Below, one piece after another: positions 1-64,000 of a stretch of 64,000 nt of DNA (within the stretch, counting starts at the first letter, position 1; each line of letters starts with the position of its first letter). The stretch is from Mycobacterium seoulense. GTDB taxonomy: Bacteria > Actinomycetota > Actinomycetes > Mycobacteriales > Mycobacteriaceae. The position numbers and the translations under genes were made by a program. Where the stretch lies: NCBI RefSeq assembly GCF_010731595.1, contig NZ_AP022582.1:2356001-2420000 (forward strand), read 5' to 3'. Below the pieces are notes generated by a model that worked only from the letters and a program-made list of their open reading frames with translations, was not told the DNA's origin and did not search any database.

Positions 1-13
1 GGTGCGCTGAGCA

Positions 14-862
14 GTGTTGGACCGGTTGTTGAGCAAGTCGAAGACGAGCCGCGGCGCGTCGGCGGTGGTGACCGGCGCAGGAAGCGGCATCGGTGCCGCC
101 TTCGCCGCCGAACTCGCGCGTCGCGGCGGCGCTGTCGTCTGCAGCGACATCGACGAAGCCGCGGCCCGAAGGACCGCCGACGCGATCGGCGAACGGGGCG
201 GCAAAGCTCGCGCCATCCGTTGCGACGTCTCGAAATTCGAGGACGTCCAGGCCCTGGCCGAGCAATCTCAGGCCTGGTTTGCGGGTCCGCCCACACTGGT
301 GATCAACAACGCCGGTGTCGGCGCGGGCGGTGCGGCCATCGGCGATGCGCCACTGGACGATTGGGTGTGGACGTTGGGCATCAATCTGTGGGGGCCGATT
401 CACGGCTGCCACGTCTTCACGCCGATCCTGCGGGAGGCCGATCGCTCGCACACTCCCCGCAGCATCATCAACGTGGCCTCCGCGGCGGCGTTCGGCGCGG
501 CGCCGGGCATGGCCGCCTACAACGTCAGCAAGGCCGGCGTGCTGTCGCTCTCGGAGACCCTGGCCGCCGAACTCGCCGGCACCGGGGTGCGAGTCACCGT
601 GCTCTGCCCGACCTTCGTCAAGACCAAGATCGTCGAGTCCGGCCGCATCAGCGAGGAATCCAGCGAGCTGGCCAACAAATTGATGCGCTGGACCGGATTT
701 TCGGCGGACAAGGTCGCGCGGATCTGCCTGGACGCACACGACCGCGGCGACCTGTACTGCATGCCGCAACTCGACGCCAAAATCGGCTGGAGCATCAAAC
801 GCATGGCCCCGCAGGCCTATACGCGCGCCGCCGGCCTGGTGTCGCGAATCAACCTGCCCTGA
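14..862 (+). CDS. SDR-family NAD(P)-dependent oxidoreductase
   Basis: Short-chain dehydrogenase/reductase of 282 aa, close to the usual classical SDR length. The dinucleotide site TGAGSGIG lies at residues 20-27, the NNAG motif at 98-101, and the catalytic set is N124, S156, Y169 and K173 (YNVSK). The chosen start is a GTG at the window edge; an upstream start cannot be excluded. It is followed 19 bases later by the diiron protein and then by a monooxygenase and a MerR regulator, all on the same strand, so it probably acts on an alcohol or ketone in that short pathway. The substrate cannot be read from sequence. The set resembles SDR plus flavin monooxygenase pairs such as the mymA region of M. 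tuberculosis, which is only an analogy. Confidence 0.85.
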   Translation: MLDRLLSKSKTSRGASAVVTGAGSGIGAAFAAELARRGGAVVCSDIDEAAARRTADAIGERGGKARAIRCDVSKFEDVQALAEQSQAWFAGPPTLVINNAGVGAGGAAIGDAPLDDWVWTLGINLWGPIHGCHVFTPILREADRSHTPRSIINVASAAAFGAAPGMAAYNVSKAGVLSLSETLAAELAGTGVRVTVLCPTFVKTKIVESGRISEESSELANKLMRWTGFSADKVARICLDAHDRGDLYCMPQLDAKIGWSIKRMAPQAYTRAAGLVSRINLP

Positions 863-881
863 TCAAGCAAAGGAGCTCCCG

Positions 882-1802
882 GTGGCCATCGACATGGAAG
901 CAATGCTCGCCAAGATCAAGGATCGGCAATGGGCGCTCGCCGACATCGATTGGGACGCGCCCGGCGCCGATACCATCCGGGACGAATTCCGGCCCAAGCT
1001 CAAGGCATTCATGGCCGACCTGTGCTGGATCGAGAACGTCGGCGCCCGCGGGTTCGCCGCGCTGGCCAAAAAGGCACCCGATCCCACGTTGGCGGAGATC
1101 TACCGGTACTTCCACGCCGAGGAGCAGCGCCACGCCAACGCCGAGATGGCGCTGATGAAGCGCTGGGGAATGCTCGACGACGGTGAGGTTCCCAGGCCGA
1201 ACGTCAACATCCGGTTGGCCATCCAGTGGCTGGACACCTACTCCGACGACATGCCCCTGTCGGTGTTGGGTACCGTCATCCCGATGCTCGAGGTCGCCCT
1301 CGACGGCGCGCTGCTGAAGTTCTTGCTCGACACCGTGCAAGACCCGGTGTGCCACCAGGTCTTCGAGAAGATCAACAACGACGAATCACGGCACATCGCA
1401 GTCGATTTCGAGGTCCTCGACATGATCGGGCACGCGAAGGCGCGCAGGCTGGCCATCGAATTCGTCGGCACCGTCGCCACACCCGGATTGATAATCGGCG
1501 CCCTCATGTACGTCCCGCTGCTCAACCGCGTCCGCAACGAGATGGCCGGCATGGGCATGGAGCCCGAACGCCTCTACAACGCCGTCAAACGCTTCAAACA
1601 GCTGGGCGAGCGGGGCGAACGCACCCGACGGGTGCCCGCCTACCAAGTGCTCAAGCGGCACGCCGCCATGGTGGTCAACCCGCGCCACCCGTATCACCTG
1701 CTGGCCAATTCCATGGTGTGGCTGTCCGACCGCTACCCCAAACCCTTGCTCAAACCGGTGCCCAGCTGGTTCAAGGAACTCACCTACAAGCCGGCGGCGT
1801 GA
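882..1802 (+). CDS. ferritin-like diiron protein (predicted metal-dependent hydrolase family, PF10118 type)
   Basis: A 306-aa protein with a GTG start preceded by AAAGGAG. Its ligand pattern is that of a four-helix diiron carboxylate protein: E51, E81 with H84 (ExxH), E137, and E168 with H171 (ExxH). Databases usually call this family a predicted metal-dependent hydrolase, but the visible ligands fit a ferritin-like oxidase, hydroxylase or desaturase-like site just as well. It lies between an SDR and a flavin monooxygenase and its stop is 2 bases before the next ATG, so co-translation is likely. No membrane segment or signal peptide is obvious. The true reaction is unknown. Confidence 0.75.
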   Translation: MAIDMEAMLAKIKDRQWALADIDWDAPGADTIRDEFRPKLKAFMADLCWIENVGARGFAALAKKAPDPTLAEIYRYFHAEEQRHANAEMALMKRWGMLDDGEVPRPNVNIRLAIQWLDTYSDDMPLSVLGTVIPMLEVALDGALLKFLLDTVQDPVCHQVFEKINNDESRHIAVDFEVLDMIGHAKARRLAIEFVGTVATPGLIIGALMYVPLLNRVRNEMAGMGMEPERLYNAVKRFKQLGERGERTRRVPAYQVLKRHAAMVVNPRHPYHLLANSMVWLSDRYPKPLLKPVPSWFKELTYKPAA

Positions 1803-1804
1803 CC

Positions 1805-3301
1805 ATGACGGACGACCGCGCCCACGCGGCGCTCATCATCGGAGCAGGCTTCACCGGACTGGGCGCGGCGATCCGATTGGCCGACGCCGGGGTGGACGAC
1901 ATCGTGATCCTCGAACGCGGCGACCGGGTCGGCGGAACGTGGCGCGACACAACCTATCCCGGCGCCAGCTGTGACGTTCCCTCGCTGCTGTACTCGTACT
2001 CGTTCGTCAAGAACCCGACCTGGTCGCGCACCTACTCCCCCGCGCCGGAGATCTGCCGCCACCTCGAAGACATGGCGACCAGGTTCGGCATCCGCCGCCA
2101 CATCCGATTCGGCCACAAGGTCAGCGGCTTGGCGTTCGACGAGGATCGCGGAGTCTGGACCGCAACCACCAAAGACCGCAAGCGATTCCGCGCGCGCACC
2201 GTCGTGCTCGCATCCGGGCCGTTGTCGGACGTCAGGTTCCCCGACATCCGCGGGCTGGACAGCTATCGCGGACACAAGATCCACAGTGCCCGCTGGGACC
2301 ACGACTACGATTTCGCGGGCAAGCGGGTCGGCGTCATCGGCACCGGCGCCAGCGCGATCCAGATCATCCCCGAACTGGTAAAGCGGGCCGGGTTCGTCAA
2401 GGTCTTCCAACGCACCCCATGCTGGGTGTTGCCCCGCCTGGATGTCGCCACCCCGCCCGCCGTCCAAACCCTGTTCGCCAAAGTCCCTGCCGCCCAGCAA
2501 CTTGCCCGTCAGGCCCTGTTCTGGGGTCACGAAGCCAGCGCCACGGCGCTGGTGTGGGACACGCCACTGACCTCATTGGCCGCCCGGCTGGGGCGGGCCC
2601 ACCTGCGCGCTCAGGTGAAGGACCCGTGGCTGCGGCGCCAACTGACGCCGGACTTCCGCCCGGGCTGCAAGCGCATGCTGGTCTCCAGCGACTACTACCC
2701 CGCCCTGCAACGCGACAACTGCAAGCTCATCGACTGGCCGATCGCCACCCTGAGCCCGGTCGGCATCCGCACCAGCGACGGCATCGAGCACCACCTCGAC
2801 TGCATCGTGTTCGCCACCGGCTACGACGTCCACCTGACCGGACCGCCCTTTGCGGTGACCGGGCTCGGCGGCCGGTCGCTGGCCGACGAATGGGCCAGCG
2901 GCGCACAGGCTTACAAGAGCATCAACGTGCACGGCTATCCGAATCTGTTTTTCATGACCGGACCCAACTCTGGGCCCGGCCACAACTCGCTGCTGGTCTA
3001 CATCGAGGGCCAGCTGCAATACGCGATGCGCGGGATCACCGCCATCCTCGACAACGACCTGCGCTATCTCGACGTGCGTCAAGAGGTGCAGCGCCGTCAC
3101 AACGACAGCCTCCAGCGCCGCCTCACCAAGACGACGTGGATGTCCGGCTGCCGCAGTTGGTACCTCACCAAGGACGGATACAACGGGTCGATGTACCCGG
3201 GTTTCGCGACGCAGTATCTTCGCCAGATGAGGGATTTCCGCTACGAGGATTACCGGGCGGTGGCGCGCCGCACCCAGACGGCTGCCGTCTCGTCGGGCTG
3301 A
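1805..3301 (+). CDS. flavin-containing (Baeyer-Villiger type) monooxygenase
   Basis: A 498-aa FAD/NADPH monooxygenase. The start ATG is 2 bases after the previous stop; longer upstream reading is overlap with the preceding gene. The FAD Rossmann motif GAGFTGLG is near residue 15, the NADPH motif GTGASA near residue 180, and between them lies SYRGHKIHSARW, which fits the Baeyer-Villiger signature FxGxxxHxxxW with Tyr in place of the first Phe. GGTW near residue 45 is also typical. Family members insert oxygen next to a ketone or oxidise sulfur or nitrogen; MymA and EthA of M. tuberculosis belong to the same broad family. With an SDR in the operon, an alcohol-to-ketone-to-ester route is plausible. 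Confidence 0.85.
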   Translation: MTDDRAHAALIIGAGFTGLGAAIRLADAGVDDIVILERGDRVGGTWRDTTYPGASCDVPSLLYSYSFVKNPTWSRTYSPAPEICRHLEDMATRFGIRRHIRFGHKVSGLAFDEDRGVWTATTKDRKRFRARTVVLASGPLSDVRFPDIRGLDSYRGHKIHSARWDHDYDFAGKRVGVIGTGASAIQIIPELVKRAGFVKVFQRTPCWVLPRLDVATPPAVQTLFAKVPAAQQLARQALFWGHEASATALVWDTPLTSLAARLGRAHLRAQVKDPWLRRQLTPDFRPGCKRMLVSSDYYPALQRDNCKLIDWPIATLSPVGIRTSDGIEHHLDCIVFATGYDVHLTGPPFAVTGLGGRSLADEWASGAQAYKSINVHGYPNLFFMTGPNSGPGHNSLLVYIEGQLQYAMRGITAILDNDLRYLDVRQEVQRRHNDSLQRRLTKTTWMSGCRSWYLTKDGYNGSMYPGFATQYLRQMRDFRYEDYRAVARRTQTAAVSSG

Positions 3302-3304
3302 CAG

Positions 3305-4231
3305 ATGGCACCGGACCGCTCGCTCGACCGTTCGTCACGACCCGAACCCGGCACCATCGCCAGCGTGTTGCACAACGTGCGGCGCGCGCCCAAGCGCGTT
3401 CGGCGCCAATCGCGGGAGTACCGGCAATTGATCGAGACGGCGGTCTCGCAACTGTTCGACGCCGCGGTTCGCCACCCCCACGGCGACCCCGCATCCGGTG
3501 AATACCGGATCGACGACCTGGCCCGGCTGGCCGGCACCACCACCCGCAACATCCGGGTCTACCGCGACCGCGGATTGCTGCCCCCACCGTTGCGGGTCGG
3601 CCGCATCGCATTGTTCAACGACACCCACCTGACGCGACTGCGGCTGATCACCTCGATGCTCGACCGCGGATACAACATCGCGCACGTGCGCGAAATGCTG
3701 AGCGCCTGGGAGGAAGGCAAGAGCCTGGGCGACGTGCTGGGTCTGGAGACCGCGATCGTGGGCACCTGGACCACCGAGAAGCCACTGACCATGTCGCTCG
3801 TCGAGGCGCAGCGACTCGTTGACGACCCGGACGCCTTCGAGCGACTGGTGGCGCTGCACGTCATCCGGGTCGACGGGGCGCAAGCCACCGTCACCCGTCC
3901 CAAACTGATCGAAGCGTTCAACGAAATCCGCGGGTACGGCGTCGAATTGGAAAAACTCATCGACCTACACGAGCAGATCGTGCCCGAAGTCGACAAGATC
4001 AGCGACATGCTCGTGCGCGCCGGGGCCGAGCACGTGCTGGACCGCATCAAGCCCGGCCAGCCCCTGCCCGCCGATGCCGAGATCGCCGAGCTGATCACCA
4101 TGCTGGTGCGGTTCCGGACACAAGCCGTGGCGACGGTCACCGCCACGCTCGCATCGTCGATCGAGTCCAACATCGAGTCGCTGGCGAGCCGCATCCTCGC
4201 CGACTACCTCGAGTCCAGCCCGTCGGCCTGA
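3305..4231 (+). CDS. MerR-family transcriptional regulator
   Basis: A 308-aa protein whose MerR-type winged helix-turn-helix covers about residues 66-135 (RIDDLARLAGTTTRNIRVY, then RDRGLLPPPLRVGR). It has an unusual 60-residue basic N-terminal extension and a long C-terminal region instead of the short coiled coil and cysteine metal site of classical MerR proteins; no cysteine cluster is visible. The start ATG is 3 bases after the monooxygenase stop, so it is the last gene of the four-gene operon and probably controls it or the convergent desaturase gene. The ligand is unknown. Confidence 0.8.
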   Translation: MAPDRSLDRSSRPEPGTIASVLHNVRRAPKRVRRQSREYRQLIETAVSQLFDAAVRHPHGDPASGEYRIDDLARLAGTTTRNIRVYRDRGLLPPPLRVGRIALFNDTHLTRLRLITSMLDRGYNIAHVREMLSAWEEGKSLGDVLGLETAIVGTWTTEKPLTMSLVEAQRLVDDPDAFERLVALHVIRVDGAQATVTRPKLIEAFNEIRGYGVELEKLIDLHEQIVPEVDKISDMLVRAGAEHVLDRIKPGQPLPADAEIAELITMLVRFRTQAVATVTATLASSIESNIESLASRILADYLESSPSA

Positions 4232-4248
4232 GCGGTTGGGCTTTCGCG

Positions 4249-5265
4249 TCAGTGCCCGCTCAGGGTCAGCCTTCCCTCTGTTTCGAGCACCTTCCTGGCC
4301 GTGATCTTTTCGGTCTTGCGGGCCTCGCGCTCGAGATAGCGCTGCTTGGATTCCTCGAATTTGTCGGAGGCCTGCTCTAGCTCCTTGACCAGCACGGCGA
4401 GATCGTCGCGCATCCGCGCGGCCTCGCCGGTCAAGTCTTCGCGTTCGAAGATGCGCCACTTCCTGAGCACGGGCATCACCACCTCGTCGAGATGGATGCG
4501 CGGGTCGTAGACGCCGCCGACGGCGATGACCACCGCCTTGCGCCGGAATTCGGGCACCGTGAATCCGGGCATCTTGAAGTTGCGCAGGATTCGGTGGACC
4601 GACTTCATCGCCTGGTTCGGGGCGATGTCGAGACCCGCCGCGCTGACGTCCCGGTAGAAGATCATGTGCAGGTTCTCGTCGTGGGACACCCTGGCCATCA
4701 GCTGCTCCGCGATGGGTTCCTGAGAGGCCTTACCGGTGTTGCGATGCGACACGCGGGTGGCCAGCTCCTGAAACGAGACGTACATGACCGAGTCGAACAA
4801 GCTCTCGGCGAACATGTCGCCCTGCTGATTCTGCCCCGGGCTGAAGCCCCTGGTCATTTGCTCCAGGCGCAGCCTCTCCAGCGCCACCGGGTCGACCGCG
4901 CGGGTGACCACCAGGTAGTCGCGCAGCGCCGTGCTGTGCCTGGCCTCCTCGGCCGTCCACCTGTTGACCCACTGCCCCCAGGGGCCGTCCATGCTGAAGT
5001 TCATCGCGATCTCGCGGTGATACGACGGCAAATTGTCCTCGGTCAGCAGGTTTTGCACCATCGCCACCTGCGCGACGTCGGGGAGCCGGGTGTCCCCGGG
5101 CTCCCAGTCCTGACCGTCCAGCGCATGGAAGTTCTTGCCGTCCGACCACGGGACGTAGTCGTGGGGATTCCACTCTTTGAACATCGACAGGTGGCGGTTG
5201 AGCAGACCCTCGACCACCGGCTCGAGCTCGTGGAGTAGCTGCAGGTTAGTCAGATCATTGGACAC
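4249..5265 (-). CDS. acyl-[ACP] desaturase, DesA1 paralog
   Basis: A 338-aa soluble stearoyl-ACP desaturase family protein, the same length as M. tuberculosis DesA1 and very similar over its whole length as I recall that protein. The diiron ligands are visible: E76, E107 with H110, E167, and E197 with H200 (DENLH). Such enzymes place a double bond in ACP-bound fatty acids, in DesA1 for mycolic acid precursors. The start is a GTG with GGAGGG 5 bases upstream. It converges with the MerR operon (17-base gap). Because this is not the usual desA1 neighbourhood, I read it as an extra paralog rather than the essential copy. Confidence 0.85.
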   Translation of the reverse strand: MSNDLTNLQLLHELEPVVEGLLNRHLSMFKEWNPHDYVPWSDGKNFHALDGQDWEPGDTRLPDVAQVAMVQNLLTEDNLPSYHREIAMNFSMDGPWGQWVNRWTAEEARHSTALRDYLVVTRAVDPVALERLRLEQMTRGFSPGQNQQGDMFAESLFDSVMYVSFQELATRVSHRNTGKASQEPIAEQLMARVSHDENLHMIFYRDVSAAGLDIAPNQAMKSVHRILRNFKMPGFTVPEFRRKAVVIAVGGVYDPRIHLDEVVMPVLRKWRIFEREDLTGEAARMRDDLAVLVKELEQASDKFEESKQRYLEREARKTEKITARKVLETEGRLTLSGH

Positions 5266-5311
5266 AAGGCCCTCCAGTTATGTGTGCCGTCAAGTAACGC
5301 ACAATGTATCT

Positions 5312-5339
5312 GTGTCATACGGTTACATAAAGATGACAC
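5312..5339. promoter_or_regulatory. inverted repeat in the desaturase promoter region
   Basis: GTGTCAT at 5312-5318 and ATGACAC at 5333-5339 form a perfect 7-bp inverted repeat around a 14-base spacer. It lies 47-74 bases upstream of the desaturase GTG start in the 174-base gap between that gene and mbtI. The position fits a regulator site, but the protein that would bind is unknown. Confidence 0.4.
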
Positions 5340-5439
5340 GCGCAAAACTCGGCGAACTAGGGCCAAAGGTCCCTACGCCGGAAGTGACGCCCACCACGCC
5401 GCGGCGGCCCGGCCAGGCCACCCATCAGCCGAGCGGGGG

Positions 5440-6817
<1,378 letters not shown>

Positions 6818-7192
6818 CTAAGGACGCGCAACCGATCCCCGCTTGCAACCGGCAAATCCGGCCGTCCCGCCAAGACTTTCGTGGAGCGAAAGCGCCGGCA
6901 ATCCACACGTCGAAACCCATCTCCCCGTTCCCGCAGGTAGAGGACGCGGAACAACGGGCGCTGTCGGGCCCGTCGGAGGACATCGACACCCTCGCGCGTT
7001 TCCCGACCGTCCCGTGGCAGCGCAGCGCCGGCCACGCCCAAGGTGACCTTTCCTAAAATGCCAACCGACCGTGCGGACCCGCTGGCCGGAGGATTTAATT
7101 GGAAGCGGTGGTTCGGCAGGCGCCGGCGACGTGAGTAAAGGAGTGGCGGTGAACTCCTGCGAGGACGTTCGTGCTGATTCGAGAGCGGCACC
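6818..7192. other. 375-base region without a convincing gene
   Basis: This holds the upstream flank of mbtI and the region before the small gene at 7193. Several open frames cross it on the minus strand, but none has a ribosome binding site, a recognisable domain or mycobacterial-looking composition. I see no terminator hairpin or RNA gene. Confidence 0.5.
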
Positions 7193-7405
7193 ATGTTCGT
7201 GATCCGGCTTGCGAACGGCGAAGAGGTCCAGGGCGGCGAGAGCGACGGGCTCGAAATCAACCAAGAGACCGGCGTGCTCACGGTTTCCCGCGTCGACGGT
7301 TTCGAGGAAATCACCACTTCTTACTCGCCTATGGCGTGGCTGTCGGTGACGCACCGCAAGAAGGGCGTGGGGGTCAGACCGTCCGTTATTTCGTCGGGCC
7401 GTTGA
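7193..7405 (+). CDS. small hypothetical protein, 70 aa
   Basis: A 70-aa polar protein beginning MFVIRLANGEEV. It is rich in alternating charged and beta-branched residues (GLEINQETGVLTVSRVDGFEE), suggesting a small beta-rich soluble fold. There is no signal peptide, membrane segment or motif that I recognise. The ribosome binding site is weak. The orderly composition and correct-looking codon use favour a real gene, but it could be a chance frame. It lies between mbtI (opposite strand) and the first SbtA-like gene; no function is suggested. Confidence 0.5.
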   Translation: MFVIRLANGEEVQGGESDGLEINQETGVLTVSRVDGFEEITTSYSPMAWLSVTHRKKGVGVRPSVISSGR

Positions 7406-7696
7406 TTCCTGTGCCGACCACACAGCAAATGCACAGGACATTCCCACCAATTCCACGCCTGCCGCGCCGTCGCCGCGCGGCCCGAACGTCAGCCGCCGTA
7501 ACGTTCTGAACAGCGGTTTTGCCGAGCGTCGGCGCGGCGGCATCGATTCAACACGCCCGTACTTCATGCTTTGCATTCGAGTGGCGGTTTGAGATCGCCG
7601 GGGATAAGTTTTCCACGGTCGTCGGGATGTTCGTGGTGGCTCCGCTTGCGGACGGCGCTTTCCCTGATCACCGCACCCCATCGAGGAAGGCATCGG

Positions 7697-8935
7697 ATGC
7701 TGCAAGAGTTTTGGCAAAACTTCACCCACAACCTGTTCAAGCCGCTCCTGCTGTTCTTCTACTTCGGATTCCTCATTCCGATCCTGAAGGTGCGCTTCGA
7801 ATTTCCCTATGTCATCTATCAGGGTCTGACGATGTACCTGCTGCTGGCGATCGGCTGGCACGGGGGTGAGGAACTCGCCAAGATCAGCGCCGGCAGCGTC
7901 GGGGTGATCGTGGGCTTCATGGTGTTGGGGTTCGTGCTCAACTTCGTGATCGGCGGCATCGCCTACCTGCTGTTGAATTGGCTGACTTCGCTTCGACGAA
8001 TCGACCGGGCGACGGTCGCCGGGTATTACGGGTCAGACTCGGCGGGGACGTTCGCCACCTGCGTGGCCGTCCTGACGGCCGTCGGCATGGCGTTCAACGC
8101 CTACATGCCGGTGATGTTGGCGGTCATGGAGATTCCGGGCTGCCTGGTCGCGTTGTACTTTGTGGCGCGCCTTCGTCACCGCGGGATGGACGCGGCCGGG
8201 AACATGGCCGACGAGCCGGGCTACACCGCGCCGGTCACGGTCGGAGTCGGGCCCGGCGCCGCCGCGATGCCCCCGCACGGCCAGAGCCTCGAGGAGTCCG
8301 AGCACGAGCGCGGAATTGAGCAGGAGCTGGAATTCTCCCTGGAAAAACTCGACCACCCGGACTGGGAGCCCGACCAGAGCCCGCCGCGCCCCGCCGGCAA
8401 GAGGGCGCCCATTTTCTCCCGGGAGCTGTTCCAAGAGGTGTTCCTCAACCCGGGGCTCGTCCTGCTCATGGGCGGCATCATCATCGGCCTGGTCAGTGGG
8501 CTGCAGGGCCAGAAGGTGGTCGCCGACGACGACAAGTTCTTTGTCCTGGCGTTCCAGGGCGTGCTCTGTTTGTTCCTGCTCGAGATGGGCATGACCGCCT
8601 CGCGGAAGCTGAAGGACCTGCGAACGGCCGGCCCCGGCTTCATCTTCTTCGGCCTGCTGGCCCCGAACATCTTCGCGCCCCTTGGCATCCTGGTCGCCCA
8701 CATCTACTCCTCACTCACCCACGCCGATTTCAAGCCCGGAACCTACGTGCTCTTCGCGGTGCTCTGCGGCGCGGCCTCCTACATCGCCGTCCCGGCCGTC
8801 CAGCGGCTGGCGATCCCCGAAGCCAGCCCCACCCTTCCGTTGGCCGCATCGCTGGGTCTGACGTTCTCCTACAACGTCACCATCGGAATCCCGCTCTACA
8901 TCGAGGTCAACCGGCTGATCGCGCACTGGTTCTAG
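7697..8935 (+). CDS. SbtA-like membrane protein (sodium-dependent bicarbonate transporter family), copy 1
   Basis: A 412-aa multi-pass membrane protein. The ATG chosen has GAGGAAGG 7 bases upstream; earlier in-frame starts lack this. Two blocks of about five membrane helices flank a charged cytoplasmic stretch (GIEQELEFSLEKLDH). The C-terminal part, with MGMTASRKLKDL, then IPEASPTLPLAASLG and TIGIPLYIEVNRL, lines up with cyanobacterial SbtA (PF05982), where the second half ends in a similar IP-x-A-x-P and IGVCIPLF pattern. M. tuberculosis Rv2387 sits in the same place. Transport of bicarbonate with sodium is the family role; the substrate here is not proven. It is paralogous to the next gene. 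Confidence 0.75.
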   Translation: MLQEFWQNFTHNLFKPLLLFFYFGFLIPILKVRFEFPYVIYQGLTMYLLLAIGWHGGEELAKISAGSVGVIVGFMVLGFVLNFVIGGIAYLLLNWLTSLRRIDRATVAGYYGSDSAGTFATCVAVLTAVGMAFNAYMPVMLAVMEIPGCLVALYFVARLRHRGMDAAGNMADEPGYTAPVTVGVGPGAAAMPPHGQSLEESEHERGIEQELEFSLEKLDHPDWEPDQSPPRPAGKRAPIFSRELFQEVFLNPGLVLLMGGIIIGLVSGLQGQKVVADDDKFFVLAFQGVLCLFLLEMGMTASRKLKDLRTAGPGFIFFGLLAPNIFAPLGILVAHIYSSLTHADFKPGTYVLFAVLCGAASYIAVPAVQRLAIPEASPTLPLAASLGLTFSYNVTIGIPLYIEVNRLIAHWF

Positions 8936-9166
8936 GTTCGGCGCCCCGCCGACAATCGCCAGGATCACCGAATTATGCTGGGCAGCAGCATCTTTGACGA
9001 GTCGTGGCACGGCGTCGGGTGGGATCCCGATTCCGCTCGTCGTTAATTGTTGGTAAAGACGGGTTGGGTCGGGCCCCCGAAGCCGGCGGGCTTCCGCTAG
9101 GTTCGTTGACGCCGCGAGTCGGTTGCTGCCCCCCGCAGCGCCCGGCCGCGTCGCCGGGAGGCGCAC

Positions 9167-10393
9167 ATGGTTTACGAGTTGTGGGAAAACTTCGTCCACA
9201 ACCTCTTCAAGCCGCTGTTGCTGTTCTTCTATTTCGGGTTCCTCATCCCGATCCTGAAGGTGCGGTTCGAGTTCCCGTACGTGATCTATCAGGGCCTGAC
9301 CATGTACCTGCTGGTGGCGATCGGCTGGCAGGGCGGCGAAGAACTGGCCAAAGTCAAACCCGCCGACATCGACAACATCGCCGGGTTCGTCGCGCTGGGC
9401 TTCACGCTGAACGTCGTCATCGGCGCGCTCACCTACGTCCTGTTGAGGTACCTGACCCGGCTGCGACGAGTCGACCGGGCCGCGGTTGCGGGCTACTACG
9501 GGTCGGACTCGGCGGGCGCCTTCGCCACCTGCGTGGCCGTGCTCACCGGCGTCAAGATCGTCTCCGACGCCTACATGCCGGTCCTGCTGGCGTTCATGGA
9601 GATTCCCGGTTGCCTGGTGGCGCTGTACCTGGTGGCCCGGCTGCGGCACCGGGGCATGGACGACGCCGGGTACATGCCGGACGAGGACGGCTACGCGGCG
9701 CCCGCCGCGGCAGGACCGGGCGCGGCCGACCAGCGGGAGCAGGCCGAAGGCGTGGACGGCCGCGTCGACCGCGGGATCGAGGAGGAGCTGGAGCTCTCGC
9801 TGGAAAAGCGGGAGCATCCCGAGCGGTACGGCAACAGCCTGCCGCACACCAAGGCGCCGTTGATGTCGCGCGCGATATTGCAGGAAGTGTTCCTCAACCC
9901 CGGACTGATCCTGCTCATCGGCGGCATCGCGATCGGCTTCATCGGCGCGCTGCAGGGCCAGAAGGTGGTGCACGACCAGAACGAGCTTTTCGTCGCCGCG
10001 TTTCAGGGCGTGCTGTGCCTGTTCCTGCTCGAGATGGGGATGACGGCGTCCCGCAAGTTGCGGGATCTCAAGTCCGCGGGCAGCGGGTTCATCGTCTTCG
10101 GTTTGTTGGCGCCCAACCTGTTTGCGTTGCTGGGAATCGTGGGCGCCTACTGCTACGCGAACCTCACCGACACCCACTTTCAGCCGGGCACCTACGTGCT
10201 CTTCGCGGTGTTGTGCAGCTCGGCGTCCTACATCACGCTCCCGGCAGTGCAACGGCTGGGCATCCCCGAGGCGAGCCCGACCCTGCCGCTGGCCGCCGCG
10301 CTGGGTCTGACGTTCTCCTACACCGTCACCATCGGGATTCCGCTCTATATCGAGATCAACCGCGTCGTCGCGCACTGGTTCCCGGCTGCCTGA
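9167..10393 (+). CDS. SbtA-like membrane protein, copy 2
   Basis: A 408-aa paralog of the preceding gene; long stretches are identical, for example KPLLLFFYFGFLIPILKVRF near residue 15 and GLTMYLL after it. The architecture is the same: two helix blocks and a charged central loop (GIEEELELSLEKREH), ending with the SbtA-type IGIPLYIEINR helix. The start ATG follows GGGAGG. Copy 1 ends 231 bases upstream, so the second copy probably has its own promoter or is read through. It ends 3 bases from the end of the convergent hemW. The high similarity points to tandem duplication of an Rv2387-like ancestor, perhaps allowing two affinities or conditions. Confidence 0.78.
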   Translation: MVYELWENFVHNLFKPLLLFFYFGFLIPILKVRFEFPYVIYQGLTMYLLVAIGWQGGEELAKVKPADIDNIAGFVALGFTLNVVIGALTYVLLRYLTRLRRVDRAAVAGYYGSDSAGAFATCVAVLTGVKIVSDAYMPVLLAFMEIPGCLVALYLVARLRHRGMDDAGYMPDEDGYAAPAAAGPGAADQREQAEGVDGRVDRGIEEELELSLEKREHPERYGNSLPHTKAPLMSRAILQEVFLNPGLILLIGGIAIGFIGALQGQKVVHDQNELFVAAFQGVLCLFLLEMGMTASRKLRDLKSAGSGFIVFGLLAPNLFALLGIVGAYCYANLTDTHFQPGTYVLFAVLCSSASYITLPAVQRLGIPEASPTLPLAAALGLTFSYTVTIGIPLYIEINRVVAHWFPAA

Positions 10394-10396
10394 GCG

Positions 10397-11569
10397 CTAC
10401 CCCAGGACGGTGCGCACCACCGCGTCGGCCAGTAGCCGTCCGCGCGCCGTCAGGACGAACCGGTCGGCGTCGGCGACCAGCAGCCCGTCGGCGACCGCGC
10501 CTTCGGCGCGCTGTTGCTCGGCGGGTCCCAGCACGTCACGCGGAAGACCTTGGCGCAGGCGGGTTTTCAACAGCACATCTTCGGTGTGCAGGGCGTCGGC
10601 ATCCAGCCGCTCGAATCCCCCCACCGGCAACGTGGCACCGGCCAGCCTTTCGGCATAGGCGTTGGGGTGCTTGACATTCCACCACCGCGTGGCGCCGACG
10701 TGGCCATGGGCTCCCGGTCCGGCGCCCCACCACTGGCCGCCGTCCCAATAGCCGAGGTTGTGTCGGCACTCACCGCCGGGACGCGCCCAGTTGGACACCT
10801 CGTACCAGGACATCCCGGCCTCGGAGAGCCGCGCATCGACCAACTCATAGCGGTGCGCCAGCACGTCGTCGTCGGGAGGCGTCAGCTCGCCGCGGCGTAC
10901 CCGCCGGGCCAGCGCGGTGCCGTCCTCGACGACCAGCGCGTAGGCCGACACGTGATCGACGCCGGTGTCGATCGCCGTGTCGACAGAGCGCAGCAGATCG
11001 TCGTCGGACTCCCCCGGGGTTCCATAGATCAGATCGAGGCTGACGTGCTCGAAGCCGGCGTCCAACGCTTCGCGGGCGGCGGCCGCCGACCGGTTCGGGG
11101 TGTGGATGCGGTCGAGGACCCCCAGCACTCGCGGCGACACCGACTGCATGCCGAGCGACACCCGCGTGTAGCCGGCCGCGCGGACGGCGTCGAAGAAGTC
11201 CGGCCAGGCCGACTCCGGGTTGGCCTCGGTGGTGATCTCGGCATCGGGCGCCAGCGTGAAATGCTCGCGGACCATGTCCAGCAGCGACGCCACCCGCGCA
11301 CCGCCCAGCAGCGACGGCGTCCCGCCCCCGACGAACACCGTGTCGACGGTCGGCCCGGGGAGCCGCTCGGCGGCCAGCTTCAGCTCCGCCCCCAGCGCCG
11401 CCAGCCAGGCGTCGGGATTCACCCCACCCAGCTCGGCGGGTGTGTAGGTGTTGAAATCGCAATAGCCGCAACGGGTTATGCAGAACGGAACGTGGATGTA
11501 CATCCCGAACGACCGTCCGGGGACGGGCTGCAGGTCGGGCAGCGCGACCGCTTCCTCGCGAAGTGCCAT
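10397..11569 (-). CDS. hemW: HemW, radical SAM heme chaperone (formerly HemN-like)
   Basis: A 390-aa radical SAM protein. The [4Fe-4S] motif C30-x3-C34-x2-C37 (CITRCGYC) and the GGGTPSLL block are visible, and the length suits HemW rather than the longer coproporphyrinogen oxidase HemN. The four-cysteine start region typical of true HemN is not seen, so a heme-carrying or insertion role is the better call than the older oxygen-independent oxidase label of Rv2388c. It is divergent from the sirA leader. In M. tuberculosis rpfD and Rv2390c lie between these genes; both are missing here. Confidence 0.85.
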   Translation of the reverse strand: MALREEAVALPDLQPVPGRSFGMYIHVPFCITRCGYCDFNTYTPAELGGVNPDAWLAALGAELKLAAERLPGPTVDTVFVGGGTPSLLGGARVASLLDMVREHFTLAPDAEITTEANPESAWPDFFDAVRAAGYTRVSLGMQSVSPRVLGVLDRIHTPNRSAAAAREALDAGFEHVSLDLIYGTPGESDDDLLRSVDTAIDTGVDHVSAYALVVEDGTALARRVRRGELTPPDDDVLAHRYELVDARLSEAGMSWYEVSNWARPGGECRHNLGYWDGGQWWGAGPGAHGHVGATRWWNVKHPNAYAERLAGATLPVGGFERLDADALHTEDVLLKTRLRQGLPRDVLGPAEQQRAEGAVADGLLVADADRFVLTARGRLLADAVVRTVLG

Positions 11570-11686
11570 GCCAAATCATCCCACGGTGCGCCGCCCCCGG
11601 CCGGGCCGCCGACCGCGGCGCAGCGCACCCCGACTCCGGCAGGTTTCTTGGGTTCTTTTACCCGGACGGTCAGGTTAATGCGGATT

Positions 11687-11705
11687 TCCGCTCACCGTGA
11701 GCGGA
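11687..11705. promoter_or_regulatory. 19-bp near-perfect palindrome upstream of the sirA leader
   Basis: TCCGCTCACCGTGAGCGGA has 9-bp arms around a single central base. It lies 49-67 bases upstream of the GTG (and probable transcription start) of the sirA cysteine leader, and 118 bases from the hemW start. The size and symmetry fit a dimeric regulator site; the regulator is unknown. Confidence 0.5.
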
Positions 11706-11753
11706 TATTTGACCTGTTCGCGTCGCCCCCATCGGGCATGGCACAATGGGCTC

Positions 11754-11846
11754 GTGACCGTCGCTCAGCCCAGCCTTCGCATTGCGCTCGTGGCGCGGCG
11801 GCACATTGATCTCAAGCGTGTTTGCAGCTGTTGCTGTCTTCCTTGA
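11754..11846 (+). CDS. cysteine-rich leader peptide upstream of sirA-cysH
   Basis: A 30-codon ORF starting GTG ACC and ending with the residues KRVCSCCCLP, four cysteines in five codons just before the stop. It has no ribosome binding site, but CACAAT lies 6 bases upstream of the GTG, the layout of a leaderless mycobacterial transcript. Leaderless polycysteine ORFs acting as cysteine-responsive attenuators are known in mycobacteria upstream of sulfur genes. Here, GTCTTCCTT at 11836-11844, within the last codons, can pair with AAGGAGAC at 11942-11949, the sirA ribosome binding site (8 pairs, one bulge). Stalling at Cys codons when cysteine is scarce would keep that site free. The pairing model is inference. 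Confidence 0.8.
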   Translation: MTVAQPSLRIALVARRHIDLKRVCSCCCLP

Positions 11847-11956
11847 TGTCGTAGACCCGCCCACCTGTACGTCCAGCTGGCATCGGATCTGCGCCGCCGA
11901 TACCACCGGTGAGCTGCGCTTCTATGCCTGCGATGTCGAAGAAGGAGACCTCCTCG

Positions 11957-13636
11957 ATGACCACAGCCCGACCCGCCGGGGCGCAGAACAAGGCTCGCAA
12001 CGAGGGCCAGTGGGCGCTGGGCGATCGCGAGCCACTGAACCCCAACGAAGAGATGAAGCGCGCCGGCGCCCCGCTCGAGGTGCGCGAGCGCATCGAGAAC
12101 GTCTACGCCCAGGCCGGGTTCGACAGCATCGACAAGAGTGACCTGCGCGGGCGCTTCCGTTGGTGGGGGCTTTACACCCAGCGCGAACAGGGCTACGACG
12201 GCACGTTCACCGGGGACGAGAACGCCGATCTGCTCGAAGCCAAGTACTTCATGATGCGGGTGCGCTGCGACGGCGGCGCGCTGTCGGCCGCCGCGCTGCG
12301 CACCGTCGGCGAGATCTCGACCGAGTTCGGGCGGGACACGGCCGACATCTCCGACCGCCAGAACGTGCAGATGCACTGGATCGAGGTCGAAAACGTCCCC
12401 GAAATCTGGCGGCGACTCGCCGACGTGGGCCTGCAGACCGCCGAGGCGTGCGGCGACTGCCCCCGCGTCATCCTGGGCTCACCGCTGGCCGGCGAGTCGC
12501 TCGACGAGGTGCTCGACCCGACCTGGGCGATCGACGAGATCGTGCACCGCTACATCGGCAAGCCGGACTTCGCCGACCTGCCACGCAAGTACAAGACCGC
12601 GATCTCGGGTCTGCAGGACGTCGCGCACGAGATCAACGACATCGCCTTCATCGGCGTGAACCACCCCGAGCACGGGCCCGGCCTGGACCTGTGGGTCGGC
12701 GGCGGTCTGTCCACCAACCCGATGCTGGCCCAGCGGGTCGGCGCCTGGGTGCCGCTGAACGAAGTCCCCGAGGTCTGGGAGGCGGTGACCTCGATATTCC
12801 GTGACTACGGCTACCGGCGGCTGCGGTCCAAGGCCCGGCTGAAGTTCTTGATCAAGGACTGGGGCATCGAAAAATTCCGCGAGGTGCTCGAAACGGAGTA
12901 CCTCAAGCGGCGGCTGATCGACGGCCCGGCGCCCGAGCCGCTCAAGCATCCGATCGATCACATCGGGGTGCAACGGCTCAAGAACGGTCTCAACGCCGTC
13001 GGTGCGGCCCCGATCGCCGGACGCGTCTCGGGCAGCATCCTGTCGGCGGTCGCCGACCTGATGGACCTCGCCGGCTCGGACCGGATCCGGTTCACCCCCT
13101 ACCAGAAGCTGGTCATCCTCGACGTCGCCGACGACAAACTCGACGAGGTGCTCGCGGGTCTGCAGGCGCTGGGGCTGCAGACCCAGCCGTCCCAGTGGCG
13201 CCGGAACTTGATGGCCTGCACGGGGATCGAATACTGCAAGTTGTCGTTCGCCGAAACCCGAGGCAAGGCGCAGGTTCTGGTGCCCGAGCTGGAACGCCGG
13301 CTCGAGGACATCAACGCCGCGCTCGACGTGCCGATCACGGTCAACATCAACGGTTGTCCGAACTCGTGCGCACGAATTCAGGTGGCTGACATCGGCTTCA
13401 AGGGCCAAATGGTCGACGACGGTCATGGGGGCTCCGTCGAGGGCTTTCAGGTGCACCTGGGCGGCAGCCTCGGGCTGGACAGCGGATTCGGGCGAAAGCT
13501 GCGCCAGCACAAGGTCACCAGCGACGAGCTGGGCGATTACATCGACCGGGTGGTGCGTAACTTCATCAACCACCGCAGTGCGGGAGAACGGTTCGCGCAG
13601 TGGGCGATTCGGGCAGATGAGGACGACTTACGATGA
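11957..13636 (+). CDS. sirA: ferredoxin-dependent sulfite reductase SirA
   Basis: A 559-aa siroheme/[4Fe-4S] enzyme that reduces sulfite to sulfide with ferredoxin; long annotated as nirA. The ATG at 11957 (MTTARP) has GAAGGAG upstream and matches the M. tuberculosis start; upstream in-frame starts are not needed. The cofactor cysteines appear as CTGIEYC and CPNSC near residues 415-470. RWWGLYTQREQGYDG and TEACGDCPR contain the Tyr and Cys that are covalently linked in the M. tuberculosis enzyme. Its stop overlaps the cysH ATG (ATGA), so the two are translationally coupled. Expression is probably governed by the upstream cysteine leader and palindrome. Confidence 0.95.
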   Translation: MTTARPAGAQNKARNEGQWALGDREPLNPNEEMKRAGAPLEVRERIENVYAQAGFDSIDKSDLRGRFRWWGLYTQREQGYDGTFTGDENADLLEAKYFMMRVRCDGGALSAAALRTVGEISTEFGRDTADISDRQNVQMHWIEVENVPEIWRRLADVGLQTAEACGDCPRVILGSPLAGESLDEVLDPTWAIDEIVHRYIGKPDFADLPRKYKTAISGLQDVAHEINDIAFIGVNHPEHGPGLDLWVGGGLSTNPMLAQRVGAWVPLNEVPEVWEAVTSIFRDYGYRRLRSKARLKFLIKDWGIEKFREVLETEYLKRRLIDGPAPEPLKHPIDHIGVQRLKNGLNAVGAAPIAGRVSGSILSAVADLMDLAGSDRIRFTPYQKLVILDVADDKLDEVLAGLQALGLQTQPSQWRRNLMACTGIEYCKLSFAETRGKAQVLVPELERRLEDINAALDVPITVNINGCPNSCARIQVADIGFKGQMVDDGHGGSVEGFQVHLGGSLGLDSGFGRKLRQHKVTSDELGDYIDRVVRNFINHRSAGERFAQWAIRADEDDLR

Positions 13637-14376
13637 GTGAACAAGCAACGAAACGAACCGAGGCCGAACTGCGGGACCTGGCGGCGCGGGGCGCCGCGGA
13701 ACTCGAGGGCGCCAGCGCCACCGAGGTGTTGCGTTGGACCGATCGGACCTTCGGCGGGGTCAACGGTCCGCGCAGCTGGGCCACCTGCAACTACGTATTG
13801 ACCTCCAGCATGCAGGAGGCCGTGCTGATCGATCTTGCCGCCAAGGTCCGCCCGGGTGTGCCGGTGGTCTTCCTGGACACCGGCTACCACTTCGCCGAGA
13901 CCATCGGAACCCGGGACGCCGTCGAATCGGTCTACGACATCCGCGTGCTCAACGTCACCCCCGAGCAGACGGTGGCCGAACAGGATCAGTTGCTGGGGAA
14001 GAACCTGTTCGACCGTGACCCGGGCGAGTGCTGCCGGTTGCGCAAGGTGGTGCCCCTGCGCCGCGTCCTGAGCGGCTACTCCGCCTGGGTGACCGGGCTG
14101 CGCCGCAGCGAAGCGAAAACCCGTGCCAACACCCCGGTGATCGGCTTCGACGAGGGGTTCAAGCTGGTGAAGATCAATCCCCTGGCGACGTGGACCGACG
14201 AGGACATGCAGGACTACATCGACGAGCACGGTGTGCTGGTCAATCCCCTTGTCTACGACGGATATCCGTCCATCGGCTGCGAGCCCTGCACGGCCAAACC
14301 CCTCGCCGGGGCCGACCCGCGCAGCGGGCGCTGGCAGGGGCTGTCGAAGACCGAGTGCGGGCTGCACGCCTCGTAG
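13633..14376 (+). CDS. cysH: adenylyl-sulfate (APS) reductase CysH
   Basis: A 247-aa thioredoxin-dependent reductase that converts adenosine 5'-phosphosulfate to sulfite and AMP, the step before SirA. The [4Fe-4S] cysteines of the APS-specific type are present as ECCRLRK and GCEPC, and the catalytic cysteine is in KTECGLH near the C-terminus; these separate it from PAPS reductases, which lack the cluster. The start overlaps the sirA stop by 4 bases. The following M. tuberculosis gene che1 (Rv2393) and ggtB are absent; cysH meets the convergent cysA after 13 bases. Confidence 0.95.
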   Translation: MSEQATKRTEAELRDLAARGAAELEGASATEVLRWTDRTFGGVNGPRSWATCNYVLTSSMQEAVLIDLAAKVRPGVPVVFLDTGYHFAETIGTRDAVESVYDIRVLNVTPEQTVAEQDQLLGKNLFDRDPGECCRLRKVVPLRRVLSGYSAWVTGLRRSEAKTRANTPVIGFDEGFKLVKINPLATWTDEDMQDYIDEHGVLVNPLVYDGYPSIGCEPCTAKPLAGADPRSGRWQGLSKTECGLHAS

Positions 14377-14389
14377 CAGAACCCGTGGC

Positions 14390-15475
14390 TTATGCCGACG
14401 TCAGCGTGGCTTCGTCCTCGCCGGCGCCGGCCGGACCACCGGCCGGCGCGTTGACGGCGAGGGACGGGATGCGGGTCGCGCGCACGTAAACGGTGTCGCC
14501 CTCACGCAGGGCCAGCGCCTCGGCGTCACCGCGGGTGATCTGCGCCGTGAAGGCCCCTCCGGTGGCGGCGCTGGTCAACTCCACCCGCACCTCGAAACCG
14601 AGCACCACGACGCGGTCGACGGTGGCGCGCACCACCCCGATCGACTCCGCGGTGCCATCCCCGCCGGCGATGGCCATCTCGGGGTTGCGGCCCACCCGGA
14701 TGTCGTGCGGGCGAACCAGATTCCCGTTCAGGGTGGACACCGCCCCCAGGAACGACATCACGAAGGCGCTCGCCGGGGCGTCGTAGACCTCGGTCGGCGA
14801 TCCCACCTGCTCGATACGACCGTGATTGAGCACCGCGATCCGGTCGGCCACGTCCAGCGCCTCCGCCTGGTCGTGGGTGACCAGGACGGTGGTGACGTGC
14901 ACCTCGTCGTGCAGGCGGCGCAACCACGCGCGCAGGTCCTCACGCACCTTCGCGTCGAGTGCGCCGAACGGCTCGTCGAGCAGCAGCACCTGCGGGTCGA
15001 CCGCCAACGCCCGCGCCAGCGCCATTCGCTGTCGTTGCCCGCCGGAGAGCTGATTGGGGTAGCGGTTCTGAAACCCGCTCAGCCCCACCACTTCCAGCAG
15101 GTTGTCGACCTTGGCCTTGACCTCCGCTTTGGGCCGTTTGCGAATCTTCAACCCGTAGGCCACGTTGTCACGGACCGTCAAGTGCTTGAACGCCGCATAG
15201 TGCTGAAACACGAACCCGATGCCCCGCCGCTGCGGCGGCACCCGCGTGACGTCTTGGCCGTTGATCGTGATCGTTCCGCTGTCGGGCTGGTCCAGCCCGG
15301 CGATGGCACGCAGCAGGGTCGACTTGCCGGAACCGCTGGGCCCCAACAGCGCGGTCAGCGAGCCGGAGGGCACGACGAAGTCGACATTGTCCAGGGCCAC
15401 GAAGTCGCCGTAGCGCTTGTTGGCGTTGTGCACGACGATGGCGTGGTCGCCGGGGCGGCTGCTGTTGTCGGTCAT
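14390..15475 (-). CDS. cysA: sulfate ABC transporter ATP-binding protein CysA
   Basis: A 361-aa ABC ATPase that powers sulfate/thiosulfate import with CysT, CysW and SubI. Walker [10 protein letters not shown] is at residues 45-53, the signature LSGGQRQR near 145, Walker B LLLDEPFG near 167, and the switch histidine in VTHDQAEA; a C-terminal TOBE-like regulatory domain follows. It is the last gene of the four-gene operon and starts 19 bases after the cysW stop. Confidence 0.93.
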
Positions 15476-15494
15476 CTGCGTGTCTCCATGTCAC

Positions 15495-16307
15495 CTACCT
15501 GGCCGCTCGCGCGCGGCGGGCATCCAAAATCACCTGGAAAATCAGGACCAGGACCGCAACGCCCATCAACAACGTCGAGAGCGCGTAGGCGCCGTATTCG
15601 GCGCCGCGGTTATACCGATCCGAGACGAGCAACGTCAGGGTCTGGGACTTACCCGGCAGGTTCGACGACACGATGATGACGGCCCCGTATTCGCCGAGGG
15701 TGCGCGCGATGGTCAGCACGATGCCGTAGGTCAGACCCCACCGGATCGAGGGCAGGGTGATCCGCCAAAAGGTCTGCCACCAGCCCGATCCCAGGGTCGC
15801 CGCCGCCTCTTCCTGGTCGGTCCCCAGTTCGTGCAGGACCGGTTCCACCTCGCGCACGACGAACGGCAGGGTGACGAAGACGCTGGCAAGCACGATGCCG
15901 GGCAGCCCGAAGATGATCTTGAACCCGAGGTCCTTCTCGACGAAGCCGAACGCGCCCGCCGATCCCCACAACAGGATCAGGGCGACGCCCACGATGACCG
16001 GCGACACCGCAAAGGGCAGATCGATCACCGCCTGCAGCACGCCTTTACCCCGAAACCTGTTGCGGGCGAGCACCAGCGCGGTAGGGATGCCGAAAACCAC
16101 GTTCAGCGGCACCACGATCGCAACGACCAGCAACGTCAGGTTGAGCGCCGACACCGCCGCGGGCGTGCTCACCCAGTCGAAGAACTGGCCGACGCCCGGC
16201 CGGAAGGTCCGCCACAAGATCAGGGTCACCGGGACGACGAGCAACACGAAAATGTATGCGAGCCCGACGAATCGGATCAGGTACCGGACCCTGGATCCTG
16301 AGGTCAC
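15495..16307 (-). CDS. cysW: sulfate ABC transporter permease CysW
   Basis: A 270-aa inner membrane permease with about six helices. The EAA loop that docks on CysA is EEAAATLGSGWWQTFWRITL followed by P. I chose the GTG at 16307 (MTSGSRVRYLIRF) because it overlaps the cysT stop as GTGA, which implies coupled translation; the longer upstream open frame is only cysT sequence in another frame. It pairs with CysT to form the channel. Confidence 0.9.
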   Translation of the reverse strand: MTSGSRVRYLIRFVGLAYIFVLLVVPVTLILWRTFRPGVGQFFDWVSTPAAVSALNLTLLVVAIVVPLNVVFGIPTALVLARNRFRGKGVLQAVIDLPFAVSPVIVGVALILLWGSAGAFGFVEKDLGFKIIFGLPGIVLASVFVTLPFVVREVEPVLHELGTDQEEAAATLGSGWWQTFWRITLPSIRWGLTYGIVLTIARTLGEYGAVIIVSSNLPGKSQTLTLLVSDRYNRGAEYGAYALSTLLMGVAVLVLIFQVILDARRARAAR

Positions 16308-17185
16308 CTGGCCAGCTCCTGACGCTTGGCCGCGCGCCCACCCACGATCCGCAGAATGAACAGCACGACAAACGAGATCGACAGCAGCACGATGGATATC
16401 GCGGCGGCACCGGTGCGGTCGTCGTTCTCGATGAGGGTTCGTATCCACTGCGAGGACACTTCCGTCTTGCCGGGTACCGCGCCACCGATCAGGACCACCG
16501 ACCCGAACTCGCCGATCGCTCGCGAGAAGGCCAGGCCCGCGCCGGACAACAACGACGGGGTCAACGACGGCAACACGACCGACGTGAAAACCTTCCGGCC
16601 GCTGGCACCCAACGACGCCGCCGCCTCTTCGGTCTCCCGGTCGATCTCCAACAGCACGGGCTGCACCGCACGCACCACGAAGGGCAGCGTGACGAAGGCC
16701 AGCGCCACCGCCACGCCCCATGCCGTGTGCTGCAGATGAAGGTTCACCGGGCTGTTGGTGCCGTAGAGGGCCAGCATCACCAGGCTGGCGACGATGGTCG
16801 GCAGCGCGAACGGCAGGTCGATGATGGCATCGACGAGCCGCTTGCCGACGAAATCATCCCGCACCAGCACCCAGGCGATCACCAGGCCGAAGACCAGATT
16901 CACCACCGTGACCCCGGCGGAGATGGTCAGCGTCACCCGGAACGACTCCAGGGCGGCGTTTGAGGTGATCGCCAGCCAGAAGGCGTGCCAGCCGCCGCCG
17001 GCGGCCTGCCATGCGATTGCGGCCAGCGGCAGCAGCACGATCACCGAAAGCCACAGCGTCGCCACGCCCACCCGCAGCGACGTGGCACCGGATTCGCGCG
17101 AACCCCGCGCCGACGGCGCGCGGTGCTCGTCGCCGCCGAGCCCGGGCCTGATTGCCTGCGGGCCGGGGGTGACTGCGGCCGTCAT
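16304..17185 (-). CDS. cysT: sulfate ABC transporter permease CysT
   Basis: A 293-aa permease. The ATG at 17185 overlaps the subI stop (ATGA), and an N-terminal polar tail of about 40 residues precedes the first helix (LWLSVIVLLPLAAIAW). The EAA loop is EEAAASLGASGRKVFTSVVL followed by P. Along with CysW it makes the membrane pore; SubI delivers the anion. The longer upstream frame reads through subI and is not used. Confidence 0.9.
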   Translation of the reverse strand: MTAAVTPGPQAIRPGLGGDEHRAPSARGSRESGATSLRVGVATLWLSVIVLLPLAAIAWQAAGGGWHAFWLAITSNAALESFRVTLTISAGVTVVNLVFGLVIAWVLVRDDFVGKRLVDAIIDLPFALPTIVASLVMLALYGTNSPVNLHLQHTAWGVAVALAFVTLPFVVRAVQPVLLEIDRETEEAAASLGASGRKVFTSVVLPSLTPSLLSGAGLAFSRAIGEFGSVVLIGGAVPGKTEVSSQWIRTLIENDDRTGAAAISIVLLSISFVVLFILRIVGGRAAKRQELAR

Positions 17186-18213
17186 CCGGTGGCCTGCGTG
17201 TAGATCTTGGTGATGCTGCCGGTGGTCTTGTCGAACAACTGCGGATCCGCGGCCTGCCAACCGCCGAGGTCGGCGATGGTCCACAGTTTTGCCGGCACCG
17301 GAAACTGGCCGCGGAATTCGGCCGCGACGGCCGGGTCGACCGGCCGAAAGCCGGCCTGCGCCCACACCTTCTGCGCCGCGGCCGTGTATTGGAAGTTCTT
17401 GAAGGCGACCGCGGCGTCCAGGTGCGGGCTGGTGCTCACCACCGCGACCGGATTCTCGATCTTGAACGTCTGCGACGGGTTGATGTGCTCCACCGGTTTG
17501 CCCGCGCTCTCGGTGGCGATCGCCTCGTTCTCGTAGCTGATCAACACGTCCCCGCTGCCCTGGACGAAGACGTCGGTGGCCTCCCGTCCCGAACCGGGAC
17601 GCAATTTGACGTGTTCGTGCACCAACTTGCTGATGAAGTCGACGCCGGCCTGGGTGTTGCTGCCACCTTCGCTCTTGACCGCATACGGTGCCAGCAGATT
17701 CCACTTGGCCGACCCCGAGCTCAGCGGACTGGGGGTGATGACCTCCACCCCCGGGCGCAGCAGGTCGTCCCAATCCTTGATGTTCTTGGGGTTGCCCTTA
17801 CGCACCACCAGAGTCACCACCGAACCGAAGGGAATTCCCTTGGTGGCGTCGGTATTCCAGTCTTTGGCAATCTTGCCGGCCTTTACCAGCCGGGAGATGT
17901 CCGGCTCGACGGAGAAGTTCACGACGTCGGCCGGCTTGCCGTCGAGGACCCCGCGTGATTGGTCGCCGGAGGCGCCGTAGGAGGCGATCACCTGCACGCC
18001 CTTGCCCTCGTCGGCGGCATTGAACGCCGGGATCACCTTGCTCCAGCCGGGTTCCGGGACCGAATAGGCGACCAGGGTGATGCTGGTGCGCGCGTTGGTC
18101 GGTCCGGAACCGCCGACGACGTCACTGGCACCGCCGCTGCACCCCGCCACGACCGCGACGATCAGGGCAACCGTGGCCGCCGGCCGCCACCGCAGGGCGA
18201 TGTCGTTGAACAT
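17182..18213 (-). CDS. subI: sulfate-binding lipoprotein SubI
   Basis: A 343-aa periplasmic sulfate/thiosulfate-binding lipoprotein. An N-terminal signal with the lipobox VVAGC (Cys at about residue 25) anchors it, and the mature part follows the sulfate-binding protein pattern (LVAYSVPEPGWSKVIPAF, SYGASGDQSRGV, SPLSSGSAKWNLLAPY). The ATG is preceded by GGAAGG with a 5-base spacer. It is the first structural gene of subI-cysT-cysW-cysA, each junction overlapping or nearly so. A short ORF ending in two Cys codons lies 112 bases upstream and probably controls it. Confidence 0.93.
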   Translation of the reverse strand: MFNDIALRWRPAATVALIVAVVAGCSGGASDVVGGSGPTNARTSITLVAYSVPEPGWSKVIPAFNAADEGKGVQVIASYGASGDQSRGVLDGKPADVVNFSVEPDISRLVKAGKIAKDWNTDATKGIPFGSVVTLVVRKGNPKNIKDWDDLLRPGVEVITPSPLSSGSAKWNLLAPYAVKSEGGSNTQAGVDFISKLVHEHVKLRPGSGREATDVFVQGSGDVLISYENEAIATESAGKPVEHINPSQTFKIENPVAVVSTSPHLDAAVAFKNFQYTAAAQKVWAQAGFRPVDPAVAAEFRGQFPVPAKLWTIADLGGWQAADPQLFDKTTGSITKIYTQATG

Positions 18214-18325
18214 TCGGGCCTTCCAATACCGGGGACTTGGGAGATAGCGGTCCCGTTGCGGAAAGGCGCCTTAAACGACAGGAGACATCACGGACCCCAT
18301 ACCAGACCGCACACGGGTTTGGCAG

Positions 18326-18382
18326 TCAGCGACAACAGTGCACGAAGACATGGCGTTCGACGACACCCGATGTCACCTGCAT
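18326..18382 (-). CDS. candidate cysteine leader peptide upstream of subI
   Basis: An 18-residue ORF, MQVTSGVVERHVFVHCCR, with two consecutive Cys codons just before the last codon and stop. There is no ribosome binding site; TAGGCT lies 7 bases before the ATG, the usual spacing for a leaderless start. The ORF ends 112 bases before subI, nearly the same distance as between the other cysteine leader and sirA. Downstream, CCTTTCC (minus strand, 18260-18266) could pair with the subI ribosome binding site GGAAGG (18219-18224). Regulation by cysteine supply is inferred from these parallels. Confidence 0.65.
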   Translation of the reverse strand: MQVTSGVVERHVFVHCCR

Positions 18383-18449
18383 GGCCGGAAGCCTAACAGG
18401 AATCGACGGGGCCGCCAGCGCACGACCGCCGAGCGGGCAACCCGCGCGC

Positions 18450-18527
18450 TCAGTGCGTTACCCACCACGCGACGATCACCAGCACCACGAGCGCGACCAG
18501 AATCAACGTCACGTGTGACCGAGGCAT
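18450..18527 (-). CDS. possible 25-residue single-helix membrane peptide
   Basis: An ORF of 25 aa, MPRSHV then a hydrophobic helix (LILVALVVLVIVAWW) ending VTH. It begins 5 bases after the stop of the 64-aa membrane protein and could be co-translated with it. No clear ribosome binding site is seen, so it may be a chance frame, but the sharply amphiphilic layout is what a small membrane peptide looks like. Confidence 0.35.
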   Translation of the reverse strand: MPRSHVTLILVALVVLVIVAWWVTH

Positions 18528-18532
18528 GCGCG

Positions 18533-18727
18533 TTACCCGGGCGCCTCGCCGGCGCGGCGGGCACGGCGCATCAAGGCGATGCTCTTGCCGAGCAGGCCAT
18601 CGAGCAGGCCCGCCGTGACGGCCGCCACCACCAGCACGACGGGCATCACCACCATGGCCTGGAGCACGAAAGCGAGTCCGGAAAGCCACAGCTCGTTGCC
18701 GTCCCACCAATTCAGGAACGCGGTCAC
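18533..18727 (-). CDS. small membrane protein, Rv2401A-like
   Basis: A 64-aa protein with one long hydrophobic segment (WLSGLAFVLQAMVVMPVVLV then VAAVTAGLL), possibly two short helices, followed by a basic tail (MRRARRAGEAPG) likely on the cytoplasmic side. M. tuberculosis has a similar small membrane gene, Rv2401A, in this position. It is divergent from the FAD monooxygenase gene at 18781 and lies upstream of the subI operon. Function unknown. Confidence 0.6.
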   Translation of the reverse strand: MTAFLNWWDGNELWLSGLAFVLQAMVVMPVVLVVAAVTAGLLDGLLGKSIALMRRARRAGEAPG

Positions 18728-18780
18728 GGGCTCACCCTATTCGGCCTTGGCGCCGAGGGCCAATGTGCCAAGATCGGCGC

Positions 18781-20016
18781 ATGGCTGCCCCGTCGTCCGC
18801 GCCCGAGGCGACGGCCTGCCTGATCGCCGGCGGCGGCCCGGCGGGCATGGTGCTGGGCCTGCTGCTCGCCCGCGCCGGCGTCGAAGTCACGGTGATGGAA
18901 AAGCACGCCGACTTCCTCCGCGATTTTCGGGGGGACACCGTGCACGCGAGCACCTTGCGGCTCCTCGACGAGCTGGGCCTGGGCTCGCGGTTCGCGCAGA
19001 TTCCGCATCGCCTCATCGACACCGTCCACATGGAGATACAGAACGAACCGGTGGCCCTCGACCTGACCCGTCTTCCGGGCGCGCACAAGCACATCGCCCT
19101 GGTGCCGCAGTGGGACTTCTTGGAGCTGGTGGCCACGGCCGCCGAGGCCGAGCCGACCTTCCGGCTGTTGCGCAGCACCGAGGTGACCGGCGTCATCCGG
19201 GACGCCGACCGCGTCGTCGGCGTCACCTACCGCGACCAGACCGGTCAGGTGAAAAACATGCGCGCCGAGCTGACCGTGGCCTGCGACGGTCGCTCTTCCA
19301 CGGTCCGTTCGGCGCTCGGCCTCGAACCGCAGAATTTCGGCGCTCCCATGGACGTGTGGTGGTTCCGGTTGCCCCGCCACCCCGGCGATCCGCGGGGACT
19401 GGCCGGCGTGCTGCGGGCCGGACACGCGGTCATCGTGATCGACCGCGGCGACTACTACCAGATCGCCTACATCATCCCGAAGGGAACCGACGCCCGGCTG
19501 CGGTCGCAGGGCATCGAGGCCCTGCACCGTGCGCTGGTCAGCATGGTGCCCTGGCTCGGTGACCGCGTGGCGACGCTGACCTCGTTCGACGACGTGAAAC
19601 TGCTTGACGTACAGCTGAATCGGCTTCGGCGCTGGTATGCCGGCGGCGTCCTGCTCATCGGCGACTCCGCGCACGCGATGTCACCGGTCGGCGGGATCGG
19701 CATCAACCTCGCGGTGGCGGACGCGGTGGCCGCGGCGCGCATCCTGGCCGGCGCGTTGCGCGCGGGCCGGGTGCCCACCTGGCGGTTGGCCCGGGTGCAG
19801 GCGCGTCGTTGGCTGCCCACCGTGCTGCTCCAGGCGGCGCAACGGGCGATCCATGCCAACGTGATAGCCGCGGCGGTCAGCGGAAACGAGGACAGCGCAC
19901 CGCTGGGTGTGCGGCTGGTGGGCCGGTTCGCCGCGCTGCGGCGACTGGCCGGCTACCTCGTGGCGATCGGTCCGCTGCCCGAGCACGCACCGAGGTTTGC
20001 CCGCCGCCGCGGCTGA
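18781..20016 (+). CDS. FAD-dependent monooxygenase (aromatic hydroxylase fold)
   Basis: A 411-aa flavoprotein of the PF01494 type. The FAD motif AGGGPAGMVLGLLLARAG is at about residues 15-35, the second FAD/NADPH DG motif in VACDGRSSTVR near 170, and the GD motif in LIGDSAHAMSPVGGIGINLA near 290. I start it at the ATG MAAPSSAPEA; an in-frame codon 18 bases upstream is less likely. Family members hydroxylate aromatic or polyketide substrates with NAD(P)H and oxygen. It stands alone between the small membrane gene and the trehalase gene; the substrate is unknown and I know no M. tuberculosis counterpart at this place. Confidence 0.75.
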   Translation: MAAPSSAPEATACLIAGGGPAGMVLGLLLARAGVEVTVMEKHADFLRDFRGDTVHASTLRLLDELGLGSRFAQIPHRLIDTVHMEIQNEPVALDLTRLPGAHKHIALVPQWDFLELVATAAEAEPTFRLLRSTEVTGVIRDADRVVGVTYRDQTGQVKNMRAELTVACDGRSSTVRSALGLEPQNFGAPMDVWWFRLPRHPGDPRGLAGVLRAGHAVIVIDRGDYYQIAYIIPKGTDARLRSQGIEALHRALVSMVPWLGDRVATLTSFDDVKLLDVQLNRLRRWYAGGVLLIGDSAHAMSPVGGIGINLAVADAVAAARILAGALRAGRVPTWRLARVQARRWLPTVLLQAAQRAIHANVIAAAVSGNEDSAPLGVRLVGRFAALRRLAGYLVAIGPLPEHAPRFARRRG

Positions 20017-20081
20017 TCGGGTGCGGCGCCACGTCGCCGAAAGAATGGACGCCGGGCCGCTCAACAGATGATGATGTCGGG

Positions 20082-22118
<2,037 letters not shown>

Positions 22119-22140
22119 CGGCGATCGCAAGCGCGCGGGG

Positions 22141-22992
22141 TCAGCTCAGCGCGCTCACTTTGTCCCGCATGACTTGCGCAATGTCCAGCGCGCTGGAGTT
22201 GATGTCCCTCTGCGCTCCCGGCGACGGGCCGGATGTGCCGATGAAATCGACCTCGACCTCGATCAGGCAATTGTCCCGCACGCCGACGGCCCGCGCGGCG
22301 GGAAGCGATGGGGGCGAGAACAAGGGCGCTGTGCTCCATCGCATCGAAATGGTCGCCGCGACAACGGAAACGGCGCTCTGGACGTGACTGACTTGCACTT
22401 CCAGCGGCAGACTTCCGCCCGAAATGGGCACCGTCTTGCCATCGCATTCTTGCCACTGCCTGGAGAACGTCGCGAAAAGGGCATCGGCGTCAGCGGCGGT
22501 GGGCAGGCTGATGGCGGCCTCCTGCACCCTGGTCACCGCCGCGGCGGACCCGGCGTCGGGCCGCCAGGTGGTGAGCGCAACATCTTTCACATTGGCGGAT
22601 CGGTAGGCGCCTCGCTGCATCATCACCGCCACTCCGAGGCAGCTTTCGGACCACCCCACGCCCGCGCCCCCCAACATCTCGGGACCTCCGAAGAGCGGCG
22701 GGAAACGCGGGTCAGGCTCCAACGACTCCTTGACGATGCGGGATAGCGCGCTCCTGCCGAGCAGCACCCGCTTGAGGGCTTGCCCGGCGAGGGATCGCGG
22801 CGTGGGGTTCGCTGGTGGCCGCGCCGCGCCGGCAACCGTGACGGAGCAGCCCGTCGCCGACATCAGGACGACCAGAAGTGCCGCTGCGCACCAACGCCGG
22901 CCGCGACCGCCGCGACGGCCGGACAACGCGGCAACAAACGCGGGCCGGGGCATTCCAATGCCGCAAATACTTCCCATGCGCTTTTCGGCCAC
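22141..22992 (-). CDS. lipoprotein with PknH-type sensor domain, LppR paralog
   Basis: A 283-aa secreted lipoprotein. A hydrophobic signal (AALLVVLMSATGC) ends in a lipobox-like ATGC at about residue 49; internal starts nearer the signal (MPRPAF) are also possible and would give a more normal signal length. The mature part carries cysteines in SCLGV, WQECDG and DNCLIEVEV that fit the disulfide pattern of the PknH extracellular domain family. It is clearly paralogous to the next upstream gene (both end in DKVSxLS). Function unknown; ligand sensing at the cell surface is a family-based guess. Confidence 0.7.
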   Translation of the reverse strand: MAEKRMGSICGIGMPRPAFVAALSGRRGGRGRRWCAAALLVVLMSATGCSVTVAGAARPPANPTPRSLAGQALKRVLLGRSALSRIVKESLEPDPRFPPLFGGPEMLGGAGVGWSESCLGVAVMMQRGAYRSANVKDVALTTWRPDAGSAAAVTRVQEAAISLPTAADADALFATFSRQWQECDGKTVPISGGSLPLEVQVSHVQSAVSVVAATISMRWSTAPLFSPPSLPAARAVGVRDNCLIEVEVDFIGTSGPSPGAQRDINSSALDIAQVMRDKVSALS

Positions 22993-23097
22993 CTCTCACT
23001 CCCACCGAGTTTAGGCTCGACGGCACGGCGAAGACGGCAGAGACACGTGAGCACAGCTCAACCCCAGAAAAGTCCCAGGACGGTGCCAGGTGGCGCG

Positions 23098-23886
23098 TCA
23101 GCTCAACCCGCTGACCTTGTCCATCAGCGCGTGCGCGACGTCGACGGCGCTGCGGTGCACATCGCCGGATCCCGCGTCCGACGGGCTCGTCGAATTGAAG
23201 AACGCCACCTCGACTTCGACGAGGCAGTTCCCCCGCACGCCGATCGCACGCGCCTCGGGCCGCGGCCCGCTCGACGGTATGCCGGGCAACTGGGTGTCGA
23301 TCGAAATAGTCGCCGCCAGAACGGAATCAGCGACTCGCACCTCGGAAATGGTGTCCGAGAACACGATCGCGGGACGGTCGGTGATGGTGCTGGGGCGCCC
23401 GATGGTCACCGTCGTGCCGTCGCAGTCGCGCCATTGCTGGGCGAACTGCTGGAACAAGGCGGCGGCCCCGGCAGTGCTGGACAAGGCGACCACGCCCTCG
23501 GCCACACTGATCACCTTCGCCGGCCCGCGCAGGTTCCACCACGTCGCTCGCGCCCCGTTCTTGACGTCGCCGGATTGGTAGGCGTTCTTCACCATCATCG
23601 AGGTGACGCCGACGCAGTTGAGCGGTGAGACCGCCCCGAACGCCGGCGGCAACACCTCGGGCCCGCCGAACCGCGCCGGAAGTTCGGCCTTGGTGCCAAA
23701 GGACTGGCCGAGCAGCTTGGCGAGCTCACCGTCGTCGAGCAGCACCTTCTTGACGGCTTGCCCCGTGACCGGGTGGGGCTTCAAACCCGGCGCGGGTCGC
23801 GCGGTGCCCGAGACGGTGCAGCCGGTGGTCAGAGCGACGGTCAGCAGGCCGATACCGACCAGGGCTCCGGCTCGCGTCGGCGTCAC
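23098..23886 (-). CDS. lppR: LppR-like lipoprotein with PknH-type sensor domain
   Basis: A 262-aa lipoprotein, start GTG 2 bases after the lepA stop and so likely co-transcribed with lepA, as lppR (Rv2403c) is in M. tuberculosis. The signal LLTVALTTGC ends at about residue 23. The mature domain has cysteines in LNCVGV, WRDCDG and RGNCLVEVEV, matching the PknH C-terminal sensor family. Position makes this copy the lppR ortholog and the downstream gene (22141-22992) the duplicate. Confidence 0.75.
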   Translation of the reverse strand: MTPTRAGALVGIGLLTVALTTGCTVSGTARPAPGLKPHPVTGQAVKKVLLDDGELAKLLGQSFGTKAELPARFGGPEVLPPAFGAVSPLNCVGVTSMMVKNAYQSGDVKNGARATWWNLRGPAKVISVAEGVVALSSTAGAAALFQQFAQQWRDCDGTTVTIGRPSTITDRPAIVFSDTISEVRVADSVLAATISIDTQLPGIPSSGPRPEARAIGVRGNCLVEVEVAFFNSTSPSDAGSGDVHRSAVDVAHALMDKVSGLS

Positions 23887-23888
23887 GG

Positions 23889-25745
23889 CTATTTCTTGCC
23901 CTTGTCACCCGCGGCGTCCGTGGACAGCGCCGCGACGAAGGCCTCCTGCGGGACGTCCACCCGCCCGATGGTCTTCATCCGCTTCTTGCCCTCCTTCTGC
24001 TTCTCCAGCAGCTTGCGCTTGCGGGTGATGTCCCCGCCGTAGCACTTGGATAGCACGTCCTTGCGGATCGCCCGAATATTCTCGCGCGCAATGATTTTCG
24101 ACCCGATGGCCGCCTGCACCGGCACCTCGAACTGCTGGCGCGGAATCAGCTCCTTGAGCTTGGTGGTCATCTTGTTGCCGTAGGCCGAAGCCCCATCCTT
24201 ATGGACGATCGCGCTGAACGCGTCGACGGCCTCGCCCTGCAACAGGATGTCGACCTTGACCAGTTGGGCCTCCTGCTCGCCGGCCTCCTCGTAGTCGAGG
24301 CTGGCGTAGCCGCGGGTGCGTGACTTCAGCGAGTCGAAGAAGTCGAAGATGATCTCGCCGAGCGGCATGGTGTAGCGCAGTTCGACCCGCTCGGGCGACA
24401 GGTAGTCCATGCCGCCGAGTTCGCCGCGGCGCGACTGGCAGAGCTCCATGATGGTGCCGATGAACTCGCTGGGCGCGATGATGGTGGTCTTGACCACGGG
24501 CTCGTAGACCGTGCCGATCTTGCCCTCGGGCCAGTCCGACGGGTTGGTCACCACGATCTCGGTGCCGTCCTCCTTGATCACCCGGTAGACGACGTTGGGC
24601 GACGTGGAGATCAGGTCCAGGTCGAACTCGCGTTCCAGGCGCTCTCGGGTGATCTCCATGTGCAGCAGCCCCAGGAAACCGCACCGGAAGCCGAAGCCCA
24701 GCGCCACCGAGGTTTCCGGCTCGTAGGTCAGCGCCGCGTCGTTGAGCTGCAGTTTGTCCAGGGCGTCGCGCAGGTCGGGGTAGTCCGAGCCGTCCACGGG
24801 ATACAGGCCCGAGTAGACCATCGGCCTGGGTTCGCGGTAACCGGTCAGCGCCTCGGTGGCGCCGTGCCGGGCCGTCGTCACGGTGTCGCCGACCTTGGAC
24901 TGGCGGACGTCCTTGACCCCGGTGATGAGGTAGCCCACCTCCCCGACCCCCAGGCCCTCGGTGGCCTTGGGTTCGGGCGAGACGATGCCCACCTCGAGCA
25001 GCTCGTGGGTGGCGCCGGTGGACATCATCAGGATGCGCTCACGCGGGACGATCTTGCCGTCCATCACCCGGACGTAGGTCACCACACCGCGGTAGATGTC
25101 GTAGACGGAGTCGAAGATCATCGCCCGGGTGGGCGCGTCGGCGTCGCCCTGCGGAGGCGGCACCAGCCGAACCACCTCGTCGAGAAGCTGGGGCACGCCC
25201 TCGCCGGTCTTGCCGGATACCCGCAGCACGTCGTCCGGCTCGCAGCCGATGATGTGCGCGAGTTCGGCCGCGTAGCGGTCCGGGTCGGCGGCGGGCAGGT
25301 CGATCTTGTTGAGCACCGGAATGATGGTCAGGTCGCGGTCCAGCGCCAGGTACAGGTTGGCCAGCGTCTGCGCCTCGATGCCCTGGGCCGCGTCGACCAG
25401 CAGCACCGCGCCCTCGCAGGCCTCGAGCGCCCGGGACACCTCATAGGTGAAGTCGACGTGGCCCGGGGTGTCGATCAGGTGCAGGACGAATTCTTTTCCC
25501 GCATCGTCGCCGCCGGATACTTTCCAGGGCAGCCGGACGTTCTGCGCCTTGATGGTGATCCCGCGTTCCCGCTCGATGTCCATCCGGTCCAGGTACTGGG
25601 CGCGCATCATCCGCTCGTCGACGACGCCGGTGAGCTGAAGCATCCGGTCCGCCAGCGTGGACTTGCCGTGATCGATGTGGGCGATGATGCAGAAGTTCCG
25701 AATCTGCGCCGGCGCGGTGAAGGTCTTGTCGGCGAAACTGCTGAT
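23889..25745 (-). CDS. lepA: elongation factor 4 (LepA) GTPase
   Basis: A ribosome-associated translation GTPase (LepA/EF4). G1 [10 protein letters not shown]2 around ERGITI, G3 DTPGH, G4 NKID are in order, followed by LepA-specific C-terminal domains ([35 protein letters not shown]). The protein must start before G1, but the frame back to the TAG at 25833-25835 has no ATG, GTG or TTG. The best candidate is ATC at 25743-25745, 6 bases after GGAG, giving (M)SSFADKTF and 618 aa. An earlier ATC touches GGAG directly. The next ATG (25643) would remove G1. Either a rare start codon is used or the sequence has an error. Confidence 0.88.
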
Positions 25746-25867
25746 GGGGATCTCCTGGTCTGGGCATGCGTGCGGCCGCTGGAACGCCGGCTCGTGGGTA
25801 TGTCCAGGGTATCCAGGCTGGGGCGCCCAGACCTACTTGGACACAATCGCACCCAGCCGCCCGCGTC

Positions 25868-25873
25868 TATGCT
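25868..25873 (+). promoter_or_regulatory. -10 element for a leaderless transcript
   Basis: TATGCT (pattern TANNNT) ends 6 bases before the ATG at 25880, and there is no ribosome binding site in front of that ATG. This is the typical arrangement of a leaderless mycobacterial gene. Confidence 0.45.
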
Positions 25874-25879
25874 GCGAAT

Positions 25880-26479
25880 ATGGCGTCTGCCCGCAAATCC
25901 CAGTGGAAGACGTTCCAGCGGTTCGCGGAAAACCTGGTGTTCGACCGGGCCCCGCGACTGGCCCGGCACGTGCAGAACTCGCAGACGGTGCTGCGCGAAC
26001 TGCAGCAGGCGGTCAAGATCACCGCGAACGTCATCGCCGCCGCCGCGCCGCAACAGCCCGCGATCGCCGCGGGCCGCCCGGTGACGAGCACGAGCTTCCC
26101 CACCGCGCAGCGCGCGCGCAAGCTGGTCTACGCCCCCGACCTCGACGGCCGGGCCGATCCCGGCGAGATCGTGTGGACGTGGGTGGTTTACGAGGACGAT
26201 CCCACCCGCGGCAAGGACCGCCCCGTGCTGGTGGTCGGTCGTGACCGCCGCGTCTTGCTGGGGTTGATGGTGTCCAGCCAGGACCGCCACGCCGACGACC
26301 GGGACTGGATCGCGATCGGTTCCGGCGCTTGGGATTACGAGGGCAGGCAGAGCTGGGTGCGGCTGGACCGGGTGCTCGACGTGCCCGAAGAGAGCATCCG
26401 CCGCGAGGGCGCGATCCTGGATCGGGAAATCTTCGACCTGGTGGCCGAGCGGTTGCGCGCTGACTATTCCTGGAGCTGA
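25880..26479 (+). CDS. PemK/MazF-like protein (Rv2405 type)
   Basis: A 199-aa protein. The C-terminal half (PGEIVWTWV, DRPVLVVGR, LLGLMVSS, WIAIGSG, WVRLDRVLDVPEESI) has the strand order of the PemK/MazF endoribonuclease fold; the N-terminal 80 residues are helical and basic (ARKSQWKTFQRFAENLVFDR). No antitoxin gene is next to it, since the neighbours are lepA and a CBS protein, so a simple toxin-antitoxin role is doubtful. Homologs at the same place across mycobacteria suggest a housekeeping or RNA-related role. Starts upstream of 25880 are overlap artefacts. Confidence 0.7.
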   Translation: MASARKSQWKTFQRFAENLVFDRAPRLARHVQNSQTVLRELQQAVKITANVIAAAAPQQPAIAAGRPVTSTSFPTAQRARKLVYAPDLDGRADPGEIVWTWVVYEDDPTRGKDRPVLVVGRDRRVLLGLMVSSQDRHADDRDWIAIGSGAWDYEGRQSWVRLDRVLDVPEESIRREGAILDREIFDLVAERLRADYSWS

Positions 26480-26491
26480 TCGCCCGGGTTA

Positions 26492-26920
26492 TCAGCCCTG
26501 CGTGATGTAGGACTGCAGCTGCTGCTGTTCGGCCTCGAGTTCTTCCATTCGGGTCTTCACCACGTCGCCGATGCTGACGATGCCGATCAGCTTCTTGCCG
26601 TCGAGCACCGGCACGTGGCGCACCCGGTTCTTCGTCATCAGCACGCTCAGGGAGTCGACCGTGTCGGCTTTCGTGCAGGTGGCGACGTTGGCGGTCATGA
26701 TCTTGGAGATCGGCCGCGACAGCACGCTGGCGCCGTGGGTGTGCAGCTGGCGCACGACGTCGCGCTCGGAGACGATGCCGACGACGCCCTCGTCGCCGAC
26801 GACCACCATGGCCCCGATGTTCTGCTCGGCGAGGCCGGCGAGCAGCTCTTTGACCGTCGCCTCGGGGTTGATGGTCACCACCGCCGCGCCCTTGTTCCGC
26901 AAGACGTCTGCAATCCGCAT
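26492..26920 (-). CDS. CBS-domain pair protein
   Basis: A 142-aa protein of two CBS domains (about residues 10-60 and 75-125), the same length as M. tuberculosis Rv2406c. Motifs are GAMVVVGDEGVVGIVSERDV and HVPVLDGKKLIGIVSIGDVV, followed by a short coiled tail (EELEAEQQQLQSY). Paired CBS domains bind adenine nucleotides such as AMP or ATP and usually regulate a partner; none is fused here. The start MRIADVLRNK was chosen because an extended upstream frame is low-complexity and untypical. Confidence 0.85.
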   Translation of the reverse strand: MRIADVLRNKGAAVVTINPEATVKELLAGLAEQNIGAMVVVGDEGVVGIVSERDVVRQLHTHGASVLSRPISKIMTANVATCTKADTVDSLSVLMTKNRVRHVPVLDGKKLIGIVSIGDVVKTRMEELEAEQQQLQSYITQG

Positions 26921-27114
26921 CAAGGCCTCCAGCCGGTTGTGATCCGCTTCACACAGGCTACGGCTAACTCGCGCGGCGCAAAAGCCACGACGGGAACCGG
27001 TGGCCGATCCGTGTCCATACCCTGACGTCGTCGTCCGAAACCGGGGCGCGCCGCGCCGGGCCGGATCGCCCGATTGCCCCACTCCGGCGGGCCGCGCCTT
27101 GCAAGATGGGGGCC

Positions 27115-27954
27115 ATGATCGAGATCACGCTCCTCGGGACGGGGAGTCCGATCCCCGACCCCAACCGGGCCGGGCCGTCGACACTGATCCGCGCCGGCGG
27201 GCAGGCGTTTCTGGTGGATTGCGGGCGTGGCGTGCTGCAGCGCGCGGCGGCGGTGGGCGTCGGCGCCGCCGGATTGTCGGCGCTGCTGATCACCCATTTG
27301 CACAGCGACCACATCGGCGACCTCGGCGACCTCCTCATCACCCGCTGGATCAGCACGTTCGCACCCGATCCGGCGCCGCTGCCGATCATCGGACCACCCG
27401 GGACCGCGGAGACGGTGGAGGCGACGCTGCACGCGTTCCGTCACGACATCGAGTACCGGCTCGCTCATCACGCCGACCTGAACGCCCCACCGGCGGTCGA
27501 GGTCCACGAATGCACCGAGGGGGCGGTGTGGGACCGCGACGGCGTGTCGATCCGCGTGGCGCCCACCGATCACCGGCCGGTGGCGCCGACCGTCGGATTC
27601 CGGATCGACTACGGGACGGCGTCGGTGGTGCTCGCCGGGGACACGGTGCCCTGCGCCGGGCTGGACCAGCTGGCGGCGGGCGCGAGCGCGCTGGTGCACA
27701 CCGTGATCCGCAAGGACATCGTCGCCAACATTCCGCAACAGCGGCTCCAGGACATCTGCGACTACCACTCGTCGGTCGAAGAGGCGGCGGAAACCGCGGC
27801 CCGTGCCGGGGTCGGCACCCTGGTCATGACGCACTACGTGCCGGCGCTGGTGCCGGGCCAAGAAGAACAGTGGCGGGCGCTGGCGGCCTCGAAGTTCAGC
27901 GGTCGGATCGAACTGGGCGACGACCTGCTTCGCGTCGAAATCAACGCGCCGTAA
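27115..27954 (+). CDS. rnz: ribonuclease Z-like metallo-beta-lactamase hydrolase
   Basis: A 279-aa metallo-beta-lactamase fold protein like Rv2407. The zinc motif HLHSDH ([13 protein letters not shown]) is near residue 66, with D-H-R in PTDHRP, the GDT block (VLAGDTVPC) and a C-terminal histidine in MTHYVP. RNase Z trims the 3' trailer of tRNA precursors; homologs in this clade can also be arylsulfatase- or phosphodiesterase-like, so exact substrate is not certain. An ATG 9 bases upstream (27106) is in frame; [10 protein letters not shown] matches the family start better. Confidence 0.82.
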
Positions 27955-27972
27955 CGGTCATTCGCGGCGCGG

Positions 27973-28812
27973 CTACGCCAGCCGGGTGACCTCCACGACG
28001 ACGTCGAGATCGGTCGCCCCCTGCCCGGAGTAGATGCCTTTCAGCGGGGGGACGTCGGTGTAGTCGCGTCCGGCGCCCACGCTGACGTATTGCTCGGAGA
28101 TCTCGGTTTCGTTGGTGGGGTCGTAGCTCCACCACCCGCCCGTCCACGCCTGGATCCAGGCGTGACTGCGCCCGTCGACGGTGTCCCCGACCACGGCGTT
28201 GCGCTTGGGGTGCAGGTACCCCGAAACGTAGTGCGCGGGAATTCCCATGGCGCGCAACAACATCAGCGACAGGTGGACGAAGTCCTGGCACACTCCCCGG
28301 CCCTCGTTCAGCGCATCCAGCCCCGACGAGTGCACGCTGGTGGTGCCGGGGAGGTATTCCAGCTCGCCGCGCACCCAGTGCGCCGCGGCGACGACGGCCT
28401 CGGCGGGCTGGTGCGACTTGGCGATCTTCTTGGCCACGGACGTCACCTTTTTGCTCGCCGGGGCGTGGGCCGTGGGGCGCAGCAATTCGTCGAACCGATC
28501 GATGACGACCTCGGAGTCGAGCTCGCGCCAGCCGACGTCGGTGACCGGCGGTTCGGGCCCCTCGGTTTCGACCACCGAGGACGACGTCACGGTGAGGTCG
28601 GTGTGCGGCGCGTGCAGGTCGAAAGCCGTTACGGCCGTGCCCCAATAATCGATGTAGCGATAGGACCGGGTCGCCGGGATGGTTTCGACGCGGTTGAGGA
28701 TGACGTTCTGCCGGGAGTTCGACCGCGGGGTCAGGCGCGCTTCGTTGTAGGAGGCGGTAACCGCCGACTGGTAGGCGTAGCCGGTGGTGTGCACCACACG
28801 CAGCCGCCACAT
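27973..28812 (-). CDS. transglutaminase-like cysteine peptidase family protein
   Basis: A 279-aa protein with an N-terminal beta-domain common in bacterial transglutaminase-like proteins and a catalytic domain showing GRGVCQDFVHLSLMLLRAMG (Cys), GRSHAWIQAW (His) and YDPTNE (Asp). No signal peptide. Its ATG overlaps the stop of the alpha-E gene as TGATG, and that gene overlaps the ATP-grasp gene in the same way, so the three are one tightly coupled operon (Rv2411c-Rv2409c type). In comparative studies such trios are predicted to make or modify a peptide or amide-linked compound; the product is unknown. Confidence 0.82.
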   Translation of the reverse strand: MWRLRVVHTTGYAYQSAVTASYNEARLTPRSNSRQNVILNRVETIPATRSYRYIDYWGTAVTAFDLHAPHTDLTVTSSSVVETEGPEPPVTDVGWRELDSEVVIDRFDELLRPTAHAPASKKVTSVAKKIAKSHQPAEAVVAAAHWVRGELEYLPGTTSVHSSGLDALNEGRGVCQDFVHLSLMLLRAMGIPAHYVSGYLHPKRNAVVGDTVDGRSHAWIQAWTGGWWSYDPTNETEISEQYVSVGAGRDYTDVPPLKGIYSGQGATDLDVVVEVTRLA

Positions 28813-29789
28813 CAGTTATCTCCCGGCCGGCCGACCAGCCTGGCGCGGTCGCCGGCGTCCGACCACGCCACCCAGGGAGTGACGTGAAAGTACTGAACGG
28901 ACAACGCTTCTCCGACATCGCGACAGGTTCGCTGCAGTCCGGCCAGGCGGAGCTCCAAGGATTCCAACAGCACACCGGGCTGCACGAATTCCAGTTCGCT
29001 GCGGGCCTGCCCGAGCAGCCGTTGCGCCTCCCCGGTGGCCCCGATCCGGCTATGCCGGTTGTGCAGCAGTTCGTCGAGGTTGTGTTCGGCCAGCCGCAGC
29101 GAATAGAACACCGAACGCGGGAAAAGCCGGTCGAGCATCATGAACTCGACGACCCGCCCGGCGTCGAGCACGCCGCGGTAGGTGCGCAGATAGGTGTCGT
29201 GGGCGCCCGCGGAGCGCAACAGCGTCACCCATGCCGGGGACGACGCGCTGTCCCCCACCCGCGACAGCAGCAGCCTGACCGTCATGTCGACCCGCTCGAT
29301 CGCGCGACCCAGCACCATGAATCGGTACCCGTCGTCGCGCGACAGCGTCGAGTCGGCCAGCCCGGCGAACATCGCCGCCCGGCCCTCGACGTAGGACAGG
29401 AATTCGTGGGGCCCGAGGCGTCTGGCGGCGCGCTCGCGTTCGGCCAGCGCGTGATAGGTGGTGTTGAGGCACTCCCAGATCTCGCTGGACGTCACCTCCC
29501 GCGCCGACTTCGCGTTCTCCCGCGCCGCCGTGATGGCGTCGACGATGGACGAACCCCCGGAAGCGTTGGTGCTGAAGGCCACCAGGTCGGTCAACGACCA
29601 CACGTCGAGGTCGTGGGTGGGGGGATCGATGCCGAGCACCCGGAGCAACAGCCGTGACGTCTGGTCGGGGTCGACGCTGGAATCCTCGAGCAGCTGGTGC
29701 AGGACCACGTCGAGAATGCGCGCCGTGTCGTCGGCCCGCTCGACATAGCGGCCGATCCAGAACAGCGCCTCGGCGTTACGCGCCAGCAT
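28812..29789 (-). CDS. alpha-E domain protein
   Basis: A 325-aa all-helical alpha-E family protein, equal in length to Rv2410c. It begins MLARNAEALFWIGRYVERAD, the family hallmark, and contains ECLNTTYHALAER and RFMVLGRAIERVDMTVRLLL. No catalytic site is known. It nearly always travels with a circularly permuted ATP-grasp enzyme and a transglutaminase-like protein, as here, where both junctions are one-base TGATG overlaps. A scaffold or substrate-carrier role in the amide-forming system is an inference. The longer upstream frame is only overlap with the ATP-grasp gene. Confidence 0.85.
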   Translation of the reverse strand: MLARNAEALFWIGRYVERADDTARILDVVLHQLLEDSSVDPDQTSRLLLRVLGIDPPTHDLDVWSLTDLVAFSTNASGGSSIVDAITAARENAKSAREVTSSEIWECLNTTYHALAERERAARRLGPHEFLSYVEGRAAMFAGLADSTLSRDDGYRFMVLGRAIERVDMTVRLLLSRVGDSASSPAWVTLLRSAGAHDTYLRTYRGVLDAGRVVEFMMLDRLFPRSVFYSLRLAEHNLDELLHNRHSRIGATGEAQRLLGQARSELEFVQPGVLLESLELRLAGLQRTCRDVGEALSVQYFHVTPWVAWSDAGDRARLVGRPGDN

Positions 29790-31465
29790 CAGCGCCTCGC
29801 CCGGCGCTGGTGCTGTTGCTGGAGCTGCTGTTCCTGTGGCGATTCGGTGGGCTGCGTCTGCGTCTGCGTCAGCCGCGGCGCGCCGTCCAGCGCCGGATCG
29901 GAAATGGACTCGGGTAGCGACCGCACGACTTCGGCCGCGCCGAGCTCCCGCTCGCCGCCGGACGCGCGCGACGCCAGCACCCAGGTGTCCTTCGACCCAC
30001 CGCCCTGACTGGAGTTCACCACCCGCGAGCCCTCGACCAGGGCCACCCGGGTCAGCCCGCCCGGCAGCACCCACACGTCATCGCCGTCGTTGACGGCGAA
30101 CGGGCGCAGGTCGACGTAGCGGGGGGCCAGGGTGTCGCCGATCTGCGTCGGCACGGTCGACAGTTCCATCATCGGCTGCGCGATCCAGCTACGCGGATCG
30201 TCGCGGACCTTCTTGGCGACGGTGGCCAGCTCTTTGTCGGATGCGCCCGGGCCGAACACGATGCCGTAGCCGCCCGATCCCTCCACCGGTTTGAGGACCA
30301 ACTCGTCGATGCGGTCCAGCACCTCTTCCCGTTCGTCATCGAGCCAGCACCGGTACGTCTCGACGTTGGCCAGCAGCGGCTTCTCCCCCAGGTAGTACTC
30401 GATCATGGTCGGCACATAGGTGTAGACGAGCTTGTCGTCGCCCACACCGTTGCCGATGGCGCTGGAGACGACGACGTTCCCGGCGCGCGCGGCGTTGACC
30501 AGGCCGGCGACCCCCAGCACCGAGTCGGCGCGGAACTGCAGCGGGTCCAGGAAGGCGTCGTCGATGCGCCGGTAGATGACGTCCACCTGCACCTCGCCCT
30601 CGGTGGTGCGCATGTAGACCTGGTTGTCCCGGCAGAACAGGTCGCGACCTTCGACGAGCTCGACGCCCATCTGGCGGGCCAGCAGCGAATGCTCGAAGTA
30701 CGCCGAGTTGTACACGCCGGGGGTCAGCACCACCACCGTCGGGTCGGCCTCGTTGGTGGCCGCGGAATTGCGCAGGGCACGCAGCAGGTGCGACGCGTAG
30801 TCGTCGACCGCACGCACCCGGTGCGTGGCGAACAGGTTCGGGAAGACCCGCGCCATGGTCCGCCGGTTCTCCATGACATAGGAGACGCCCGACGGCGAGC
30901 GCAGGTTGTCCTCGAGGACGCGGAAGTTGCCCTTCTCGTCGCGGATCAGGTCGATGCCGGCGACATGGATGCGGACGCCGTTCGGCGGGACGATGCCCAT
31001 CGCCTCGCGGTGGAAATGCTCGCAGGAAGTGATGAGGCGGCGCGGGATGATGTCGTCGTTCAGGATTTCCTGATCGCCGTAGATGTCGTCGAGATACATC
31101 TCGAGCGCCTTGACGCGCTGGATGATGCCGCGCTCCAACCGGCTCCACTCGGCGGCGGAGATCACCCGCGGAACAAGGTCGAGCGGAAACGGGCGCTCCT
31201 GACCCGACAGCGAGAACGTGATGCCCTGGTCGATGAACGCGCGGCCCAGCGCTTCGGCGCGGGCCTTGAGCTCCGAGGCGTCGGACGGCGCGAGCTCGGC
31301 GTAGATGCCCTTGTAGGGACCCCGAACGGTGCCCTGCGCGTCGAACATCTCGTCGAAGGCCATCGAATAGGTGTCCGACGACGCGTTGTACCCGCCAAAG
31401 ATGTGCTCGGCACGCGCAGCGCGCAACGCCCGCCTGTGTTCCTCAAGCTGGCTCGGAAGACTCAC
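29789..31465 (-). CDS. circularly permuted ATP-grasp protein
   Basis: A 558-aa protein of the circularly permuted ATP-grasp type (DUF404/DUF407 family, Rv2411c-like). Recognisable blocks are GIDLIRDEKGNFRVLEDNLR, VVLTPGVYNSAYFEHSLLA, VFGPGAS and VLKPVEGSGGYG, the last near the nucleotide-binding core. The C-terminus is an odd Gln/Thr-rich tail (TQTQTQPTESPQEQQLQQQ) absent from the core family. ATP-grasp enzymes join a carboxylate to an amine through an acyl phosphate; with the downstream alpha-E and transglutaminase-like proteins it probably makes or attaches an amide-linked molecule. First gene of the operon, divergent from rpsT. Confidence 0.85.
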   Translation of the reverse strand: MSLPSQLEEHRRALRAARAEHIFGGYNASSDTYSMAFDEMFDAQGTVRGPYKGIYAELAPSDASELKARAEALGRAFIDQGITFSLSGQERPFPLDLVPRVISAAEWSRLERGIIQRVKALEMYLDDIYGDQEILNDDIIPRRLITSCEHFHREAMGIVPPNGVRIHVAGIDLIRDEKGNFRVLEDNLRSPSGVSYVMENRRTMARVFPNLFATHRVRAVDDYASHLLRALRNSAATNEADPTVVVLTPGVYNSAYFEHSLLARQMGVELVEGRDLFCRDNQVYMRTTEGEVQVDVIYRRIDDAFLDPLQFRADSVLGVAGLVNAARAGNVVVSSAIGNGVGDDKLVYTYVPTMIEYYLGEKPLLANVETYRCWLDDEREEVLDRIDELVLKPVEGSGGYGIVFGPGASDKELATVAKKVRDDPRSWIAQPMMELSTVPTQIGDTLAPRYVDLRPFAVNDGDDVWVLPGGLTRVALVEGSRVVNSSQGGGSKDTWVLASRASGGERELGAAEVVRSLPESISDPALDGAPRLTQTQTQPTESPQEQQLQQQHQRRARR

Positions 31466-31612
31466 TTTTTAGATGCTGCCTCAAATTGGCGTTATGGCAG
31501 GCCACGGGTTCCCGTTTTGGGAGAAAACGTAACCGACTGATAACCTGGGCAGTCGCTGTGGTGATATCCGGCGCCTGAACCAAACGTCGAAATCGGAGAA
31601 GGAACTAGAAGC

Positions 31613-31873
31613 GTGGCCAACATCAAGTCGCAGCAGAAGCGCAATCGCACCAACGAGCGCGCTCGACTGCGCAACAAGTCGGTGAAGTCCTCGCTTCGCA
31701 CCGCCGTGCGCGCGTTCCGCGAGGCCGCCCATGCCGGCGACAAGGACAAGGCCACGGAGCTGCTCGCGGCGACCACCCGCAAGCTGGACAAGGCGGCCAG
31801 CAAGGGCGTGATCCACAAGAATCAGGCGGCCAACAAGAAGTCGGCGCTGGCGCGGGCGCTCAACAAGCTCTGA
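31613..31873 (+). CDS. rpsT: 30S ribosomal protein S20
   Basis: An 86-aa, strongly basic helical protein beginning [20 protein letters not shown], typical S20, which binds 16S rRNA early in 30S assembly. GTG start with AGAAGGAACTAGAAGC before it. It is a single gene, divergent from the ATP-grasp operon and converging on holA after 13 bases. Confidence 0.96.
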
Positions 31874-31886
31874 GCCCCGCGCGCGC

Positions 31887-32864
31887 TCACCGGCCCCGGT
31901 GGGCGGCCAGCTCGGCCACCTGCCTGACCGCGGATTCCAGCGCGTAATCGGCGTCCGCCACGGCGCCTTTGACGTTGGCGTTGAGCGTGGCCACCACCTT
32001 CATCGCCGCCGCCACACTGTCGCGCGACCAATACCGCGCCTGTTTCTGGGCCTTCTGCACCCGCCAGGGCGGCATCCCCAACTGCGACGCCAGCCGATAG
32101 GGATCACCTGACAGCGGGCCGACCCGGCCGATCGTGTGGACGGCTTCGGCCAGCGCGTCGGCAAGAACCACCAGCGGCTCACCGCGCATCATTGCCCACC
32201 GCAGCGCCTCGGCGGCTCCCGCGACGTCGCCGGCCACCGCCTTGTCCGCGATGTCGAACCCCTTCACCTCGGCTTTGCCGCTGTGGTAGCGGCGCACCGC
32301 GGCCGCGTCGACGATCCCCCCGGTGTCGGCGACGAGCTGCGAACAAGCAGCCGCCAGCTCCCGCACGTCGGACCCGACCGCGTCCAGCATGGCGGTCACG
32401 GTCTCCTCGTCGACCTTGACCCGCAGCGCGCGAAACTCCTTGCGCACGAAGTCGATTCGTTCACTTGCCTTGCTGATCCGCGCGCAGGGATGCACGACGG
32501 CGCCGAGTGCCTGCAACTCGGCGGCCAGCGCCTTGGCCCGCCCGCCGCCCGAATGCACGACGACCAGCGTCGTGCCCAGCGGGACGTCGGCCGCTGCCGA
32601 GGCGATCACCGGGGCCGCCTCCTTGCCCGCGTCGCCGGCGGCCTCGAGCACGACGATGCGCTCGTCACCGAACAGCGACGGGCTCAGCAGTTCGGCGAGC
32701 TCGTAGGTGCTGACGTCACCCGCCCGCATCCGGCTGACCGGAACGTCGGCGTCGTTCGTGGAGCCGGCCCGCTGGCGCGCCGACCGCAACACCTCGGCCA
32801 CCGCCCGCTCGACCAGCAGCTCCTCGTCTCCCAGGACCAGGTGCAACGGCGAATCCTCGTTCAC
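31887..32864 (-). CDS. holA: DNA polymerase III subunit delta HolA
   Basis: A 325-aa clamp-loader delta subunit that opens the sliding clamp for DnaN loading. The N-terminal region begins [20 protein letters not shown], and the downstream blocks ([52 protein letters not shown]) follow the DELTA family. GTG start. It lies just downstream of comEC on the same strand (26-base gap), as in most actinobacteria. Confidence 0.9.
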
Positions 32865-32890
32865 CCCACGATGGTGTCACGACGGACCGA

Positions 32891-34486
32891 CTACGCGGGA
32901 TCCAGCAGCCTCGACAACCACCAGGCCAGCGCGCAGAGCGCCGCCGCCACCGCGCCCAAGGCGACCGCGCCACCAAACCAGCGGCGGCCGCGCAGCCGCG
33001 TGACCGCCACGACGACCAGCGCCGTCACCCCGCCGACCAGCAGGACTCCGGGCGGCCCGGACGGGACGGGCAGCGTCGCCGCGGGCACGCCGGACGACCA
33101 GCGCGCCACCCTGATCACCCACCACAGTTCGGGGCCGGTGAAGCGGATCAACACCTGCGCGGCGGACGGCCACGGCACGCTCAAGACGGCCGCGGCGCTG
33201 CCCAGCACGGTGATCGGCGCGATCACCGGTGCGGCCGCGAGGTTGGCGCCCACCGCCACCAGGCTGAACCGCCCCGAGATGCCGGCCACCAGCGGCGCGG
33301 TCACCACATGCGCGGCCGCGGCGACGGCCAGCGCGTCGGCGAGCGGCCGGGGCCAACCCCTCCCCACCAGCCGCCGCGACCAGGCCGGCGCGATGACGAC
33401 CAACGCCGCCGTCGCGACCACGGACAGCGCGAAGCCCACGTCGACGGCCAGCTGGGGGGCTATCGCCAGCAAACCCAGCACCGCGGCGCACAACGCCGGG
33501 ATGGCTTGCCGCCGCCGGGAGAACAGCACGCCCGCCAGCGCGATGGCGCCCATCACTGCCGCCCGCAACACGCTTGCCGTCGGCTGCACCACGACGACGA
33601 ACGCGACCAGTGTCAGCGCGGCGAGGACGACGGCCGCCCGCGGGCCGATCAACCGCGCCGAGAACAGCACGGCGGCACACACGATGGTCACGTTGGCGCC
33701 CGACACCGCCATCAGGTGGGTCATCCCCGCCGCGCGAAATTCGCGGTCGGTCTCGGCGGTGACCGCCGAGGTGTCACCCAGAACCAGGGCGGGCAGCATC
33801 GCCGCCCGCTCGGCGGGCAACGCGCCGCGGACGGCGGCGGCGAACCGACCGCGCACCGTGTGGGCCGCCCGGTGCACGGCGCCGGCGGTGCCCGCGGTCG
33901 GCCGGCCCGACGCGTTGAGCACGGCGACCGTGAGGTCTCGGCGGGTCGGACGGCCGATCCGCGCGGTGAACCGCACCGGCCGGCCCACCATCAGTCCGCC
34001 GGCGTCCGATTCGAAGTGCGAGGCCCGGGCGAAGACGACCACCCGTCCGGCAATCCGCGCGTCGCGCAGGCGCTGCAGCTTGGCGCGGAACATCAGCCGC
34101 CCGCGACCGAGCGACACCGGGCTCTCGGTGGGGGTGACCGTCACCGGGGCGGCGGTCCCGAAGGCCGCCGTGATCGGGTGGCGATCTACCGCTTCGGCGC
34201 GCAGCGCGACCGCCAACCCGAACCCCGCGCCGATGACCCCGACCGAGATCAGGCCGGCGCTGACGGCCCGCAGCCGCCCGGTTCCGCCCCGCCCGCGCGC
34301 CGCGTGCCACGCCAGCGCGCCCGAGGCGGCGGCCAACACCACGCACCACGCGGCCAGCACCCGGCCGATCGGCCACCAGATCCCGGCGGCGGTGACCACC
34401 CAGCAGGTGAGCGCGGCCGGCACCAGGCGAGCGTCGACACGCGCCGCGCCCGGCTCGACGACGCCGGAACCGCGGGTGTCAGACAC
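32891..34486 (-). CDS. comEC: ComEC/Rec2-family membrane protein
   Basis: A 531-aa polytopic membrane protein with a soluble N-terminal insertion (DUF4131-like, ending near VLGDTSAVTAETDREFRAAG) and a competence core (MTHLMAVSGANVTIVCAAVL). It lacks the C-terminal metallo-beta-lactamase domain of long ComEC proteins, as does M. tuberculosis Rv2414c. The GTG start at 34486 overlaps the comEA stop by 8 bases. ComEC forms the channel for single-stranded DNA in competent bacteria; natural transformation is not established in most mycobacteria. Confidence 0.85.
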   Translation of the reverse strand: MSDTRGSGVVEPGAARVDARLVPAALTCWVVTAAGIWWPIGRVLAAWCVVLAAASGALAWHAARGRGGTGRLRAVSAGLISVGVIGAGFGLAVALRAEAVDRHPITAAFGTAAPVTVTPTESPVSLGRGRLMFRAKLQRLRDARIAGRVVVFARASHFESDAGGLMVGRPVRFTARIGRPTRRDLTVAVLNASGRPTAGTAGAVHRAAHTVRGRFAAAVRGALPAERAAMLPALVLGDTSAVTAETDREFRAAGMTHLMAVSGANVTIVCAAVLFSARLIGPRAAVVLAALTLVAFVVVVQPTASVLRAAVMGAIALAGVLFSRRRQAIPALCAAVLGLLAIAPQLAVDVGFALSVVATAALVVIAPAWSRRLVGRGWPRPLADALAVAAAAHVVTAPLVAGISGRFSLVAVGANLAAAPVIAPITVLGSAAAVLSVPWPSAAQVLIRFTGPELWWVIRVARWSSGVPAATLPVPSGPPGVLLVGGVTALVVVAVTRLRGRRWFGGAVALGAVAAALCALAWWLSRLLDPA

Positions 34487-35324
34487 GGACCAGGGCGCGC
34501 AACTTCTCCAGCCGCGCCGGCCCGATGCCGTCGACTTCGGCGAGCTGGTCGACGCTGGTGAATTTGCCGTGGGCCTGTCGCCAGGCGACGATCGCGGCCG
34601 CCGTGACCGGGCCGACACCGGGCAAGGCGTCCAAGTCCTGCACGGTCGCCGTGTTGAGGTCGACCACGTCACCCGCCTTCGGCCGCACCGGTCCGGTCCC
34701 CGTCCGCGGCGGCTTCGGCGTGGGCGTGGAGCCCGAAGCCACCGAGCTCGCCAATGCCGCCGGCTGCCCGGGGACGGGGGCGAGGCCGACGACGATCTGT
34801 TCGCCGTCGCCGAGCGGACGCGCCATGTTCAGCCCGACGGTGTCCGCCCCGGTCGCGGCTCCGCCCGCCGCCTGCAGCGCGTCGGCAACGCGCGCCCCTG
34901 GCGCCAGGGTGACCAGCCCGGGGCTGTGCACCAGGCCCACCACGCTCACCACCACCGGCCGGTCGGGGCTGGGGCCCGGGCTGGCGGACGACTTCGGGCC
35001 GGCCGTCGACGCCGCCTGCACCGGCGGCAGTTTGGCCGACATCACCGGCGCCGGCCGGTCGCGCAACAGCGTGAACACCGTGACGAGCACGGCCAGGGCG
35101 GCCACGATCGCCAGCCCGATCGCGCCGGACCGTCCCGGGTCGGCGCGCAGCCTGGCCAGCCAGCCCCGATCCGGGGACGCGGCGGGCAGCCAGCGCGGGA
35201 GCAGCGAATTCTGGTCCTCGTCGACCGCCTGATCGGCCGGCGCCGGCTCCGCGCCGTCGGACCCGGCGTCCGGTTCGGCGCCGAGTCGCCGCTGCAGACG
35301 CTCGGCGGGAAGTTCAGTTCGCAT
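34479..35324 (-). CDS. comEA: ComEA-family DNA-binding membrane protein
   Basis: A 281-aa protein: a cytoplasmic N-terminal tail, one helix (IGLAIVAALAVLVTVFTLL) near residue 75, a proline/alanine-rich linker, an SLBB-like domain (VVSVVGLVHSPGLVTL) and a C-terminal double helix-hairpin-helix (DLNTATVQDLDALPGVGPV; LAEVDGIGPARLEKLRALV). It would bind incoming DNA outside the membrane and hand it to ComEC. It is the first gene of comEA-comEC-holA. In M. tuberculosis the next gene is eis; here that place is taken by a different gene block. Confidence 0.88.
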   Translation of the reverse strand: MRTELPAERLQRRLGAEPDAGSDGAEPAPADQAVDEDQNSLLPRWLPAASPDRGWLARLRADPGRSGAIGLAIVAALAVLVTVFTLLRDRPAPVMSAKLPPVQAASTAGPKSSASPGPSPDRPVVVSVVGLVHSPGLVTLAPGARVADALQAAGGAATGADTVGLNMARPLGDGEQIVVGLAPVPGQPAALASSVASGSTPTPKPPRTGTGPVRPKAGDVVDLNTATVQDLDALPGVGPVTAAAIVAWRQAHGKFTSVDQLAEVDGIGPARLEKLRALVRV

Positions 35325-35518
35325 GCGCCGACCGTAGGTGCGCCGACCACCGGCTCGGCCCGGCGCGGCGGCGCCGCGGCCGGAGACTGTGGACTAAGCC
35401 GAGGCTGTGCACAACCCGCTGCACGGGATGGGTCAATATGGAACCAAGAACGCATCGCCAGAACCGGGCTCCATCCGACGCTGGTAGCCATGTTCCCCCC
35501 AGACGACAGGAGGCCGCC

Positions 35519-36679
35519 GTGCAACTGGCGCTCACACCGGAGGAAGCCGCGTTCCGCGACGAACTCCGCTCCATTTACACAACGAAGATCCCGGAAGAGC
35601 TGCGCGAGCGGGTGCGCCGGGGCTCGGCGGAAGTGAATCGCGACGACATCGTCACCAGCCACAAGATCCTGCACGAGCACGGGCTGGCGGTGCCGAACTG
35701 GCCGGTCGAATGGGGCGGCAAGGACTGGACGCCCACCCAGCACCAGATCTGGGCCGACGAGATGCAACTGGCGTGCGTCCCGGAGCCGCTGAACTTCAAC
35801 ACCAAAATGGTGGGGCCGGTGATCGCCGAATTCGGTTCGGAGGAGGTCAAACAACGCTTCCTGCCGCCGACGGCCAGCCTCGACATCTGGTGGTGCCAGG
35901 GGTTCTCCGAGCCCGAGGCCGGTTCGGACCTGGCGTCGTTGCGGACCACCGCGGTGCGGGATGGCGACAGCTACGTCGTCAACGGCCAGAAGACCTGGAC
36001 CACGCTCGGCCAGTACGCGGACTGGATCTTCTGCCTCGTGCGCACCGACCCGCAGGCGCCCAAGCGCCAGGCCGGCATTTCGTTTCTGCTGTTCGACATG
36101 AAGACCCCCGGCATCACCCTGCGGCCCATCAAGACGATCGACGGCGGTCACGAGGTCAACGAGATTTTCTTCGAGGACGTCCGCGTGCCCGCCAATCAGC
36201 TTGTGGGAGAAGAGAACAAGGGCTGGACGTACGCGAAATTCCTGCTGGGCAACGAGCGGACCGGTATCGCCGGTGTCGGACGGACCAAAGTGCGCCTCGC
36301 CGAGGTGAAGAAGCACGCCGCGGCGACCGGGGTGCTCGAAGATCCCCTGTTCGCGGCCCGGCTGGCCGAGGCCGAAAACGAGCTGCTGGCACTGGAACTC
36401 ACGCAGTCGCGGGTCGTCACCGATTCCGCGAACGGGCAGCCCAACCCCGCGTCTTCGGTGCTCAAACTGCGCGGCAGCCAGCTACAGCAGATCGCCACCG
36501 AATTGCTCGTCGAGGTGGCCGGCGCCGACGCGCTGCCCGCCGACGGCGACGGCATCGCGTCTCCGGACTGGGCGCAACACAGCGCGCCGCACTACCTCAA
36601 CTACCGCAAGACGTCGATCTACGGCGGCAGCAACGAGGTGCAGCGCAACATCATCGCGTCCACCATTTTGGGATTGTGA
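35519..36679 (+). CDS. acyl-CoA dehydrogenase (FadE-type), first of a pair
   Basis: A 386-aa FAD-dependent acyl-CoA dehydrogenase. The GTG at 35519 follows AGGAGG by 5 bases; an in-frame ATG at 35438 has no such site. Blocks include WWCQGFSEPEAGSDLASLRT and YVVNGQKTWTT near residues 120-160 and the C-terminal YGGSNEVQRNIIASTILG. The next gene is also an acyl-CoA dehydrogenase, 7 bases away, the layout of mycobacterial heteromeric FadE pairs such as FadE17/FadE18 and the steroid enzymes. It desaturates an acyl-CoA side chain; the nearby PKS raises the idea of a link to that pathway, without proof. Confidence 0.85.
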   Translation: MQLALTPEEAAFRDELRSIYTTKIPEELRERVRRGSAEVNRDDIVTSHKILHEHGLAVPNWPVEWGGKDWTPTQHQIWADEMQLACVPEPLNFNTKMVGPVIAEFGSEEVKQRFLPPTASLDIWWCQGFSEPEAGSDLASLRTTAVRDGDSYVVNGQKTWTTLGQYADWIFCLVRTDPQAPKRQAGISFLLFDMKTPGITLRPIKTIDGGHEVNEIFFEDVRVPANQLVGEENKGWTYAKFLLGNERTGIAGVGRTKVRLAEVKKHAAATGVLEDPLFAARLAEAENELLALELTQSRVVTDSANGQPNPASSVLKLRGSQLQQIATELLVEVAGADALPADGDGIASPDWAQHSAPHYLNYRKTSIYGGSNEVQRNIIASTILGL

Positions 36680-36686
36680 GGCAGCC

Positions 36687-37805
36687 ATGGACTTTCAGTT
36701 GACCGACGAGCAGACCCTGCTCCGCGACACGACCCGCGACCTGCTGTCGCGCAGCTATGACCCGGAGAGCCGCAACAAGGTCATCGGCTCCGACCTGGGC
36801 TGGAGCCGTGAGGTATGGAGTCAGCTCGCCGACACCGGCATCCTCGGCCTCGGCTTCGACCCGGAGGAGGCGGGCCAGATCGAGATCATGGTCGTGCTGA
36901 CCGAGGCCGGCCGACGGTTGGCGCCCGAACCGATCCTGCACGCCGCGTTGGCGCCCGGTGCGCTGATCGCCGAGCTGGGCAGCGACGCCCAGAAAGAACA
37001 GCTCGACGCCGTGGCGGCCGGCCAGCGGCTGCTGGCCTTCGCGCACCTGGAACCGGGCCACCGCACGCCAACCGCTACGGTGACCACTCAGGCTGTGCGG
37101 CAAGGGGATTCATGGGCACTGAGCGGACGTAAGAACCCGGTGCTCGCCGGTGACTGCGCCGACGCGTTGGTGGTCAGCGCCGCGCTGCCGGACGGCGGCA
37201 CCGGCCTGTTCCTGGTCGACGCGGGCCCGGAAAGCACCTCCGTTAGCCGACACCCGTACCGGACCTTCGACGGACAACGGGGCGCGCAGGTCGATCTCGA
37301 CGGCGCCGCCGCCGAACCGCTCGGCGAGGGGGGCGACGCGACGCGGGCCATCCGCGACGCCGTCATCCGCATCCAGGCGGGGCTGTGCGCCGAAGCGGTC
37401 GGGGCGATGGAGGAGGCGCTGCGGCTGACCACCGATTACCTCAAGTCCCGCAAGCAGTTCGGCGTCACGCTCAACAAGTTTCAGGCGCTCACGCAGCGGG
37501 CGGCCGACATGTATGTGTCGCTGGAGCTGGCGCGCAGCATGAGCCTGTACGCGTCGATGTCGATCGCCGACGGCGACCTCGACCCGGTGATCGCCTCGCG
37601 GGCCAAGCTGCAGATCGGCCGCGCGGGTCGGCACATCGCGCAGGAGTCGATCCAGTTGCACGGCGGAATCGGCGTGACCGCGGAATATCCGGTCGCCCAC
37701 TACGCGGCCCGGCTCACCGCGATCGAGCACACGCTGGGCACCTCCGGCGACCACCTGCACAATCTGATCGACCACCTCGGCGACTACGACCTGGCCCGGC
37801 TCTAA
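36687..37805 (+). CDS. acyl-CoA dehydrogenase (FadE-type), second of a pair
   Basis: A 372-aa acyl-CoA dehydrogenase fold protein starting MDFQLTDEQTLLRDTTRDLL. The C-terminal LHGGIGVTAEYPVAHYAARL is typical, while the middle region is more divergent than in the upstream partner (ALSGRKNPVLAGDCADALVV). In two-subunit FadE enzymes one partner often keeps the catalytic base and the other completes the FAD site; this one looks like the second type, which is an inference. Starts 7 bases after the first gene. Confidence 0.83.
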   Translation: MDFQLTDEQTLLRDTTRDLLSRSYDPESRNKVIGSDLGWSREVWSQLADTGILGLGFDPEEAGQIEIMVVLTEAGRRLAPEPILHAALAPGALIAELGSDAQKEQLDAVAAGQRLLAFAHLEPGHRTPTATVTTQAVRQGDSWALSGRKNPVLAGDCADALVVSAALPDGGTGLFLVDAGPESTSVSRHPYRTFDGQRGAQVDLDGAAAEPLGEGGDATRAIRDAVIRIQAGLCAEAVGAMEEALRLTTDYLKSRKQFGVTLNKFQALTQRAADMYVSLELARSMSLYASMSIADGDLDPVIASRAKLQIGRAGRHIAQESIQLHGGIGVTAEYPVAHYAARLTAIEHTLGTSGDHLHNLIDHLGDYDLARL

Positions 37806-37808
37806 CGC

Positions 37809-38231
37809 ATGGCCGAGCTCTCGGCCCGAGTCGTCGAGTTCCTGTCGGCCGGCACCCGCACCGGGATGCTGGGGTACGTCGCCGCCGACGGCCGGCCGCT
37901 GGTCGCTCCGGTGTGGTTCGTCGTCGACGACGGACAGCTGGTGTTCAACACCGGCCGTGACACGCCCAAAGGCCGCGCCCTGCATCGCGATCCGCGGGTG
38001 GTGATCTGCGTCGACGATCCCCATCCGCCGTATTCGTTCGTTCAGGTGCAGGGGGTGGCGACGGTGAGCGAGGACCCCGCCGAGGTGCTCGACGTCGCCA
38101 CCCGCGCCGGCGCGCGGTACATGGGCGCCGAGCGCGCCGGGGAGTTCGGCCGCCGCAACTCCGCGCCCGGCGAGCTGGCGGTGCGCGTGCGCCCGACCAA
38201 GGTCGTCGCCGGTTTCGATATCAGCGACTGA
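37809..38231 (+). CDS. PPOX-type split beta-barrel flavin/F420 oxidoreductase
   Basis: A 140-aa split-barrel protein (MLGYVAADGRPLVAPVWFVV, VFNTGRDTPKGRALHRDPRV, YSFVQVQGVATVSED) like the F420-dependent FDOR-B group around Rv1155. Such proteins bind F420 or FMN and reduce small substrates. Start ATG is 3 bases after the second FadE stop, making a three-gene unit. The role with two acyl-CoA dehydrogenases is unknown. Confidence 0.8.
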   Translation: MAELSARVVEFLSAGTRTGMLGYVAADGRPLVAPVWFVVDDGQLVFNTGRDTPKGRALHRDPRVVICVDDPHPPYSFVQVQGVATVSEDPAEVLDVATRAGARYMGAERAGEFGRRNSAPGELAVRVRPTKVVAGFDISD

Positions 38232-38270
38232 CCCCGGCGCGCCCGAGCTCGAGATCGGCTGGGCGCGGAC

Positions 38271-49289
<11,019 letters not shown>

Positions 49290-49617
49290 GCATCAGTCCT
49301 CTCAGACAGCGAAGGTGGACCCCCCGGGGCCAGCCTTCCTCGACAGGTCCGTGCTCTTTACGGACCACGCGTTTGACCCGCTCACTGCACCACATGCCGA
49401 CCCGATGCGCAGCAGAATGATCCCCCAGCGGCGAGTAGTGTCGCCGGATGCCGGACTGCGTCTCGCGCCGGACCGTCCATACCCTAACCGGCCCCCATAC
49501 GCGTGGCTACACACTCAGGCCCCGGCATGTCGGGTCCTGCGGCCGCCGAAGAAGTTATGTTGATCTCGCCACCGGCGGGGCCAGGAACTGCAGCCCGTGG
49601 AACCAAGGAGAAGATTT
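49290..49617. other. divergent promoter region between pks and papA3
   Basis: A 328-base non-coding region that must hold promoters for both the pks and the papA3-mmpL10-PE unit. It contains a 7-7-7 inverted repeat (GGTCCGT at 49346-49352 and ACGGACC at 49360-49366) 57-77 bases upstream of the pks ATG. AAGGAG at 49605-49610 serves papA3. The region is less GC-rich near the papA3 side. No gene is evident in it. Confidence 0.55.
49346..49366. promoter_or_regulatory. inverted repeat upstream of pks
   Basis: GGTCCGT, seven-base spacer GCTCTTT, then ACGGACC: a perfect 7-bp inverted repeat. It could be an operator for a dimeric regulator or a stem-loop in the pks 5' leader. No regulator gene is nearby. 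Confidence 0.4.
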
Positions 49618-51039
49618 TTGCGCATCGGGAAAATAACAATCGGCTCGATCGGTGAGTGGACGGTGAGCCCGGGCGCGGTGGTCTCCTGGCACCCGACGCC
49701 CGCGGCTCGGCAAAAGGCCCGGCAAGCGCCGGTCAGTCCGGTGCCGGTCAGCTACATGCAGGGGCAACATCTTCGGGGTTACCACCGCCAAACGGCCTCG
49801 GGGCTCGACTATTCGCGGCAAATCATCGCCACCTGCGAAGTTCCCGGCCGGTGCGACATCTCCGCCATGAACGACGCGCTCAACGCGTATTTGCGTCGCC
49901 ATGACACGTACCGCAGTTGGTTCGAGTGCACCGACACCGGAGACATCGTCCGGCATACCATCGACGATCCGGAGGATATCGAATTCGCGCCGACCCACCA
50001 TGGCGAATTGACGATCGAAGACCTGCACGCCCATGTGGTCGCGACACCCGATCCGTTCAACTGGGAGTGCTTCAGTTTCGGGATCGTTCAAAACGAGGAT
50101 CACTTCACCTTCTACTCGAGCATTGATCACGTCCACGGGGACGCCGCGCTGATCGGCATCACGATGGCGGAGTCCCATGCGATGTATTCAGCTTTGACGA
50201 ACGGCGCCGGACCCCTTGCGCTGCCCGCCGCCGGCAGCTTTGACGATTTCTGTGTCGAAGAACTCCGCTACACATCGGATTTGACGCTGGATTCGCCGCA
50301 GGTACGCGCGTGGATCGACTTCGCGGAGAACAACAATGGAAGCCTGCCGGAGTTCCCGCTGCCATTGGGTAATCCGCTGGAGCCGACCAAGAGTGACATG
50401 ATCACGGACACCGTGATGGACGCGGCGCAAACCGCGAGATTCGAATCGGCCTGCTCGGCGGCCGGTGCCCGCTTCGTCGGCGGCCTGTTCGCCTGCCTCG
50501 CCCAGGTGGAACATGAATTCACGGGTGCCGCCACGTATTACGGACTCACCCCCAGGGATACCCGCAGAAGTTCGGACAATTTCATGACTCAGGGCTGGTT
50601 CACCGGCCTGGTTCCGATCACCGTCCCGATAGCCGCCGTGTCCTTCAGTGACGCCGCCTGGGCGGCGCAGACTTCTTTCGATTCGAGCCTGGACATGGCG
50701 AAGGTGCCGTATTACCGCGTGCTGGAATTGGCGCCCTGGCTCAGCAGGCCCCGCCCGAACTTCCCGGTATCGAATTTCTTTCATGCGGACGCCGCTCCGA
50801 TGAACGCCGTGCTCGCGGCGGCCGAGATGGGTTATGCGAACCAGATCGGAATCTATTCCGACGGAAGATATTCGTATCAACTGACGATCTATATCTTCCG
50901 ATACGAAGAGGGCACCGCGATGGCGATAATGTTTCCCGACAACGCGGTTGCCCGGAAATCGGTTTCCCGGTATGTCGCAGCGATGAAGTCCGTGTGCACG
51001 CGGGTCGCCGACAGCGGGCACTGGGGGCGCGTTGCGTAG
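49618..51039 (+). CDS. papA3: trehalose acyltransferase, PapA3 type
   Basis: A 473-aa condensation-fold acyltransferase. The TTG at 49618 (LRIGKITIG) follows AAGGAG by 7 bases and matches the start of PapA3 proteins; longer frames upstream do not. The catalytic HxxxD motif is H171-V-H-G-D175, and TPRDTRR and PRPNFPVSNF blocks are as in PapA3. PapA3 moves acyl groups onto trehalose: in TPP assembly it makes the diacyl precursor, in M. tuberculosis it acts in DAT/PAT synthesis. Its GC content looks lower than that of the PKS. Followed by mmpL10. Confidence 0.88.
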   Translation: MRIGKITIGSIGEWTVSPGAVVSWHPTPAARQKARQAPVSPVPVSYMQGQHLRGYHRQTASGLDYSRQIIATCEVPGRCDISAMNDALNAYLRRHDTYRSWFECTDTGDIVRHTIDDPEDIEFAPTHHGELTIEDLHAHVVATPDPFNWECFSFGIVQNEDHFTFYSSIDHVHGDAALIGITMAESHAMYSALTNGAGPLALPAAGSFDDFCVEELRYTSDLTLDSPQVRAWIDFAENNNGSLPEFPLPLGNPLEPTKSDMITDTVMDAAQTARFESACSAAGARFVGGLFACLAQVEHEFTGAATYYGLTPRDTRRSSDNFMTQGWFTGLVPITVPIAAVSFSDAAWAAQTSFDSSLDMAKVPYYRVLELAPWLSRPRPNFPVSNFFHADAAPMNAVLAAAEMGYANQIGIYSDGRYSYQLTIYIFRYEEGTAMAIMFPDNAVARKSVSRYVAAMKSVCTRVADSGHWGRVA

Positions 51040-51097
51040 CGAGGAGTAGGACGATGGCTGGTGCTTTTTTCCGGATGAGCCATCTCCGGCCGGCCGG

Positions 51098-54000
51098 GTG
51101 GTCGATGTGCGACGGCTAGCCGATTTCGTCGCGCGGTGGCCCGGGGCGGTGATCGGGCTGTGGGTGGTCATTGCGGTCGCACTTCCGCTGACCTTCCCGA
51201 CCCTGAACGAGATGGCACAGCGGCATCCGCTCGCGATGCTGCCCGCGGCGGCGCCGTCGAGTGTCGCCGCCCGCAAGATGACCGAAGCGTTTCACGAATC
51301 GGGCGCCGATGATCTCCTCTTGGTGGTCCTCACCGACGAGAGGGGGCTCGGGCCCGCCGACGAGGCCGCCTACCGCAAGCTGGTGACCGCGCTGCGCGAG
51401 GACACGCGAGACGTGCTGATGCTGCAGGATTTCGTGAGCACGCCGTCCCTGCGCCCGGCCCTGACCAGCAAAGACCACAAATCGTGGGTCCTGCCCGTCG
51501 GCATTGCCGGCGAACTGGGCACGCCCAAGTCTTACGCCGCGTACACCCGCGTCGCCGACGTCGTCAAACACAGCGTCGCGGGGAGCCCGCTGACGGCGAA
51601 CCTCACCGGCCCCGCGGCCACCGTCGGCGACCTCACCGTCGCGGGCGAGCGGGACCGCCTTCCGATCGAACTTGCGATCGCGGGCCTGGTACTCATCGTC
51701 CTGCTGGTCATTTACCGCAACCCGCTCACCATGCTGCTCCCCCTGATCGCGATCGGGGCGTCGTTGGTGATCGCCCAGGCCGTCGTCGCTGGAATCTCCC
51801 AGGTCAGCGGCTTGGGGGTGTCGAACCAGTCCATCATCTTCCTGAGCGCGATGATCGCCGGCGCGGGAACCGATTACGCGGTCTTCCTGATCAGCCGCTA
51901 TCACGACTATCTGCGGCTCGGCGCGGACCACCAAGAAGCGGTACAGCGGGCGTTGATCTCGATCGGAAAGGTGATCGCCGCATCCGCGGCGACGGTGGGA
52001 ATCACCTTCCTCGGCATGAGCTTCGCCCGGATGGGCGTGTTTTCCACGGTGGGAGTGTCCTCGGCCATCGGGATTGGCGTCGCGTTCCTCGCGGCGATGA
52101 CCTTGCTTCCCGCCATCCTCGTGGTGGCCGGCCCGCGCGGATGGGTCAAACCGTCGCGCGAACTGACCGCCAGGTTCTGGCGACGGTCGGGGATCCGCAT
52201 CGTGCGCCGGCCGAGGACCCATCTGGTCGCCAGCGTGCTGGTGTTGATCATCCTCGCCGGCTGCGCGGGCCTGGTGCGCTACAACTACGACGACCGCAAA
52301 GCCCTGCGGGCGTCGGCCCCGAGTTCGGTCGGGTACGCCGCGCTGGATCGCCATTTCCCGGTCAACCAGTCCATTCCCGAGTACATCCTGGTCCAGTCCC
52401 CGCACGACCTACGCACACCGCGTGCCCTCGCGGATCTGGAGCAGATGGCCGCCCGGGTCGGCCAACTGCCGAACATCGCCGCGGTCAGTGGCGTCACCCG
52501 GCCCGCGGGAGCCGTGCCGGAACAGTTCAGGGCGACGTATCAGGCCGGCGCGATCGGCGCTCGCCTGGGCGCCGGTTCCACCCTGATCAACGACCACACC
52601 GACGAGCTGAACCGGCTGGTCGCCGGGGCGAACACGCTGGCCGACAACCTCGGCGACGTGCGCGGCCAGGTCAACCAGCTGGTCGCCGGGATGCAGGGCC
52701 TGACCGAGGCGTTCACTGCGATGAGAAGCCAGTACGGCGGCGACAAACTGGTCAGGGAAGTCGTCACGGCGGCCAAGCTGGTCAACAGCATCAATTCGCT
52801 CGGCCATACCATCGGCGTGAACTTCGCGACCGTCAAGGACATATTCGCCTGGGTGGCCCCGGTGCTGGTGGCACTCGAGGGCAACCAGGTTTGCGATGCC
52901 GACCCCTCCTGCAGCGCCACCCGGGTCCAGTTCGAGCGCGTGGTCAACGCGCGCGGCGACGGAAGCCTCGACCAGATCAACGAGCTGGCCGGACAACTGC
53001 AGGCATTCCAGGACAGGCAGACCCTCAACGCGTCGGTCGATCATCTGCGTGCCGCGCTCGCCAGCTTCGTCAAGGCGCTGCACGCCATGGGGCTGGACCA
53101 GCCGGGTGGCCTGCAAGCCGATCTGAACCATCTCCAGCAAGGCGCCGACCGGTTCGCGGGTGGCAGCCGGCAAGTCGCCGACGGCGTGGACCAGCTCGTC
53201 GACCAGATCAAACAGATGGGCGCCGGCCTCGGTGAGGCATCGGCGTTTCTCCTGACGCTCAAACGCGACGCGGCCGACCCGTCGATGGCGGGGTTCAACG
53301 TTCCGGCGCAGCTATTGCACATGGAGGAGTTCAAGAAGGCGGCGAAGGCGTTCGTCTCGCCGGACGGGCACTCGGTGCGGTACCTGGTTCAAACCAAACT
53401 CAACCCGTTCAGTGCCGAGGCGATGGATCAGGTCAATGCGATCACCCACACCGCCCGCGACGCCCAACCGAACACCGCGCTGGCGGACGCCACCGTATCG
53501 ATGGTGGGCTATCCCGTCACCCTGCGTGACACCCGCGACTTTTACGAGCACGACATCAGATTCATCATCGCCGTGACCATCACCGTGGTGCTGCTGACGT
53601 TGATCGCGCTCCTGCGCGCCGTGGTCGCACCGCTGTATCTGGTGGCTTCCGTCGTCATCTCGTACCTGTCGGCGGTCGGCATCGGCGTCCTGATCTTTCA
53701 ATTGGTCCTCGGCCAGCAATTACATTGGAGCGTGCCCCCGTTGGCCTTCGTGGTGTTGGTCGCCGTCGGGGCCGACTACAACATGCTGCTCATCTCGCGA
53801 ATGCGTGACGAATCCCCGCACAGCATGCGTTACGGCATCATCCGCACCCTGGGTTCGACCGGCGGGGTGATCACCGCGGCCGGTCTGATCTTCGCCGCCT
53901 CGATGTGGGGGCTCGTGTTTTCCAGCATCAGCACCGTCGTCCAGGGCGGTGTGGTGATCGGCATCGGAATCTTGCTCGACACCTTCCTGGTTCGCACCGT

Positions 54001-54106
54001 AACCGTGCCCGCCCTGGCTACGCTGGTCGGGCGGGCGAGCTGGTGGCCGTCGCGACCGGGATCGCGGCGGTCGCACCCACCCTCAGCGGTCGGGCATGCG
54101 GAGTAG
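51098..54106 (+). CDS. mmpL10: MmpL10-type lipid exporter
   Basis: A 1002-aa RND-family protein of the MmpL8/MmpL10 group: N-terminal helix ([18 protein letters not shown]), an extracytoplasmic domain, helices near 205-390 containing [13 protein letters not shown], a large second extracytoplasmic domain with [11 protein letters not shown], and a final helix bundle with [15 protein letters not shown]. The two GADY/GTDY motifs carry proton-relay Asp-Tyr pairs. It would flip or export a diacyltrehalose. The frame opens only at a poorly placed GTG; a well-placed ATG at 51054 is in another frame and would join if a T6 run (51065-51070) had seven T. The true start may therefore be 51054. Confidence 0.9.
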
Positions 54107-54185
54107 GGAGCCCGGCCGGCCCGGGGTTGGCGAGGTCCGCGCGCGGTATGCGACACTAACGGAGTCGAGCAGGCGGGAAGTGGCG

Positions 54186-55286
54186 ATGCAGAAACTACTC
54201 GCAGGGGTTACGGCTCTGGTAACCCTCAGCGCCACAGGATGTTTCGGCTTTGGGATCGCGACGGCCGACGACGCACCGGGCGACGGGACGTCCGCCGACG
54301 GAACGGCATACGCCCTTGGGGGCGCTCACGTCCCGGGCATTCCCTACGACGAGTACGGCCGGCGCCTGGGTGCCGGATGGTTCCCGGGGCTGAAACGGGA
54401 AATCGTCAACTACCCCGCCGGGCAGGTTCAAGGTCACGTGCTCGAACGGCTCTTTCCGGGCATTGGCCGACTGGATGAAGCCTTCCCGGGCCTGGGCGTG
54501 GATGGGCCCAGCGTCGGCGAGTCGGTCGCCGTCGGCGCGGACAACCTGGACGCGGCGATCCGCCGAGGTGGCCCCGGAGCCGCGATCGGCCTATCCGAGG
54601 GCTCGCTGGTGCTCGACGCCGAGCAGGCTCGGCTGGCCAACGATCCGACCGCTCCCCCGCCAAATCAATTGGTGTTCAGCACGTTTGGAAATCCGGTGGG
54701 GCGTCACGCTTTCGGCGAGAGCTTCCTGACCTCCGTGTTTCCGGTCGGCGCGGTCGTTCCCGCACTCGACTACCGCATACCGCCTCCGGTGGAAAGCCAA
54801 TACGACACCAAGGCGTTCGTCGCCGCGTACGACATGATCGCCGACTTTCCCGACCGGCCGGACAACCTGTTGGCGCTCGCCAACACGCTGGTGGGCGAGG
54901 CGACGGGCCATACGGCGGTCGCGTTCACCGACCCGAGCATGGTGCCGCCGCAGAACGTCAGAACGACCGTCAACTCCAGGGGCGCGACGACCACGACCTA
55001 TCTGATTCCCGAGAAACACCTGCCGCTGGTACTGCCGCTGGGCTACCTCGGGGTACCGGAAGACGTGTTGAATCGCCTCGACGCCGAGCTGACACCCATG
55101 GTGAATGCGGGATATTCGCGCAACGACGACCCGTTGACGGCTCCAGTTCAAGTGGATCCGGTGCGTGGCTTCGACCCCGCGGCCGTGATCGCACCGGCCA
55201 GTCAGGCCACCTTCGGCGGTGGCGCCGATCCTTTTTCGCAGCTGTTGTCCAGCTCCATGGCCGCGTTCAATCAGGGCAACCGCTGA
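54186..55286 (+). CDS. PE-PPE domain acyltransferase of the TPP locus
   Basis: A 366-aa exported alpha/beta-hydrolase of the PE-PPE domain type (PF08237), lacking a PE N-terminal domain. A signal sequence ([16 protein letters not shown], with a possible lipobox at C19, or cleavage near ATA-DD) is followed by [12 protein letters not shown], the nucleophile elbow GLSEGS with S137, and [14 protein letters not shown]. In M. smegmatis the corresponding PE protein completes polyacylation of trehalose outside the membrane; Chp1/Chp2 play like roles in M. tuberculosis lipids. It starts 79 bases after the mmpL10 stop, in one operon. Confidence 0.85.
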
Positions 55287-55364
55287 CCGGTTAGCCGGTT
55301 CCACCAAGCCCAGGGCGGCCGTCGGCGATAATGGCTCACATTCGGCCACGTCAAAGGAGACGCG

Positions 55365-56423
55365 ATGAGCAAGCCCCCGACAGACCTTCCGCTGCGGGTG
55401 ATTCAGTGGACGACCGGGAACATCGGGCGACGTTCGCTGCACGCGATCATCGGCAGGGCGGACATGGAGCTGGTGGGGGTGTACGCACACGGCGCGGACA
55501 AGGTCGGGGTCGACGCCGCCGAACTGGCCGGCTGGCCCGAACCGACCGGGGTGCAGGCGACGAACGACGTCGACGCGCTGATCGCCCTCGGCGCGGACGC
55601 GTGTTGCTATAACCCGTTGTGGCCCAACGTCGATGAGCTGGTGCGGCTGCTGGAGGCCGGCGTCAACGTGTGCTCCAGCGCGGCCTGGATCACGGGCGGC
55701 AAGCAGACACCCGAGGACCGCGAACGCATCGTCGATGCCTGCAAACGAGGCGGTTCGACGATCTTCGGCAGCGGGGCGCATCCGGGCATGACCAACATGG
55801 TCGGCATGGTGCTCAGCGGCGCCTGCGAACGCGTCGACGAGATCCGCATCACCGAGTCGGTTGACTGCTCGACCTACGAATCGGCGGAAACCCAAACGGC
55901 GATGGGCTTCTCGCAGGATCCCGAGACGCCGGGGCTCGCCGAAACCGTGCGGCGCGAAAGCGAGGTCTTCGCCGAATCCGCCGCCATGATGGCCGACGCG
56001 ATCGGGGCGAAGCTGGACCGGATGACCTTCGACGTGACCTTCACCGCGGCCACCGGCGACTCCGATCTGGGCTTCATGCGGATCCCCGCGGGGACGGTGG
56101 GCGGCGTCTACGGCTACCACCGCGGCTGGGCGGGTGAGCGCAACGTGGTCAGCGTGGGCTTCAACTGGACCATGGGCGACCACGTGGTGCCGCCCAAACC
56201 GCTGGAGCACGGCCACGTCATCCAGGTGTTCGGGTTGCCCAACATGCGCACCGTCCTGCATTGCCTGCCGCCGAAGGATTGGACGGAGCCCGGGTTCATG
56301 GGACTCGGGATGATCTACACGGCGATGCCGGTTACGAACGCTGTCCCGGCCGTCGTCGCCGCCGAGCCCGGGATCGTGACGCTCGCCGATTTGCCACCGG
56401 TCACCGGCCGGGTGGCCCGATAG
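55365..56423 (+). CDS. NAD(P)-binding dihydrodipicolinate reductase-like protein
   Basis: A 352-aa Rossmann-fold protein starting MSKPPTDLPLRVIQWTTGNI with AAGGAG upstream. WTTGNIGRRSL is the dinucleotide site; ACCYNPLWPNVDEL and STIFGSGAHPGMTNMVGMVL are typical of the amine/diaminopentanoate dehydrogenase-like family common in mycobacteria. It resembles DapB in fold only; DapB catalytic residues are not conserved, so no lysine pathway role is claimed. It stands between the TPP locus and mmpS-mmpL; the substrate is unknown. Confidence 0.7.
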   Translation: MSKPPTDLPLRVIQWTTGNIGRRSLHAIIGRADMELVGVYAHGADKVGVDAAELAGWPEPTGVQATNDVDALIALGADACCYNPLWPNVDELVRLLEAGVNVCSSAAWITGGKQTPEDRERIVDACKRGGSTIFGSGAHPGMTNMVGMVLSGACERVDEIRITESVDCSTYESAETQTAMGFSQDPETPGLAETVRRESEVFAESAAMMADAIGAKLDRMTFDVTFTAATGDSDLGFMRIPAGTVGGVYGYHRGWAGERNVVSVGFNWTMGDHVVPPKPLEHGHVIQVFGLPNMRTVLHCLPPKDWTEPGFMGLGMIYTAMPVTNAVPAVVAAEPGIVTLADLPPVTGRVAR

Positions 56424-56480
56424 GCACCCAGCAGCATATGCGGTTCGCCACATCGGAGGCCCCCGGAGGAACGCTTGCGT

Positions 56481-56556
56481 GCACTAAGGTTTAGAGTGCT
56501 TAGCTGAGCAAAGCGTCGAGCGACAGGGGTGTCGTCGGCGAGGTAGCGAGCTTTGC
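56481..56556. promoter_or_regulatory. overlapping dyads and stem upstream of mmpS
   Basis: GCACT and AGTGC (56481-56499) frame one dyad; TGCTTAGCTGAGCA (56497-56510) is a second, nearly perfect one; GCAAAGC (56508-56514) and GCTTTGC (56550-56556) form long arms around an inner CGAC/GTCG hairpin. The cluster lies 38-113 bases upstream of the mmpS start and suits a repressor site and structured leader. The binding protein is unknown. Confidence 0.4.
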
Positions 56557-56593
56557 GGCAGCGCCGGGGTGGCGGTTAGCGGAAGGCGGTCAG

Positions 56594-57061
56594 GTGGTGG
56601 CAGGTCCAGACTCGGGTCCACGTACCGGCGCCGTAGCCGGCATCCTCAAACGGGCGTGGATACCGCTGGTTTTGGTGGTGGTCCTGGCCGTTTCGGCGTT
56701 GATCGTGTCCCGGCTCCACAAGATATTCGGCTCGGAGGATCTCAACGCGAACGCGGGCAAGGGGATCGAAATCGTGCAGTTCAACCCGAAGGTCGTGGTC
56801 TACGACGTCACCGGGCCGCCCGGCGCGACGGCCAACATCAACTACTGGGACGAGAACGCCAACACCCATCAGGTCAACGCGGCGCCGCTGCCGTGGTCGG
56901 CCACGATCTCGACGACCCTGCCGTCGGTGAGCGCCAACATCATGGCGCAGAGCGACAGCAGTGAGATCAGCTGCAAGATCACCGTGGACGGCGTCGTCCG
57001 CGAACAGCAGAATTCCAGCGGCCACAATGCCCAGACCTTCTGCCTGGTGAAGTCCGCATGA
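56594..57061 (+). CDS. MmpS-family accessory membrane protein
   Basis: A 155-aa MmpS: a short cytoplasmic tail, one helix (WIPLVLVVVLAVSALIVSRL) near residues 22-42, then an extracytoplasmic beta-domain (VVYDVTGPPGATANINYWDE) with two cysteines (SCKITV, TFCLV) that can form a disulfide. A GTG at 56594 or the next codon starts it. The stop overlaps the mmpL ATG (ATGA), so the two are made together. MmpS proteins aid MmpL4/MmpL5-type exporters of siderophores or glycopeptidolipids; which lipid here is not known. Confidence 0.88.
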   Translation: MVAGPDSGPRTGAVAGILKRAWIPLVLVVVLAVSALIVSRLHKIFGSEDLNANAGKGIEIVQFNPKVVVYDVTGPPGATANINYWDENANTHQVNAAPLPWSATISTTLPSVSANIMAQSDSSEISCKITVDGVVREQQNSSGHNAQTFCLVKSA

Positions 57062-59967
57062 GCGACGCGAACAACCGCGGCCAGGTGGACACCGCGGACA
57101 CCGCGGACACCGGCCCGATCAGGACACCGGCCCAAGCCAAGGCCGAGCGCGGTCACCGCCCCTACCTTCCCCACACGATCCGCATCTTCGCGGTGCCGAT
57201 CATCGTGGGCTGGGTGTTCGTCACCATTCTGGTGAACGTCATCGTCCCCACGCTGGAAAAGGTCGGCGAGGCGCACTCGGCGCCGATGACGCCGCTCGAC
57301 GCGCCGTCGATGAAGGCGATGATGCGCCTGGGCCACAACTTCCGCGAATTCGACTCCAACAGCACGGTCATGATCGTCCTGGAGGGTCAGCAGCCGCTTG
57401 GCCAGGACGCACACCAGTACTACGACAAGCTGATCCGGGACCTCCGCAAGGATCCCCAGCACATCCAGCACATCCAGGACTTCTGGGGTGACCGGCTCAC
57501 CGCCGCGGGCGCGCAGAGCGCCGACTCCAAGGGCGCCTACGTGATGATCAACCTGGCCGGCAATCAGGGCACCACGCTGGCCAACGAATCCGTGGACGCG
57601 GTGCGCAAGGTGATCGAGGAGAACAAGGCGCCGCCGGGCGTGAAGGCCTACGTCACCGGTCCGGCGGCGCTGTCCGACGACATGCACATCATCGGTAACG
57701 CCAGCCTGGCCAAGATCACGCTGTTCACCCTGGGCGCCATCGCGATCATGCTGCTGCTGGTCTACCGGTCCATCGTCACGACCCTGGTCCAGTTGTTCAT
57801 GACCTTTGTCGCACTGGCCTGTTCGCGGGGCGTCGTCGCGGTTCTGGCGTACCACAACGCGTTCGGGCTCACCACCTTCGCCGCCAACATCCTCACGATG
57901 CTGGCGATTGCGGCCGGAACCGACTACGGCATCTTTCTCGTCGGCCGCTACCAAGAGGCACTGCGCGCGGGCGAGGACCGGGAAACCGCGTACTACACCA
58001 CCTTCAAAGGGGTGGCCCCGGTTGTGCTGGGGTCGGGCCTGACCATCGCCGGTGCCACCTACTGCCTGAGCTTCACGCGGCTGCCCTGGTTCAACACCAT
58101 GGGCGCACCCGTCGCGATCGGCATGCTGGTGGTGGTGCTCGCCGGACTCACGCTTGGCCCGGCAGTTGTCTTCGTGGGCAGTCGCTTTCACTTCTTCGAG
58201 TCCAAACGCGCGGCCAAGGGCGGGCGGCTGTGGCGGCGGGTCGGCACCGCGGTCGTGCGCTGGCCGGCACCGGTGTTGGCCGTCAGCGCCGCGGTCGTCC
58301 TGGTCGGCATGATCGCCCTGCCGAGCTACAAGACGAGTTATAACGACCGCTACTACCTACCGACGTCCGCGCCGTCCAACCTCGGGCAAGCGGCCGCGGA
58401 CCGCCATTTTTCGCAGGCCCGGATGAACCCCGACATGCTGATGGTCGAGTCCGACCACGACATGCGAAACCCGGCCGACATGCTGGTGTTGGACCGGGTG
58501 GCCAAGAACGAGATGCGCACGCTGGGCATCGCGATGGTTCAGGACATCACCCGGCCGCTGGGCATTCCGATTCAGCACAGCTCGATACCGTTCCAGAACA
58601 GCATCCAGAGTCAGACGACGATGCAGAACATGGGCTTCCTCAAGGAGCGCATCGCCGACATCCTCAGGATGGCCGACGACCTGCAGACCCAGATCGACAC
58701 CACGCAGCGCCAGTACGAGGTGTCGCTGGACCTGGCCCAGGCCGCGGACGACAGCGCAAAGACCACGGCGGTCACGTCGCAGATCACCGACACCCTGCGT
58801 GACCACATCGCGGATTTCGACGACACCTTCCGGCCGGTGCGCTCGTACTTCTATTGGGAGAGGCACTGTTACGACATCCCGGTGTGCATCGGGTTGCGGT
58901 CCCTGTTCGACACGTTCGACGGGTTCGACCAGCTCGCCGAGCAGTTCCACTACCTCACAACCGACATCCAGCACACCGCCAAAGCCTCGCGCGACCTGAC
59001 GGAGCTGTTTCCCACGCTGATCGCCACGCTGAAGACGACGCGGGGCATCACGCTCACCCTGTATCAGACGTTCAAGGCGATGATCAATCAGATGGAGGCG
59101 ATGAGCAACACCGCGATCGTGATGGGCCAAAGCTTCGACGCGTCGAAGAACGATGACTTCTTCTACCTGCCACCGGAGGCCTTCGACAACCCCGATTTCC
59201 AGACGGGCCTGCGCATGTTCTTGTCGCCGGACGGGAAGTCGGCGCGATTCTTCATCACCCACCAAAGCGATCCGATGACGCCCGAAGGCATTTCGCGAGT
59301 CGACGCCGAGCGCACCGCCGCGCAGGAGGGACTCAAGCAGTCCTCCCTGTCCGACGCCAGGGTCTATCTCGGCGGAACGGCCCCCACCTTCCGGGACATG
59401 GCCGACGGCGAGAAGTACGACCTGATGATCGCCGTGGTGTCGGCCCTCACGCTGATCTTCATGATCATGCTGCTGCTCACCAGGAGTGTGGTGGCCGCGC
59501 TGGTGATCGTCGGCACCGCGGCCAGCTCGATCGCGGCGTCGTTCGGGCTCTCCGTGCTCATTTGGCAGGATCTGTTCGGCATCAGGATCCACTGGATCGT
59601 CATGGCGCTGTCGGTCATCATCCTGTTGGCCGTCGGGTCCGACTACAACCTGCTGCTGGTGTCCCGATTCAAAGAAGAGATCCATGCCGGGCTCAAGACG
59701 GGGATCATCCGGTCGATGGCCGGCACCGGCGGGGTGGTGACGGCGGCGGGCCTGGTGTTCGCCTTCACCATGGCTTCGATGCTCGGCAGCGACTTGCGCG
59801 TGCTCGGCCAGTTCGGGTCGACGGTCTGCATCGGTCTGCTGCTCGACACCCTGATCGTGCGGACCCTGCTGATGCCGTCGATCGCAACGCTGCTGGGGCG
59901 GTGGTTCTGGTGGCCGCAGGTGGTGCATCCGCGCGGCGACAACGCCCGGCGCGCGGTGCCGGCTTAG
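57058..59967 (+). CDS. MmpL-family exporter, MmpL4/MmpL5 type
   Basis: A 969-aa RND transporter with paired mmpS. Two helix bundles contain GTDYGIFLVGRY and VGSDYNLLLVSRF. The second extracytoplasmic domain carries a long alpha-helical hairpin (about residues 510-680, from QTTMQNMGFLKERIADILR) with two cysteines at its tip (RHCYDIPVCIG), the coiled-coil insertion of MmpL4/MmpL5. This separates it from the MmpL10-type gene upstream. Candidates are siderophore or lipid export. Its stop overlaps that of the convergent degV by two bases. Confidence 0.9.
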   Translation: MSDANNRGQVDTADTADTGPIRTPAQAKAERGHRPYLPHTIRIFAVPIIVGWVFVTILVNVIVPTLEKVGEAHSAPMTPLDAPSMKAMMRLGHNFREFDSNSTVMIVLEGQQPLGQDAHQYYDKLIRDLRKDPQHIQHIQDFWGDRLTAAGAQSADSKGAYVMINLAGNQGTTLANESVDAVRKVIEENKAPPGVKAYVTGPAALSDDMHIIGNASLAKITLFTLGAIAIMLLLVYRSIVTTLVQLFMTFVALACSRGVVAVLAYHNAFGLTTFAANILTMLAIAAGTDYGIFLVGRYQEALRAGEDRETAYYTTFKGVAPVVLGSGLTIAGATYCLSFTRLPWFNTMGAPVAIGMLVVVLAGLTLGPAVVFVGSRFHFFESKRAAKGGRLWRRVGTAVVRWPAPVLAVSAAVVLVGMIALPSYKTSYNDRYYLPTSAPSNLGQAAADRHFSQARMNPDMLMVESDHDMRNPADMLVLDRVAKNEMRTLGIAMVQDITRPLGIPIQHSSIPFQNSIQSQTTMQNMGFLKERIADILRMADDLQTQIDTTQRQYEVSLDLAQAADDSAKTTAVTSQITDTLRDHIADFDDTFRPVRSYFYWERHCYDIPVCIGLRSLFDTFDGFDQLAEQFHYLTTDIQHTAKASRDLTELFPTLIATLKTTRGITLTLYQTFKAMINQMEAMSNTAIVMGQSFDASKNDDFFYLPPEAFDNPDFQTGLRMFLSPDGKSARFFITHQSDPMTPEGISRVDAERTAAQEGLKQSSLSDARVYLGGTAPTFRDMADGEKYDLMIAVVSALTLIFMIMLLLTRSVVAALVIVGTAASSIAASFGLSVLIWQDLFGIRIHWIVMALSVIILLAVGSDYNLLLVSRFKEEIHAGLKTGIIRSMAGTGGVVTAAGLVFAFTMASMLGSDLRVLGQFGSTVCIGLLLDTLIVRTLLMPSIATLLGRWFWWPQVVHPRGDNARRAVPA

Positions 59968-60794
59968 GTCGGCAGCTGCACGCAGACCGCGACGGCCCCG
60001 GCGCCGACGTGCAACGCCAGCACGGGCCCCAACGGGGTGATGATCGCCGGCTCACACGCCGGTAACCGCCGGGCCAGCGTCGCCGCCACCTCCTTGGCAC
60101 CGTCCGGGTTGGCGACGTGATGGACGGCCAGGGCGGCGGGGCTGTCGCCCGCCACCTGACAGACCCGGTCGATCATCGCCTCCGTCGCGTGGGTGACGGT
60201 GCGGACGCGTTGCGCCAGAACGAGTTTGCCGTCGTCGATGCGAAGCAGCGGCTTGAGCGCCAGCGCGGTGCCCAGCCAGGCCTTGGCCCCGCCGATCCGC
60301 CCACTGCGGCGCAGGTTGTCCAGCCGGTGCACCACCATGAACGCATGGCTGTGCCGCACAGCCAGCTTCGCGGCGTCGGCCACGGTGTCGAGGTCCGCTC
60401 CGGCGGCCGCGGCCCGCGCGGCGGCCAACGCGACGAAGCCCGTGCCCATCGCCGTCGACCTCGAGTCGACGACGCGCACGTGCTGGTCGAGGTCCGCGGC
60501 GGTCCGTTCGGCGGCGCCGCAGGTTCCCGACAGCGCGGACGAAAGGTGCACGGCCACCACGCCGTCCCCTTCGCTGTCGGCCAGCGCCTGCTGGTAGGCG
60601 TCGGCCAATTCGGCGGGCGTGGCCGCCGCGGTGGTGGCGTGGCGCTTGTAGACGTCGTCGGGGATCTCGTCCACGCCATCGCGCAGATCCACGCCGTCGA
60701 GCAGAATGTGCAGCGGCACAACGCGTATCGCCCACCTGTCCAACAGCTCGGCCGGCAAGCGCGCCGACGCGTCGGTCACCACCACGACAGGCAT
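59964..60794 (-). CDS. DegV family fatty-acid-binding protein
   Basis: A 276-aa DegV protein (Rv2417c-like), start MPVVVVTDASARLP. The lipid head-group serines appear in HLSSALSGT, and DSRSTAMGTGFVALAAARAA and LDNLRRSGRIGGAKAWLGT are family blocks. DegV (FakB) proteins hold a fatty acid, in some bacteria for the kinase FakA; no fakA is here. A longer in-frame upstream reading runs through the 57-bp repeat and is not used. The ATG is 4 bases after the octT stop. Confidence 0.88.
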   Translation of the reverse strand: MPVVVVTDASARLPAELLDRWAIRVVPLHILLDGVDLRDGVDEIPDDVYKRHATTAAATPAELADAYQQALADSEGDGVVAVHLSSALSGTCGAAERTAADLDQHVRVVDSRSTAMGTGFVALAAARAAAAGADLDTVADAAKLAVRHSHAFMVVHRLDNLRRSGRIGGAKAWLGTALALKPLLRIDDGKLVLAQRVRTVTHATEAMIDRVCQVAGDSPAALAVHHVANPDGAKEVAATLARRLPACEPAIITPLGPVLALHVGAGAVAVCVQLPT

Positions 60795-60798
60795 GACG

Positions 60799-61650
60799 CT
60801 ATCCGCGCGGCTCGTCGGTCGCCACGCCGGTCTGAATGCGCGGCTTCTCCTCATCGCGCTGCGCGCTCTGCATCGTCGCCACGCCGGTCTGAATGCGCGG
60901 CTTCTCCTCATCGCGCTGCGCGCTCTGCATCGTCGCCACGCCGGCCTCGGCCAGCGCCTTGAGCATCAACTCGGCCACCGCCTGGTGGGCTTCGAAATTC
61001 CAGTGAATGCCGTCGGGATTTCCCCGCCCACTCATGATGTGTTCGGCCACAGCCGCTTTGAGATCCACCAGGGGAACATCGTGGCTTTGGGCCCACTCGG
61101 TGATCGCCGCTACGGTTCCCGGGCGGCCGTGGTGGGCGCGGGCGTAGGTGTCGGCGATGTGCACCGACGGCAGGGACGCCACGATGGGGATGCCGGGGCG
61201 GTTGAAGTCGATTGCGCCGCGCGTCTGTTCGAGGTACTCGGCGCTGAGGTGCGGGGGCAGCGCGGAGCGGGCCACCGGTGAGAGCCTGGGCTGCAGCCAG
61301 CCGTAGCCGTCGCGGACCCAGCGCCGCAGCCGCGGCGGGCGCACATAGCGGATCAACTCGCGCAGGGCGGTCGGCAGCACCGACGGCAGCGAATCCATGC
61401 CGCCGGTCGCGAAGATCACCGCGCCGGCCCTGGGCAGCGCGGCCCAGGCACGCGGGTCCTGGGTAGCCGCCCACCAGATGTCCCGGCAGGTCCAGCCGAT
61501 ACGGCCGATCAGCTCCACATCCCAACCGAGTTGTGCGGCAACGATATTGGGCCAGATACGGGGATCGTCGGCGGGCAGCCCGCCGGTGGGCCCGTAGTAG
61601 GCCAGCGAGTCGGCGAATATCAGCAGGGTGGGCCGGGCGTCAGAGGACAT
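60799..61650 (-). CDS. octT: diglucosylglycerate octanoyltransferase OctT
   Basis: A 283-aa SGNH-hydrolase-like enzyme (Rv2418c) that adds octanoate to diglucosylglycerate in methylglucose lipopolysaccharide synthesis. The start [20 protein letters not shown] contains the block-I serine in [16 protein letters not shown] near the C-terminus holds the catalytic Asp-His. M. tuberculosis OctT is about 247 aa; here the extra residues are two 19-aa repeats ([19 protein letters not shown]) before a last GVAT. The start overlaps gpgP by 11 bases, and the genes act in the same pathway. Confidence 0.85.
60818..60944. repeat. 57-bp tandem repeat (about 2.2 copies) in the octT 3' end
   Basis: Units at 60818-60874 and 60875-60931 are identical and a third begins at 60932 (GTCGCCACGCCGG, then diverges). 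57 bp equals 19 codons, so copy number changes keep octT in frame. The array ends 23 bases before the degV start. A variable-number repeat of MIRU-VNTR kind is plausible. Confidence 0.9.
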
Positions 61651-62323
61651 CGTTGGACACCTGCGCCGAAGCGTTCCACACGTCGAGGCGCCAGCGGATA
61701 GCGTCGAAATCCGCGTCTGAGGCGCCGGGGTCGTCCGAATGGCCGGAAAGCTGCACCCAGCTGGCATTGCCCATGCCGCCCAATGTCGGCCAGTTGGCCA
61801 CGGGAAGCTTCAACAGCGCGGCGGACAGCGCGGCGATCAGGCCACCGTGGGCCACCAGCACCACGGGCCGGTCCGCATGCTGCGGGTCGCCCCATTCCGG
61901 CTCGCCGGACGCCAATTCGGCGACCAACGGCACGCTGCGGGCGGCGACGTCGACCCGGCTCTCGCCGCCATGCGGTGCCCAGGTGGCGTCTTCTCGCCAG
62001 GCCAGCCGGGCCCCGGGGGCCTGCGCGTCGACCTCGGTGTGCGTCAATCCCTGCCAGTCGCCCAGATGGGTCTCGCGCAGCCGCGGGTCCACCCGGATGG
62101 GCAGGCCGGTCCGCTCCCCCAGCCTGATGGCCGTGTCGTAGGCGCGATGCAGATCCGACGACACGATCAGCAACGGCTGCAGCTTGCCCAGCACCTCGGC
62201 GGCGGCGATCGCTTGCGCCCGGCCGAGTTCGCTGAGTTGGGAATCGAGCTGGCCCTGCATCCGGCTGCCTGCGTTGAACTCGGTTTGCCCGTGCCGCAAC
62301 ATGATCAGGCGACGAATGGTCAT
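61640..62323 (-). CDS. gpgP: glucosyl-3-phosphoglycerate phosphatase GpgP
   Basis: A 227-aa histidine phosphatase (phosphoglycerate mutase-like) matching Rv2419c, which removes phosphate from glucosyl-3-phosphoglycerate to give glucosylglycerate for methylglucose lipopolysaccharides. The catalytic LRHGQTEFN is at residues 9-17 and the second histidine is in VLVAHGG near 165; [10 protein letters not shown] and [12 protein letters not shown] are family blocks. The ATG overlaps the rsfS stop (ATGA), and octT overlaps its end. Confidence 0.9.
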
Positions 62324-62712
62324 TGCGTGCCCGCCGAATCTTCTTCGGGAACCTCGGCCAGGTCCACCGGCACCACCGGGCAGTCACCCCACAACCGGTC
62401 CAGGGCGTAGAAGTCGCGGTCGTCCTGGTGCTGGATGTGCACCACGATGTCGCGGTAGTCCAGCAGCGTCCAGCGCCCCTCTCGGGTGCCCTCGCGGCGC
62501 GCCGGCTTGTAACCGGCCCGGCGCATCTTCTCCTCGACCTCGTCGACGATGGCGTTGACCTGCCGCTCGTTGGAGGCCGACGCGATGACGAAGCAGTCCG
62601 TGATGACCAGCTGACCCGACACGTCGATCACGACGACGTCGTCGGCCAGCTTCGCGGCGGCCGCGCCGGCCGCCACGGTCGCCATGTCGATGGCCTCCCG
62701 GGTGGCGGTCAC
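62320..62712 (-). CDS. rsfS: ribosome silencing factor RsfS
   Basis: A 130-aa RsfS/YbeB/Iojap protein (Rv2420c) that binds ribosomal protein L14 and blocks subunit joining when nutrients are short. The GTG start ([11 protein letters not shown]) overlaps the nadD stop as GTGA. Motifs: [56 protein letters not shown] longer upstream frame is nadD read out of phase. Confidence 0.92.
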
Positions 62713-63377
62713 GTGTTGTTCCCGGCGGGCAGGGTCGAGCGGCTCACGGCGTCCTTCGATTCTTCGCCGGCGCGATACAACCGGCGCTTGGAGACGTACT
62801 GCACGACGCCATCGGGCATCAGGTACCACAGGGGGCGGCGCTGCTCGGCGCGCAGACGGCAATCGGTCGACGAGATCGCCAGCGCCGGGATCTCCACGAG
62901 CGTCAGGACGTCGTCGGCCAGCTCGCCCAGCACGCCGGTGACGTGTTCACGGCGCAGCTCGTATCCGGGCCGGCTGACGCCAACGAACCGTGCCAAGTCG
63001 AACATCTCCTGCCAGCCCTGCCACGACAGGATGGAGGCGAGCGCGTCGGCGCCGGTGATGAAGTACAGCTGCGAATCGGGGTTGAGGGCGTGCAGATCCC
63101 GCAGCGTGTCCTTGGTGTAGGTGGGCCCGGCGCGGTCGATGTCGACCCGGCTCACCGAGAAGCGGGGGTTGGACGCGGTGGCGATCACGGTCATCAGGTA
63201 CCGGTCCTCCGCGGCGGACACGTGCCGATCCTTCTGCCAGGGCTGGCCGCTGGGCACGAACACCACTTCGTCGAGGTCGAACAGGTCGGCGACCTCGCTG
63301 GCGGCGACCAGGTGCCCGTAATGGATGGGATCGAACGTCCCACCCATCACACCCAGCCTGCGCAGCTCCTTTTGCAC
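62709..63377 (-). CDS. nadD: nicotinate-nucleotide adenylyltransferase NadD
   Basis: A 222-aa nucleotidyltransferase that forms deamido-NAD from nicotinate mononucleotide and [21 protein letters not shown] holds the (T/H)xGH site and AISSTDCR the ISSTxxR motif. A GTG at 63377 ([13 protein letters not shown]) is the most likely start; upstream residues are proline-rich and untypical. First gene of nadD-rsfS-gpgP-octT-degV, all with overlapping or nearly touching ends. Confidence 0.92.
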
Positions 63378-63528
63378 GATTTGCCAGCTTACTTGAGGCG
63401 GCGGTCCGGCCCGATTTCTCAGCCCGGCCGCGGCCGTCCGGTTGTCGCGAGAAGGCGGGCACAACAGGGGACACTTCCCGGCCTGGGGACTACCGGGGCC
63501 GGTGTGACAGCCCGCCGGGCGACGGACC

Positions 63529-64000
63529 CTACACCGGCAGCAGCTGGTCGATCACCGCGGCGAGCTGCTTGGCCGACCGGCACTCGTGCATCGTGATGAC
63601 CTCCTGGTAGCGCGGCACCGCCGAGTCGCCGCTGCCCCACAGGTGCCTGGGCTCGGGATTGAGCCAGTGCGCGTGGCGGCTGGCCGTCACCATGTGGGAC
63701 AACAGCTCGGTCTCGGGGTTGCGGTAGTTGGTGCGGCCGTCCCCGAGCACCAGCAGCGAGCTGCGCGGCGACAGCACATTGGGGAACGCCTGCACGAACG
63801 ACGCGAACGCGTTGCCGTAGTCGGAATGCCCGTCGCGGCTGTACACCCCGGCCTCCCGGGTGATCCGCTGGATCGCCACGGCCAGATCGGCTTCGGGCCC
63901 GAACATGTGGGTCACCTCGTCGGTGGTGTCGATGAACGCGAACACCCGGACGCGCGAAAACTGTTGGCGCAGAGCGTGTACCAGCAGCAGGGTGAAATGG
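63529..64000 (-). CDS. VWA-domain protein (Rv2425c type), partial
   Basis: The 3' end of a gene cut by the window edge; about 157 residues are visible. [32 protein letters not shown] and [17 protein letters not shown] are the late part of a CoxE/VWA fold (Rv2425c-like); the MIDAS serines lie off the window. Such proteins work with MoxR AAA ATPases, which are next in M. tuberculosis (Rv2426c). Rv2422-Rv2424c of M. tuberculosis are absent between nadD and this gene. Confidence 0.75.

Follow-up and report, generated by a model that had tools for sequence, protein, structure and literature searches.

The short ORF upstream of sirA in Mycobacterium seoulense is most probably a leaderless cysteine leader of the Ms4527A type, which belongs to the sirA–cysH operon and attenuates sirA in response to cysteine (we put the probability of this reading at about 0.85). 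The window analysed is a stretch of 64,000 nucleotides of contig NZ_AP022582.1 (positions 2,356,001 to 2,420,000). In this reading, transcription would start at or adjoining the GTG of the leader, and the ORF would be translated without a ribosome binding site (RBS). When charged tRNA-Cys is scarce, ribosomes would dwell on the Cys codons of the leader, and their shifted position would alter folding of the leader RNA and lead to more sirA translation. The general attenuation mechanism is very probably right. It is supported here, at the level of sequence comparison, by family membership, a conserved leaderless architecture, conserved Cys codons and RNA selection in the ORF; that it operates in M. 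seoulense, and through which pairings, we infer. The earlier note, a reading of the raw sequence, had proposed a cysteine attenuator of sirA with a specific pairing switch. Family membership, conservation and the literature bear out the attenuator and not the specific switch as the main one. Our analysis ties that reading to a published system while amending its detail.

The leader ORF (11754–11846, plus strand) starts with GTG and has 30 codons, with the product VTVAQPSLRIALVARRHIDLKRVCSCCCLP followed by a stop. Its translation matches the profile NF042936, named "Ms4527A family Cys-rich leader peptide", over profile positions 1–21 of 21 with 57.9 bits against a cut-off of 45, and the 30-codon GTG ORF claimed upstream of sirA is real. 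Translation places the codons for C-S-C-C-C at 11823–11837 (plus strand), and the Cys codons start at 11823, 11829, 11832 and 11835. This run had been described as ending the ORF just before the stop. It is present, but it does not quite adjoin the stop because two codons, Leu-Pro, come after it. The spacer from the leader stop to the ATG of sirA at 11957 is 110 nt, the length given previously. A −10-like hexamer, CACAAT (11742–11747, plus strand), lies 6 nt upstream of the GTG, and its pattern is kept across leaders: CA[CG]AAT-N6/7-RTG precedes the peptide core in 193 of the 194 distinct leaders and occurs in 0 of 194 control stretches of equal length taken within sirA. The conserved spacing is compatible with a leaderless start of the leader ORF. 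A sigma-70-type promoter scan of 11500–12100 found none, the M. seoulense −10 being the looser CACAAT. When starts were picked by the −10 pattern, none of the 194 distinct leaders had GGAG, AGGA or GAGG at 4–14 nt 5′ of the start, in agreement with the claimed lack of a leader RBS.

The sirA gene (11957–13636, plus strand) encodes a nitrite/sulfite reductase, as indicated by PF01077, PF03460 and its translation. Its RBS, AAGGAG (11942–11947, plus strand), is contained in AAGGAGAC at 11942–11949. A cysH-like PAPS reductase gene (13633–14376, plus strand; PF01507) overlaps the 3′ end of sirA, and the position of sulfite reductase and PAPS reductase genes downstream of the leader favours an attenuator. 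The host genome is 5.53 Mb, and the sirA product is 95–96% identical (best segment) to proteins of Mycobacterium sp. 4858 and M. parascrofulaceum. The genome also carries another sirA-like gene (73% identity) at G000:C1:2177169-2178842 (locus L153); inspection by eye of about 480 nt upstream of it found no Cys cluster.

The leader is widely conserved. At E up to 0.1, NF042936 matched 145 of the 148 Mycobacterium genomes; it exceeded the curated cut-off in 121 of the 148, and two genomes (G260 and G265) gave only weak matches. Among 199 genomes drawn from the order, 119 matched at E up to 1e-4 and 26 were over the cut-off. The leader and sirA occurred together at 235 of 253 loci (194 distinct, some of them outside Mycobacterium). 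Leaders were grouped by peptide into IDLK, which includes M. seoulense, and VDFK, with slow and fast as working labels, as most named members seem to fall so. The Cys codons stand at fixed places in the 145 leaders whose core has the most frequent length, all of which have the first and last Cys. Points against an attenuator are that folding gave no consistent opening of the RBS, that 3 of the 148 genomes were unmatched and some matches were weak, and that the leader has no Rfam family; Rfam covariance models gave 0 matches in 10500–16000 at E up to 1.

The earlier statement that cysteine attenuators of this kind are known in mycobacteria agrees with the family NF042936 and with passages of four publications (PMC4633059, PMC1262725, PMC9031893 and PMC13236596). 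The legend of Fig. 7C in PMC4633059 (2015) includes nirA/Msmeg_4527 among the conserved small proteins of leaderless mRNAs, so that the orthologues have a conserved leaderless uORF at this locus, and a passage of that paper puts attenuation forward as speculation. A passage of PMC1262725 (2005) describes Cys-run leader peptides before a cys operon in mycobacteria; the gene is given without a name there, and we therefore only infer that this is the sirA leader locus. Cysteine-dependent translation attenuation is summarised in passages of PMC9031893 and PMC13236596, and short accounts of Canestrari et al. 2020 appear in PMC9031893, PMC9094748 and PMC13236596; cysteine-responsive attenuation of this leader class in M. 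smegmatis is published, as these passages indicate. Given the NF042936 match, the nirA/Msmeg_4527 uORF and the Cys-run leaders of 2005, both the type of the M. seoulense sirA leader and its locus were known before.

The codons of the leader are constrained beyond the peptide. Each of the 145 leaders sharing the most frequent core length uses TGT as its last Cys codon, against a TGT usage of 9% in sirA of the same set. The middle Cys codon was TGT in 136 of 139 leaders (9% in sirA), the Ser codon was AGC in 105 of 105 (23% in sirA) and the Leu of DLK was CTC in 65 of 67 (34% in sirA). The final codon, mostly for Pro, Ala or Ser, ended in T in 120 of 145 leaders versus 3.6% expected. Binomial figures for these counts overstate significance because the leader sequences are related. 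After near-identical leaders had been removed, TGT was the last Cys codon in 22/22 and 44/44 leaders of the thinned sets, and the final codon ended in T in 22/22 and 34/44. Two Cys codons are nearly always TGT and the remaining ones are a mixture of TGC and TGT; slow decoding of TGT alone would therefore not account for this. This codon constraint in the leader ORF is new here and, as far as sequence comparison goes, shows selection on the RNA sequence besides the peptide. The pairings of cysteine attenuation are described in general terms in the published passages. TGT, AGC, CTC and NCT at fixed places provide a testable handle on the pairings that set it.

Leader RNAs were folded as ensembles, a type of prediction that ignores kinetics and coupling to transcription, and the edge of the ribosome footprint was assumed to lie 12 nt past the first A-site base. 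Masking the footprint at the Cys codons or at the stop produced no consistent opening of the RBS in these ensembles, and the median change was about 0. In the ribosome-free M. seoulense leader, opening the RBS cost 3.67 kcal/mol; the cost was 5.98 kcal/mol when a ribosome occupied the first Cys and 3.40–3.66 kcal/mol when it occupied the later Cys codons. Covering the tail therefore helps, in line with the reasoning of the earlier note, if the reference is a first-Cys ribosome, but not if it is the free leader. Ensemble folding also predicted a longer stem, with the 5′ arm UUGAUGUCGUAG (11843–11854, plus strand) and the 3′ arm CUGCGAUGUCGA (11928–11939, plus strand) just upstream of the RBS. 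In the ribosome-free leader its probability was 0.30. A ribosome placed on the first Cys raised it to 0.77 (0.73 when others queued behind), a change that would impede sirA instead of aiding it, and stalls at Cys codons 26 and 28 lowered it to 0.13 and 0.002.

In the VDFK group the RBS is in a local GGCUCC:GGAGCC hairpin, with a median pairing of 0.67 and 89.5% of cells paired (49 leaders). The spacer contains a conserved element (11885–11919, plus strand) with a GCGC:GCGC central hairpin, which was 95.2% paired in 49 VDFK leaders and 84.5% paired in 25 IDLK leaders; no covariation above shuffles was found in this element. When CGUAGA:UCUGCG or the central hairpin was imposed on the fold, stalling still failed to open the RBS consistently. 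A comparison of leader and spacer for covariation had been suggested: pairing of the tail stems and of the local RBS and central hairpins was far above slid controls and little above column shuffles, because most columns hardly vary. In VDFK relatives the spacer element, CAGCTGGCCGCCGGATCTGCGCCGCCGG, ranks with the best-conserved DNA of the leader and is apparently non-coding. A second coding ORF in the spacer was considered and, on visual inspection, rejected, since indels break its frame. Pairing of the post-stop region with GGAUCUGCG was dropped because its support was largely limited to CGTAGA leaders (p<0.05 versus shuffles in 51 of 93 of them, and in only 8 of 57 leaders without CGTAGA).

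How the position of the ribosome would be transmitted to sirA can be read in several ways. The abstract of Canestrari et al. 2020 reportedly describes a response to cysteine limitation at six loci, with RBS-hiding structures that are blocked by ribosomes stalled in the polycysteine tract. The earlier note had proposed a switch built on the strand GTCTTCCTT (11836–11844, plus strand), which would pair with AAGGAGAC at 11942–11949 until a ribosome on the Cys codons covers it and the RBS opens. The complementarity exists as stated, with 8 pairs and one bulge. The duplex reached −9.0 kcal/mol in M. seoulense, while 200 synonymous recodings averaged −4.6 (p 0.035); taken alone, this is modest evidence above chance. 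In the IDLK group the median was −6.5 versus −5.1 for recodings (p<0.05 in 35% of 63), and the helix was 85.5% paired over the cells of 25 IDLK leaders, but in the remaining 80 leaders the duplex was no stronger than synonymous recodings. The whole tail stem of the 25 IDLK leaders was 79.3% paired, compared with 41–57% in slid controls and 78.3% in column shuffles, and 2 pairs were changed on both sides. The 5′ strand of the helix, GTCTNCCTT (N = T, C or G in 5, 14 and 67 leaders, respectively), occurs in 86 of 145 leaders and is common also where the partner strand has changed; only 19 of the 145 have AAGGAGAC close to the start of sirA. The predicted mean probability of the helix was 0.001 in the full leader, lower than that of the longer stem (0.30) or of the ORF-internal hairpin described below (0.49). 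It was 0.10 when a ribosome occupied the first Cys (0.14 when others queued behind), and its pairs were at 0 for stalls at Cys codons 26 and 28. Mean pairing between RBS and tail was 0.06 in 24 IDLK leaders and 0.02 in 48 VDFK leaders. A ribosome stalled at the later Cys codons does cover the strand, as had been proposed, but one at the first Cys leaves it exposed. With a probability of 0.001 and its RBS strand near the sirA start in so few leaders, GTCTTCCTT:AAGGAGAC is not supported as the main switch; this direct mechanism is quite improbable, and the pairing contributes slightly at most, or only within certain lineages.

A hairpin inside the ORF competes, by prediction, for the strand earlier assigned to RBS pairing. 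Its 5′ arm is UGAUCUCAAG (11807–11816, plus strand) and its 3′ arm, CUUGAUGUCG (11842–11851, plus strand), covers the stop codon; the mean pair probability in the full M. seoulense leader was 0.49. The IDLK consensus of the hairpin is CGAUCUCAAG:CUUGAUGUCG with GCAGC:GCUGU within, and the Cys codons are predicted to lie in the loop. Depending on its position, a ribosome could lock, cover or free the 3′ arm and thereby set access to the RBS. Codon choice favours the hairpin, since its pair probability (four-column windows) was up to 0.76 in 23 IDLK leaders and 0.03 with random synonymous codons. UCAAG and CUUGA were both present in 22/22 thinned IDLK leaders and in 111/145 overall, and both arms are under synonymous constraint. 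However, the short DLK-tail duplex of the M. seoulense leader was no stronger than synonymous recodings (p 0.345), and the hairpin was weak in the VDFK group (0.145 versus 0.036 for recodings, 50 leaders). Forcing CGUAGA:UCUGCG or the central hairpin gave no RBS opening of the classical-switch type either, and forcing CGUAGA:UCUGCG in 24 VDFK leaders raised the opening cost (7.77 versus 5.24 kcal/mol). An attenuator based on this competition is a tentative proposal, and the predicted hairpin with Cys codons in its loop in IDLK relatives is new and would be the best new lead on the pairings. It is also possible, if rather unlikely, that peptide and RNA are both selected, that stalls at the first or last Cys free or cover the 3′ arm of an IDLK hairpin with the stop in its stem, giving a graded or two-way response, and that VDFK leaders use the local RBS hairpin. 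If this is true, the response of the sirA leader is graded or two-way and not a simple on switch.

Control could instead be transcriptional, with ribosome position deciding Rho-dependent termination in the C-rich spacer before sirA. A C-rich stretch (ACCCGCCCACC) is present 3′ of the leader stop, and a passage of PMC1262725 suggests Rho for mycobacterial cys leaders, although it calls its own prediction weak. This explanation is unlikely, as the published summaries give translational control (passages of PMC9031893 and PMC13236596) and 11500–12100 contains no terminator-like site; the search there for an intrinsic terminator before sirA, the mark of a terminator-type attenuator, found 0. The peptide itself might also act, with the stretch LVARRH[IV]D[FL]KRVC working in the ribosome tunnel or in trans. 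V6, R8, R9, D12, K14 and R15 are invariant in 145/145 leaders while the codons of V16 and L5 vary freely, the motif extends to Nocardia and Prescottella loci, and the generic model NF042934, which scored 26.7 bits on the sirA leader (cut-off 27), has the same stretch. In one leader (L029) the RRH core is gone although CSCCC is retained, and the heavy codon-level constraint points to RNA selection too; an action of the peptide is very doubtful. The preferred reading is still attenuation of sirA by a leaderless cysteine leader.

In amino acid attenuators of the trp/his type, control codons in a leader ORF act with a terminator. The sirA leader likewise has control codons in its ORF, here held in a predicted hairpin, but no intrinsic terminator was found and its start is of the leaderless type. 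Translation attenuators of the erm/cat type respond to an antibiotic, and the position of the ribosome controls access to the downstream RBS. The same role of ribosome position is proposed for the sirA leader, whereas its signal is amino acid shortage and folding did not reproduce RBS opening. The Ms5788A family (NF042933), found before cysA2, is a leaderless-type Cys leader of the same kind; its model scored 14.6 bits on the sirA leader ORF, below the cut-off of 45. An Ms5788A-family leader occurs in the same genome (L111:1483-1572; G000:C1:3542235-3542315; 47.6 bits against a cut-off of 45), and the ORF 3′ of it appears by eye to be thiosulfate sulfurtransferase-like. A possible second Cys leader, MQVTSGVVERHVFVHCCR, lies at 18326–18382 on the minus strand; its ATG follows a TAGGCT hexamer at a distance of 7 nt, and it precedes a solute-binding-protein gene (17182–18213, minus strand) in a sulfate-type ABC transporter cluster. 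NF042935, guessed to be a further leader family, was rejected as an unrelated model of 477 positions. The closest system is the Ms4527A family itself (NF042936; the uORF of nirA/Msmeg_4527). The M. seoulense leader comes from another species and its tail-RBS complementarity is stronger than in most relatives, but no defining difference was found: it has the same peptide, the same Cys run, the same leaderless-type start and the same place before sirA/nirA.
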